NCBI GenBank assembly: GCA_019115385.1
Contig: DXDR01000074.1
Span: 1-48,015, forward strand
DNA: 48,015 nt
Reading direction: 5' to 3'
DNA from: Candidatus Mediterraneibacter avicola
GTDB taxonomy: Bacteria > Bacillota > Clostridia > Lachnospirales > Lachnospiraceae
This document shows, piece after piece, positions 1-48,015 of this stretch. The translations under genes and the position numbers were made by a program. The notes below the pieces were generated by a model. The model saw only the letters and a program-made list of their open reading frames with translations, did not search any database and was not told the DNA's origin. Positions within the stretch are counted from its first letter, which is position 1; each line of letters begins with the position of its first letter.

Positions 1-572
1 TCTGTAGTAATCGTTCTGCTTTCTCCATTCTCCTCGTAAGTCCATGTATAGCTGAAAGCCTCCGGGATCATTACCGCCGCAGATGCAAGTTCATCTGAAT
101 AGCATACATTCAGATAAGGGAGCTGGGCTGGATCTTTTTCGATAAAAAGCTCATCCAGATAATGCCCGTATTCCTGTATATACTTCTGGTTTGCCTGTTC
201 TGTTCTTTCAATCTTTGTGATGCCGTGATACTGGGCAGGATATGACTCCGCCATGATCCCATTTCCGTAGATGTTTACCACATCCCCGTTATTCAGATCC
301 TGCTCTGTGATCTTTTTGCCCTCTTCATCATACAATTCTCCCTCCGGTATTGTTCCGGTAAATGGATACTCAGCTGTCAGATTGACAAAGATGCTGTTCC
401 CGTCTTCTTTTTCTAAATAAACTGCTTTCAAGTACTGTCCGGCATCAGCCTTTCCCCTGTCTGACGGCGCGTCTTTCATAAAATGATTTCGGATTGCAGC
501 TGCTGCCATTATAATAATCAGAATCAGCAGTACAATGCCGACAGCAGCTATGATTTTTCTGTTTTTTCTCAT
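1..572 (-). CDS. Membrane-anchored protein of unknown function (C-terminus outside window)
   Basis: The reading frame starts with ATG at 572 and runs off the window edge, so about 190 N-terminal residues are visible. Residues 5-27 form one hydrophobic segment (IIAAVGIVLLILIIIM), a signal anchor, followed by an extracytoplasmic domain. A stretch with NGDVVNIYGNGIMAESYPAQ resembles the small beta-barrel domains of DUF3221-type lipoproteins common in Lachnospiraceae, but I cannot assign a function. Its ATG overlaps the stop codon of the flavodoxin gene by 4 nt (ATGA), so the two are translationally coupled with the lipoprotein gene upstream in a three-gene operon. Confidence 0.7.
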   Translation of the reverse strand, partial: MRKNRKIIAAVGIVLLILIIIMAAAAIRNHFMKDAPSDRGKADAGQYLKAVYLEKEDGNSIFVNLTAEYPFTGTIPEGELYDEEGKKITEQDLNNGDVVNIYGNGIMAESYPAQYHGITKIERTEQANQKYIQEYGHYLDELFIEKDPAQLPYLNVCYSDELASAAVMIPEAFSYTWTYEENGESRTITT

Positions 573-1108
573 TCTTCCTCTTCCTGTTTTATATAATTGA
601 TCAGCGGTTCCAGATACTTCTTATCTGTCCAGTCACATTTCTGTCTGACCGCACACATGAGCGCTTTCATCCACGGCTCATATGTGGACGAGTCCTTTTT
701 CCCGACTGCCTTCTGAAGCATCCGGCACATGGTACGGTCTGTAAATGTCATTCCCTCTTCATCCCAGGCTCCCCGCCCGTAAAACATGGGAATCTCTTTT
801 AAGTCTTCTTTCAGATTGTGCGCTTTAACCTCGCCCAGCGCTTTTTCATCATACGGGGAAGCGCCTACACAGAACACTGCCGCCCGTTTTCCTGAAAGCA
901 TGTTTTTATTCTTTCTGAAATAGGATATTCCCGCGATTCCCGATGCGTAGACCGCGCCGCACAGTACCACTGTATCATATCCGGTCATTGTGTCCGCTTT
1001 CGCCTTTTTTACTTCCATTACTTCAAAACCAGTCGCCTCCTGCAGCCACTGCGCATATTTTTTTGTACTTCCGTATTTTGACTGATAAAGAATAATACCT
1101 TTGCTCAT
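569..1108 (-). CDS. Flavodoxin-domain protein
   Basis: This is a cytoplasmic FMN-binding flavodoxin-fold protein of about 179 residues. The N-terminus GIILYQSKYGSTKKYA is the phosphate-binding loop (T/S-x-T/S-G-x-T type) that holds FMN phosphate, and VVLCGAVYASGI is the second flavin loop. The length and late Cys/Trp-rich part resemble the HemG/flavodoxin_5 group seen in clostridia; its redox partner is unknown. I chose the ATG at 1108 (MSKGIILYQ) because GGAG precedes it and it begins 4 nt after the stop of the lipoprotein gene; an ATG further upstream would overlap that gene. Confidence 0.85.
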   Translation of the reverse strand: MSKGIILYQSKYGSTKKYAQWLQEATGFEVMEVKKAKADTMTGYDTVVLCGAVYASGIAGISYFRKNKNMLSGKRAAVFCVGASPYDEKALGEVKAHNLKEDLKEIPMFYGRGAWDEEGMTFTDRTMCRMLQKAVGKKDSSTYEPWMKALMCAVRQKCDWTDKKYLEPLINYIKQEEEE

Positions 1109-1112
1109 ATTT

Positions 1113-1595
1113 TTAATCTCCAAATGGCTCCACTTCTCCTGTGTCCGCCGTGAATTCATACTCCAGTGACGTGTCCTCGGCTCCTACAAGCCGTATCCGG
1201 TTTTCTCCCTCTTCTGCTTTAATTGATTCAGATACGGACTGTTCATTTTCCTCCCCGGCAATACACTCCGCAATGGTGGTTACCGTTCCGTCCGGATCAA
1301 TATAGACAAGTTTTGCCTTTCCGGATGTAACTGTCAGATTACAGGAAATATTTACTTCTGTCGGCTCATCTGTATTGAATTCCCATATTGTGTCCATTCC
1401 TTCCAGTTTTTCCGCAGAACCGCTCACCGTATTATCCGACATGGAGCCGCTGTAATTGACCAGATTATAACTGTTGGACTTTCCGGCCAGCGCCCTTTCA
1501 TTATCATATACTCTCGCCCCTGTATTCAGTGCACATCCTGAAATCAGTACGGCCGCTGCTCCTGCTGCCGCTGCCGCCGCCCACATTTTCTTCAT
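1113..1595 (-). CDS. Predicted lipoprotein
   Basis: A 160-residue exported lipoprotein. The signal peptide MKKMWAAAAAAGAAAVLISGC ends in a lipobox (LISG|C), so Cys21 should be lipidated after cleavage by signal peptidase II. The mature part is acidic and contains a beta-rich domain (residues ~65-150) with no catalytic motif I recognise. GGGAGGT stands 7 nt before the start. It is the first gene of the small envelope operon; a TATAAT element at 1628-1633 lies 33 nt upstream, with a poor -35. Confidence 0.8.
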   Translation of the reverse strand: MKKMWAAAAAAGAAAVLISGCALNTGARVYDNERALAGKSNSYNLVNYSGSMSDNTVSGSAEKLEGMDTIWEFNTDEPTEVNISCNLTVTSGKAKLVYIDPDGTVTTIAECIAGEENEQSVSESIKAEEGENRIRLVGAEDTSLEYEFTADTGEVEPFGD

Positions 1596-1627
1596 ACCCT
1601 GTACCTCCCATCTCCGTCTCCGGATTC

Positions 1628-1676
1628 ATTATAATATAAAAGAGAGCATAAAAGTATAATTTCTTCCATGCTCTCT
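1628..1676 (-). terminator. Terminator of the ABC operon, with a -10 element beyond it
   Basis: AGAGAGCAT (1641-1649) pairs with ATGCTCTCT (1668-1676) and is followed on the minus strand by TTTATATTAT, so it should end the ABC transporter transcript. The same AT tract contains TATAAT (1628-1633), a likely -10 for the lipoprotein gene. Confidence 0.7.
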
Positions 1677-1713
1677 GTAATCTAACCTATTTTTAACAAA
1701 ACCTCTCCCGGTT

Positions 1714-3462
1714 TTACGCCGGTTCCCCTCCGCAAGCTGTACCATCGGAAGGATTCATCTGCAGTTTTACCATATGGGGATAGATCTTTCCCGCACTCAT
1801 CAGTTCCTCCGGCGTCCCTTGTTCCGCAGCAACGCCTTCCGAGAGAACCACCACCTTGTCTGCTCCGCTTACCGTGCGCATGCGGTGGGCGATAACAAGC
1901 ACGGTTTTATCCTTTATCAGCCTTGACAGCGCAGTCTGTATCAGTGTTTCATTTTCAACGTCAAGACTCGCCGTGGCTTCGTCCAGTAGGATAATCGGCG
2001 CGTTTTTAAGGAATGCGCGGGCAATGGAAATCCGCTGTCTCTCCCCGCCTGAAAGTTCGCATCCGTTTTCTCCGATCATGCTGTTATACCCTTCCGGCAG
2101 CTTTGCGGCGAACTCTTCGCAGTTTGCCAGTTTTGCGGCCGCGATCACTTCCTCATCCGTAGCGTCCTTTCTTCCGATCCGGATATTTTCCATAATTGTG
2201 TTATTAAACAATGTTACATCCTGAAAAACAATGGAGTACAGTGACAGCAGTGTCTCGGGATCAATCTTTGATATGTCCATGCCGCCTACTGTGATTTTCC
2301 CTTTGCTGATATCCCAGAATCTTGCGGCAAGCCGCGAAACCGTTGTTTTTCCGCCGCCGGAAGGTCCTACCAGAGCCGTAACTTCTCCCTGCCGCGCTGT
2401 AAAAGATACGTCTTTTAAAACGGTTTCTCCGGTATTGTAAGCGAATCCCACGTGATCAAATACAATGTCATACCCCTGATTTGTCAGCTTGCTGCTGCCG
2501 TTCTGAACCGGATGGTCCAGGATTTCATTCATGCGGTTTATATTTGTCCGGGTGGAAATCACAGCAGCCAGATTTTGCAGGGCTCCCTCAAGAGGAGCGT
2601 ACAGTCTTGAGGCTACAAGCAGAAACATAAAGAACAGCGGAATATCAATTTCTTCCCGGATGAGCAGCACAGAACCTGTAAGCGCCACTGTTGCTATCCC
2701 GAATTTTAAAATCAATGTAGATGAAACAACAAACAGCGCCGTCCCGAGTTCTGTTATAATATGTCTTTTTTCCACATTGTCTATCTTTTTGTCCAGGCCT
2801 TTCAGATAGTCGGCTTCCGCATTATTGGCCTTTAAGTCCTGCAGACTTTCAATGCACTCCTGTACGCCGTCCTCCAGCGCTATATTTGCCGCCGAGGCTT
2901 TGCGGTTAAAATACTCCTGGATGCGTGCGGAAAACAGCGTGATCATAAATGCCACCGGCAGCACCCACACCGCCGCCAGTGCCATGCGCCAGTCATAGGC
3001 AAACAGGCACACCGCGATCAGCGTGGTGGAAATGATGGAACCGGCCAGGGCAGGCACATAATGAGAAAATGCCGTTTCAAGGGTAGCGCAGTCTCCCATA
3101 ATCGAACTGGTCAGATCAGCCAGATCTTTTTTCCCGAAAAAGGACAGCGGAATTTTGCGCAGCTGTTCGGCGAGGGAGATCCGCCTCACTCCACTTTCCA
3201 CATAAGTCGCCAGATAGGTTGCGTTATACTGAAACCAGGTAACAATAAATATAAGAAGAAGGCATCCCACAGCCCCGGCCATATACAGCGCAGCCCGTTT
3301 CCCGTCCACTGCTCCGTTCATAAGGTCGATAACAAAGAAATACAGAAGTCCTACGGGAATCATAAGGGAGATATCCTGTGCGACACATGCAATGCATCCC
3401 TTAATCAGATCGACTGCTCCCTGCCTTGATAATGCAAACCGTCTTTGCAGCACCTTGATCAT
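1714..3462 (-). CDS. ABC transporter, fused permease/ATPase, subunit 2
   Basis: A 582-residue half-transporter: an N-terminal six-helix exporter-type membrane domain (~20-310) and a C-terminal ATPase. Visible motifs are Walker A GPSGGGKTT, Q-loop FQDVTLFN, signature LSGGERQRIS, Walker B plus catalytic Glu IILLDEATAS, and the switch His in VIAHRM. The start is ATG 3462, preceded by GGAGG and overlapping the partner's stop by 4 nt (ATGA). The two half-transporters should form a heterodimer. The pair resembles the IrtAB/YbtPQ class, which imports iron-siderophore complexes with an exporter fold. Substrate assignment is inference. Confidence 0.9.
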   Translation of the reverse strand: MIKVLQRRFALSRQGAVDLIKGCIACVAQDISLMIPVGLLYFFVIDLMNGAVDGKRAALYMAGAVGCLLLIFIVTWFQYNATYLATYVESGVRRISLAEQLRKIPLSFFGKKDLADLTSSIMGDCATLETAFSHYVPALAGSIISTTLIAVCLFAYDWRMALAAVWVLPVAFMITLFSARIQEYFNRKASAANIALEDGVQECIESLQDLKANNAEADYLKGLDKKIDNVEKRHIITELGTALFVVSSTLILKFGIATVALTGSVLLIREEIDIPLFFMFLLVASRLYAPLEGALQNLAAVISTRTNINRMNEILDHPVQNGSSKLTNQGYDIVFDHVGFAYNTGETVLKDVSFTARQGEVTALVGPSGGGKTTVSRLAARFWDISKGKITVGGMDISKIDPETLLSLYSIVFQDVTLFNNTIMENIRIGRKDATDEEVIAAAKLANCEEFAAKLPEGYNSMIGENGCELSGGERQRISIARAFLKNAPIILLDEATASLDVENETLIQTALSRLIKDKTVLVIAHRMRTVSGADKVVVLSEGVAAEQGTPEELMSAGKIYPHMVKLQMNPSDGTACGGEPA

Positions 3463-5273
3463 GCTCTTACCTCCTTTTCGATTTTCCACTCCGCTGCTTC
3501 GGAATAATTCTTCCACATGCGTGTAAAGATACCGTTTTTCCTGATCAGATCGTTGTAATTTCCGCTTTCCTCAATTCCCCCGTCCCGGAGTACATAGATG
3601 CAGTCCGCGTCCGTGATCGACGACAGCCGGTGGGCAATCATAATGACCGTTTTGCCTCTGGAGAGCTCCGCCAGGGCCTTTCCTACCCGCGCCTCATTGT
3701 CCGGGTCGGCAAATGCCGTGGCCTCGTCAAGGATCAGAATGGGAGCGTTTTTCAGAACAGCGCGGGCAATGGTAATCCGCTGCTGCTCGCCGCCGGACAG
3801 GTATACTCCTTTTGCGCCGATTACCGTATCAATTCCGTCAGGCAGTTTTTCAATGATATCCGTACACTGGGCTGCCTTCAGCGCGCGGACGACCTCATCT
3901 CTCGTGGCCTGCGGCTTTGCCATCCGCACATTTTCCAGGACAGATGCTTTGATCAGACGGCTTTCCTGGAAAACAAAAGATACTTTATCCATCAGCGTTT
4001 CTTTCGGGATATTCCGTATATCCGTATTTCCGATTAATATTCTTCCTTCCCGGGGATCAAAAAATCTTGCGATCATCTTTGCAAGCGTGGTTTTTCCTCC
4101 GCCGGACGGGCCCACCAGCGCCGCCTTCTGTCCCGGAGCAATGGACAGCGACACATCATTTAGTGCGTTTTTCCTGCCGCCGCGCCCTGGACTGCTGTTT
4201 TTGTCAGTCTCATTCTCTCCGTAACTGTAGCTGACGTGTTCAAATACAATGGAATTGTCGGATGGGACACTCTTCTCTGTACTTTCAGGCAGCGGCTTTT
4301 CATTCATTACTTCATCAATTCTGCTCAGCGCATCATTTACAATCATCGCATCCTCGCTCATAAACATGATTTTTGTCAGCGTGGTACCAATCACCGGAGT
4401 GATCACAATGTAGAAGATAAGATTTAAAAGCAGTTCATCCGTCACGCCGCCTCTCGAAAAAATAATGCCTCCGGCAATGAGAAATGCAAACGCGCCGTTG
4501 ACTGCCGTTGTGTAGAACATCATGGGCGACCTCAGGGCTTTCGTATATTCGATCACCCACTTTTCGTAATTATCAATGGATGCCTTGAAGCGTTTGAATG
4601 AAAAAATCGTCTGTCCGAATGTTTTTACAACCGGCACGCCTCTTACGTATTCAACTGCTTCGTTTGACATATCCGCAAGAGCATTCTGGTATTCTTCCAT
4701 TTTCTGTTCCATACTCTTTCCTGTCATTTTCATCATAATCAGAAATCCCAGTACAACAGGAACAAGGCTGAGAAGACCCAGACGCCAGTCAAAAGCCAGC
4801 AGCAGAAAGAGCAGTCCTATGGGCGTGGCAATGGCGCCCGCCTTATCAGGCAGCCTGTGGGCAAGATAATTTTCAGCCGCACTGCCGGAAGTATTTACAA
4901 TCCTGCGCAGTTTGCCGCTTCCATACTTTTCTGTCGTCCCGAGGGGCAGTTCCATGATATGACGCATCAGTTCTTTGCGGATATTGGACGCAATCCGGAA
5001 GGCGCTCAGATGCGAGCACATCAGAGCCGCGATATAAACGACCACTGAGAGAATTGCAAATAATACCGCAGACCAGCCATAACGCGTGATATTTTCCGCC
5101 TGCGAGAAATCCGGGGCAGCCTCCAATACATCATGGATAATCCGCCATATGTACCAGAACGGCGCCAGAGCAAGCAGGGCGCTCACCATCGACAAAATCC
5201 AGGAAAGATATGTAAGAATTTTATGCTTTCCCGCGTATCCCAGCAGACGGGATAAATTAGACCGTTTCTTCAT
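3459..5273 (-). CDS. ABC transporter, fused permease/ATPase, subunit 1
   Basis: A 604-residue half-transporter with an N-terminal membrane domain and a C-terminal ATPase. It has Walker A GPSGGGKTT, Q-loop FQESRLIK, signature LSGGEQQRIT, Walker B LILDEATAFADPDNE and H-loop MIAHRL. The phrase DEATAFADPDNE is typical of the YbtPQ/IrtAB-like siderophore transporter group rather than of multidrug exporters (recalled family knowledge). It is first in a two-gene operon, with the TetR regulator gene upstream on the same strand. Both ATPase sites look intact. The leader has a DtxR-like palindrome, consistent with but not proving iron control. Confidence 0.9.
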   Translation of the reverse strand: MKKRSNLSRLLGYAGKHKILTYLSWILSMVSALLALAPFWYIWRIIHDVLEAAPDFSQAENITRYGWSAVLFAILSVVVYIAALMCSHLSAFRIASNIRKELMRHIMELPLGTTEKYGSGKLRRIVNTSGSAAENYLAHRLPDKAGAIATPIGLLFLLLAFDWRLGLLSLVPVVLGFLIMMKMTGKSMEQKMEEYQNALADMSNEAVEYVRGVPVVKTFGQTIFSFKRFKASIDNYEKWVIEYTKALRSPMMFYTTAVNGAFAFLIAGGIIFSRGGVTDELLLNLIFYIVITPVIGTTLTKIMFMSEDAMIVNDALSRIDEVMNEKPLPESTEKSVPSDNSIVFEHVSYSYGENETDKNSSPGRGGRKNALNDVSLSIAPGQKAALVGPSGGGKTTLAKMIARFFDPREGRILIGNTDIRNIPKETLMDKVSFVFQESRLIKASVLENVRMAKPQATRDEVVRALKAAQCTDIIEKLPDGIDTVIGAKGVYLSGGEQQRITIARAVLKNAPILILDEATAFADPDNEARVGKALAELSRGKTVIMIAHRLSSITDADCIYVLRDGGIEESGNYNDLIRKNGIFTRMWKNYSEAAEWKIEKEVRA

Positions 5274-5300
5274 GTAGTAAAACCTCCTTGAATTTTTTAT

Positions 5301-5331
5301 GATATGAGGCTTTTGTACATCCTCTCATATC
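5301..5331 (-). promoter_or_regulatory. Leader hairpin of the ABC operon
   Basis: GATATGAG (5301-5308) and CTCATATC (5324-5331) are perfectly complementary around a short loop, 28 nt upstream of the ABC start and just 5' of its AAGGAGG site. It could be a protein-binding site or a leader stem. Confidence 0.45.
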
Positions 5332-5358
5332 CCTTGAATTAGCTTATACGATCTCTAA

Positions 5359-5372
5359 TTAGTTTCGACTAA
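5359..5372. promoter_or_regulatory. Possible iron-type (DtxR-like) operator
   Basis: TTAGT-TTCG-ACTAA is a perfect 5-bp inverted repeat with a 4-nt spacer, about 90 nt upstream of the ABC pair. It resembles DtxR/IdeR-family boxes (TTAG..CTAA core). No other copy was found beside a recognised iron gene in this window, so the regulator is a guess. Confidence 0.35.
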
Positions 5373-5391
5373 CTCGAATCTAAATATATAT

Positions 5392-5409
5392 GGAAAGCTG
5401 ATGCTTTCC
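5392..5409 (-). terminator. Hairpin between tetR and the ABC operon
   Basis: GGAAAGC-TGAT-GCTTTCC forms a 7-bp stem. The minus-strand tail (ATATATATTTAG) is only weakly T-rich, so it may be a leaky terminator after the regulator gene. Confidence 0.4.
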
Positions 5410-5493
5410 ACATATCTGAAATACAAAGTAAACTTTCTGATTCCATGCCCTGCGGCAATATCTGCAGCATGCCGGGAAGCCGGCCGTGCCGTC

Positions 5494-6111
5494 CTACTGT
5501 CCCATAATTTTCATCCATCCGGCCGTGTAAAAGGCCCTCATTTCCTGCAGATAATACTCTGCCTCCGGGAGCGGCATCTCATGGATAATCAGTTCAAAAA
5601 ATGTATTGAACATACCGGTAATCAATATATGTTCCAGCCTTTCATCAATATACGGCGACGGCTTTCCTATTTTTGCGAGCACCGCCAGGTAATCATGAGT
5701 TCCCTGAGTCTCTATTTCCACCATTTCATCAATCATTCCTGAAAAACGGGTTCCCTCCGAGTGGCAGAGAATAAGCTTGAACTCATTCAGATGCTCATAG
5801 GCATACAGAAGCATTTCATGCATGCACTCACCGGAAACAGAACTCAGATTATCCGGCTGCTCCTCCGGCGGCAGAGCGGCAAAATCATACTGCGCCTTGC
5901 GGAAACAGTCCATAAAATAGTCATACTGCTCCCCCACCAGCGCCTCAAACAATTCCTCTTTGCTCTTATAGTATCCATAAAACGCGCCGGTCGTAACACC
6001 TGCCGTTTTCACAATATTCCGCAGAGAAGCAGACTGATATCCCTTTTCAAGAAATTCCCGCATAGCTGCTGAAAGAATCCGTTCCAGTGTTGTCTTTTCT
6101 GTTTCACTCAT
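5494..6111 (-). CDS. TetR/AcrR-family transcriptional regulator
   Basis: A 205-residue repressor-type protein. The N-terminal helix-turn-helix (ILSAAMREFLEKGYQSASLRNIVKTAGVTTGAFYGYYKSKEELF; residues ~10-55) is a classic TetR DNA-binding domain; the rest is an all-helical ligand domain without a recognisable ligand signature. ATG 6111 (MSETEKTTLE) is preferred because GGAGG lies 8 nt upstream; a more distal ATG would lie inside the proposed operator. It sits just upstream of the ABC pair in the same orientation and probably controls it and itself. Confidence 0.9.
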   Translation of the reverse strand: MSETEKTTLERILSAAMREFLEKGYQSASLRNIVKTAGVTTGAFYGYYKSKEELFEALVGEQYDYFMDCFRKAQYDFAALPPEEQPDNLSSVSGECMHEMLLYAYEHLNEFKLILCHSEGTRFSGMIDEMVEIETQGTHDYLAVLAKIGKPSPYIDERLEHILITGMFNTFFELIIHEMPLPEAEYYLQEMRAFYTAGWMKIMGQ

Positions 6112-6128
6112 CAGGTTGCCTCCATTTG

Positions 6129-6182
6129 TAACAGTGTTATATATCACTGTTATATTTTATGATACATTCAGAAAAATGTCAA
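6129..6182 (-). promoter_or_regulatory. tetR promoter with wide palindromic operator
   Basis: TTGACA (6177-6182), a 17-nt spacer and TAAAAT (6154-6159) make a good sigma-A promoter on the minus strand. Immediately downstream, TAACAGTG-N8-CACTGTTA (6129-6152) is a perfect 8-bp inverted repeat covering the expected start of transcription, a typical layout for TetR autorepression. Confidence 0.75.
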
Positions 6183-6213
6183 TAAGCTTTCCCTGATATT
6201 CTTTCTCATTAAC

Positions 6214-6255
6214 AAAGGAGAGTATGGAAGAAAATTTCCTTCCATGCTCTCCTTT
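6214..6255 (-). terminator. Terminator closing the selenium operon
   Basis: AAAGGAGAG and ATGGAAG pair with CTTCCAT and CTCTCCTTT, with a single mismatch between the two blocks, giving a ~16-bp stem downstream of the DUF3343 gene. T-rich flanks exist on both sides. Confidence 0.75.
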
Positions 6256-6319
6256 ATTAATTCAATATTCCATTCATCTGCAGAACCGTCCTTATCGTCC
6301 CGGAAATCCGTCCTTTCCC

Positions 6320-6556
6320 TCAGAGCATACACTCATGCACATCCTCCTGCTCGATGTTCCGTTCTTTCAGAACCTGCAGTATTTTTCCCCTGTCCTCCAG
6401 GGCCGTGCACCAGGCCATGCCGCAGCCGGCGGATATGCTTCTGGGCACCGGGATCAGCCTGCCGGGAGCGCCATGTTCCCGGCAGGCTTTTTCCATAGCC
6501 ATTGCATCTGCTGTTGTGTGAAATGTTACAACCAGTTTTTTCTCTTTCTTTCTCAT
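6320..6556 (-). CDS. DUF3343-family putative Se/S carrier protein
   Basis: A 78-residue protein with a pair of cysteines in SAGCGMAWCTAL (residues ~44-51). It resembles the DUF3343 family, whose members commonly sit beside selenium genes and are annotated as putative Se/S carriers. The fold begins LVVTFHTTADAMAMEKAC and is followed by GAPGRLIPVPRSISAGCGMA, the conserved family core. It is the last gene of the selenium block, 2 nt after the TusA-like gene. A biochemical role in delivering reduced selenium is inferred from context, not shown. Confidence 0.8.
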   Translation of the reverse strand: MRKKEKKLVVTFHTTADAMAMEKACREHGAPGRLIPVPRSISAGCGMAWCTALEDRGKILQVLKERNIEQEDVHECML

Positions 6557-6558
6557 TG

Positions 6559-6762
6559 TTATTCAATTACCACGGCAAAACCGTCCGGGATCTCTGTTGA
6601 GGAACACTTTTTCCCACGGTCTTTCGCCAGTTTCTCCACGTTCATTTTCTGGTGGGGTTCTGTCACAAGCACTCTGACAGGCCCCTTTGTATTCTTCAAT
6701 GCCTCCGCTGTCAGCATCAGAGGCTCCGGGCAGGACAGCCCTCTCGCGTCTACTTCTTTCAT
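6559..6762 (-). CDS. TusA-like sulfurtransferase / selenium carrier
   Basis: A 67-residue TusA-family protein. The defining motif is CPEP in DARGLSCPEPLML (Cys11), where Cys carries a persulfide, or possibly a selenopersulfide in this setting. ATG 6762 was chosen because AAGGAG lies 6 nt upstream and the family starts at this point. It follows yedE on the same strand; yedE/tusA pairs are a recurring selenium and sulfur trafficking unit. Confidence 0.85.
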   Translation of the reverse strand: MKEVDARGLSCPEPLMLTAEALKNTKGPVRVLVTEPHQKMNVEKLAKDRGKKCSSTEIPDGFAVVIE

Positions 6763-6848
6763 AATCCACTCCTTCTTTCCGGCATGACTTAACCGTGAAG
6801 CCATGCTCTGTCTTTTTCCGGTCCACCGGCTTTTTGGCAGGCAGTTGT

Positions 6849-7946
6849 TTATTTTCCTTCTGACCTTTTATTTGTAAAGGCAATGACAAAGCATACCGCA
6901 ATGCATATGATCACCGCCACTTTTCCGTAAGACGGCACTGCTCCTGCCACTACTTCCTGAGTCTCCGCGTTCAGAGCTGTTCCGCTTGCAGCCAGGCCGA
7001 AATTATGGGCCAGAGCCGCTCCGATAAACATACCGATCACCGTCATGGCAGAGTCTGAGGACCCCTGTCCGGCCAGAATCAGCTGACGCAGGGGGCATCC
7101 GCCTGCAAGAACTGCCGCAAATCCTACCGCATACATACCAAGGATATTCCACAGATGCTCAGAATGAGCGATAATTCCCGGCGTGTCAAATGCGAAAACA
7201 AAATTTCCTGTGGCAATGTTGTAGATCAGCATTACTGCAAAAAAGCCTCCGATAATCGTCAGCAGGTCAAAATTCTTCATCAGAATCACGTCACGGATGC
7301 TTCCTGCAAAACACATTCTGGATTTCTGGGCAAACGCCCCGAAGATCAGTCCCCCTGCCAGCGCCAGAAGAAGCGGCGCGTGCATGCTTCCCGGGCCGCT
7401 TGTGCTGCTCTTAAGCAGAGGCGTCGCTACAGCCAGTACCAGAATGCCAAGCATCAGCGCCGGAAGTACGCCGCCGCTGACATGGTTTGTCAGATGGGCG
7501 CGTCCCAGACTGAAACCTTTCTTCAGTGCAAATACTCCGGTCGACACGCCCAGAATAAATCCGATCAGAGCTACCCAGGCATTCAGATCTCCCGCCGACA
7601 TACGGATGATCATGCGCAGCGGACATCCCAGAAATACCAGAGATCCAATGGCAAGGATCATTCCCAGGGCAAAGCGGACTGCCGGGGACGAGCCTGCTGT
7701 GGAACGATATTCTTTCGTAGCCACCGAGATAAGAAAGGAGCCCAGCACCAGACCGATAATCTCCGGCCGTGCATACTGAACTGCTTCCGCAGAGTGCAGG
7801 CCCAGTGCTCCTGCAGTGTCGCGGATAAAGCAGGCAATACAAAAGGCCATGTTGGCCGGATTGCCGAACCAGGCCAGACACACGGCCACAAGCCCGCAGA
7901 CTATGCCGGCAAGCGCCAGTTTCTTCTTTGAATCAGATAAGTTCAT
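6849..7946 (-). CDS. yedE: YedE/YeeE-family membrane transporter, selenium-associated
   Basis: A ~365-residue polytopic membrane protein of the YeeE/YedE family. It has two halves, each with a G-C-P-L-R motif (LGCPLRMIIRMSAGDLNAW and AGGCPLRQLILAGQG) and the CFAGSIRDV element, the conserved Cys-containing signatures of thiosulfate/selenium-compound carriers. The start is ATG 7946, placed after GGAGGG; an in-frame ATG at 7964 overlaps the upstream stop. The position between a NifS-like gene and a TusA-like gene supports a role in taking up a selenium or sulfur species; the substrate is not shown by sequence. Confidence 0.85.
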   Translation of the reverse strand: MNLSDSKKKLALAGIVCGLVAVCLAWFGNPANMAFCIACFIRDTAGALGLHSAEAVQYARPEIIGLVLGSFLISVATKEYRSTAGSSPAVRFALGMILAIGSLVFLGCPLRMIIRMSAGDLNAWVALIGFILGVSTGVFALKKGFSLGRAHLTNHVSGGVLPALMLGILVLAVATPLLKSSTSGPGSMHAPLLLALAGGLIFGAFAQKSRMCFAGSIRDVILMKNFDLLTIIGGFFAVMLIYNIATGNFVFAFDTPGIIAHSEHLWNILGMYAVGFAAVLAGGCPLRQLILAGQGSSDSAMTVIGMFIGAALAHNFGLAASGTALNAETQEVVAGAVPSYGKVAVIICIAVCFVIAFTNKRSEGK

Positions 7947-7960
7947 TGTTTTTCCCTCCA

Positions 7961-9100
7961 TCATTGGTCATTTACTAATTCCTTTATCGCCTGTATGGCT
8001 GTTTCGACTTCTTCTTCCGTATTGTAGTGAGAAAAACTGAATCTTACCGCGCCCTGTCCGGTTGTCCCCAGCGCCCGGTGCATCAGCGGCGCGCAGTGGG
8101 CGCCGGGCCTTGTCACAATGCCATATGTCACGCTCAGCTCATCACTGACTTCCGAAGAGTCATAATCCCCGATATTCAGCGACACAATGGGACACCGCCT
8201 GTCAGAAGAAAAGTCCCCATACACAGTCACTCCGGGAATCCGGGAAACACCTTCATAAAACTGCCGCATCCGTTTGAGCTCGATTTCTCGCAGCACATCC
8301 AGACCTTTCTCCTCCAGCCAGGAAACCGCTGCGCCAAGTCCGGAAATGCCATGCCCGTTCAGCGTTCCCGCCTCAAGCGCTGCAGGCATCCGGTCCGGAT
8401 GACGGGGATTGTATGTATCCACTCCGCTTCCTCCCGAAAGGAGAGGACGGATAACGACGCCCGGCCGCACATACATACCGCCGGTGCCCTGGGGGCCAAG
8501 CATGCCTTTGTGTCCGGTAAAACAGAGCACGTCAATTCCCATTTTCTGCACATCCACAGGATAGACTCCTGCCGTCTGGGAGGCGTCCGCTACAAGCAGA
8601 ATCCCCTTTTTACGGGTAATTTCTCCCACCCGTTCCAGATCGATCATATTTCCGGTCAGGTTAGATGCATGGGTGCAGACAACGGCTTTCGTATTGTCTT
8701 TTACCGCAGCTTCCATTTCCTCATATGAGATATTTCCCTTTTCATCACAGTCAAGAATCGTAAGTTCCACGCCTCTTTCCCTGCATTCATACAGGGGACG
8801 GAGCACGGAATTGTGCTCAAGAACCGTTGTGATCACATGATCCCCGGAAGAGAGAAGCCCTTTTATTGCTATATTCAGGCTCTCAGTAGAATTGGCGGTA
8901 AACACCATGCAGGATGCATTTTCCCCATGAAAAAAACAGGCAAGCTTTTCCCTCGTCTCATAGATTGCCCGGGATGCGTTCAGCGCCGGTTCCGACGCGC
9001 CTCTTCCTGCATTTCCAAAAGAATCCATTGCCGCAAGAACCGCTGCTTTTACTCTCTCCGGTTTGTGGATCGTAGTGGCTGCATTGTCCATATAGATCAT
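7961..9100 (-). CDS. Cysteine desulfurase / selenocysteine lyase family (NifS-like)
   Basis: A 379-residue PLP enzyme of aminotransferase class V. The N-terminus MIYMDNAATT is canonical, the PLP Lys is in FTGHKGMLGPQG (residue ~187), and the catalytic Cys is in RPGAHCAPLMHRALGT, the group II (SufS/CsdB-like) context. Such enzymes liberate sulfur from Cys or selenium from Sec. The selenium block suggests it supplies selenide or persulfide-bound Se to SelD through the TusA/YedF-like carriers; that is inference. It is probably expressed from its own LysR-controlled promoter at 9161-9238. Confidence 0.88.
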   Translation of the reverse strand: MIYMDNAATTIHKPERVKAAVLAAMDSFGNAGRGASEPALNASRAIYETREKLACFFHGENASCMVFTANSTESLNIAIKGLLSSGDHVITTVLEHNSVLRPLYECRERGVELTILDCDEKGNISYEEMEAAVKDNTKAVVCTHASNLTGNMIDLERVGEITRKKGILLVADASQTAGVYPVDVQKMGIDVLCFTGHKGMLGPQGTGGMYVRPGVVIRPLLSGGSGVDTYNPRHPDRMPAALEAGTLNGHGISGLGAAVSWLEEKGLDVLREIELKRMRQFYEGVSRIPGVTVYGDFSSDRRCPIVSLNIGDYDSSEVSDELSVTYGIVTRPGAHCAPLMHRALGTTGQGAVRFSFSHYNTEEEVETAIQAIKELVNDQ

Positions 9101-9160
9101 CTTGTCCTGTGCTTCCTTTCTGTGATGACAAAGAGGATTTTACACCTCTTCCTGTACCTA

Positions 9161-9238
9161 AGTATACGTGTTTTCTGCATTGCCGGTCTAATTGAAAAGA
9201 ATGATAATTGCTCAGCGTTTATAGATAAAATCTATAAA
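9161..9238 (-). promoter_or_regulatory. Likely LysR-activated promoter for nifS-yedE-tusA-DUF3343
   Basis: TTTATAGAT-N3-ATCTATAAA (9218-9238) is a perfect 9-bp palindrome containing the T-N11-A core of LysR sites. On the minus strand a good -10 (TATACT; 9161-9166) follows about 50 nt later but has no clear -35, as expected for an activator-dependent promoter. The palindrome abuts the stop codon of the LysR gene. Confidence 0.6.
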
Positions 9239-10204
9239 TCAGAAACTCTGATCATTCATCCTGCAGCAGTCTTTATCTTCTGATCTCAAAGTGATCCGCT
9301 CTGTGTCCGTATGATAAATTTCTTTTACAGTGCGGATAAATTTATCCGCGCCCGGAAGGGAGGGATATCCTTCGTCAGACACCAGATATATGTCCCGTTT
9401 CCCGCCTGTCCGCCCCAGAGGAAATGAGAAAAGTTTTCCCGCCTGCACCGCATCTCTTACGGCAAGGTCAGAGAGAATAGAAATCCCCATTCCGTTTTCC
9501 ACGGAACGCTTGATGGTTTCCTGATTTTCCATAATGGCCGCAACATTTAACTCTGCCATGTCGATTCCCATCTGCAGAAGAAGCTTCTGCGCTTCCTGTC
9601 TTGTGCCGGATCCCTCTTCTCTTAAAATAACCGGCTCTTCTCTCAGCCATCCGGCGGCATCATCTATCCCTTTGTCTTTATATTTTTCAGAGACCGGCGT
9701 GATCACCACAAGTTCATCCTGATAAATAGGAAGATATGTGCATCCGCCTTTTTCAATCCGTGTGCCTGCAAACCCCACGTCCGCTCTGTGTGAGGCGATC
9801 ATCTCCGCCACCCCGGCGCTGTCTGTCTCAAACACCTTTAGTTTTTCTCCCGGGAACGCCTCCCTGAACCGGACCATAATATCCGGGAGAAGATACTGAG
9901 ACGGAATGGTAGAAGCGGCAATACGCAGCACTCCTCCGGCAAATCTTCCGTTCTTCCCGAACCGCTCCCGGATCTTTTTCTCCAGTTCCAGCATCTGTTC
10001 TGCATAGGCGTACAGCTCCTTCCCGTCGTCTGAGAGAGCGACTCCTTTTGTGCTTCGTATAAACAGACAGGTATTCAGTTCTTTCTCCAGCGACGCAATG
10101 TGCGCGCTTACCGTAGGCTGGGTGAGAAAAAGCTGTTTCGCTGTCAGCGAAAAGCTCTTCGTCTCAGCCACCCCTGCAAATGCTTCCAGCTGTTTCAGAT
10201 TCAT
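9239..10204 (-). CDS. LysR-family regulator of selenium metabolism genes
   Basis: A 321-residue LysR-type regulator. Residues 1-60 form the winged helix-turn-helix (MNLKQLEAFAGVAETKSFSL...QPTVSAHIASLEKEL), and the remainder is a periplasmic-binding-like effector domain. Orthologs in Firmicutes selenium clusters are annotated as selenium metabolism-associated LysR regulators. It starts directly after the selB stop codon. A palindromic LysR-type site lies just past its own stop, in front of the NifS-like gene, which is the probable target. The C-terminal tail has adjacent Cys residues (DCCRMNDQSF). Confidence 0.88.
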   Translation of the reverse strand: MNLKQLEAFAGVAETKSFSLTAKQLFLTQPTVSAHIASLEKELNTCLFIRSTKGVALSDDGKELYAYAEQMLELEKKIRERFGKNGRFAGGVLRIAASTIPSQYLLPDIMVRFREAFPGEKLKVFETDSAGVAEMIASHRADVGFAGTRIEKGGCTYLPIYQDELVVITPVSEKYKDKGIDDAAGWLREEPVILREEGSGTRQEAQKLLLQMGIDMAELNVAAIMENQETIKRSVENGMGISILSDLAVRDAVQAGKLFSFPLGRTGGKRDIYLVSDEGYPSLPGADKFIRTVKEIYHTDTERITLRSEDKDCCRMNDQSF

Positions 10205-12241
10205 CTATCCTTTCACCCTCTCACTCTCCGCTTTTTCTTTTTTTGTAATGCCCATCCGATCCGTATATTCCAGAATCAGTCTGGCATTTTTCCTGCTTGT
10301 ATCAACCAGGCCGCACACCTGGGAAATCGTGATCTTCCCTTCCTCGATCAGGACTGCCTCGATCTTCTCCGCTGCATATTCCATGACAGAAGGCAGCGTA
10401 TAAATATCCCCTGACAGGTACAGCGCCTTTCCCTGGAGTTCCAGAAGCCGCATGATCTCCGGTATCTCATCTGCCTGTACCCGGGCATCCCTGCCGCCGG
10501 AACCTGTTTTTATACCGTCCTCTTTTCCAAAATCCGCATGTTCAAAAGCAAGATCACGAAGGCTTAGGAAATGACAGCCCGCTTTCTCTGCCGCTTCGGA
10601 GAACACCGTGTTCACAAGCCGGTATGCCCTGCTTTCTTCCGGTTTATATCCGGCAGGGCACAGCAGCCGTCCTCCCGGCTTCCAGGACAGGATTTTCTCC
10701 GGCCGGATGCCGCCGCAGTCAATGCAGTCAAGAACATACATTTTCACCAGCCAGCCTGTATATGCGTCTGCCGCTGCTTTTGGCAGCTTTTCCAGCGCTC
10801 CGGAGCTCATCATCTGTGCTTCCGGCATTCCCAGACGGCAGGGATATTGTTTCAGATACTTCTGAACTTCCTCCAGAAGAGCGTCTCGAAGCCGCACTTC
10901 CGCCTCCCGGTGCAGAAAATATTCCGCTCCGTTTACGGCAAAGCAGTATGCTTTTCCCTCTTCTGCCAGCTCCCCCAGCAATATCTGCGCCGTCTCTTCC
11001 GAAATCCCCAATTCCGCAGTCAGAGCAGGAATCTGAAGCATTTCGGCTCCGCTCTCTTGCAGAAGAAACTCCGCCAGTTCTTTTTGTCCGGCTGTTTCTT
11101 TTTTCTGAAGCCGTTCCAGAGTTTCCTTTCGGAAACGCTTTTCCCGGCGCACATTCGTCTCCAGCACAACGCCTCCGCCGATTGTCTCCAGGGGAGAATA
11201 AAACCGCAGGACAAAACGGTCTCCCCGTCTGAGTGCCGCGTCTGTCTCCAGCCAAAGCTGTGCGTACCCTTTTTCTCCCGGCGAAAGCTGATCCGCATCC
11301 AGAAGCGCCGCCCGGCAGAGCATCTGGGATGTGCCGCTGTAAAAATGAAGCCTGCTCTGATTCTTCACCGTTCTCTCTGAATGTGCCAGGATATTCAGCC
11401 GGACATTGATAACCCGTCCTGTCTTCAGGCTGCCCGCTGGAGCCAGCACGCAGCCTCTGCGGATATCCGCCTTGTCAATGCCTGTCAGATTAAGGGCTGC
11501 CCGCTGCCCTGCCTGGCACTTTGCTTCCTCTTTCCCGTAAACCTGTATTCCCCGGACACGGCACTGCTTTCCTGCCGGATATACAGCCAGCTCCTGGCCT
11601 TTCTCTATGCGTCCCTCCAGCATGGTCCCCGTCGCCACCGTGCCAAATCCCTGCATGGTAAATACCCTGTCTACAGGCAGGCGGGCAGGAGCCGCCGATC
11701 TTTTTGCTTCCCCTGAACTATCACTGTCCGCTTTTAATGCATAGGTTCGGATCAGTCTTTTCAGATTCTCGATTCCTTTGCCTGTCCGGGATGAGACTCT
11801 TACCACCGGGACGTCAATAAGCCCCGCCTGTCCCATCTCATTTCTTATTTCTTCTTCCACCATCTCCAGCCATTCTTCGTCCGCCAGATCGCATTTATTC
11901 AGAACTGCGATAAAGTTCCTCACTCCCAGAATCGTCAGGATATCCATGTGCTCACGGGTCTGAGGCATGATTCCTTCGTCTGCGGCGATCACGAGAAGCA
12001 CCAGATCCATCCCGGCTGCTCCCGCCGTCATGTTATGGATAAATTTTTCATGGCCGGGGACGTCAATAAGTCCCGCCCTGTTTCCGTCTCCCAGTTCAAA
12101 AGAAGCAAAACCCAGATCCGTTGTAATTCCCCTGCGTTTCTCCTCCGGCAGACGGTCTGTATCCTCCCCGGTAAGCGCCCGGATCAGAGCCGTTTTCCCA
12201 TGGTCGATATGTCCTGCCGTACCGATAACAAAATGTCTCAT
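10205..12241 (-). CDS. selB: Selenocysteine-specific translation elongation factor SelB
   Basis: A 678-residue SelB. G1 is GTAGHIDHGKT, G3 DVPGHE and G4 NKCD, all in the first ~140 residues; EF-Tu-like beta-barrel domains follow, and the C-terminal ~300 residues form the winged-helix repeats that bind the SECIS RNA. SelB delivers Sec-tRNA(Sec) to UGA codons marked by a SECIS hairpin. Its ATG overlaps the selA stop by 4 nt. Its presence supports reading the in-frame UGA of the neighbouring selD as selenocysteine. Confidence 0.96.
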   Translation of the reverse strand: MRHFVIGTAGHIDHGKTALIRALTGEDTDRLPEEKRRGITTDLGFASFELGDGNRAGLIDVPGHEKFIHNMTAGAAGMDLVLLVIAADEGIMPQTREHMDILTILGVRNFIAVLNKCDLADEEWLEMVEEEIRNEMGQAGLIDVPVVRVSSRTGKGIENLKRLIRTYALKADSDSSGEAKRSAAPARLPVDRVFTMQGFGTVATGTMLEGRIEKGQELAVYPAGKQCRVRGIQVYGKEEAKCQAGQRAALNLTGIDKADIRRGCVLAPAGSLKTGRVINVRLNILAHSERTVKNQSRLHFYSGTSQMLCRAALLDADQLSPGEKGYAQLWLETDAALRRGDRFVLRFYSPLETIGGGVVLETNVRREKRFRKETLERLQKKETAGQKELAEFLLQESGAEMLQIPALTAELGISEETAQILLGELAEEGKAYCFAVNGAEYFLHREAEVRLRDALLEEVQKYLKQYPCRLGMPEAQMMSSGALEKLPKAAADAYTGWLVKMYVLDCIDCGGIRPEKILSWKPGGRLLCPAGYKPEESRAYRLVNTVFSEAAEKAGCHFLSLRDLAFEHADFGKEDGIKTGSGGRDARVQADEIPEIMRLLELQGKALYLSGDIYTLPSVMEYAAEKIEAVLIEEGKITISQVCGLVDTSRKNARLILEYTDRMGITKKEKAESERVKG

Positions 12242-13743
12242 AATCTGTTTCCCTTCTTCTGATCCGGCCTCTCATTTTCTCCCGTTACAGGAAATACTCC
12301 GGGTGCAAACAGCTCTTCCCTGGAAAACAGTTCTGCCAGATATTCCCGGTCTCTCCCGTCCACAGTCCGCATGTCCAGCAGAAAACGGTCTCTGACGATC
12401 CTGCCCAGCACCGGAACCGGCATGGTTCTCAGTCTTCTCTGCAGTTCTGCCGCACTGATCTGTCCGGGCAGTATGCATACAGCGAAGCTGTCTATCTCCT
12501 CCCCGGGCAGCGCGCCGCCCCCTGCCCTGGAGGTGCAGGGCTCCACTGTAATCTGCGTCTCTATACCGCCGCTCTTATTTGCTATATTGCGCCGGATCTC
12601 TTCGGTCAGCATTTCCGCATCCCGCCTCACCTCGTCTGCCGGGCGGGTCAGCATACGCAGCACCGGGATATTTTTCACTGCCTGTTCTGGATTCAGATAC
12701 TCCAGCAGGACCTGTTCCAATGCCGCGGCCGTAAATTTATCAATGCGCAGCGCCCGTGCCAGAGGATGCTTTTTCATTCTGTCCAGAAAACATTTTCTCC
12801 CCACGATGATCCCGGCCTGCGGACCTCCCAGCAGCTTATCCCCGCTGAAGCAGACCACATCGGCCCCGGCGGACACGGAAGCCTGCACAGTCGGCTCGTT
12901 CTGCAGTCCGTACCGGCTCAGATCGACCAGTACGCCGCTTCCCAGATCCTGTGCCACACAGATCCCTTTCTGTTTCCCCAGCGCACACAGTTCCTCCAGC
13001 GAAACCGACTCAGTAAATCCCACGATCCGGTAATTGCTTGTATGCACTTTCAGGAGCACTTTTGTCTCTTCATTTACGGCGTTCTCATAATCAGAGAGCC
13101 GGGTCCGGTTGGTTGTCCCTGTCTCCCTCAGCCTTGCGCCGCTCAGTTCCATCACGTCGGGAATACGGAATTTCCCGCCGATCTCTACAAGTTCTCCCCG
13201 GGAGACAACCGCCTCCCCTCCGCAGGCAAGGCTGCTCAGGATCAGCAGGACGGCAGCGGCGTTATTGTTGACGGCAAGAGCAGCCTCCGCTCCGGTGATC
13301 CGGCAGAGCAGCCTCTCAAAATGAGAACATCTTTCTCCCCGCTCTCCGGTGTTCAGATCATATTCCAGGTTTGTATATGTTCCTGCAACTTTTCCGCCCC
13401 GCAGACTGGCCTTTTCTCCCAGCGGCGCTCTTCCCAGACCTGTGTGCAGGATGGTTCCTGTCCCGTTTACCACAGGAATCATTTCCGGCCGGAACAGCCG
13501 CTGCAGGCGGTCATGTACCTCAGCCGGAAGCCGCAGAAGCATCTGCTGTATTTCCCCGGCGCCCTTCTGCACGTTTCCCTGTCCGGCATATTCCGCGGCT
13601 TCTGTCCGCAAATCCTCCAGGATCTCCTGCAAAACTCCTACAAGCGCCTGACGCCCGTACTCTTCTGCAAGTTCTTTTATTCCCTCCTGTTTGAGCAGGA
13701 TATCTATTTTCGGTATCATCCGAAACATTTCATTTTTATTCAA
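12238..13743 (-). CDS. selA: L-seryl-tRNA(Sec) selenium transferase SelA
   Basis: A 501-residue PLP enzyme that converts Ser-tRNA(Sec) to Sec-tRNA(Sec) using selenophosphate. The N-terminal tRNA-binding domain is followed by the fold-type I core; the PLP lysine is in CFSGDKLLGGPQAG (residue ~298), and NGTGTILHTGLGRAPL and NNNAAAVLLIL are conserved SelA stretches. It is slightly longer than many bacterial SelA (~460-470). It lies between selD and selB, overlapping selB by 4 nt; the only sizeable gap to selD is filled by hairpins. Confidence 0.96.
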   Translation of the reverse strand: MNKNEMFRMIPKIDILLKQEGIKELAEEYGRQALVGVLQEILEDLRTEAAEYAGQGNVQKGAGEIQQMLLRLPAEVHDRLQRLFRPEMIPVVNGTGTILHTGLGRAPLGEKASLRGGKVAGTYTNLEYDLNTGERGERCSHFERLLCRITGAEAALAVNNNAAAVLLILSSLACGGEAVVSRGELVEIGGKFRIPDVMELSGARLRETGTTNRTRLSDYENAVNEETKVLLKVHTSNYRIVGFTESVSLEELCALGKQKGICVAQDLGSGVLVDLSRYGLQNEPTVQASVSAGADVVCFSGDKLLGGPQAGIIVGRKCFLDRMKKHPLARALRIDKFTAAALEQVLLEYLNPEQAVKNIPVLRMLTRPADEVRRDAEMLTEEIRRNIANKSGGIETQITVEPCTSRAGGGALPGEEIDSFAVCILPGQISAAELQRRLRTMPVPVLGRIVRDRFLLDMRTVDGRDREYLAELFSREELFAPGVFPVTGENERPDQKKGNRL

Positions 13744-13764
13744 TCCGTGTTTCTCCTGTTCTTT

Positions 13765-13829
13765 CCCGTTTTTCCTGCCGCCTTGAAGGGCGGCATCTTC
13801 CCGTTTCCGAATGAATCCCCAAAAACGGG
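13765..13829. other. Nested hairpins between selD and selA
   Basis: CCCGTTTTT (13765-13773) pairs with AAAAACGGG (13821-13829), enclosing a strong stem GCCGCC-TTGAAG-GGCGGC (13777-13794). On the minus strand the inner loop reads CTTCAA, which superficially resembles a tRNA(Sec) anticodon loop, but no T-arm or acceptor stem is present. It may modulate expression between selD and selA. Confidence 0.5.
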
Positions 13830-13832
13830 AAA

Positions 13833-13864
13833 CGGCAGAGAGACCTTTTTGTATCTCTCTGCCG
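13833..13864 (-). terminator. Hairpin after selD (attenuator or partial terminator)
   Basis: CGGCAGAGAGA (13833-13843) and TCTCTCTGCCG (13854-13864) form an 11-bp perfect stem starting 8 nt beyond the selD stop. The tail (TTTCCCGTTTTT) is interrupted, so it probably reduces rather than abolishes read-through into selA. Confidence 0.6.
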
Positions 13865-13871
13865 AATTGTA

Positions 13872-14912
13872 CTAAATCAATCGGATAAACACTTCCTGCT
13901 TTTCAAAAACACGCCCGATCACGGAAACTTCTGTCTCCAGCCCGGCCTTCTCAAGACCGCGAAGAAATCCCTCCGCTTCTTCCTCCGGCACACTGAACAG
14001 AAGACCGCCTGACGTCTGGGGATCACAGAGCAGATCGATCCATACCTCCTCCACATCTCCTGTATCCAGGCTGTCCCCCACATACTCTCGGTTCCGGTAT
14101 GCTCCGCCCGGCACAAGTCCCATGCGTGCATAGTCCGGCGCCTCTTTCATATATGCTACATCCTGCGTGTAAATATCAAAGGTAACATCACTGGCCTTTG
14201 CCATCTCCATACAATGCCCCAGCAGGCCAAATCCTGTCACATCCGTGCATGCGTGGACAATAACGTTTTCCGCAGCCTGCTTTGCTTTTTTATTCAGAGA
14301 AGACATAACCCGGACCGCTTCTTTTTCCGCTTCAGCAGAAGCCATCTGAGCTTTCACCGCGGTATTCACCACGCCGCTTCCGATCTGCTTGGTCAGGATC
14401 AGCACATCTCCGGGTCTGCATCCGTAATTCCGGTATATCCGGTCTGGATGGACAAATCCGGTCACGGACAGACCATACTTTGGTTCGTCGTCCTGGACAG
14501 AATGTCCCCCGGACAGAACCGCTCCCGCCTCCAACACCTTATCTGCCCCGCCTCTGAGGATCTCTGACAGAATGCCCGGATCCAGGCAGTTCGGGAAGCA
14601 CACGATATTAAGGGCAATCTTCGGCTCGCCGCCCATGGCGTACACATCACTCAGGGCATTGGCCGCCGCGATCTGTCCGAAAGTGTACGGGTCATCCACC
14701 ACCGGTGTAAAGAAGTCCAGTGTCTGTATGATCGCAGTGTCATCCGATATTTTATAAATCGCTGCATCATCTGATGTCTCGACTCCGACGAGCAGACGCT
14801 CGTCTGTGAATTTCGGCAGCTTGCCCAGAACCTGGGCAAGGGTCTCAGGACCTATTTTCGCCGCTCACCCGGCGGTCTTCGTCATCTGTGTCAGATGAAT
14901 CTCTTTATACAT
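13872..14912 (-). CDS. selD: Selenide, water dikinase SelD, a selenocysteine-containing form
   Basis: SelD makes selenophosphate from selenide and ATP. The longest uninterrupted frame begins only at an internal Met (14702), but in-frame sequence continues upstream to ATG 14912, which has a perfect GGAGGTG site. The N-terminus reads [29 protein letters not shown], with TGA at codon 16 (14865-14867) exactly where SelD carries its catalytic Cys or Sec before the ATP-binding Lys. The full protein is 346 residues, the normal family length, and [10 protein letters not shown] and DPQTSGGLL are conserved. A hairpin follows the UGA. Annotation as a truncated gene or pseudogene would be wrong. Confidence 0.95.
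14820..14863 (-). promoter_or_regulatory. Candidate bacterial SECIS element in selD
   Basis: Starting 24 nt after the in-frame UGA, CTTGCCCAG-GTT-CTGGGCAAG (14820-14840) forms a perfect 9-bp stem inside the coding sequence; GGTC-CTGA-GACC just before it can form a competing short stem. Distance and position fit bacterial SECIS hairpins bound by SelB, although the apical loop does not match the E. coli consensus. Confidence 0.65.
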
Positions 14913-14935
14913 ACCCGTACACCTCCTTTCTTCAG

Positions 14936-15027
14936 AATCACCGGAAGTGCCAAAAGGCACATTCCGGGATTGTAAGCGGTCGCCAAGGTCTCGGGCAGGC
15001 CCGGACTTTGGCTTGTCGCCAGTACAA
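14936..15027. repeat. 92-nt structured repeat, copy 1 (between yedF and selD)
   Basis: On the plus strand a first hairpin (CCGGAAGTGCC-AAAA-GGCACATTCCGG) is followed by a longer stem closed by TTGTA...TACAA and containing TCGGGC-AG-GCCCGGA. A near-identical copy (about 7 differences) occurs at 47626-47717. The element ends 23 nt upstream of the selD start. It could be a MITE-like repeat or a structured RNA. Confidence 0.8.
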
Positions 15028-15046
15028 TAAATGATTGGTCCTGTCT

Positions 15047-15670
15047 TTAAGGACGGATCACTTTCCCTGCGTTCTGCAGTGTCTCGACAATACTGTACAT
15101 GTTTGTCACAGTTCCCACTGCCAGTTTATCTTTTATTCCGTAAAAATCAAGGCATGTCCCGCAGGTCATAATAACCGTGCCCTGTTCCTCCATTTTTTTC
15201 AGATCTTCCAGCGACTCCGAGCCTTCTACTGTCAGCTTCGCGCCTCCGTTGTAAAAAAGGATCGTCTCTGGGAGCCGGTCGAGCTGTGTAACAGCGAACA
15301 GAAAGCTCTTCATAAGAATCTTTCCCAGTTCATCATCCCCGCTTCCCATTAAATCAGAGGAAACTGCCACCACTGTGCCTTTTTCTATGCCGCATTCCTC
15401 ACAGCAGATTTCTGTTTCTTCCGTGCTTTCCTCTGCTTTGCCGGAACCGTTCTTCGACGGCTGAATCAGAATCCTGTACTCGCCCTCTCCCCGTTTTTCC
15501 TGTGTGACAGAAGCGTCCAGACTTTCTGCCATTTTTGTCACATTTTTTACTGCAGTTTCATTGTCCACCAGCACTTCCACTTCTTCCTGCCCTTTGTTCT
15601 CTTCCAGGGCTTTCTTCGTCTTTATCACCGGTATAGGACATGCGTCTCCTATTGCATTTACTGTGATCAT
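15047..15670 (-). CDS. yedF: YedF-type sulfurtransferase-like selenium metabolism protein
   Basis: A 207-residue two-domain protein. The N-terminal TusA-like domain carries CPIP (DACPIPVIKTKKAL, Cys10); the C-terminal half is DsrE-like, with MTCGTCLDFYG near residue 170. This architecture is the family annotated as selenium metabolism protein YedF. ICCEECG in the linker adds three cysteines. It is the first gene of the selenium transcript, with GAGGAG before the ATG and its own promoter at 15779-15808. The likely role is carrying activated Se or S to SelD; no residue proves selenium specificity. Confidence 0.9.
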   Translation of the reverse strand: MITVNAIGDACPIPVIKTKKALEENKGQEEVEVLVDNETAVKNVTKMAESLDASVTQEKRGEGEYRILIQPSKNGSGKAEESTEETEICCEECGIEKGTVVAVSSDLMGSGDDELGKILMKSFLFAVTQLDRLPETILFYNGGAKLTVEGSESLEDLKKMEEQGTVIMTCGTCLDFYGIKDKLAVGTVTNMYSIVETLQNAGKVIRP

Positions 15671-15778
15671 ATGCGTAATTCTCCTCTCGCTGCCGGCAGC
15701 GTCTTATTTATGTAGCTCAATTTTCTGCCGCAGTGCCGCGCAGGCCGTAAAGGCCCACGCTGCACCGGGTCCAGATTT

Positions 15779-15808
15779 ATTATAGCACTTTATAAGTACT
15801 GCGGGCAA
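15779..15808 (-). promoter_or_regulatory. Promoter of the selenium operon (yedF)
   Basis: TTGCCC (15803-15808), an 18-nt spacer and a perfect TATAAT (15779-15784) on the minus strand lie about 110 nt upstream of yedF. The GC-rich leader (15671-15772) can fold (GGCC-TTTAC-GGCC). The rest of the 15671-15989 gap holds only the azlC leader. Confidence 0.65.
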
Positions 15809-15989
15809 CAGACATCTGCAGACAGGACGGCTGTCAGACTGAAGCGTTATTTCTGCCCCATTTCGCAGTCTCCCATTCAGAAGCGTATCTTTTTGCCTAC
15901 TTTCTGTGTACAGTCCCATGAAAAAGTGGTAAAATCGTTTCGTTCGGATTTTCCGGCGCAGACATATCAGTAAAATCAGGAGAATTACC

Positions 15990-16745
15990 ATGCATTCGAT
16001 ACATACGCAAAACAGGCATATTAATCTTCATGCGCTGCAGGAGGGACTGCGGGACGGCGTACCCATTGCCCTGGGGTATCTTGCCGTCTCATTTTCTCTG
16101 GGTATTGCAGCGCAGGCAGCGGGCCTGACGCCCTTTCAGGGTTTTCTGGCAAGCATAACGACCAATGCCTCTGCAGGTGAATACGCCTGCTTCATGGCTA
16201 TATCCACCGGCGCTGCCCTCACAGAACTTCTGCTTATTATGCTGATCACAAACGGGCGTTATCTGCTGATGAGCTGTTCCCTCAGTCAGAAATTTTCACC
16301 GGAAACGCCGCTTCACCACCGCTTTCTTGCCGCCTTTACCATCACTGACGAAATCTTTGGGATATCCATTGCACGGGGCGGATATCTGAATCCTTATTAC
16401 ATGTACGGTGCGATCCTTATCGCCTCCCCCTGCTGGGCGTTGGGAACGGTGCTGGGCATTGTCGCCGGAAATATCCTGCCGCTCAGGGCTGTAAGCGCTT
16501 TAAGTGTGGCTCTGTACGGTATGTTTCTGGCTGTTATTGTTCCCCCTGCCAGAAAGGAAAAGATTATTGGCGTGCTCATAGCCGTCAGTTTTGCTCTGAG
16601 CTTTGCCTCAGAACAGATCCCGGTGATTTCTTCCCTTTCCTCGGGGACGAGAACGATCATTCTGACCCTGGTGATCTCGGCTGCGGCCGCCGTCATCAGA
16701 CCTGTCAAACTCACAGAAGAGGAGAATACAGATGAAATACAGTAA
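15990..16745 (+). CDS. azlC: AzlC-family branched-chain amino acid exporter subunit
   Basis: A 251-residue polytopic membrane protein. The N-terminal LREGLRDGVPIALGYLAVSFSLG-like stretch and ASITTNASAGEYACFM match the AzlC family (large subunit of the AzlCD exporter for branched-chain amino acids and analogs). AGGAGA precedes the ATG. It is the first gene in a two-gene plus-strand operon, overlapping azlD by 14 nt. It lies back to back with the selenium operon, with divergent transcription. Confidence 0.9.
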   Translation: MHSIHTQNRHINLHALQEGLRDGVPIALGYLAVSFSLGIAAQAAGLTPFQGFLASITTNASAGEYACFMAISTGAALTELLLIMLITNGRYLLMSCSLSQKFSPETPLHHRFLAAFTITDEIFGISIARGGYLNPYYMYGAILIASPCWALGTVLGIVAGNILPLRAVSALSVALYGMFLAVIVPPARKEKIIGVLIAVSFALSFASEQIPVISSLSSGTRTIILTLVISAAAAVIRPVKLTEEENTDEIQ

Positions 16746-17040
16746 TTATATTTATATTTTGATCATGGCAGCCGTTACTTATGCGATCCGCGCACTGCCG
16801 CTGACCCTGATACGCAGACCGATAAAAAATCATTTTCTACAGTCTTTTCTTCATTATGTGCCCTATGTCACTCTTGCGGTTATGACCTTTCCCGCCATCC
16901 TTACGGCTACCCAATCCCCGGCGGCCGGAGCAGCCGCACTGGCGGCAGGTATTCTGGCGGCATGGCTGGGCGCCGGGCTGCTGCCTGTAGCTGCGATCTG
17001 CTGCGGAGTTGTATTTGTTCTGGAGCTTTTTCTCTGCTGA
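16732..17040 (+). CDS. azlD: AzlD-family exporter small subunit
   Basis: A 102-residue protein with three or four hydrophobic segments. ILIMAAVTYAIRALPLTLIRRPIKN is the typical AzlD start with the conserved Arg-Ala-Leu-Pro, and HYVPYVTLAVMTFPAIL is the family core. It overlaps the end of azlC, so translation is coupled. Together they form a membrane amino-acid efflux pair. Confidence 0.9.
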   Translation: MKYSNYIYILIMAAVTYAIRALPLTLIRRPIKNHFLQSFLHYVPYVTLAVMTFPAILTATQSPAAGAAALAAGILAAWLGAGLLPVAAICCGVVFVLELFLC

Positions 17041-17136
17041 GATTTGTCCTCTCTCAAAAATGGAGACAGATTTGGATTTACCGGGGCACTGTATTGGCAG
17101 GGCTTCACGCCTGTTTTTCATTCAAACCCTATCTGT

Positions 17137-17164
17137 TTGCCCTTACGAGTCGAAACAAGGGCAA
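17137..17164 (+). terminator. Terminator of azlCD
   Basis: TTGCCCTT and AAGGGCAA form an 8-bp stem around a 12-nt loop, followed on the plus strand by CTTTTTATT. It also marks the left edge of the metal-resistance island. Confidence 0.8.
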
Positions 17165-17168
17165 CTTT

Positions 17169-17375
17169 TTATTCCCCGTCGACCACCTTATCCAGTAGCC
17201 TTGCGGAAGTACGCTTCGCTGCCCTTGCGGAGTGAGCGTAGATGTTCATTGTGGTACTGACATCGGAGTGTCCGAGAAGTTCCTGCACATCTTTCGGCTT
17301 TGCGCCGCTGGAAAGCAGATTAATTCCGCAAATTTTCACGGATTCTTTATCCTGCTTTTCTTTAGTTTCCTCCAT
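17169..17375 (-). pseudogene. Tyrosine recombinase remnant (C-terminal end only)
   Basis: The last ~50 residues, from about INLLSSGAKPKDVQ through ELLGHSDVSTTMNIYAHSAR, are the C-terminal catalytic block of a phage/ICE-type tyrosine recombinase, with the LGHS..TT..YAH His and Tyr. The R and HxxR motifs and the whole N-terminal domain are missing. The open frame extends upstream only as antiphase sequence of the ATPase gene end (KEKQDKESVK), so this is a relic. It indicates that the adjacent metal genes arrived on, or were joined to, an integrative element. Confidence 0.75.
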
Positions 17376-19237
17376 TTTAATAGCAATGCTGAATTTATAA
17401 TTACAAGCACAGAGCCTGCATTGTGGACAAGCGCACCCACGACGGGATTCAGAATACCTGTTATAGCAAGCACGATGGCAAGGAAATTCAGTCCCATTGA
17501 AAAGCTCAAGTTAAGTTTTATCGTGGTCATCATTCGTTTAGATAGGGATATTAAATGAGGAAGCTCTTTAACTTCATCATTTACCAATACAATATCCGCT
17601 GCATCTACTGCAATATCACTTCCAATCCCGCCCATTGCAATACCAACCGTTGCCTTTTTCAGTGCGGGTGCATCGTTAATGCCATCCCCAATCATACAAA
17701 CAGCCTGTCTGTTCTCCTGATATTTTTCAATCAGCTTCAGCTTATCCTCAGGCAAACAGCCTGCATATACTTCACCAATACCTAACTGCTTTGCAATACT
17801 GCTTGCAGAGTTTTCGTTATCTCCCGTCAAAAGCACAGGCTGAACACCACAGTTCCGCAAAGTATCAATCATTTCAATGCTTTCTTTTCGAATGGTATCA
17901 GACAGCACAAGATATCCGATTATCTCGTCATCTGAAAATATGTAGGTTATTGTGCTGCCATCATTCAAAAAACCATGAATTTCAGAATTTGTCTGACAAG
18001 GTTTTTTATTCCCGTTCGTCATATCCAGCTTACCCGCAAAAATACGCTTTCCATCTACGACAGCGCATACGCCCTGTCCAAGCTGCATTTCAAAATCAGT
18101 TGCTTTTGGGATAGGTGCATCTGCATTCTGCTTATAGCAACTGACAATTGCTTTGCCAAGCGGATGTTCCGAGAACTGCTCTGCAGCGGCGGCAAGAGCA
18201 TAAATATCCTGTTCCGTATAGCTTTCTGAAAGGGATTTTACAGCGATTACCTTTGGCTTTCCGTTGGTCAATGTTCCCGTCTTATCAAAGGTTACTCTCG
18301 AAACCTTTGCTAATCTTTCCAAAGCGTCTCCCTCACGCACAAGGAAACTGTGCTTTGTGGCATTGCCAATCGCCGCCATGATTGCAGTAGGCGTCGCAAG
18401 TACCAAAGCGCAGGGGCAGAACACAACAAGAATGGTAACCGCACGGATAATTTCTCCCGTTATTGCCCAAGTAAGGGCGGCGGCGGTCAGAGCGATCACA
18501 ACAATCCAGGTTGCCCATCGGTCAGCCATACCGACAATCTTTGCTTTTCCCGCATCTGCCGACTGAACAAGACTGATCATCCGTTGAATAGAACTGTCCT
18601 CGCCAACCTTTGTGGCTTTCATTTCAAAAGCCCCGAAACGGTTTACTGTTCCGCTTGATACCTCATCTCCAACTGTTTTATCGACAGGAATAGGCTCCCC
18701 CGTCATAACCGCCTGGTCAATCGAAGTTTGTCCTGAAGTAATAATACCATCAACGGCAATCCCTTCACCCGGCAAAACACGGAGAACATCTCCGATTTTT
18801 ACTTCACTTGCAGGAATAACCGATTCTACGCCGCCACGCACAACCCGTGCTGTCTGCGGCGTCAGTTTTACTAATTTTTCAATGCCTGCTCTTGCTTTTG
18901 CTACGGTTAAATCTTCAAGCAGAGCGCCGATCTGCATGATAAAAGCAACTTCACCCGCTGCAAAATCTTCGCCTATGCAGACAGCCGCAATCAGCGCAAG
19001 GGATACCAAAACATCCGCTTTGATATCAAAGGCTGTAACAAGACCAATGACCGCTTCCAAAATAATCGGCACACCGCATAAAATGATTGCCACCCAAGCG
19101 ATGTCAAAAGGTAAAAAATCAAGTATGCCTGTCAGACTGCAAATAAGAGCAATGCCTGAGATAACAAGGAATGTAATATCTTTCTTTGTTCCTCCGATTT
19201 CAAGCAAATGCTCCAATTTCTCCATAAACGCTTTCAT
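17336..19237 (-). CDS. P1B-type heavy-metal translocating ATPase
   Basis: A 633-residue membrane pump without an N-terminal metal-binding HMA domain. Motifs are CPC in VVFCPCALVLATPTA (transmembrane metal site), DKTGTLT phosphorylation Asp, TGE in the actuator domain, the HP motif (SEHPLGKAI), GDGINDAPAL, and a final membrane part with NPVVGALVHNAGSV. CPC plus HN in the last helices gives no clear assignment among Zn/Cd, Cu and Mn subgroups. The CsoR-type repressor gene next door hints at Cu(I), but CsoR/FrmR relatives sense other ligands too. GGAGGG precedes the ATG. Codon use is AT-richer than in flanking genes, consistent with transfer. Confidence 0.93.
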   Translation of the reverse strand: MKAFMEKLEHLLEIGGTKKDITFLVISGIALICSLTGILDFLPFDIAWVAIILCGVPIILEAVIGLVTAFDIKADVLVSLALIAAVCIGEDFAAGEVAFIMQIGALLEDLTVAKARAGIEKLVKLTPQTARVVRGGVESVIPASEVKIGDVLRVLPGEGIAVDGIITSGQTSIDQAVMTGEPIPVDKTVGDEVSSGTVNRFGAFEMKATKVGEDSSIQRMISLVQSADAGKAKIVGMADRWATWIVVIALTAAALTWAITGEIIRAVTILVVFCPCALVLATPTAIMAAIGNATKHSFLVREGDALERLAKVSRVTFDKTGTLTNGKPKVIAVKSLSESYTEQDIYALAAAAEQFSEHPLGKAIVSCYKQNADAPIPKATDFEMQLGQGVCAVVDGKRIFAGKLDMTNGNKKPCQTNSEIHGFLNDGSTITYIFSDDEIIGYLVLSDTIRKESIEMIDTLRNCGVQPVLLTGDNENSASSIAKQLGIGEVYAGCLPEDKLKLIEKYQENRQAVCMIGDGINDAPALKKATVGIAMGGIGSDIAVDAADIVLVNDEVKELPHLISLSKRMMTTIKLNLSFSMGLNFLAIVLAITGILNPVVGALVHNAGSVLVIINSALLLKWRKLKKSRIKNP

Positions 19238-19253
19238 TGAAACCCTCCGTTAT

Positions 19254-19305
19254 ATACCTTATGGGGTATGGGTATATAATACGATAAGGGGTATGGGTTT
19301 GTCAA
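19254..19305 (-). promoter_or_regulatory. ATPase promoter with CsoR-type operators
   Basis: TTGACA (19300-19305), an 18-nt spacer and TATTAT (19276-19281) form the promoter on the minus strand. The spacer contains ATACCCCTTATCGTAT, and downstream lies ATACCCCATAAGGTAT (19254-19269). C-tract/G-tract dyads of this kind are typical CsoR operators, and the same pattern recurs at csoR itself. Confidence 0.65.
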
Positions 19306-19356
19306 GCGGGCAAAAGAAAAAGCAGTCTGTTTCAACTGCTTTTGGCAAAAATTCCG

Positions 19357-19632
19357 TTAACCCATATTAGCAAAACGCTCTACCGCTTTCGTAAATTCCT
19401 CAATCGTTTTGTCTGCGTCCCCGTGTTCTATCCCGTCCTTGACGCAGTGCTTAATATGCCCCTCAAGCACCACCTGCCCGCACTTATGCAATGCAGATTT
19501 AGCGGCATTTAACTGTGAAAGGACATCTTCACAGGGGATATCTTCATCGATCATTCTGTCGATTGCCTGTACTTGTCCGATTATTTTTTTTAATCTGCGG
19601 TGCAGATTATCAGCATCCATACATTGTTTCAT
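19357..19632 (-). CDS. CsoR/FrmR-family metal-sensing repressor
   Basis: A 91-residue all-helical repressor (DUF156 family). LHRRLKKIIGQVQAIDRMI is the conserved first helix; the ligand residues are Cys in DIPCEDVLSQLNAAKSAL and His/Cys in LEGHIKHCV, matching the C-x(n)-H-x3-C pattern of Cu(I)-sensing CsoR. An additional Cys (HKCGQ) lies between them. It probably represses itself and the ATPase, because both promoters share an ATACCCC-containing dyad. AGGAG lies 7 nt upstream of the ATG. Confidence 0.92.
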   Translation of the reverse strand: MKQCMDADNLHRRLKKIIGQVQAIDRMIDEDIPCEDVLSQLNAAKSALHKCGQVVLEGHIKHCVKDGIEHGDADKTIEEFTKAVERFANMG

Positions 19633-19644
19633 CGTAACGCTCCT

Positions 19645-19694
19645 ATACTATTGGGGGTATGTGTATATTATACTGGTTTTTATGCCAAAGTCAA
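19645..19694 (-). promoter_or_regulatory. csoR promoter and operator
   Basis: TTGACT (19689-19694), 16 nt, TATAAT (19667-19672). Downstream, ATACCCCCAATAGTAT (19645-19660 on the minus strand) matches the ATACCCC-N5-GTAT dyad in the ATPase promoter. Confidence 0.65.
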
Positions 19695-19722
19695 GTCTTT
19701 GTGTTTGAGCGAAGAAAAACTA

Positions 19723-19821
19723 TGAAACCTGACGACAGGCTAAAAGCAAAATTTACAGCAGAAAACTCACATCCGTTCGGACAATTCTGTTGTAAATTTT
19801 AACGCCCATCGTCAGGTTTCA
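19723..19821. repeat. ~100-nt inverted repeat between the metal island and paaK
   Basis: TGAAACCTGACGA (19723-19735) pairs with TCGTCAGGTTTCA (19809-19821), and inside it AAAATTTACAGCAGAA (19748-19763) pairs with TTCTGTTGTAAATTTT (19785-19800, one G-U). It is followed by a short T-run on the plus strand. It may be a terminator, a MITE, or the edge of the mobile island. The remaining gap to 19952 shows nothing recognisable. Confidence 0.7.
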
Positions 19822-19952
19822 ACTTTTTCTACCATCCGCTCCAAAGTCAGCGAAACCACACGCCCCTTATTTTCGAAAGGTTCATCCAGCCGACTGTAAC
19901 CGTCTGTTTTCTAAGTTCATCCAATCGGCAGTGCCTCCGGCAAATCCAAATT

Positions 19953-21185
19953 TTAATATCTGTTATCGAATATCCTTGTAGATTTTTTCTCACTCCTTGG
20001 CAGATCTCCCACAGACACCGGCTTTACATGCACAAGTATACCGATTTTTGTCTTGAATGCCTTCTGGATTGCCATCTCTGCCTGCTTTTTATCTACGCCC
20101 TTGTTTACCTCCACAAACAGGGTGCACTCATCTTTTCCGAAGAGGTGATCCAGCATAAACTGATATTCGCTGGACGCCTCCGGCACTTCTTTCAACATTT
20201 CTTCGATCTGGCTGGGGAAGATATTGACTCCCTTAACTTTTACCATATCGTCGGTGCGTCCGATCAGAGTGTCAATCCGCGGGAATTTAGAACCGCACTT
20301 GCACTCGCCGGGGATAAATCTTGTCAGATCATGGGTACGGTATCTGATCAGCGGCGCGCCCTGTTTTCTCAAAGTCGTAATAACCAGCTCGCCTACTTCG
20401 CCGTCTGGAACATTTTCTCCGGTCTTCGGATCCACGATCTCAAAATACAGATAGTCGTCCCAGTAATGCATGCCGCACTCATAATCACAGCTCATGGCGA
20501 TTCCCGGTCCGTATACTTCGGTCAGTCCGTAGATATCATAGAGCTGTACGCCAAGCTCAGCTGCAATGCGGGCGCGCATTTTGCTTCCCCATCTCTCAGA
20601 GCCGATCACACCTTTTTTCAGATGAATCTTATCAGTCAGTCCTCTTTTCCCAATCTCCTCCGCCAGCAGGAGCGCATAGGAAGAGGTTGCGCACAGAACC
20701 GTCGCTTTCATATCCTGCATCATACGAAGCTGCTTTTCCGTATTCCCCGGGCCCATGGGAATGGTCATAGCCCCCAGATACTCTGCCCCTGCCTGAAATC
20801 CGATTCCTGCAGTCCACAGCCCGTATCCCGGAGTGATCTGGATTCTGTCAAGAGCAGTGATGCCTGCCATCTCATAGCAGCGGGCAAACATCTTCGCCCA
20901 GTCCTCTACGTCTTTCTGTGTATAAGGAATAATAACCGGAACTCCTGTTGTACCGGAAGAAGAATGGATCCGCACGATTTCCTCATCAGGCACTGCCTGA
21001 AGTCCGAGAGGATAAGCCTCCCTCAGATCGCCTTTCCAGGTAAAAGGCAGCTTTTCAAAATCTTCCTGCGACTGGATGGATTCCACATCAATGTCTTTTA
21101 ATTTTTCTTTGTAAAAGCAGTCCTTTGACGTAAGCTGACGAAGGTTTTCTTTGATCATCTCAAACTGCAGTTCCGTCATTTTCAT
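19953..21185 (-). CDS. Phenylacetate-CoA ligase family enzyme
   Basis: A 410-residue AMP-forming aryl-acid:CoA ligase of the PaaK type. The P-loop-like motif is HSSSGTTGVPVIIPYT (residues ~92-107), DIYGLTEVYGPG is the adenylate motif, RYRTHDLTRFIPGECKCG carries the hinge region, and IGRTDDMVKVKGVNIFPSQIEE is the C-terminal motif. It activates phenylacetate or an indole/aryl-acetate to its CoA ester. Location directly after iorA-iorB suggests interconversion of aryl-pyruvates, arylacetyl-CoA and arylacetates in amino-acid fermentation. GGGAGG lies 8 nt upstream of the ATG. Confidence 0.9.
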   Translation of the reverse strand: MKMTELQFEMIKENLRQLTSKDCFYKEKLKDIDVESIQSQEDFEKLPFTWKGDLREAYPLGLQAVPDEEIVRIHSSSGTTGVPVIIPYTQKDVEDWAKMFARCYEMAGITALDRIQITPGYGLWTAGIGFQAGAEYLGAMTIPMGPGNTEKQLRMMQDMKATVLCATSSYALLLAEEIGKRGLTDKIHLKKGVIGSERWGSKMRARIAAELGVQLYDIYGLTEVYGPGIAMSCDYECGMHYWDDYLYFEIVDPKTGENVPDGEVGELVITTLRKQGAPLIRYRTHDLTRFIPGECKCGSKFPRIDTLIGRTDDMVKVKGVNIFPSQIEEMLKEVPEASSEYQFMLDHLFGKDECTLFVEVNKGVDKKQAEMAIQKAFKTKIGILVHVKPVSVGDLPRSEKKSTRIFDNRY

Positions 21186-21186
21186 A

Positions 21187-21774
21187 TTACATTCCTCCCG
21201 CTTTCCGGCCGAGCATCAGGGCCTTTTCATTTAAAGCAATATATTTTTCTTTCACGTTCTTTCTGACCGCGTCCAGCATTTCCTCCGGCGTAATGCCGAG
21301 AGCGCCGCTCTGAGCCGCCGCGCCCAGAAGAGCCACATTGAGCACTTTCGGTGAACCGGCTTCCCTGCAGATTTCCTCCCCGTCAATGAGGATCAGCCTT
21401 CCCGCATATTTTTTCAGATAAGCGGTTATTTCTTCCGCATTATAATTGCTCCCGCCCAGACTTGCCGTTACAGGCTTGACGATCCGGCAGTCAGCAATGA
21501 CGAGGCCGTCTTTTTTCAGATAAGGCAGACATCTGACCGCCTCTCCGGGCTCAAAAGCCAGGATTACATCCGCGCTTCCCACAGGAACCTGGGGAGAATA
21601 GATCTCTTCCCCGATCCGCACATGACTGACAACAGAACCGCCCCGCTGAGCCATACCAATCGTCTCGGCAGTCCGCACAAAATTTCCTTTTTCCATAGCG
21701 GCATAGGCGATCAGCCTGGAAGCCAGTACCACACCCTGGCCGCCGACGCCGCACAACAGACAGTTTTTATTCAT
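21187..21774 (-). CDS. iorB: Indolepyruvate ferredoxin oxidoreductase, beta subunit
   Basis: A ~195-residue gamma/beta-type subunit of a 2-oxoacid:ferredoxin oxidoreductase. NCLLCGVGGQGVVLASRLIA is the typical opening and GMAQRGGSVVSHVRIG the conserved core. ATG 21774 is used because homologs begin at this point; it overlaps the iorA stop by 8 nt. With IorA it oxidatively decarboxylates aryl-pyruvates, reducing ferredoxin. Confidence 0.92.
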   Translation of the reverse strand: MNKNCLLCGVGGQGVVLASRLIAYAAMEKGNFVRTAETIGMAQRGGSVVSHVRIGEEIYSPQVPVGSADVILAFEPGEAVRCLPYLKKDGLVIADCRIVKPVTASLGGSNYNAEEITAYLKKYAGRLILIDGEEICREAGSPKVLNVALLGAAAQSGALGITPEEMLDAVRKNVKEKYIALNEKALMLGRKAGGM

Positions 21775-23581
21775 GACAGCCCACCTCCCCGATTGCTTCA
21801 AACGGACACACAGATGCACAGACTCCGCATCCGTAGCAGAGCGCCGGGTCAATTTTTACCGTGTCGCCTTCCGTTACAATGGCCGGACAGCCCAGCTCTT
21901 TGATGCAGACCTTGCATTTCCGGCATTTATCCTGCTTTACTTCATAACATTTTCCAGGTCTGGAAACCGCGATACAGGGGGAACGGAAAATCACCGCGCG
22001 CACGCCGCTTCCCTGCGCAGCCTCTTTCACCATATCAACCGCTTCGTTCAGATTCAGCGGATCACACTCATAAATCCGCTCCACGCCGATTCCCCGGAGA
22101 ATTGCGGGTATGCTGATCTTTGCAGCCACATCTCCCATAATTGTCTTCCCGGTTCCCGGATGGGGCTGATGCCCTGTCATGGCCGTGGTAGAGTTATCCA
22201 GCACTACCAGCACAATGTCGTTTCCGTTATACACTGCATTTACCACTCCGGTTATCCCGGAGGCAAAGAATGTAGAGTCTCCGATAAAAGCGAAATTAAC
22301 TGCATCCGGCTCGATCACATGAAGTCCCTGGGCAATGGTCACCCCCGCGCCCATGCACAGACAAGTGTCTACCATATCAAGCGGCTTTGCATTACCGAGT
22401 GTATAGCATCCGATATCCCCGCTGAATACCGCCTTCTTTCCCTTCATGGCCTTTTTTACTGCGTAGAAAGAAGCCCTGTGGGGACATCCGGCGCAGAGCA
22501 CCGGAGGACGCACGGGAAGTTCCGGCGCTTCCTCAGCGGCCGCCGCATCAGCCGCGGTATCTTTCTCTGTTTCCTGCAGAAAACGTGCAATATCTTCCCG
22601 GATACTCTCTGTACTGTTTTCTCCGGCATTTTTCGTATGTCCGGTAAGCTTTCCATATATGTTCACCGGCAGATGATGCCGTCCCGCGATCTGCAGCAGT
22701 TCTCTCTCGATCATTGGATCCAGTTCTTCCAGCACAAGCACCTCATCCAGTTCTTTCAAAAACCGGACTGCCAGCTGCTCCGGGAAGGGATGGGGCGTGG
22801 AGATCTTCAGAAGAGGCGTCCCCTTCGGAAGCACTTCTCTTGTATAGGCGTAGCTGACACCGCCTGTCACGATCCCCTTCTTTTTATTTCCCTCCAGAAT
22901 AAAATTTCGTTCATAGCCGGACAGAGTTTCCGACAGTTCCGCATTTCTCTTTTCAATCTTTACATGATTCAGATAGGATGTGCGAGGGAAAATAACCCAG
23001 CGCATGGTATCTTTGACAAATCCTTCCGGTCCATCCACTTCCAGATCCGGCAGAAGCTCAATGCTGGCACATGCATGACAGACTCTTGTAGTCGGACGGA
23101 ACAGTACCGGAGTCTGATATTTTTCCGAAAACTCAAATGCCTCGCCGATCATCTCGTAAGCCTCTTCCGGTGAAGACGGATCAAATACCGGGAGTTTTGA
23201 GAACTGGGCAAACGTTCTGGTATCCTGTTCTGTCTGTGAGGAGATCGGCCCGGGGTCGTCTGCAGAGACGATCACCATGCCCCCCTTGACGCCCATATAT
23301 GCCAGGCTCATCAGAGGATCCGAGGCCACATTCAGACCCACCTGCTTCATGGTAACCAGTGTCCGCGCCCCGGCATATGCCGCGCCTGCTCCCACTTCCA
23401 TAGCTGCCTTCTCATTTACGGACCACTCAACATGAATACGTCCGTCATTATGCTTTGCAATCGTCTCGAGTATCTCCGTGGACGGGGTTCCCGGATACCC
23501 TGCCGCCATGCGCACACCCGCACGGATCGCGCCCAGGGCAATGGCTTCATTTCCCATCACAAGTATCTTTTTACTGCTCAT
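21767..23581 (-). CDS. iorA: Indolepyruvate ferredoxin oxidoreductase, alpha subunit
   Basis: A 604-residue IorA. The N-terminal half has the 2-oxoacid oxidoreductase domain (RMAAGYPGTPSTEILE). The TPP-binding half includes CAGCPHRASFYAV, GDIGCYTLG and GDSTFFASGITGVVNAVYN. The C-terminus carries two 4Fe-4S sets: CRKCKVCIKELGCP and CYGCGVCASVCP. It is first in the iorA-iorB-paaK operon, with AAAGGAG about 10 nt upstream. It converts phenyl-, indole- or hydroxyphenyl-pyruvate to the arylacetyl-CoA; which amino acid dominates cannot be told. Confidence 0.95.
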   Translation of the reverse strand: MSSKKILVMGNEAIALGAIRAGVRMAAGYPGTPSTEILETIAKHNDGRIHVEWSVNEKAAMEVGAGAAYAGARTLVTMKQVGLNVASDPLMSLAYMGVKGGMVIVSADDPGPISSQTEQDTRTFAQFSKLPVFDPSSPEEAYEMIGEAFEFSEKYQTPVLFRPTTRVCHACASIELLPDLEVDGPEGFVKDTMRWVIFPRTSYLNHVKIEKRNAELSETLSGYERNFILEGNKKKGIVTGGVSYAYTREVLPKGTPLLKISTPHPFPEQLAVRFLKELDEVLVLEELDPMIERELLQIAGRHHLPVNIYGKLTGHTKNAGENSTESIREDIARFLQETEKDTAADAAAAEEAPELPVRPPVLCAGCPHRASFYAVKKAMKGKKAVFSGDIGCYTLGNAKPLDMVDTCLCMGAGVTIAQGLHVIEPDAVNFAFIGDSTFFASGITGVVNAVYNGNDIVLVVLDNSTTAMTGHQPHPGTGKTIMGDVAAKISIPAILRGIGVERIYECDPLNLNEAVDMVKEAAQGSGVRAVIFRSPCIAVSRPGKCYEVKQDKCRKCKVCIKELGCPAIVTEGDTVKIDPALCYGCGVCASVCPFEAIGEVGCHE

Positions 23582-23730
23582 ATGTAAAAGCGCTCCTTTT
23601 TTTCATACTATTTTCGTATTTTACCACAGTAAAGCAGGAAAAGGAACAGAAAAAGAAAAATCTCTTTTCCGGGGATATGTGTGTATGATACAATGGTTGC
23701 TGATATAACTCAAAGAAAGGACGGAGAAAT

Positions 23731-24588
23731 ATGTGGATTGCAGATAACTGGACCGACTATGAGGTCATTGACTGCTCAAAGGGAGAAAAACTGGAGCGCT
23801 GGGGGGATTATATTCTGGTGCGTCCGGATCCCCAGGTGATCTGGGACACCCCGAAAAAGCATCGGGGATGGAAGCACCGGAACGGCCACTATCACCGCAG
23901 CAAAAAGGGCGGCGGCGAATGGGAATTTTTCAGTCTGCCCAAACAGTGGCAGATTCATTACGGCTCTCTCACCTTTAACCTGAAGCCTTTCAGTTTCAAG
24001 CACACCGGCCTTTTCCCTGAACAGGCCGCCAACTGGGACTGGTTCTCGGAAAAGATCCGCAGCGCCGGACGTCCCGTAAAGGTGCTGAACCTTTTCGCCT
24101 ACACCGGAGGGGCCACGCTGGCAGCCGCCGCGGCAGGGGCGCAGGTCACTCATGTAGACGCATCCAAGGGCATGGTCACATGGGCCAAAGAAAATGCCGT
24201 ATCCTCAGGACTGAAAGACGCGCCCATTCGCTGGCTGGTAGACGACTGTGTGAAATTTGTGGAACGGGAAATCCGCAGAGGAAATAAATACGACGCCATC
24301 ATTATGGATCCGCCCTCCTACGGCCGAGGCCCGAAAGGAGAGATCTGGAAGATTGAAGATATGATTCATCCGCTGATCCAGCTGTGCACAAAGATCCTGT
24401 CCGACAAGCCGGTCTTTTTCCTGGTTAATTCCTACACTACAGGTCTGGCACCCTCTGTGCTGACCTATATGCTGGCAACAGAATTAAAGCCATGGGAAGG
24501 AACTGTGCAGTCTGAAGAAATCGGACTTCCTGTAACAGAGTCCGGCCTGATCCTTCCCTGCGGAGCCTCCGCAAGATGGGAAGCGTGA
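23731..24588 (+). CDS. SAM-dependent methyltransferase, RlmI/RlmL-like
   Basis: A 285-residue class I methyltransferase. The SAM motif is VLNLFAYTGGATLAAAAAGA (~117-136), the acidic residue HVDASKGM follows, and the catalytic DPPSYGRGP (~195) is the DPP[SF]Y type of rRNA cytosine methyltransferases (COG1092). It lacks the PUA domain of E. coli RlmI, so the exact rRNA site is unknown. GGACGGAG precedes the ATG. It is followed on the same strand by a membrane protein whose frame begins inside its last codons. Confidence 0.85.
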   Translation: MWIADNWTDYEVIDCSKGEKLERWGDYILVRPDPQVIWDTPKKHRGWKHRNGHYHRSKKGGGEWEFFSLPKQWQIHYGSLTFNLKPFSFKHTGLFPEQAANWDWFSEKIRSAGRPVKVLNLFAYTGGATLAAAAAGAQVTHVDASKGMVTWAKENAVSSGLKDAPIRWLVDDCVKFVEREIRRGNKYDAIIMDPPSYGRGPKGEIWKIEDMIHPLIQLCTKILSDKPVFFLVNSYTTGLAPSVLTYMLATELKPWEGTVQSEEIGLPVTESGLILPCGASARWEA

Positions 24589-24623
24589 CACACAGTATTT
24601 TAAAAATACAGGGGGACGAAAAA

Positions 24624-25166
24624 TTGAAACAAGCTATACCAAAAAAATTTGCAGAATATTTTTTCTATTTTATTTTGTATTCCTTTATCGGCTGGGTTTA
24701 TGAGGTGTTTCTTGAGGTCGTGGTTTACCGCTGGGGATTCTCCAACAGAGGGGTTCTTTTTGGCCCCTACTGTATCATATACGGCGTAGGGGCCCTGGTT
24801 CTGATTTTCTCTCTCAGCGGACTGAAGAAGAAACGAATCTGCCTGGGCCGGCTGTGCATTACGCCTCCTCTTGTTTTTGTGGGGATCGTAGTGATCACAA
24901 CAGTGCTGGAACTGGCCGGAAGCTATATTATGGAACTTATTTACGGAGAATGGCTTTGGGATTACACCCGCTTTTCATTTAATTTTCAGGGGCGCATCGC
25001 CCTCAATCCCAGTCTCCGCTTTGGTATAGGCGGCATGATCTTTCTCTATGGGTTTCAGCCTCTCTTTGAAAAGCTTACGAGCCGCTGGTCTGACCGGGTT
25101 CTCTATACCGTCAGCGCTGTTCTGGCTCTTTTGTTTCTGGCAGATGTCATTTTTACACTGCTTTGA
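24624..25166 (+). CDS. Putative ABC-transporter-permease-like membrane protein (CmpB family)
   Basis: A polytopic protein of ~180 residues resembling PF06541 (ABC_trans_CmpB) proteins, which are common in Lachnospiraceae and of unknown function. FIGWVYEVFLEVVVYRWGFSNRGVLFGPYCIIYG and LELAGSYIMELIYGEWLWDY are family hallmarks, the latter near the conserved W-D-Y. I prefer TTG 24624 with AGGGGGA 7 nt upstream; an ATG at 24576 would add 16 polar residues overlapping the methyltransferase. It converges with, and overlaps by 14 nt, the sirtuin gene. Confidence 0.75.
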   Translation: MKQAIPKKFAEYFFYFILYSFIGWVYEVFLEVVVYRWGFSNRGVLFGPYCIIYGVGALVLIFSLSGLKKKRICLGRLCITPPLVFVGIVVITTVLELAGSYIMELIYGEWLWDYTRFSFNFQGRIALNPSLRFGIGGMIFLYGFQPLFEKLTSRWSDRVLYTVSAVLALLFLADVIFTLL

Positions 25167-25881
25167 TCTTACTGAATATTTCTCCGATCGGGGCGGCAAT
25201 GCTCAGTTCAGCGCGAACTGTCTTTGCCGTCTCTGATTTATTGATCACAACCAGATGCTTTCCGCGGAAATAATCAATAAATCCTGCTGCCGGATAGACT
25301 ACAAGAGAAGTGCCGCCGATGATCAGCGTATCTGCCGCGTCAATCGCTTCCACAGCTCCCTGGATCGTCTTCGGGTCAAGTCCTTCCTCATACAGCACCA
25401 CATCCGGCTTAATTATGCCTCCGCACTCACATCGGGGGACTCCATCTGCCGCCTTTACATATTCCGCGTCATAGAATCTTCCGCACTCCATGCAGTAATT
25501 CCGGTGGATGCTTCCGTGCAGTTCATATACCTTCCTGCTTCCGGCCGCCTGGTGGAGTCCGTCAATATTCTGGGTTACTACTGCGGTCAGCTTACCTTCT
25601 TTCTCAAGTTCTGCCAGTTTGCAGTGGGCCGGGTTCGGCTGCGCGTCAAGAAGCATCATTTTCTCTTTGTAAAACTCAAAAAATGCTTCTGTATACTGCA
25701 CAAAAAAGCTGTGGCTTACCACCTGTTCGGGGGAATACTTATACTTCTGATGGTAGATTCCGTCCGCGCTTCTGAAATCCGGGATCCCGCTTTCCGTAGA
25801 TACACCTGCTCCGCCGAAGAATACAATCCGGCTGCTGTCATCGATGATTTTCTGCAGTTCTTCTATTTCTCTTTCATACAT
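25153..25881 (-). CDS. cobB: NAD-dependent protein deacylase (sirtuin)
   Basis: A 242-residue sirtuin. Motifs in order: FFGGAGVSTESGIPDFRS (NAD site), TQNIDGLHQAAG with the catalytic His in ELHGS, a zinc site MECGRFYDAEYV/RCECGG with four Cys, and IIGGTSLVVYPAAGF. It removes acyl groups from protein lysines using NAD+. ATG 25881 is favoured because AGAGGGTG precedes it; GTG 25890 is inside that site. It stands alone on the minus strand, convergent with the membrane protein. Confidence 0.94.
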   Translation of the reverse strand: MYEREIEELQKIIDDSSRIVFFGGAGVSTESGIPDFRSADGIYHQKYKYSPEQVVSHSFFVQYTEAFFEFYKEKMMLLDAQPNPAHCKLAELEKEGKLTAVVTQNIDGLHQAAGSRKVYELHGSIHRNYCMECGRFYDAEYVKAADGVPRCECGGIIKPDVVLYEEGLDPKTIQGAVEAIDAADTLIIGGTSLVVYPAAGFIDYFRGKHLVVINKSETAKTVRAELSIAAPIGEIFSKIKAV

Positions 25882-25938
25882 ACCTGTCACCCTCTTTTTG
25901 CAGAATAATACTTTCCTTTTAGCTTTGCTGCTCTGGCT

Positions 25939-26559
25939 TCAGTCTGCTTTCAGCCGCCCTGCCGCAATATGCTTGTCCATAATCTCAAGCATCTTTTCCC
26001 AGACGATCTCCGACGTCTCCGGGATCCGGGCATTGCGCCTGCACACCTGGGATTTGTGCACACCGTGTTCCTCCCAGCTTTTCCCCTCCGAAGCATCGTT
26101 TAGGAGAAGCGGTTGGAAATTATCCAACAGGTGAGCGTACTTCGCATCTGCGGTCTCATATTCTTCAAATTCATCCCACAGTTCCCTGAAATAGATTCCC
26201 TGGTCTTCCGGGAGAATTCCGAAAATGCGCTTCGCCGCTTTTACCTCCCTCTCCCTCTTCGTAGCCGCACCTTCCATGTCATAGGCATAGGTATCCCCTG
26301 CATCTATTTCCACCAGATCGTGTATCAGGACCATGGTCATTACCCGCCCCAGATCCACATCTTCCGCCATATGTTCTTTCAAAAGTACCGCGGCCAGCGC
26401 CAGATGCCAGGAGTGTTCCGCATCGTTTTCCTTTCTCTTTCCGTCCGCCAGATAGGTCTGCCTGAATATGTTTTTGACCTTGTCCACTTCGATCAGAAAT
26501 GCGATCTGCTTTTTCAGCCGGCTCTTTGCTTCCGGGTTGTTTTTCTCCATAAAACTCAT
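25939..26559 (-). CDS. HD-domain phosphohydrolase (YfbR/HDDC2-like)
   Basis: A 206-residue HD-superfamily protein. The metal-binding motif is H...HD...D: NDAEHSWHLALAA (~46) and VLIHDLVEIDAGDTYAYD (~78-95). This arrangement is that of 5'-deoxynucleotidases such as YfbR and human HDDC2. The substrate is likely a nucleoside monophosphate, by family. The start is uncertain between ATG 26559 and ATG 26550; the AAAGG site is close to the first. Confidence 0.85.
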   Translation of the reverse strand: MSFMEKNNPEAKSRLKKQIAFLIEVDKVKNIFRQTYLADGKRKENDAEHSWHLALAAVLLKEHMAEDVDLGRVMTMVLIHDLVEIDAGDTYAYDMEGAATKREREVKAAKRIFGILPEDQGIYFRELWDEFEEYETADAKYAHLLDNFQPLLLNDASEGKSWEEHGVHKSQVCRRNARIPETSEIVWEKMLEIMDKHIAAGRLKAD

Positions 26560-26663
26560 CTGCCTTTCTTTTTTGCTCTTCTTTATCTGCCATTATAGCA
26601 TATGTATGTTTTTACGCCCAGATAAGAATCTCCCTGCTATAAAGGAACCATCCCGTTTCAAGC

Positions 26664-26711
26664 AAAAATCCTCTGCATACAAAACTGCTGTTTTGCAATA
26701 CAGAGGATTTT
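26664..26711 (-). terminator. Terminator of the DUF6465 gene
   Basis: AAAAATCCTCTG and CAGAGGATTTT form a ~11-bp stem with a long loop. A minus-strand T-run follows (ATTTTTGC). It lies 25 nt past the stop codon. Confidence 0.75.
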
Positions 26712-26735
26712 CTTTTCGTTTTTACATATTATTTT

Positions 26736-27239
26736 TTACAGTTCTACTTTTCCTGTTGTGTCGCCGTTGACTACATAGTAAGCTGCAGACTCTTCCGGTT
26801 TGAGATAAATCTTAACATCTTTCATGTCGCCGACCTTGTTTTTAAGGACCTTGGTCCAGATCTCTTTCACTTTCTGGAAGATTTCCTTGTCTGTGTACTC
26901 TTTTCCTGCAAACTGAAGGAACATTTCTGTCTTAACCTCAGCCTTCTTTGCCGGAGCTTTCTTTGCGGCCGGTTTCTTAGCTGCTGCCTTCTTTGCCGGA
27001 GCTTTTTTCTCAGCTGTCTTTGTTTCTGCTGCCTTGGTCTCTTCTGGTGTATCTACTAAAACTGCTGCTTTTGTCTCAAGCTTCTTTGTTGTATCTTTCT
27101 TTGTCTCGATTGCTTTGGCAGGTGCTTTCTCTGCCTTTGCCGCCGGTTTTGCTGCTTCTTTTACCTCAGCTGCCGGCTTTGCTGCTGTCTTTTTCTCAGC
27201 TGCTGCCTTTGTTGTTGAAGATGCTTTTTTAACTGCCAT
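26736..27239 (-). CDS. Lys/Ala-rich, histone H1-like tail protein (DUF6465 domain)
   Basis: A 167-residue protein in two parts. Residues 1-~100 are low-complexity Lys, Ala, Pro and Thr repeats ([20 protein letters not shown]) resembling histone H1 tails and bacterial Hc1-like nucleoid proteins. Residues ~103-167 are a compact domain ([20 protein letters not shown]...[19 protein letters not shown]), matching DUF6465 of Lachnospiraceae. The tail probably binds DNA or RNA non-specifically; the folded domain is of unknown function. It has a strong promoter and its own terminator, so it is likely an abundant monocistronic product. Confidence 0.85.
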
Positions 27240-27345
27240 ACTTGTTTCCCTCCTAAAATAATTCCAACCAAGTATTTCTCCGCCGCCGCTACGTTTTCTT
27301 CCGGCGCCGTTTAGAATTCATCTTATTCCTCAAAGTTCCAATGGG

Positions 27346-27374
27346 ATTGTACATCATTTTTCTGCAAACGTCAA
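27346..27374 (-). promoter_or_regulatory. Promoter of the DUF6465 gene
   Basis: TTGACG (27369-27374), 17 nt, TACAAT (27346-27351) on the minus strand give a near-consensus promoter. The ~100-nt leader to the ATG at 27239 contains a GC-rich stem region and ends in TTAGGAGGG. Confidence 0.75.
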
Positions 27375-27397
27375 ATTTTTTTATTAATTATCCGATT

Positions 27398-27856
27398 TCA
27401 CCCGGTCTTTTTACTTTTCTCACCATATCCCTTGAAAAAATCAGACAGTCCGTTAAGCGTTTTTATCAGTATGGCAATTTCTTTCTCATCCAGATTTTCA
27501 AGCACCGCCTCCGTCATCTTTTTATGATATTCTTTATGATGGTCGAACGCCTTTTTCCCTTTCTCGGTGAGACCGATAAACACAACCCGCCGATCCGTTT
27601 CACTTCGCTTTCTCACCACATATTTTTTATTCACCAGACTGTTGATCGAAGTCGTAAGGGAACCTGCTGTAATGCCCAGCTTTTTCGCCACCACAGACAT
27701 GGTATTTTCCCCGGAAAGACCGATTGCTTCAATGATATGCATATCATTGTTGGTAATATCTTTGAATTCTTCGGTTATGATCGCTTCTTCTTCCAGCTTC
27801 AGTATTTCGTTAAACAGATTGACCAGAATATCATTGATGGTTTCATATGCATCCAC
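27398..27856 (-). CDS. MarR-family regulator, FabT-like
   Basis: A ~152-residue winged-helix regulator. MSVVAKKLGITAGSLTTSINSLVNKKYVVRKRSETDRRVV is the MarR DNA-recognition and wing segment. MarR proteins adjoining acc/fab genes in Firmicutes are FabT, which represses fab operons when bound to acyl-ACP. GTG 27856 is chosen because AAAGGAG lies 8 nt upstream; an ATG at 27886 lacks a site. Unusually it is the last gene of the fab operon rather than the first. A perfect FabT-type palindrome at the operon promoter (38983-39003) is the likely target. Confidence 0.85.
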   Translation of the reverse strand: MDAYETINDILVNLFNEILKLEEEAIITEEFKDITNNDMHIIEAIGLSGENTMSVVAKKLGITAGSLTTSINSLVNKKYVVRKRSETDRRVVFIGLTEKGKKAFDHHKEYHKKMTEAVLENLDEKEIAILIKTLNGLSDFFKGYGEKSKKTG

Positions 27857-27917
27857 CAGTCTGTCTCCTTTCTTTCCGGGCGGCATTTCTCTTGCCTGAA
27901 GCGCCGAAATGCCTGGT

Positions 27918-28970
27918 TTAAATAAACAGTGACTGTATTACTTCACTGACGGTTTCTATTTTCTTAGATTTATATGCTTTGGCTCCGCAGAACAGAAGCC
28001 CTTTTTCCACATTTCCTTTTACTGCATCGATCAGGCTGTCTGTAATACAGTAGGGGATCTGAGCGGGACTGCACTTTGCAAGGCATCCGTGGCAGGGGCT
28101 GTGGCTGATCTTCTCCCCGCCCATCACACGCTTCATCAGAGGATTTATGATCGCTCTTCCCGGCATTCCCACCGGACTTTTTACGATCTGGATATCTTCC
28201 TCAGATGCATTGATATATGCCTCTTTATAACGGATATCCGCATCACATTCCTCTGTGGTAACAAACCGTGTAGCCACCTGCACGCCATCTGCGCCCAGGG
28301 CCATCACCCGTTTTACATCTTCGCTGTCGTAGATGCCTCCCGCCACAACGACAGGAATCCGGGTCTGGTATTTTTCTCCGTAAGTTCTCACCGTACCTAT
28401 GATTTTTTTTATCTCTTCCCCGTAGGACTCCTCTGTATAACTGCAAAGTTCTTCCTTCTGAAATCCCAGATGTCCTCCGGCCAGAGGGCCCTCGATCACG
28501 ACCAGATCGGCCGTACGCCTGTATTTTCTGTCCCAGTATTTTAGAATAACCTTTGCCGACCTGTCTGTGGATACAATGGGCGCTATCTTTACGGAACTGC
28601 CCTCTGTCAGCGCCGGCAGCTCAGTTGGAAGCCCTGCGCCGCAGATAATAATGTCAGCTCCGGCTTTTACGGCTGCTTTCACATGAGCCGCATATTCTTT
28701 CAGCGCTGTCATAATATTATATCCTATAATTCCATCGGGAGAAATGGCCCTGGCCTTTTTCATTTCAGTCTCGATCGCTCTTGCATTGGCTTCTGCCGGG
28801 TTTTTATCAAACCCCGGATCCCGATAGCCGATCTGAGCTGTGGAAATAATGCCGATGCCGCCTTCCTTTGCGACGGAACCTGCAAGGCGTCCAAGACTGA
28901 TGCCAACTCCCATTCCTCCCTGTATAAGTGGAAATCTGGTGATCTTATCACCTATTTTCAGATTTTTCAT
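27918..28970 (-). CDS. FabK-like NAD(P)H-dependent flavin oxidoreductase, second copy
   Basis: A ~350-residue FMN TIM-barrel enzyme of the 2-nitropropane dioxygenase/FabK family: FPLIQGGMGVGISLGRLAGSVAKEGGIGIIS, then VVVAGGIYDSEDVKRVMALGADGVQVATRFV at the phosphate-binding site. It is about 40 residues longer than the canonical FabK in the same operon and has a Cys cluster (SPCHGCLAKCSP, then YC and FCGAKAYKSK) near the C-terminus that may bind a metal or Fe-S. ATG 28970 (MKNLKIGDK) is chosen over an upstream ATG at 28988. It might be an enoyl-ACP reductase variant or a detoxifying oxidase. Confidence 0.82.
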   Translation of the reverse strand: MKNLKIGDKITRFPLIQGGMGVGISLGRLAGSVAKEGGIGIISTAQIGYRDPGFDKNPAEANARAIETEMKKARAISPDGIIGYNIMTALKEYAAHVKAAVKAGADIIICGAGLPTELPALTEGSSVKIAPIVSTDRSAKVILKYWDRKYRRTADLVVIEGPLAGGHLGFQKEELCSYTEESYGEEIKKIIGTVRTYGEKYQTRIPVVVAGGIYDSEDVKRVMALGADGVQVATRFVTTEECDADIRYKEAYINASEEDIQIVKSPVGMPGRAIINPLMKRVMGGEKISHSPCHGCLAKCSPAQIPYCITDSLIDAVKGNVEKGLLFCGAKAYKSKKIETVSEVIQSLFI

Positions 28971-29035
28971 ATTGCCCTCGCATTTCATTTTGTTCCCGCG
29001 GACCGTTTCCGGCGCCGCGCAGGTCGTTCTGCAGC

Positions 29036-30736
29036 CTATATATTCCGAAATCGTCTGTATCTTCTGTCTGTCAGTTCTTCCGGGTTCATAATCGTATATT
29101 TTTCAAGGAAATCCATAATCTGGACTTCCAGTTCCATAGTCACAGATTCCATAGTCTCTGTCGTAAACTCATCCGGTTCCGCAATAACCTGCTCCACAAT
29201 TCCCAGCTTTTTCAGATCGTCGGCCGTCAGTTTCATGACCTCTGCTGCCTCTGCCGCCCGTTTGCTGTCCTTCCAGAGAATGCTTGCAAAACCTTCCGGT
29301 GAAAGTACAGAATAGATGGCATTTTCCAGCATCCATACTTCATCTGCCACAGCCATGGCAAGTGCGCCGCCGCTGCCTCCTTCTCCGATCACAACAGAGA
29401 GTACCGGAACGTTCAGACCGGAAAGTTCATACAGATTTCTGGCAATAGCCTCTCCCTGGCCCCGCTCTTCTGCCTCCAGGCCACAGAATGCACCCGGAGT
29501 ATCGACAAAACAGATCACAGGACGTCCAAACTTTTCAGCCTGCTTCATAAGCCGGAGCGCTTTTCTGTAACCGTCCGGAGACGGCATGGAAAAGTTGCGG
29601 TCAAGATTTTCCTTCGTAGTCTTACCCTTTGCCTGGGCGATCACAGTCACCGGCATTCCGTGAAAATGCGCTATACCGCCCACGACCGCATGATCGTCTT
29701 TAAAATATCTGTCCCCGTGAAATTCCATAAAATCATCAAACAAAGCTTCAATATAATCGGTTCCTACGGGACGGTTCTTCTTCCGGGAAAGCTGAACGCG
29801 TTCCCATGCGCTTAAAGATTTTCCGATCTTTGCAAAGCCTCCGGTCATATTGCGGGCCGCTTTGACATCTGTGTCTTTGAAGCCTTTCTCAGCATGCATT
29901 TTCAGGATCTGTCCCAGTACATCTTTCATCTCTTCCCGTTCTACGATCCGGTCCACAAAACCGTGTTCCACAAGAAACTCAGATCTCTGGAATCCTTTCG
30001 GAAGCTTCTGTCCGATGGTCTGCTCAATAACCCGGGGACCTGCAAAACCGATCAGTGCCTTTGGCTCCGCCAGAATAATGTCGCCGAGCATGGCAAAACT
30101 CGCCGTAACACCTCCGGTGGTAGGATCTGTCAGCACGGAAATATACAGAAGTCCTGCATCACTATGCCGTTTCAGCGCCGCTGAAGTCTTTGCCATCTGC
30201 ATCAGCGAGACAATACCTTCCTGCATCCTTGCTCCCCCGGAACAGGCAAAAATAATTACCGGAAGCTTCTCTTCGGTAGCGCGTTCCACTGCCCGGGCAA
30301 TCTTCTCGCCTACAATATGTCCCATACTCGCCATCATAAAACGGCCGTCACAGATACCGAGCACAACCGGACTGCCATTAATGGACGCCTTCCCCGTCAC
30401 AACCGCCTCATTCAGGTGCGTGCGTTCCTTCAGCCCGGCTACCTTTTCCTCATATCCTTTAAAATCAAGAGGATTGACAAAAGGCATCTCCTTATCCCAC
30501 TCCTCAAAAGAGCCCTCATCCGCGATCATCTCCACACGCCGGTAAGCATGTATCCGGAAATAGCCCTTGCACTTCGGACAGATATAATATCCTTTTTTCA
30601 CATCCTCTGCAATAATCGCAGCCCCACATTTGTTACACTTGCGCATCAGCCCCTGGGGAACTTCCGGTCTGGCGTTCTTCAGCGCAATATAATGCTGACG
30701 GCTGCTTGTTTTCTTAAACATGTTCTGTAACTTCAC
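29036..30736 (-). CDS. accDA: Acetyl-CoA carboxylase carboxyltransferase, fused beta-alpha subunits
   Basis: A 566-residue fusion. Residues ~25-290 are AccD, with the zinc ribbon CNKCG...CPKCKGYF and [18 protein letters not shown]; residues ~305-566 are AccA, with [29 protein letters not shown] and [11 protein letters not shown]. It transfers CO2 from carboxybiotin to acetyl-CoA to make malonyl-CoA. In many Firmicutes accD and accA are separate adjacent genes; here they are joined in one frame with no stop, giving fixed 1:1 stoichiometry. GTG 30736 follows GAGGAGG by 9 nt. A GGGG-TCAGT-CCCC hairpin lies just upstream. Confidence 0.93.
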
Positions 30737-30754
30737 TTGAGATTACCTCCTCAA

Positions 30755-30773
30755 AGGGGTCAGTCCCCTTTTG
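30755..30773. repeat. Short palindrome between accC and accDA
   Basis: AAAGGGG-TCAGT-CCCCTTT is a perfect hairpin in the 55-bp accC-accDA gap, immediately before the accDA ribosome binding site on the minus strand. It may moderate transcript stability or relative expression. Confidence 0.6.
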
Positions 30774-30791
30774 GCCAAGTCGTCTGACAAT

Positions 30792-32126
30792 TCACATTTT
30801 TTCTATAAATTCGATATCAATATTTCCCTTTATGAAATCTGGATGATTCAGGATTTCGTACTGATAATCTACGTTTGTGTCGATTCCTTCTATGATTACC
30901 TCTCCCAGCGCGCTTCGCATTTTGCGAATGGCCTCGCTTCTGTTTTTGGCGTGAACGATCAGTTTTGCCAGCATGGAATCATAATAAGGCGGTACGGTAT
31001 ACCCGCTGTAAATGGCAGAATCAATACGAACGCCTTTCCCGCCGGGCAGATACATATCTGTGATCGTTCCCGGCGACGGACGGAAGTTTTTCTCTGGATT
31101 TTCCGCATTGATACGGCACTCGATCGCGTGTCCGGTAATGTGGACGTCCTCCTGCTTATAGCTGAGCGGCCGTCCGTCTGCAATACGGATCTGTTCCTTG
31201 ATGAGGTCAATACCTGTCACCCACTCGGTTACCGGATGCTCTACCTGGATTCTTGTATTCATTTCCATAAAATAGAAGTTCCCGCTTTTCTCCAGAAGAA
31301 ACTCGATTGTCCCTGCATTGGTGTACTCCGCCGCTTTCGCCGCTTTCACCGCCGCCTCTCCCATCTTCTGACGAAGTTCGGGAGTAAGCGCCATTGAGGG
31401 GGATTCCTCGATCATTTTCTGGTGGTTTCTCTGAATAGAGCAGTCTCTCTCCCCCAGATGGATCACATTCCCGTGCTCATCCGCCAGAATCTGGAACTCT
31501 ATGTGGCGCGGATGCTGTACAAAGTGTTCAATGTACATGGTATTGTCACCAAAAGCCATCTGTGTCTCTTTCTGAGCTGTTTTGAAACTATTTTCAAATT
31601 CTTCCGGCGTCCCGGCAACACGCATGCCCTTCCCGCCGCCGCCCAGCGCAGCTTTTACAATAACCGGATAGCCGATCTCTGCAGCCACTTTTGCTCCTGT
31701 CTCCGCGTCATAAACCGGCTCGTGACTTCCCGGAATAACCGGCACTCCTGCCGCAGCCATTGTATTTCTGGCCTCGGCCTTATTTCCCAGTCTGCGGATC
31801 ACTTCTGAATTCGGTCCGATAAATGTAATATTGCACTGTTCGCACAACTCTGCAAATTTACTGTTTTCCGACAAAAATCCAAATCCCGGATGAATGGCAT
31901 CCGCCCCGGAAATAAGTGTGGCGCTGATAATATTCTGCATATTCAGATAACTCTCGGAAGACGGAGCCGGCCCGATACAGACGGCCTCATCTGCCAGCTG
32001 TGTATGCAGCGCCTCTCTGTCAGCCTCCGAATACACCGCAACTGTCTCAATCCCCATTTCGCGGCATGCCCGGATAATGCGGACCGCTATCTCGCCGCGG
32101 TTTGCAATCAATACCTTTCCAATCAT
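30792..32126 (-). CDS. accC: Acetyl-CoA carboxylase, biotin carboxylase subunit
   Basis: A 444-residue ATP-grasp enzyme that carboxylates biotin on Acc[39 protein letters not shown] is the canonical start; GGGGKGMRV is the ATP-grasp glycine loop; [14 protein letters not shown] is the catalytic block. It is 8 nt from fabZ upstream in the operon. All motifs look intact. Confidence 0.96.
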
Positions 32127-32133
32127 CTCTGCA

Positions 32134-32565
32134 CTATTCTCCTACCATAAATGTCAGTTCTGCGCTGACAACAACTTTTCCATTAACAGAAGCGACCGCC
32201 TCTCCTACTCCTACCGGACCTTTACGCTTAATAATCTTTGTCTCCAGCTTCAGCGTGTCTCCCGGAAATACCATTCCTTTAAAACGGCATTTCTGAACTC
32301 CGCCGAAAAATGCGATCTTTCCCTTATTCTCAGGAACACTTAAGATTGCAACGGCTCCTGCCTGAGCCAGAGCCTCGAGAATCAACACGCCCGGCATAAC
32401 CGCTTTCTGCGGGAAATGCCCCTTAAAGAAATCCTCTCTGTAAGTTACACATTTATATCCCACTGCAAATTCACCCGGCTCATAATCCTCGATTTTATCA
32501 AGGAGAAGAAACGGATGTCTGTGAGGGATGATCTCCTGGATCTGCTCTATATTCAAACTGTTCAT
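32134..32565 (-). CDS. fabZ: 3-hydroxyacyl-ACP dehydratase FabZ
   Basis: A 143-residue hotdog-fold dehydratase. [14 protein letters not shown] is the FabZ opening, and [22 protein letters not shown] contains the catalytic His and Glu. It removes water from 3-hydroxyacyl-ACP in the elongation cycle. No fabM or fabA is visible in the operon, so how unsaturated chains arise is not evident here. Confidence 0.95.
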
Positions 32566-32691
32566 ATCCTATATACCTCTATTCTTAAAATACTGCCGCA
32601 TGTGCTGCGTGCTACATACTTCCGTCCGCTCATGCCAGCTCAAATCCGCTGCCCTGCAGCTCCTTTTCGCTGTATGGCTGCCGCCATATGT

Positions 32692-32749
32692 CGATATAAG
32701 GTTTTGCCCGCCTGCGGACCAGCCCGCGCGGCTCAAAAACCTTATATCG
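32692..32749. repeat. Palindromic element between accB and fabZ
   Basis: CGATATAAGGTTTT (32692-32705) and AAAACCTTATATCG (32736-32749) are perfect 14-bp inverse complements around a GC-rich 30-nt loop. It lies in the 197-bp gap between accB and fabZ, inside the operon; the outer flanks are partly complementary too. It looks like a transcribed intergenic repeat and may affect downstream expression. Confidence 0.75.
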
Positions 32750-32762
32750 GCGCATGTGCGGA

Positions 32763-33257
32763 CTAGCTGATGACAAAGAGTGGCTGGCCGTATTCTACTG
32801 CCTGGCCGTTTTCTACCAGGATTTCTGTTATGGTTCCTGTGAAATCGCTTTCAATTTCATTCATCAGTTTCATTGCCTCTACAATGGCCAGTACCTGGCC
32901 TTCTTTTACGCTGTCGCCGACTTTTACAAAGGGATCTGCGTCCTCAGCCGGAGCCGCATAGAACGTTCCGACCAGAGGAGATTTTACGACATTTCCTTTT
33001 ACTTCACCTTCTGCGGATGCCTCCGCGGGAGCCTCGGCTCCTGCCGGAGCGCTGACCGGAGCTGCTGCCGGAACCGGCGCCGGTGCGGCCGGCATTACCG
33101 GCGGTGCGATCACAGGCGCTGCCGGTGCCTGTACCTGAACGATCTTATCGCTTGTCTTTTTCAGAGAAAGTTTTACTCCGTCTTCTTCATATTTAAACTC
33201 TGTAAGTTCAGAGTCTGAAACAGCCTTTATTAATTCCAATACCTGCTCAACCTTCAT
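32763..33257 (-). CDS. accB: Acetyl-CoA carboxylase biotin carboxyl carrier protein
   Basis: A ~164-residue BCCP. The N-terminal helix, an Ala/Pro-rich linker (residues ~45-85, [19 protein letters not shown]) and the C-terminal biotinyl domain are clear; the biotin lysine is in [14 protein letters not shown] (EAMKLMN). ATG 33257 is chosen ([11 protein letters not shown]) because AGAGGTG precedes it. It carries CO2 between AccC and AccDA. Confidence 0.95.
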
Positions 33258-33269
33258 CGCACACACCTC

Positions 33270-34508
33270 TTACCCTTCATATTTCTTCAACAGCAGCGTT
33301 GCATTGTGTCCGCCAAATCCCAGAGAGTTCGTAAGGACATAATTTACATCTTTCTCAACCGGAGCTCCTACTGCATAATTCAGATCGCATTCCGGATCTA
33401 CATTTTCCGTACCCACGGTCTGGTGAATAAACCCATCCTGAATGCTCTTCACACATACGACAAATTCCACGCCGCCTGCTGCGCCCAGCAGATGTCCGAT
33501 CATGGACTTTGTGGAGTTCACCACTACATCCTTTGCCGCATCGCCCAGAGCAAGCTTAATGGCCTTTGTCTCAAACAGGTCATTGTGATGGGTACTTGTT
33601 CCATGCGCGTTGACGTAATCAATCTGCTCCGGCTCAACGCCGGCTTCCTTCATAGCCAGTTTCATCGCCATACCTGCTCCCTCGCCGTCCTCTGCCGGGG
33701 AAGTGATATGGTACGCATCGCCGGTCGCGCCGTAGCCTACAAGTTCTGCATAAATCTGCGCCCCTCTTGCCTTTGCATGTTCCAGTTCTTCCAGAACGAC
33801 GATTCCCGAGCCCTCGCCGAGCACAAATCCGTCTCTGTCTTTGTCAAACGGACGGGAAGCATGTTCCGGGTCGTTTGTTGTGGAAAGCGCTGTCAGTGCA
33901 GTAAAACCTGCAATTCCTGTAGGGCATACAGAAGCCTCTGTACCGCCTGCCACCATCACGTCCGCATCGCCATACTGAATCGCGCGGAACGCATCACCGA
34001 TACAATGTGTACCGGAAGCACAGGCTGTCACCACGTTTGTACATTTTCCCTTCAATCCAAGCTGAATGGAAATATTTCCTGCCGCCATATTGGAGATCAT
34101 CAGAGGAACCATCAGCGGGTTTACCTTATTCGGACCCTTTGTCAGGATCTTCTCATAGTTTGTCTCCACACACTGCAGGCTTCCGATACCGGAACCCACG
34201 ATCACACCGCACCGGAACGGATCTTCATTTTCCATGTTCAGTCCTGCGTCCTCAAAAGCCTCTTTCGCCGCAGCAACCGCATACTGTGAAAAAAGCTCCA
34301 TTCTCTTTGCCGCCTTGAAATCCATGCGTTCCTTAGCGACAAAACCTTTTACCTCCGCTGCGATCTGTACCTTAAACTCAGACGCATCAAACTTTGTAAT
34401 CGGTCCTATTCCGACCTTACCTTCCTTAATCCCGGCCCAGAACTCATCCACCGTATTTCCGATCGGTGTCACAGCCCCCAGCCCGGTCACTACAACTCTT
34501 CTCTTCAT
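33270..34508 (-). CDS. fabF: 3-oxoacyl-ACP synthase II FabF
   Basis: A ~412-residue condensing enzyme for chain elongation. The start MKRRVVVTGLGAVTPIGN at ATG 34508 has AAAGGA upstream; a longer frame to 34550 is unlikely. The active-site triad is Cys in VVTACASGTHCIGDA, His in YVNAHGTSTHHND, and His in STKSMIGHLLGAAGGVE. The C-terminus NSLGFGGHNATLLLKKYE is typical. It is separated from fabG by a 179-bp hairpin element. Confidence 0.96.
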   Translation of the reverse strand: MKRRVVVTGLGAVTPIGNTVDEFWAGIKEGKVGIGPITKFDASEFKVQIAAEVKGFVAKERMDFKAAKRMELFSQYAVAAAKEAFEDAGLNMENEDPFRCGVIVGSGIGSLQCVETNYEKILTKGPNKVNPLMVPLMISNMAAGNISIQLGLKGKCTNVVTACASGTHCIGDAFRAIQYGDADVMVAGGTEASVCPTGIAGFTALTALSTTNDPEHASRPFDKDRDGFVLGEGSGIVVLEELEHAKARGAQIYAELVGYGATGDAYHITSPAEDGEGAGMAMKLAMKEAGVEPEQIDYVNAHGTSTHHNDLFETKAIKLALGDAAKDVVVNSTKSMIGHLLGAAGGVEFVVCVKSIQDGFIHQTVGTENVDPECDLNYAVGAPVEKDVNYVLTNSLGFGGHNATLLLKKYEG

Positions 34509-34638
34509 AAAACAAATCCTTTCCAAAGCCGGTTTTTCACCGTGCTTCATCCATCATTCCTGTCAGCTTCTGTCGCGAAAATCCTCTACCAGAACCAGCT
34601 TTCCTGTCTTTATCCCAATTGCATTCTTTTCCTGAAGA

Positions 34639-34817
34639 TTCAGTTTTCTGCACAATCCGGCAGGATACTGCCTGTGTCGTTACTAAGGGCCGTTAAAAGA
34701 ACGCCGGCACTTAGGCCGCGTCCAGTGCGTCCTTAGTACCGCTGCGTTCTTTTCCGAGCGAAAGCGTGTCCGCAGAAATGATACAGGCAGCAGTCCGCGG
34801 ATATGCAGAAAACTGAA
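34639..34817. repeat. 179-bp long hairpin element between fabF and fabG
   Basis: The ends TTCAGTTTTCTGCA (34639-34652) and TGCAGAAAACTGAA (34804-34817) are perfect inverse complements, with nested arms ACTGCCTGT/ACAGGCAG and TACTAAGG/CCTTAGTA inside. The right end abuts the fabG stop codon. The whole gap is a palindrome, resembling a MITE or large intergenic repeat transcribed within the operon. Confidence 0.8.
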
Positions 34818-34818
34818 C

Positions 34819-35559
34819 TTACATAGCCATTCCGCCGTCTACGTTAATTACCTGTCCGGTGATATACCGTGCTCCTTCAGACGCCAGAAATGCCACTGTA
34901 TTTGCAATATCCTCTGTCTCTCCGAATTTTCCAAGGGGAATCTGAGCAACCGCTCCTTCCTTCACCTTATCGGAAAGCACCTCTGTCATCTCTGTGTTAA
35001 TAAATCCCGGAGCAATGGCATTTACTGTAATGCCGCGGGAAGCAAGTTCTCTTGCCGCAGACTTGGTCAGTCCGATCACACCGGCTTTTGATGCAGAATA
35101 ATTTGCCTGTCCTGCATTTCCAAGGACGCCGGATACAGAGGACATGTTAATGATCCTTCCGCCTCTCTGCTTGATCATCTGGCGAGCCACAAAACGGATA
35201 CAGTTAAATGTTCCCTTCAGGTTTGTATCCAGAACCGCATCGTAATCCTCTTCGGACATCTTCATCAGCAAGCCGTCTCTTGTAATTCCCGCGTTATTTA
35301 CCAGGATATCCACACTTCCAAGTTCGGAAACAATCTCTTTGAACATTTCCTCACAGGCTTTGTAATCAGATACATTGCACTGTTTAATCTCAGCTTTTCC
35401 GCCTGCATTCTCAATCTCGGCCTTTACCTCTTCCGCCCGCTCTCTGGAGCCGTTATAGTTGATCACAACGGTTGCTCCTTCAGAGGCAAGCCGGATTGCG
35501 ACCGCTCTTCCGATTCCTCTGGAAGCGCCTGTCACAACAGCAACTTTTCCATTTAACAT
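34819..35559 (-). CDS. fabG: 3-oxoacyl-ACP reductase FabG
   Basis: A 246-residue short-chain dehydrogenase. The NADPH loop is [13 protein letters not shown], the structural motif [11 protein letters not shown], and the catalytic Ser-Tyr-Lys is in NMSSVSG and [14 protein letters not shown]. It reduces 3-ketoacyl-ACP. It overlaps fabD by 7 nt. Confidence 0.96.
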
Positions 35560-36473
35560 AATTCATTTACCACCTTATCTACATCTTCCCATGTGCCGAT
35601 ATTATAGACTTTCACATCGCGGCTGATCTTGCGCATAAATCCGGCCAGTGTTCTGCCCGGCCCGATTTCCACAAATGTATCGACGCCTGCAGCGATCATA
35701 TTTTCCACACTCTGCTGCCATCTGACGGAAGATGCCACCTGCTTTGCAAGCAGCGCCTTTGTCTGACTGATATCCGACACATATTCCGCCGTCACATTTG
35801 TCACATACGGAATCTGAAGCGGGGACAGTTCCACATTTTCCAGGACTTTTCCCAGCTCTTCCCCGGCCTCTGTCAGCATGGGAGAATGGAACGGTCCGCT
35901 TACATTGAGCGGCATAACTCTTTTTGCTCCTGCCTCTTTGAGAGCCTGGGAAGCCTTCTCCACACTCTCCTTCCATCCGGTAATAACGATCTGTCCCGGA
36001 CAGTTGTAATTGGCGATTGTCACACCGTCAATCTCGTTTACAACCTTCTCTATAGCGTCGCCTGTCATTCCCAGAACCGCTGCCATGCTTCCTTTTCCGC
36101 CAGGGACGGCATTCTGCATCAAAATACCGCGTTTTCTTACTGTTGTAATCGCGTCTTCTGTGCTCATTCCGCCTGCGGAAGCAATGGCGCAGTACTCGCC
36201 CAGGCTTAATCCTGCGGTAACGTCTGGATTCAGTCCTCTCTCCCTTATCACATGCTCCATAGCCATGCACACGGTTACCAGTGCGGCCTGCGTGTATTCT
36301 GTCTGATCCAGCTTATCATTTTCCTCAAAGCATAATGCTTTCATATCTATTCCCAGCAGTTCGGTGGCTTTGTCGACCACCTGTGCTGCTGTTTCACTCT
36401 GTTCATAAAAATCTTTGCCCATCCCGGCTTTCTGAGCTCCCTGGCCCGGAAACATAAATGCGATCTTACTCAT
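35553..36473 (-). CDS. fabD: Malonyl-CoA:ACP transacylase FabD
   Basis: A 306-residue acyltransferase. [13 protein letters not shown] is the N-terminal motif, and the nucleophile Ser is in [10 protein letters not shown] (GLSLGE). The catalytic His is in [15 protein letters not shown]. It loads malonate on ACP. It overlaps fabK by 8 nt and fabG by 7 nt, so expression is tightly coupled. Confidence 0.96.
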
Positions 36474-37404
36474 AAAATCCTTTTCCTCCGATCAGGTCGT
36501 CTGTCTCTTTCACCAGTTTCTGGATCAGATCATGACATGACATTTTTTCTTTTACCATACCTGCGATCTGGCCTGCCATCACGCTTCCGGTCTTCACATC
36601 ACCGTCCACAACAGCTCTTCTCAAACCGCCCAGAGTCAGGTGTTCCAGCTCCTCAAAAGAAGCTCCTTCCTGCTCTTTCTGCAGATACTCTTTTGTCATC
36701 TGGTTTCTCAGGGCTCTTACCGGATGTCCGGTAGATCTTCCCGTAACTCTGGAATCAATGTCTCTCGCCTTGATGATCATATCTTTATAATTTTCATGAA
36801 CCTGAGATTCATTCGTAACCACAAAGTGAGTTCCCAGCTGTACCCCCTGTGCGCCGAGCATAAATGCCGCCGCAATTCCTCGTCCGTCGGCAATACCGCC
36901 GGCAGCGATCACCGGAACGCTCACCGCATCTACAACCTGTGGTACAAGCACCATAGTTGTATTTTCACCGATGTGTCCGCCTGCCTCTGTCCCTTCAGCT
37001 ACAAGCGCGTCTGCACCGCATCTTTCCATACGCTTTGCCAGCGCTACGGATGCAACGACCGGAATCACTTTGACACCGGCTTCTTTCCACATCTTCATGT
37101 ATTTCTCCGGGGAGCCCGCACCTGTCGTGACAACTTTGACGTCCTCCTCCACGATCACTTTCGCCACATCGTCCGCATAAGGACTCATCAGCATGATATT
37201 CACACCAAATGGCTTGTCCGTGATCTTCTTCGCTTCTCTGATCTGGTCACGCACCCAGTCAGCCGGCGCGCTGGCTGCACCAATCAGCCCGAGGCCGCCG
37301 GCTTCGGATACGGCGGCTGCAAGATGATATTCAGCAACCCATGCCATTCCTCCCTGAATAATCGGATATTCAATTCCTAATAGTTCGGTTACCTTTGTCT
37401 TCAT
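36466..37404 (-). CDS. fabK: Enoyl-ACP reductase FabK (FMN-dependent)
   Basis: A 312-residue FMN TIM-barrel enzyme: YPIIQGGMAWVAEYHLAAAVSEAGGLGLIGAAS, the AEGTEAGGHIGE active-site loop, and VIAAGGIADGRGIAAAFMLGAQGVQLGT at the flavin phosphate. It performs the last reduction of the elongation cycle using NAD(P)H. The operon contains no FabI. This copy, between acpP and fabD, is the canonical one; a longer relative is at 27918-28970. Confidence 0.93.
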   Translation of the reverse strand: MKTKVTELLGIEYPIIQGGMAWVAEYHLAAAVSEAGGLGLIGAASAPADWVRDQIREAKKITDKPFGVNIMLMSPYADDVAKVIVEEDVKVVTTGAGSPEKYMKMWKEAGVKVIPVVASVALAKRMERCGADALVAEGTEAGGHIGENTTMVLVPQVVDAVSVPVIAAGGIADGRGIAAAFMLGAQGVQLGTHFVVTNESQVHENYKDMIIKARDIDSRVTGRSTGHPVRALRNQMTKEYLQKEQEGASFEELEHLTLGGLRRAVVDGDVKTGSVMAGQIAGMVKEKMSCHDLIQKLVKETDDLIGGKGFYE

Positions 37405-37473
37405 ACTAACAACCTTTCTTTCTTAAAAATAAATGAAATCTTTACCTGTATGTTTCTTATTCAGTAATAGAAA

Positions 37474-37698
37474 TTATTTGTGTGCTTCCAGATATTTTAC
37501 AACGTCGCCGATCGTGTTGATCTGTTCCAGATCCTCGGACGGGATCTCTACCTCAAACTCTTCCTCAAATGCCATTACCATTTCAAATAAATCCAGGGAA
37601 TCTGCACCCAGATCATCTTTGAAGGATGTCTCCTCTGTCAGCTCTGCTGCGTCTGCGTTTAATGATTCTGCTACGATTTCTTTGATTTTCTCTAACAT
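37474..37698 (-). CDS. acpP: Acyl carrier protein
   Basis: A 74-residue acidic four-helix protein. [14 protein letters not shown] opens it and [20 protein letters not shown] carries the Ser (residue ~36) that receives 4'-phosphopantetheine. ATG 37698 has AAAGGA upstream. It is the acyl carrier for all enzymes of this operon. The gap before it (37699-37799) has small hairpins (CTCCGC-CAT-GCGGAG; CCGGC-TCT-GCCGG) between fabH and acpP. Confidence 0.96.
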
Positions 37699-37799
37699 GG
37701 TTTCTTTTCCTTTCTTAATTGAAAATATTTCCCCTTCATGGGATATTATATCGCTCCGCCATGCGGAGAGAATGTATTGTAATCCGGCTCTGCCGGAGA

Positions 37800-38771
37800 T
37801 TACCACTCAAACAGGCTTGCCGCCCAGGTAAGCCCTGCACCGAATCCTGCCATCATGATCTTCTGACCTTTTCGGAACATCCCTTTTCGGTTCATCTCAT
37901 CAATGAGGATCGGCACAGTCGCCGCGGATGTATTTGCATACTCCTCGAGGTTCATCGGGAATTTCGAGATATCTGTCTTCAGTCTCTTTGCAACTGCCTC
38001 GATGATCCTGCGGTTTGCCTGATGCAGAACAAAATAGTCGATCTCGTCAAGCGAACATCCCGCCTCTTCCAGAACTTCCTCTATGATCTCCGGGACTTTG
38101 CGGACGGCGAACTTAAATACGCCCTGTCCGTCCATGTGAATAAAGGACTCTTTCACAGCCCCTTCTTCCAGTTCCTTCTCCCAGCCTTTGCGGTGTCTGC
38201 TCAGGCCTGTCAGCGCCGGTCCCTTTACGCCGTCCGAGTGGGCTGCCATGTACACCGGATCCCCCTCTTCGGCACGTAATAACACTGCTCCTGCTCCGTC
38301 GCCGAACAGGATACATGTGCTCCTGTCTGTCCAGTCGATCATGTTGCTCATGCTGTCGGCCCCGATCACCATGACTGTCCTGCAGAATCCCGCGCTTATA
38401 TACGCCTGTGCAGTGTTATAGGCGAGCACGAATCCTGTACATGCCGCATTTAGATCATATCCGACCGCATGTGATGCACCGATCATCTTCTGAACCTCAC
38501 ACGCGGCGCAGGGGAAGACTATCTCAGATGATGACGTTGCCACCAGGATCATATCAATCTCTTCCGGATCGATCCCGCTCTGTTCCACGGCACGGAGAGC
38601 CGCCTGCCCTGCCATGCAGGAGGTTGTCTCTTCCTCAATGATATGCCGCTTACCGATGCCGGTTCTCTCTCGTATCCAGGCGTCGTTCGTGTCCACGATT
38701 TTTGACATATCATCGTTGTCCATCACCCGCGCCGGAACGTAAGAGCCGGTTCCACATATTTTTCCAACCAT
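37800..38771 (-). CDS. fabH: 3-oxoacyl-ACP synthase III FabH
   Basis: A 323-residue initiating condensing enzyme. The catalytic Cys is in [13 protein letters not shown] (~residue 112), His in [12 protein letters not shown], and Asn in [12 protein letters not shown]. It condenses acetyl-CoA (or branched primers) with malonyl-ACP. It is first in the operon; 5' of it is a ~200-nt leader that contains one copy of a 164-bp repeat and the FabT-controlled promoter. Confidence 0.96.
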
Positions 38772-38796
38772 TTCTATTCTCCAAATCTCTCAGATT

Positions 38797-38960
38797 GTGA
38801 CAGTTCAGCCTGCACCATTCGTAAAGCCGCACTTCACGCTTATTGCGGCTGACGCCGCTGTTTTACTCATTGACAGGCGCTCATCTCATCTGATCATCAG
38901 TCGCCGGATTCTTATGCAAGCATAAATCCGTCTTCTGATGTCAGATGGCTGAACTATTAC
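38797..38960. repeat. 164-bp repeat, left copy, in the fab operon leader
   Basis: The element begins GTGACAGTTCAGCC and ends GGCTGAACTATTAC, itself an imperfect palindrome, and is ~80% identical to the reverse complement of 39057-39220. Internal GCATAA-type stems are shared. It lies between the fab promoter and fabH, so it is transcribed. Confidence 0.85.
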
Positions 38961-38982
38961 ATAAAATTACTTTGAGTCTTAA

Positions 38983-39026
38983 ATACTTTGACTTTCAAAG
39001 TATATCACACTAAAACCATTTGTCAA
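38983..39026 (-). promoter_or_regulatory. fab operon promoter with FabT-type operator
   Basis: On the minus strand TTGACA (39021-39026), 16 nt, TATACT (38999-39004). The perfect palindrome ATACTTTGA-N3-TCAAAGTAT (38983-39003) overlaps the -10 and matches the TTTGA...TCAAA core of FabT boxes. A half-site TTTGAGTC lies at 38971-38978. Binding here would block RNA polymerase. Confidence 0.85.
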
Positions 39027-39056
39027 TATACATTTGTAATAAATATGTAACATTTG

Positions 39057-39220
39057 GTAACAGTTCAGCCATCTGACGCCAGTTGTCAGATTTATGCTTG
39101 CATAAGAATCCGGCAACTGGCAGTCAGATGTGCTGAGCGCCTGTATATGAGCAAAGAAGCGGCGTAGCCGCAGTTAGCACGCGAGTGCGGCTTTGCGAAT
39201 GGCGCGGGCTGAACTGTTAC
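39057..39220. repeat. 164-bp repeat, right copy
   Basis: It runs GTAACAGTTCAGCC to GGCTGAACTGTTAC, nearly perfect at its ends, and is the inverted relative of 38797-38960. An internal nested stem includes TTATGC-AA-GCATAA and CAACTGGC/GCCAGTTG. It also lies just past the chromate transporter operon, where it may act as a terminator. Confidence 0.85.
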
Positions 39221-39254
39221 CATTTAACACTGAAGCCAAACATGCGGCACATGC

Positions 39255-39818
39255 CTACAACGACAGAACGGATACCCCCGCTTTCACCACCCCCGCAAGC
39301 ACCATGACAAGGATCGGGTTCATCCTGAATTTCCGAAGCAGCACAACACACAGCACAAATATCGCAGCCAATATCCAGTTGGTCCCCGCAAGCGAGATCA
39401 GCTCCGCGCTTCCCCAGAGCGCTGTAATAAGTACGGAAATCCCTGCAGATGCGATCATCGCCACCACCGCCGGGCGCAGGGAATTCAGGATTCCCTGAAG
39501 CATATGCATTCCCCGGTATTTCATGTACAGCTTCGCGATCATCAGGACGATAATGCAGGACGGCAGGATACATCCCGCCGTTGACACCAGAGCTCCCGGT
39601 ATCCCGGCGATCTTAATTCCCACGAAAGTAGCCGAATTTATCGCGATCGGTCCCGGCGTCATCTGAGAGATCGTGATCAGATCCGTAAATTCTGCCATGC
39701 TCAGCCAGTTATGCATAGAAACGACCTGTTCCTGAATCAGAGGCATTGCCGCATATCCGCCGCCGAAGCTGAACAGCCCGATCTTCAAAAATCCCCAAAA
39801 AAGTTCCAGGTAGATCAT
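39255..39818 (-). CDS. Chromate transporter family protein, C-terminal-half subunit
   Basis: A 187-residue membrane protein of the CHR family (short form). LFWGFLKIGLFSFGGGYAAMPLIQEQVV is the diagnostic GGGY motif and TPGPIAINSATFVGIKIAG the second. Short CHR proteins work as pairs equivalent to the two halves of ChrA. The substrate may be chromate, sulfate or another oxyanion; a gut anaerobe's natural substrate is unclear. It overlaps its partner by 4 nt. Confidence 0.88.
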   Translation of the reverse strand: MIYLELFWGFLKIGLFSFGGGYAAMPLIQEQVVSMHNWLSMAEFTDLITISQMTPGPIAINSATFVGIKIAGIPGALVSTAGCILPSCIIVLMIAKLYMKYRGMHMLQGILNSLRPAVVAMIASAGISVLITALWGSAELISLAGTNWILAAIFVLCVVLLRKFRMNPILVMVLAGVVKAGVSVLSL

Positions 39819-40381
39819 CTCTTATTTCTCCTCTCATTTATCAGGGTCCGCACAACACCGATCAGCAGACATGCGATCACAATGCAGACAACGTTAACAT
39901 CAAAGATGCAAGATGCGGCAAATGCTCCAAGCATGATAAGGACAGAACCGGTATTTTTACTCCGTACGATCCCCTCCCCCATATCGAACACAACCGATGC
40001 AATAACCGCTCCCACGCCCGCCTGCATCCCTTCGAGAAGCTGCGCAATTATATAGTTCTCCCGAAATGCATTGTAGAACAGCGAAATCAGTGCGATGATA
40101 AGAAATGGTGGTATGATCGTTCCCGCGATTGAAACGAACGCACCTGTCACTCCTGCCAGTTTATATCCCACGACGATCGCACCGTTAACTGCGATCGCAC
40201 CGGGAGACGACTGTGCGATCGCCACCAGATCAAGCATTTCATCCTCCTCGATCCAGTGATATTCGTCCACAAATTTTTTCTTCATAAGCGTCACGATCAC
40301 ATAGCCGCCGCCAAATGTAAATGCACTTAGATACAAAGTAGACAGAAACAGTTTTGATAAAACCTTTTTTTTATTCTTCAT
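39815..40381 (-). CDS. Chromate transporter family protein, N-terminal-half subunit
   Basis: A 188-residue CHR-family short protein: LFLSTLYLSAFTFGGGYVIVTLMKKKFVDEYHWIEEDEMLDLVAIAQSSPGAIAVNGAIVVGYK. FGGGY and SPGAIAVN repeat the partner's motifs. It is first of the pair, with a promoter at 40422-40450 facing a divergent LysR gene. Confidence 0.88.
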   Translation of the reverse strand: MKNKKKVLSKLFLSTLYLSAFTFGGGYVIVTLMKKKFVDEYHWIEEDEMLDLVAIAQSSPGAIAVNGAIVVGYKLAGVTGAFVSIAGTIIPPFLIIALISLFYNAFRENYIIAQLLEGMQAGVGAVIASVVFDMGEGIVRSKNTGSVLIMLGAFAASCIFDVNVVCIVIACLLIGVVRTLINERRNKR

Positions 40382-40421
40382 GTTCTCTCCTTATCCAGCT
40401 GATCAGATTTCTCCGTTCCTA

Positions 40422-40465
40422 AGTATATCCGCACTTGATTCATATGTAAAATAGTATTATTCTAT
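40422..40465 (-). promoter_or_regulatory. Chromate transporter promoter with LysR-like site
   Basis: TTTACA (40445-40450), 17 nt, TATACT (40422-40427) on the minus strand. ATAG-N7-CTAT (40451-40465), a T-N11-A-type dyad, sits right upstream of the -35, between the divergent genes. Confidence 0.6.
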
Positions 40466-40504
40466 AAAATATATAATATTTTTCTTATAAGTGAGGGTTC
40501 CGAT

Positions 40505-41389
40505 ATGACACTCCGGCATATGAGGATATTTATAGCAGTTTTCCAGAAAAACAGTATCACAAAAGCAGCGCAGGAATTACATCTGGCTCAGCCGTCTGTC
40601 AGTCTCGCCATCCGGGAACTGGAAGATTATTACGGCATCCGCCTTTTCGACCGGATCGGCAGACATATTGCCGCTACTGAATGCGGCGGCGAATTCTACG
40701 AATATGCGGTTCACATAGTTTCGCTCTATGATGAAATGGAGAAAAAGATGCGCAACTGGGATGTCTTCGGCACGCTCCGTGTAGGTGCAAGCATCACGAT
40801 CGGTACTCATATTCTCCCGATCCTGATCCGTAACTACCAGAAGAGTTTTCCTGCGCTCACAGTCGAGGCCAAGGTAAACAAGTCATCTTCTGTAGAAGAG
40901 GCTCTCATACACAGCGAGATAGATCTCGGGCTGATCGAGACACAGCCGTCACATCCCGATCTGCGCGCTGTACCGTTTATGAAGGACAGCATGTGTGCCA
41001 TCGTACCGCCATGCCATCCCCTTACCACTGAAAAAGCTGTATCTCTCGCAGAGCTGGCGCACTTCCCTTTTCTTATGAGAGAGAAAGGCAGCGCAGGACG
41101 CGAACTGCTTGACGCCGCATTCTCCCTGCAGCAGATCACAGTCTCCCCCAGATGGGAGAGCACGAGCACGCAGGCGCTTGTAAAAGCTGTTGCTGAAGGC
41201 CTTGGTGTGTCAGTCCTTCCATATCTCCTCGTGAAGAAAGATATCGGGGAAGGCACCGTGCAGCAGATTCCTCTCGAACAGCCAATCCGCAGAGATCTGA
41301 ATATCATTTATCACAAGAGCAAATTCCTGACGGATAATATGAAATCATTTATAGAACTTTGCAAAAAATACGGGAAGTCTGTTGGTTAG
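40505..41389 (+). CDS. LysR-family regulator, divergent to the chromate-type transporter
   Basis: A 294-residue LysR-type regulator. MTLRHMRIFIAVFQKNSITKAAQELHLAQPSVSLAIRELEDYYGIRLFDR is the winged helix-turn-helix; residues ~90-290 are the effector-binding domain. Divergent orientation from the CHR pair across a 123-bp intergenic region with a LysR dyad suggests it controls the pair and itself. Its TAG stop lies within the terminator hairpin. GAGGGTT precedes the ATG. Confidence 0.9.
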   Translation: MTLRHMRIFIAVFQKNSITKAAQELHLAQPSVSLAIRELEDYYGIRLFDRIGRHIAATECGGEFYEYAVHIVSLYDEMEKKMRNWDVFGTLRVGASITIGTHILPILIRNYQKSFPALTVEAKVNKSSSVEEALIHSEIDLGLIETQPSHPDLRAVPFMKDSMCAIVPPCHPLTTEKAVSLAELAHFPFLMREKGSAGRELLDAAFSLQQITVSPRWESTSTQALVKAVAEGLGVSVLPYLLVKKDIGEGTVQQIPLEQPIRRDLNIIYHKSKFLTDNMKSFIELCKKYGKSVG

Positions 41390-41398
41390 ACTTCCCGT
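41370..41398. terminator. Bidirectional terminator between lysR and the HAD gene
   Basis: ACGGGAAGTCT and AGACTTCCCGT form an 11-bp stem. T-rich tails follow on both strands (TTTTG on plus, ATTTTTT on minus). The 5' arm is inside the LysR coding sequence and the stop codon falls at the loop edge. Confidence 0.85.
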
Positions 41399-41410
41399 TT
41401 TGCAAATCTT

Positions 41411-42124
41411 CTATATTGTTTCAATAAATTTCAGCAGTTCATCAAGTGTTCCCATATACTCTGCATCGATCGGCAGATTCTTTTTATTCTCCATCGTGTC
41501 TGTCACCAGATATGTCTTTACTCCGAGCGACCTGATTGAAAGATCTTCTGCCACATCGTTGCCCACCATCAGGCACTCTGAGGGATCCAGACTGAACTCT
41601 TCCAGAATCCCCCGGAAGTATTCCGGATTTGGCTTACAGTATGTACACGTCTCATAAGTCGTGATCACTTTGAAATCCTCTGCGTCAAGCCCTGCCCAAC
41701 GGATGCGGTTCATAGTTGCACACCGCGGGAATACCGGATTAGTTGCAAGATATGTCTCAAATCCTCTCTCTTTTGCTCTCTTTACGATCTGATTCGACAC
41801 AGGATTCGGCTTTGTAGTGCATATCGCCTGATTGAACTCATCCGCGTAAAAATTCAGAGCGATCTTCTCAGATTCCTCTGTCGAGATCGGAAGTTCCGGC
41901 TCTATATAGCTCCAGAAAGCCTCCCGGTTTGTGCAGCTCCCGTCATTCTTCACCATCGCTTCGTATCCGGCCCATACTGCGCCGATAAATTTTTTCGGAT
42001 CAAGCGATACCCCTGCATTCATATACGATTTTGCCAGAAGGGGCATATAGAATTTCACAAATTCATCCTGCACCATAGGCAGCAGCGTACCGTCCAGATC
42101 AAATAAAATATGCTTTATACTCAT
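41411..42124 (-). CDS. HAD-superfamily hydrolase
   Basis: A 237-residue haloacid-dehalogenase-like phosphatase. Motif I is LFDLDGTLLPM (nucleophile Asp), motif II Thr is in YLATNPVFPR, and motif IV is GNDVAEDLSIRSLG. The cap has YADEFNQAIC. Likely a phosphoglycolate- or nucleotide-type phosphatase, but the substrate is not inferable. It lies 10 nt after the BFD-like gene in one transcript. Confidence 0.88.
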   Translation of the reverse strand: MSIKHILFDLDGTLLPMVQDEFVKFYMPLLAKSYMNAGVSLDPKKFIGAVWAGYEAMVKNDGSCTNREAFWSYIEPELPISTEESEKIALNFYADEFNQAICTTKPNPVSNQIVKRAKERGFETYLATNPVFPRCATMNRIRWAGLDAEDFKVITTYETCTYCKPNPEYFRGILEEFSLDPSECLMVGNDVAEDLSIRSLGVKTYLVTDTMENKKNLPIDAEYMGTLDELLKFIETI

Positions 42125-42134
42125 ATCTGCACGA

Positions 42135-42329
42135 TTATCCCATCATAATTTCTGAGATAGCATCCATGATCTTGTCATGACATCCGCCGCATCCCGTAGA
42201 ACAGTGTGTAATTTTCTGAACCTCATCAAACGCCGAAAGAACATCGTCAAATTTTTCCATCTGATGCAGAGCATTCTCTACATCTGCATAGGATACCTGC
42301 TTGCAGTTACAAATCATTCCTGTACTCAT
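42135..42329 (-). CDS. BFD-like [2Fe-2S]-binding protein
   Basis: A 64-residue protein with four Cys: MICNCKQVSYADVENAL and HCSTGCGGCHDKI. The C-x-C ... C-x(2-5)-C-x2-C pattern is that of bacterioferritin-associated ferredoxin domains (Fer2_BFD). Free-standing copies are common in Clostridia and probably shuttle electrons or Fe-S clusters. It is first of a two-gene operon with the HAD hydrolase. Confidence 0.85.
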   Translation of the reverse strand: MSTGMICNCKQVSYADVENALHQMEKFDDVLSAFDEVQKITHCSTGCGGCHDKIMDAISEIMMG

Positions 42330-42404
42330 TATTTTTTCTCCTTCCTCTTCATCAGTTTATCGGATAAAATTATTACCGAATCCCAATACTTTTCGTCCGT
42401 TTTC

Positions 42405-42433
42405 ATTATATAGTTTTGTCCCTGTAATGTCCA
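42405..42433 (-). promoter_or_regulatory. Promoter of the BFD-like/HAD operon
   Basis: TGGACA (42428-42433), 17 nt, TATAAT (42405-42410) on the minus strand, 75 nt upstream of the start. The rest of 42330-42624 holds this promoter and the next terminator. Confidence 0.75.
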
Positions 42434-42478
42434 GAGCGTATTTAACGCTTTATGTCTATAATGATCCCCACAGGAAAA

Positions 42479-42505
42479 GAAGCCAGTTCCTGCTGAACTG
42501 ACTTC
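42479..42505 (-). terminator. Terminator of the surface-protein gene
   Basis: GAAGTCAGTTC-AGCAG-GAACTGGCTTC on the minus strand, an 11-bp stem with one G-U or mismatch, followed by TTTTCC. Confidence 0.7.
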
Positions 42506-42624
42506 CTTCCACCTCATTACATTTTATTCTGCGCTCTATGTAGCGACTTCATAGTTAAAGGGATTCTTTGGCCCCCACTCCGGATCTGGGTCCGATCAAT
42601 TCTCTCTTTCGCGCCATTCGCGTA

Positions 42625-45600
42625 TCACTTTCTTATCTTCCTGAAAGCCAGAGTTCCTGCCGCAACGCAAAGCGCAACACCCGCCATTATAAAGTACAGC
42701 ATAACATTCGTCATATCTCCGGTTTTCACGGCCTGATCCTGTCCTGCATTATCTTTTCCCGCAACATTATCTTCTCCTGCAGCATCGTCCTGTCCGGAGT
42801 CAGTTCCATCTGTTCCAGTTCCTCCTGATCCGTGTCCACCATCCGGTATTGTTGAATCATCCTTAAAGGTTACTTCAATCGTATGGTCAGACGTTACATT
42901 TTCAAAAGTATATGTTCCAATACCATTTTCATCAACGATACCGGCAAGTTCTACTGCCTGTCCGTCAACCTGGATTTCTGCAATGCTGCAGCCATCATTC
43001 GGTATTATAACAAAACTCTTATCAGCTCCTTCACCTACGATCACACTGCCAGACGGAGTAATAGTTCCACCATTACCGGCTGAAGCTGTAATCGTATATG
43101 CAGTAGTCTGCCATACAACTGCAAATGGACTAAATCCGGCCCGCTCGGTATCGAACTTGATACCCGCATCGGTAAATTCTGCTTCCATTGTCTCAAGTTC
43201 ACAGGCAACGATAGCCTCTTCGACTTCTGCCTGTCCTGAAATACCATATTCACGATGCAGATCCTTATAGTGGATAACCTTGACGCCAAGCTGTTCTGCA
43301 GTGTCCTTGGTCACACCTTCCGGATATGGAAGATATACTGTGGCGCCGTAACTTGCAGACACCCAGGCGTTGCCGTTGTAGGCATCAACAAGATCGAGAT
43401 AATGGAAGTCGTAGCGGTAGGCCTGGCCCTCACCAGGCGCACCCAGGAAATCTACAGCCTTCTGCTCCATCAGCTCCTGACGTCCATCACCAAGGTTGGT
43501 CAGCAGATCGTCATCGAGCAGCCTGATTCCCTCAGCACCCACTTCGCGAACTGTTTCGTCGTTGGTATAGAACTTCGTGGGCCAAATAGTGGGGCTGATG
43601 CTGTTCTCTTTTGCAATCGCCACCGCATGCCCAACAGCCTCGGTCGGCTCTTCAGTCAGAAGCTCATACGTCGTTTCGCCGCGCTGAGTCTCGTCCACGT
43701 TCTCGATGTAGCGCACAATAAGCGTGCCGTCCTCAAACTCGGGGTTCACGTCGTTGCCGTTGATGCGCACCTCGGGAGCAGGCTCATCCTTCCAGTCAAG
43801 AGAAACCGTGTACTCGCCTGGCCTGGCATCGGACTCAACCGGGTTCCCCCGTTCGTCAAGATATGTGACCTCAAGGAGATCGATAAGCGTGCTCTCATAG
43901 GTAACGCCGTTTGCCTCGTCCTCAGCAACCGGCTCGCCGTTAACCATCATTGTCTCGATTTCGTCAACCGAGTTGTACATCGTGATTGCCGGGAATCCGC
44001 CGTCATCATAAGTCTCATCACCCTGGCCGCCACCGGTATAAATGGTGGTGTCGTCAGCAGAAAGCGTGTACTCAGCGTTATTGAAAAGCATGACCACGTA
44101 CGGCTGCCCTGGAGTCAGGCCCTCAAGCGAAATGGGAACCCAGGTATCGTTCTCAACTTCCGAAACTGTCACAGATGCGTCGTCCAATGGAGCCCCGCTT
44201 ACATCAACGGGCATATAGGCAACAAACAGTCCCGTCTTTCCAGGAGTGGAAAGGGGATCGAAACTAAACGAGTATTCAGACGCATCAGGCTGGATCCACA
44301 GACCCGTGCTTCCAACTGCCTTCCAATCACTATGCTGCCCGGCGACACCTGCCTTGAGAGCATTTACTGCGTCGGGCGTAGCACGCCCGAGATTTACATC
44401 GGCATAACCCTCAGGAAGCTCGACGGTGCCCGCGCTCACGCGCACCCGGCGTTGTTCGCCTAAAGTCCCCGCGCCAACATGCACATACTCGTATCCGGCC
44501 CCGCCGTTCTGTTCTGCAACCGCATACCCGCCAGAAGCGCTGATCTGCGTGCTGTTGTTACCGGAAATCGTGCCGCCGTTAATCTCGACAAGCGACTCTC
44601 CAGCAACCGTATAAGAAATTCCATAGCTGCCGTTATCGGTGATCGAGCCGCCGTTCATGATGAACTCGACACCCCTCCAGGAGGTCTTGCCGCTGACTTG
44701 AACGCCAGCGCCCGAGTTGCGCGCAATCTCTCCACCATTCATGGTGACAAGCGATCCGTTGTTCACGCGAATACCTAAGCCAGTGTTGTCAAGGATCTTG
44801 GCAGTGGGCTCGATGGTGCACTCGGGACGGCCACCTCCCTGGTTGACCATGTAAATCATGCCGCTCGAGGCGGTGTTGTTCTGAATGGTGCCCCTGATGA
44901 TGTACTTCGTGCCATTGCTCGAGTACAGAAGACCTCCGGCATTGTTCGACGTACAATTTTCAATTACGCCGTTCTCGCCCAACTCGATGGTTCCATACCA
45001 CGAGTAGAGCAAACACGCGGGACTCGAAGTGCAGTTCGAAATCGTACCGTCGAAGAGCACCTTATGGGAATAATCCTGACCCAAATCATCGAAGTACAGA
45101 AGCTTAAACCCATTGACATTGGAAATCCGCGAACCGCTCTCTGCGGTGAAATTGCAGAATTGTGTCCAGATAGCGGAATTGTTGCCTGCATTTTCTCCTG
45201 TAACACCGTTGATGCTGCCAGATAGTGCAGCGGAAGCGCCGCCACGCAGATGGACAGCAACGCCATTCTGGCCCTGCCAGGAGTCGGTATCACCCTTGAT
45301 ATTCTGAATGGCGCCACCGATAGCGGCGTACCCACTGTCAGCGTAAATTGCGCGGCCAACCATAGGGCTGTCGGCGCTCAGACCGCCGATGATGGAACCC
45401 TGCTCCATGGTGATGGTGCCGCCCTGCAGCCACACGGCGCCGGCTGGGCCAAAGCTGCCGGTCGCACCCTTGTCGCGATCGGCCACCGAATCGTCGATGA
45501 TCTGGCTTCCACTCTGCATGATAAGCTCGCCACTGGACAAGCGCACGGCGCACATTCCGCCATAATTTTTAAGCACGGCGCCCTCCCCGAGCGTAATAGT

Positions 45601-46254
45601 GCCAACACCGTTATAGGTGGCAATCATTCCGTCCTGCACGATGTTTGTGTTCGGAACCTCGTTCTTTCCGACAGTCGTATGGCCGTCGCCTTCGGAATCA
45701 GCCTGAACGAAGTATTCACCCTCATGAATCCCGCCATCATCAAGGACGATGTTGGTCAGGGTAAGGGAGGCAGTACCAGGACCCGCCGTGCTGTCAACCT
45801 CGATCATGGCAGGATTGTACGTAGAGCGCGCAGCATCCTGCTGCTGCGCAAAGTTCTCGCCACGCGTAAGCGTAAAAGGCCCTCCCTCTCCGCTTGTGAC
45901 AGTAAGGTTCTTACCATAATACCGGGCCGATTTCGTCATCGTAAGATCGCTCATCACATAAACGGTTGCACCGTCTTTCGCTACATCGACGGCTTTTGCT
46001 AAAGTTGCTACCGGGCTTTCCTGCGTTCCCGCTCCGCTTTCATCATTTCCTGCCGCAGATACATATACCACTCCTAAGGTATTTGCCTCAGCAGCTTGTG
46101 TTTCCACCTCTTTCTCTGCCTGTACAGCAATGCTGTTTTTGCTGGCTTTATCCGACGCTTCTACATCTTCTGCCTCTGTTGCCGCCACGACTCCCGCATT
46201 TCCCATTATCAGACAGCCTGCCAGAAGAAGCGCTGCTAACTTCCTCATTTTCAT
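42625..46254 (-). CDS. Large phase-variable surface protein with beta-helix-like region and wall-anchor-type C-terminus
   Basis: A 1,209-residue exported protein. ATG 46254 has AGGAGG 8 nt upstream; a farther ATG (46362) lies inside the invertible segment and is rejected. Signal peptide at residues ~1-25. Residues ~80-620 contain repeated short N/G-rich strands (NGGSITDNGSYG, NGGEIARNSGAG) typical of right-handed parallel beta-helices. After ~620 come Ig/carbohydrate-like domains. Residues ~1055-1130 resemble a B-repeat-type domain (GNGGTITPSG). An Asp/Gly linker and a final KTGD, hydrophobic helix and RKIRK tail suggest wall or membrane anchoring, though no strict LPxTG is present. Likely an adhesin. 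Middle codon use is GC-rich and unlike its ends. Confidence 0.88.
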   Translation of the reverse strand: MKMRKLAALLLAGCLIMGNAGVVAATEAEDVEASDKASKNSIAVQAEKEVETQAAEANTLGVVYVSAAGNDESGAGTQESPVATLAKAVDVAKDGATVYVMSDLTMTKSARYYGKNLTVTSGEGGPFTLTRGENFAQQQDAARSTYNPAMIEVDSTAGPGTASLTLTNIVLDDGGIHEGEYFVQADSEGDGHTTVGKNEVPNTNIVQDGMIATYNGVGTITLGEGAVLKNYGGMCAVRLSSGELIMQSGSQIIDDSVADRDKGATGSFGPAGAVWLQGGTITMEQGSIIGGLSADSPMVGRAIYADSGYAAIGGAIQNIKGDTDSWQGQNGVAVHLRGGASAALSGSINGVTGENAGNNSAIWTQFCNFTAESGSRISNVNGFKLLYFDDLGQDYSHKVLFDGTISNCTSSPACLLYSWYGTIELGENGVIENCTSNNAGGLLYSSNGTKYIIRGTIQNNTASSGMIYMVNQGGGRPECTIEPTAKILDNTGLGIRVNNGSLVTMNGGEIARNSGAGVQVSGKTSWRGVEFIMNGGSITDNGSYGISYTVAGESLVEINGGTISGNNSTQISASGGYAVAEQNGGAGYEYVHVGAGTLGEQRRVRVSAGTVELPEGYADVNLGRATPDAVNALKAGVAGQHSDWKAVGSTGLWIQPDASEYSFSFDPLSTPGKTGLFVAYMPVDVSGAPLDDASVTVSEVENDTWVPISLEGLTPGQPYVVMLFNNAEYTLSADDTTIYTGGGQGDETYDDGGFPAITMYNSVDEIETMMVNGEPVAEDEANGVTYESTLIDLLEVTYLDERGNPVESDARPGEYTVSLDWKDEPAPEVRINGNDVNPEFEDGTLIVRYIENVDETQRGETTYELLTEEPTEAVGHAVAIAKENSISPTIWPTKFYTNDETVREVGAEGIRLLDDDLLTNLGDGRQELMEQKAVDFLGAPGEGQAYRYDFHYLDLVDAYNGNAWVSASYGATVYLPYPEGVTKDTAEQLGVKVIHYKDLHREYGISGQAEVEEAIVACELETMEAEFTDAGIKFDTERAGFSPFAVVWQTTAYTITASAGNGGTITPSGSVIVGEGADKSFVIIPNDGCSIAEIQVDGQAVELAGIVDENGIGTYTFENVTSDHTIEVTFKDDSTIPDGGHGSGGTGTDGTDSGQDDAAGEDNVAGKDNAGQDQAVKTGDMTNVMLYFIMAGVALCVAAGTLAFRKIRK

Positions 46255-46306
46255 GTATTCTCTCCTCCTCTTAATTTCTTGCAGCATATTTTCGGTTTGC
46301 CCGAAA

Positions 46307-46331
46307 ACCACATAATTTACCTTATGTGGTA
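46307..46331. repeat. Left inverted repeat (IRL) of the invertible segment
   Basis: 25 bp, with core CCACATAATTTACCTTATG. It is a perfect inverse complement of 46585-46609. Each IR is itself nearly palindromic (CCACATAA...TTATGTGG), typical of tyrosine recombinase core sites. It lies 53 bp from the surface-protein start. Confidence 0.92.
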
Positions 46332-46422
46332 TTGCATCGTATTTTCTGCAATGTAACGGCATGAAAATGACATTTCTTCTTCCACTGAAAACGAACAGAT
46401 CAAAAAGGGTAAACTAAAGAAA

Positions 46423-46450
46423 CCTTTTCTGTATTTTCCGAGAGAAAAGG
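46423..46450 (-). terminator. Hairpin inside the invertible segment
   Basis: CCTTTTCT and AGAAAAGG form an 8-bp stem. On the minus strand the tail is TTTCTTTAG, so in this orientation it could stop recombinase read-through into the surface gene. After inversion it would lie behind the promoter. Confidence 0.5.
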
Positions 46451-46516
46451 CTTATTTCGCACGCTTAAAATTATTAAAGACTTTCTAAAAATCACCAAAA
46501 ACCATGATTCGCTTTG

Positions 46517-46545
46517 TTGACACTGAAAAAACCATGAGCTATACT
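46517..46545 (+). promoter_or_regulatory. Near-consensus promoter inside the invertible segment
   Basis: TTGACA (46517-46522), exactly 17 nt, TATACT (46540-46545), plus strand. It points toward the 3' end of the recombinase gene, away from the surface-protein gene. No promoter of comparable quality was found in the opposite orientation. Confidence 0.88.
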
Positions 46546-46584
46546 ACAACTAAGTAGCTTTTTTTATGTACAACTGCTTATATC

Positions 46585-46609
46585 TACCACATAAGGTAAA
46601 TTATGTGGT
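46585..46609. repeat. Right inverted repeat (IRR) of the invertible segment
   Basis: 25 bp, inverse complement of 46307-46331 (core CATAAGGTAAATTATGTGG). Its last base is also the last base of the recombinase stop codon (46609-46611 on the minus strand), so inversion leaves the recombinase intact. Confidence 0.92.
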
Positions 46610-47454
46610 CATATAATCAATCCAAGCTTATCTATTTTCCGGCTGTGTTCTCCACTTGAAGTAATAATATATATTCGTGTCGTATTGATATTGGTATGCC
46701 CTAAAATATCCGCCAGTTTTGCAATATCTTTATCCGTTTCGTAAAAACATTTTGCAAATAAATGCCTCAAATTATGAGGGAATACTTTCTTTTCAACCAC
46801 TCCTGCCTTTGCACATAGTGCTTTCATCATTTTCCATATATTAAAACGATCCAGTGGTCTTTGATTTCTTGTTACAAAAATCGGCCCAGTGCATATCCGT
46901 CTCTGCCCCATATATGTTTTCAGCCGTTTTTTTAATTTTCCTGCAATCAGGATTATTCTGGTCTTTCCTTTTAACCGGACGACAGCTTCCCCACAGGCAA
47001 CCGCCTCCGCTGTAATATACTGCAATTCTGACACTCGAATACCTGTTCCGCAAATTGTCTGGATTATCATAGCCAGTTTCTCATTGCCCTGCTTTCTGGC
47101 TGTATTTACCAACATCTGATACTCCCGTTTCGACAGTTCGCGCTCTTTTGGACAATACGCTCTTTTTTGGATACTGATCTGCCTGATCCTCAGATCTTTT
47201 CGTCCAATATACTCAAAAAAACCATTCAGTGCCGCAATTTTAGTATTAACACTGCTTGGCTGATACTTTTGCTGCATATCTTTCTTGTAATCAATTACAT
47301 CCTCTTTCGTTACCGCGCTCTGTTTCATTTCCTCTATAAATTTCCCTATATCCCTCTGATATTGTTTTCTCGTTTGCTCACTTCGCTCCATCTCTTTCAG
47401 AAACTGCATGTATTCTTTCAGTTTCAACCTCATTGTTTTTTTATTCATCTTCAT
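46609..47454 (-). CDS. Tyrosine recombinase, predicted DNA invertase of the adjacent switch
   Basis: A 281-residue phage-integrase-family recombinase. The N-terminal SAM-like DNA-binding domain (residues ~8-95) precedes the catalytic domain with Arg in GTGIRVSEL, Lys in RLKGKTRIILI, HxxR in HNLRHLFA, His in LGHTNINTT and the nucleophile Tyr in TRIYI. All catalytic residues are present. AT-rich codon use differs from neighbours. The gene ends at IRR; recombinases adjacent to inverted repeats and surface genes usually act as site-specific invertases. A GACAGGG/CCCTGTC stem (47480-47507) lies in its leader. Confidence 0.93.
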   Translation of the reverse strand: MKMNKKTMRLKLKEYMQFLKEMERSEQTRKQYQRDIGKFIEEMKQSAVTKEDVIDYKKDMQQKYQPSSVNTKIAALNGFFEYIGRKDLRIRQISIQKRAYCPKERELSKREYQMLVNTARKQGNEKLAMIIQTICGTGIRVSELQYITAEAVACGEAVVRLKGKTRIILIAGKLKKRLKTYMGQRRICTGPIFVTRNQRPLDRFNIWKMMKALCAKAGVVEKKVFPHNLRHLFAKCFYETDKDIAKLADILGHTNINTTRIYIITSSGEHSRKIDKLGLII

Positions 47455-47479
47455 AAACCGCCTTTCTGCCTAAAACGCC

Positions 47480-47507
47480 GACAGGGTAATCCTCCTCTCT
47501 CCCTGTC
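47480..47507. promoter_or_regulatory. Leader hairpin of the recombinase gene
   Basis: GACAGGG and CCCTGTC are separated by 14 nt that include an AGAGGAGG-like stretch on the minus strand, ~25 nt upstream of the recombinase start. A stem here could influence recombinase expression. The rest of 47508-47625 shows no clear promoter. Confidence 0.4.
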
Positions 47508-47625
47508 AACTTTCGCCTTTTATTTTTCTATGCAGGAGGAAACTCTATACTCTATTCTGACGGTTTACTTCTACTTTTTATACCAGATTTGTACTTTCTT
47601 GTATATAATTCACACTATCGGGGGT

Positions 47626-47717
47626 AATCACCGGAAGTGGCAAAAGGCACATTCCGGAATTGTAAGCGGTCGCCAAGGTCTCGGGCAAGCCCGGACTTTG
47701 GCTCGTCGCCGATACAA
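47626..47717. repeat. 92-nt structured repeat, copy 2 (next to the tRNA genes)
   Basis: Second copy of the double-hairpin element at 14936-15027, in the same plus-strand orientation, with about 7 substitutions, mostly in loops or at weak pairs. It lies immediately downstream of the tRNA terminator. Confidence 0.8.
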
Positions 47718-47720
47718 AAA

Positions 47721-47746
47721 AAGACTGAAACAATCGTCTCAGTCTT
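47721..47746 (-). terminator. Terminator of the tRNA operon
   Basis: AAGACTGA and TCAGTCTT form an 8-bp stem (imperfect loop) followed by a T-run (TTTTTTTG) on the minus strand, just 3' of tRNA-Leu. Confidence 0.85.
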
Positions 47747-47755
47747 CTCATCTTA

Positions 47756-47841
47756 TGCCGCAGACCGGAATCGAACCGGTACGGGTATCACTACCCACGG
47801 GATTTTAAGTCCCGGGCGTCTGCCAGTTCCGCCACTGCGGC
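47756..47841 (-). tRNA. tRNA-Leu (anticodon UAA)
   Basis: An 86-nt class II tRNA with long variable arm. The acceptor stem is GCCGCAG/CTGCGGC, discriminator A; anticodon loop ACTTAAAATC gives TAA; T-arm is GGTTCGATTCC. CCA is not encoded. It follows tRNA-Asp on the minus strand, 44 nt apart. Confidence 0.96.
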
Positions 47842-47885
47842 AGCTATAAAATTGAATTTCTCTCATCATAATATGATAAGAGAAA

Positions 47886-47959
47886 CGACCCAGAAGAGAC
47901 TCGAACTCTCGACCTCCGCCGTGACAGGGCGGCGCTCTAACCAACTGAGCCACTGGGCC
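47886..47959 (-). tRNA. tRNA-Asp (anticodon GUC)
   Basis: A 74-nt tRNA. Acceptor GGCCCAG/CTGGGTC, D-loop AGTTGGTTAGA, anticodon loop CTGTCAC gives GTC, T-loop GTTCGAGTC. CCA is not encoded. It is first in the tRNA-Asp/tRNA-Leu pair on the minus strand. Confidence 0.96.
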
Positions 47960-48015
47960 TTGCTATTCGCACTTACGTGCAATGCATTACATGCCGACAT
48001 TTTTCGCGAATATTT

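Follow-up and report, generated by a model that had tools for sequence, protein, structure and literature searches.

A probable recombinase-driven invertible promoter, captured OFF, at a large surface-protein gene of Candidatus Mediterraneibacter avicola

The window analysed here is a 48,015-nucleotide stretch of contig DXDR01000074.1 from Candidatus Mediterraneibacter avicola, whose genome assembly comprises 2.58 Mb in 98 contigs. On its minus strand a tyrosine recombinase gene is followed by a repeat, a short segment, a second repeat, 52 nt and a gene for a likely surface protein (Table 1). The recombinase stop codon and the right repeat have one base in common. Neighbouring genes, named by eye, include a HAD-type hydrolase and a LysR-type regulator, along with tRNA-Leu and tRNA-Asp.

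Table 1. Positions of the genes and predicted elements of the switch in the window.
Feature	Position	Strand	Remarks
Surface-protein gene, 1,209 aa from the likely ATG	42625..46254	-	signal-peptide-like start, repeat-rich ectodomain, KTGD + hydrophobic segment + RKIRK tail
Likely ribosome-binding site AGGAGGAGAG of the surface gene	46260..46269	-	sequence
Target-proximal inverted repeat	46307..46331	.	core 46307-46330 = ACCACATAA-TTTACC-TTATGTGGT; 24-nt core identical in G020
Predicted invertible segment, 253 bp	46332..46584	.	bounded by the repeats; flip seen in other cassettes only
Mid-segment hairpin, possible terminator	46420..46453	-	-9.5 kcal/mol; shuffle mean -3.7, shuffle minimum -8.1
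Sigma-70-type promoter TTGACA-N17-TATACT	46517..46545	+	motif match; hexamers kept in G020
Recombinase-proximal inverted repeat	46585..46609	.	plus-strand core 46586-46609 = ACCACATAA-GGTAAA-TTATGTGGT
Tyrosine recombinase gene, 281 aa, presumed dedicated invertase	46609..47454	-	Pfam Phage_integrase + SAM-like N domain

A first-pass annotation of this DNA reported perfect 25-bp inverted repeats around a 253-bp spacer, and the window sequence confirms them at the positions given: the two 25-nt repeats are 100% complementary and lie 253 nt apart. The longest perfect inverted repeat found within 2 kb in 30 first-order Markov controls of the window is 15 nt. Direct reading and comparison with relatives resolve each repeat into a 9-6-9 site, consisting of ACCACATAA, six bases and TTATGTGGT, in which two 9-bp inverse arms flank the asymmetric centre TTTACC. 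Two inverse arms around an asymmetric centre are the usual core site of a tyrosine recombinase. The locus thus has the make-up of an inverton, with inverted repeats around a short promoter-bearing segment.

The recombinase open reading frame is intact, and its product scores 82.9 bits against Pfam Phage_integrase, where the cut-off is 27.1. Residues R140, K164, H227, R230, H253 and Y262, which we take to be the catalytic residues, are invariant across the three paralogs of the genome, and profile and full catalytic set together identify a tyrosine recombinase of the Phage_integrase fold. The enzyme stays below the NCBIfam cut-offs for the equivalogs XerA (146.9/220), XerD (130/329.6) and XerC (119.6/335.15), and a profile of the three paralogs places XerC-like and XerA structures at the top of the PDB matches (4a8e, 5hxy). 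The window cassette itself shows no sign of being phage-borne; the best phage match is 41.5% identical and the best plasmid match 51.7%.

The promoter described by the annotation, TTGACA-N17-TATACT aimed away from the surface gene, is present. TTGACA (46517-46522) and TATACT (46540-46545) are separated by 17 nt on the plus strand and score 11/12; when the spacer was randomised 1000 times, 9 copies held a match this good or better. Scanned for promoters as a whole, the 3-kb region yields three against a shuffle mean of 4.6, which is no excess. As assembled, the segment is OFF: its promoter points into the recombinase gene at the 3' end. Inversion by arithmetic moves the -10 element to 46371-46376 and the predicted start to about 46364. 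This would aim the promoter at the surface gene, as the annotation had proposed; the distance from the predicted start to the likely ATG (46254) would be about 110 nt rather than about 115 nt.

The mechanical open reading frame of the surface protein starts at 46362, and a signal-peptide-like start with AGGAGGAG upstream gives the shorter product in Table 1. It is a likely surface protein, and its sequence suggests that it would be exposed on the surface; the earlier description of it as giant is generous for 1,209 aa. Glycine-rich repeats are accompanied by a weak InlB-B-like repeat (E 0.048, under the cut-off); no Pfam match is above cut-off, and a search of the PDB by sequence gave no useful match. 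AlphaFold modelling of residues 90-724 from a two-sequence alignment (mean pLDDT 64.4, pTM 0.69) yields mostly short regular strands. Foldseek finds no PDB match for this low-confidence model at E <=0.001, and the top weak match is the adhesin PfbA (E 0.002, TM 0.25 by query and 0.33 by target). The weak matches are mostly what we take to be parallel beta-helices, and a beta-helix is the likely fold as modelled.

The whole unit is present in a second genome of the same genus, G020, OFF as in the window and with a recombinase 66% identical. Both 24-nt cores are identical to those of the window, the segment between them is shorter (155 vs 255 nt), and both promoter hexamers are kept although much of the segment has diverged. 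The surface-protein homolog, identical at 539 of 1234 aligned positions, passes the InlB-B-like cut-off (24.1 vs 23.6 bits). When window positions 38001-48015 are compared with 14 kb of G020, long matches are confined to the cassette and surface genes, so the parts of the unit stay together in different surroundings. Surface-protein matches at E 1e-20 occur in 7 of 58 genomes of the genus; those in the window genome and G020 are nearly full length, and the five others cover 200-350 residues only. A recombinase match at E 1e-60 or better is found in 19 of the 58, own genome included. Among the 28 genus loci that were read, which overlap the larger set of relatives below, 24 have at least 300 nt downstream; a site pair is present in 20 of these 24 and absent in 4.

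One scan of genome contigs confirmed 329 relatives of the recombinase, the best 80 of which were studied. Among these best 80 of 329, 69 extend 300 nt or more downstream; a first pass found a perfect repeat of at least 15 nt in 63 of the 69, and three of the six others have imperfect pairs. The addition of the window locus, G020 and two further cassettes of the window genome (C69 and C28, described below) gives 84 entries, 11 of which end at a contig edge within 300 nt downstream. In the 73 readable entries (best 80 of 329 plus these four), sites defined by their arms form an inverted pair 3' of the recombinase in 69. This definition also replaced the first-pass repeat pair of L062, which was wrong. 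Four entries have no arm-motif pair: L039 has no site, L053 and L077 have one site, and L049 carries a 29-bp repeat with other arms. The first site is visible in 9 of the 11 contig-cut entries, and the remaining 2 have <=20 nt. The 69 paired entries fall into 57 clusters at 90% recombinase identity and are therefore not all independent. As a control, 77 stretches 5' of the recombinase contain one site in 6 cases and two sites in none.

The centres of these sites follow a strict rule. Wherever a locus holds two or more sites scoring 15/18, the centre is identical within it (67/67), and the arms differ between the sites of one locus in 41. Fifty distinct centres occur among the 67 loci, none of them palindromic, and the centres differ within each of the six genomes, own included, that have at least two cassettes in the set. 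Since strand exchange across the centre requires such identity, the sequence by itself pinpoints where crossover takes place. These observations bear on the possibility that the repeats serve otherwise, by chance or as a mobile-element end, and that the recombinase is unrelated to them: recombinases of the Phage_integrase fold also integrate mobile elements and relatives lie on a few plasmids and viral contigs, yet the site pair beside 69 of 73 recombinases, the invariably matched centres and the flipped pairs described below leave this explanation a very slim chance.

The position of the promoter is also regular in the family. A score of at least 10/12 is reached in 48 of 69 segments vs 10.7% of 1380 shuffles, and in 56 of 62 family promoter calls the exit site lies 14-53 nt beyond the end of the -10 element; in the window this distance is 40 nt. 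Without a position rule 51 segments are OFF, 14 ON and 4 undecided. With the rule 47 of 56 callable segments are OFF and 9 ON, and 13 of the 69 have no promoter call at the expected place. Counted by cluster, 35 are OFF only, 6 ON only and 3 both, one of the last, L044/L058, being a miscall; as a flip this pair is ruled out, since its segments align on the same strand. The OFF majority in assemblies could be due to selection, culture or a biased enzyme. Contig ends fall within 300 nt 3' of the recombinase in 11 of the best 80 of 329 relatives and within the same distance 5' in 3 (p 0.047). This hints that assemblies contain both orientations, but contigs might equally be broken by long repetitive targets.

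The likely targets of the relatives are diverse. For each switch the longest open reading frame with its start in the following 1.5 kb was taken as the target, though the first gene may be another one; 19 of 61 were scanned, and 15 of the 19 have a Pfam match at E 0.001. The matches include proteins of the beta-helix, leucine-rich-repeat, Ig/LPXTG and S8/SLH kinds, a solute-binding protein and a pilin-like N terminus. Also among them are GGDEF/EAL enzymes, two chemoreceptors, a BTAD regulator, an acyltransferase and, under its cut-off, a filamin match.

Sequence comparison shows inversion in other cassettes of this kind, one of them in the window genome itself. C69, whose enzyme is 59% identical to that of the window, has 22-nt repeats with arms similar to the window's and the centre TCTGCC, and its target, a secreted-protein-like gene named by eye, is interrupted by the contig end. 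C28 (enzyme 57% identical) shares the window's arms in its 24-nt repeats, has the centre CGGAAG, and precedes an Rrf2-like gene and a secreted-protein-like gene, again named by eye. Both are OFF by promoter direction. The 277-nt C28 segment, repeats included, is 100% identical on the opposite strand to that of L025, a record of Candidatus Mediterraneibacter intestinipullorum (genome G001), within collinear flanks of 6176 nt at 96.3% and 421 nt at 99.5%. Likewise, the 293-nt segments of L061 and L065 are 99.7% identical on opposite strands, with flanks of 1589 nt at 99.6% and 1449 nt at 99.4%. More distant opposite-oriented pairs are L029/L031 (segment 82%, flanks 79%) and C28/L023 (81%). Taken together, these pairs show that cassettes of the window kind flip. 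For the window segment no inverted copy was found in 146 genomes, own included, where only the own genome and G020 matched; in the genome of L025 the two strongest matches to the window recombinase are 58 and 57% identical, and there is no close ortholog. As a separate matter, the near-identical contigs of L061 and L065 are binned as Gastranaerophilales and Fournierella, so the binning of one or both must be wrong.

The best reading of the window locus is the one first put forward, a recombinase-driven invertible promoter captured OFF, and it draws on homology more than on the window locus. It is supported by the inversion of the paralogous C28 and of L061/L065, by the recurrent gene order, by the site structure and by the promoter position. 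The locus is thus very probably a self-contained phase-variation cassette for a large surface protein. From the sequence we infer that the enzyme acts on the window sites, that the window segment inverts and that the promoter is active. The recombinase would bind the 9-bp arms of both sites and exchange strands at the 6-nt centre. With two asymmetric centres of the same sequence facing in opposite directions, the predicted product is an inversion. In the ON orientation the promoter would read across the left site into the surface gene from its start near 46364, and in the OFF orientation it would enter the recombinase gene antisense, at its 3' end.

Two other explanations deserve consideration. 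The better of them, though improbable, treats the segment as a leader or terminator whose orientation sets read-through after transcription start instead of the aim of a promoter. The available text of a C. difficile flagellar-switch paper suggests Rho-linked control after transcription start (PMC7446863). Recombinase and target are co-directional here, as this explanation would have it, and among the 16 of 69 segments examined several have mid-segment hairpins, that of C69 being strong (z -4.40) and those of C28 and L061 being more stable than any shuffle in one direction or both. This is countered by the regular promoter position in the family and by the hairpins themselves: the whole 91-nt stretch around the window hairpin is weak (z 0.69), none is found in the recombinase direction in the G020 segment, and those of L020 and L023 are no better than shuffles. 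A terminator as a fixed part of the segment is only a possibility.

Less probable still is a dormant switch, with its parts intact and the segment fixed OFF in the window lineage. Such a state would fit the OFF orientation of both the window and G020 and the preponderance of OFF segments in assemblies (47/56), but it sits poorly with the perfect repeats, the open recombinase frame, the hexamers kept in G020 despite segment divergence, and the flipped paralog of the window genome.

A comparison of the cassette with known systems places the predicted invertible promoter among established devices. Invertible promoters with nearby recombinases, such as fim, have long been known (PMC9993118, PMC11868660, as available). 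As described in the available part of PMC9993118, E. coli fimE-fimS-fimA resembles the window in its tyrosine recombinase and in a 314-bp promoter segment in inverted repeats that connects or disconnects the target; fim inversion also makes or breaks the link between fimE and its terminator. In contrast, fim uses two recombinases with IHF, Lrp and Fis, and 9-bp repeats; the likeness drawn here is one of layout. A candidate window counterpart of the phase-dependent fim terminator is the weak mid-segment hairpin. Clostridial invertible segments include the C. difficile RecV switches and Cdi7, the latter with an adjacent recombinase, and other Clostridia segments lie near signalling and chemotaxis genes, like some targets of the window family (Sekulovic et al. 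2018, PMC5903667, in the text available). RecV inverts or affects several genomic sites, as described in the available text of that paper, whereas in the window family each switch has its own neighbouring enzyme.

The closest published counterpart is inverton group 139 with invertase group 35, reported by Jin et al. 2025 from the hCom2 gut community (PMC11892184; all that follows on it is from the available text). This group holds 33 invertons, 32 of them from class Clostridia, and nearly all adjoin a tyrosine-type recombinase or integrase. By the printed coordinates, the Clostridium sp. D5 example has 26-nt repeats with 205 nt between them and the Intestinimonas example 14-nt repeats with 227 nt. 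Passage changes the orientation, and that of the Intestinimonas example changes with surface attachment as well. Class, adjacent tyrosine recombinase and spacing fit the window family, which probably belongs to group 139 / invertase group 35, as compared by layout and size, not repeat motif. The 6-nt centres, the genus Mediterraneibacter and the window protein are not described in the available text of that paper. The suggestion that the combination may be undescribed is right in part only, since this Clostridia group with adjacent tyrosine recombinases is published. Among the papers listed in the literature search, with most subscription papers outside it, none has both 'Mediterraneibacter' and 'inverton', and none treats the window protein or strict centre identity with private centres in the window family.

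These results predict ON/OFF behaviour for a large surface protein in a gut lineage that has received little study. Pairs of ACMACAKAA-N6-TTMTGTKGT 3' of a recombinase provide a signature with which to seek switches in Clostridia genomes without reads, and the likely targets of the relatives extend from surface proteins to chemoreceptors, c-di-GMP enzymes, a regulator and a pilin-like protein. With their private 6-nt centres, the sites may form a naturally occurring collection that recombines without cross-reaction. More speculatively, and with the odds somewhat against it, widespread Clostridia cassettes 'barcoded' in this way, each with its own promoter segment, near-alike arms and a private centre, might flip independently, with the antisense OFF promoter biasing them towards OFF.

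Several minor observations accompany the analysis. The window contains one other long perfect inverted repeat, 26 nt in length and intergenic (38903-38928 / 39089-39114). With a 16-nt pair nested inside it, the stretch 38903-39222 resembles a long palindromic hairpin element, and Rfam at gathering scores gives no match to it. The 6-nt centre is polar in the recombinase-proximal copy of the site: with all centres read in a fixed sense with respect to the recombinase, T is at position 1 in 56 of 67 loci and A/G at position 6 in 58. Extra direct site copies with the same centre lie downstream of the recombinase in 19 entries (e.g. L055, L060, L079, L087, L089 and L050), spaced 33 to 86 nt apart and about 40-44 nt in many; these could allow deletions or give spare sites. 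Four loci lie on viral contigs, two of which (L141 and L142) have a site pair; the repeat of L143 is 21 nt long and differs in its arms, and L144 ends 6 nt after the match. In L142, a phage-like contig, a tail-fibre-like gene, the recombinase, the site pair and a gene for a zinc-ribbon-like protein are seen by eye. The viral-contig record L141 carries mobile-element-like genes, and its cassette precedes two genes that by eye are DNA-methyltransferase-like, possibly a phase-variable methylation system.
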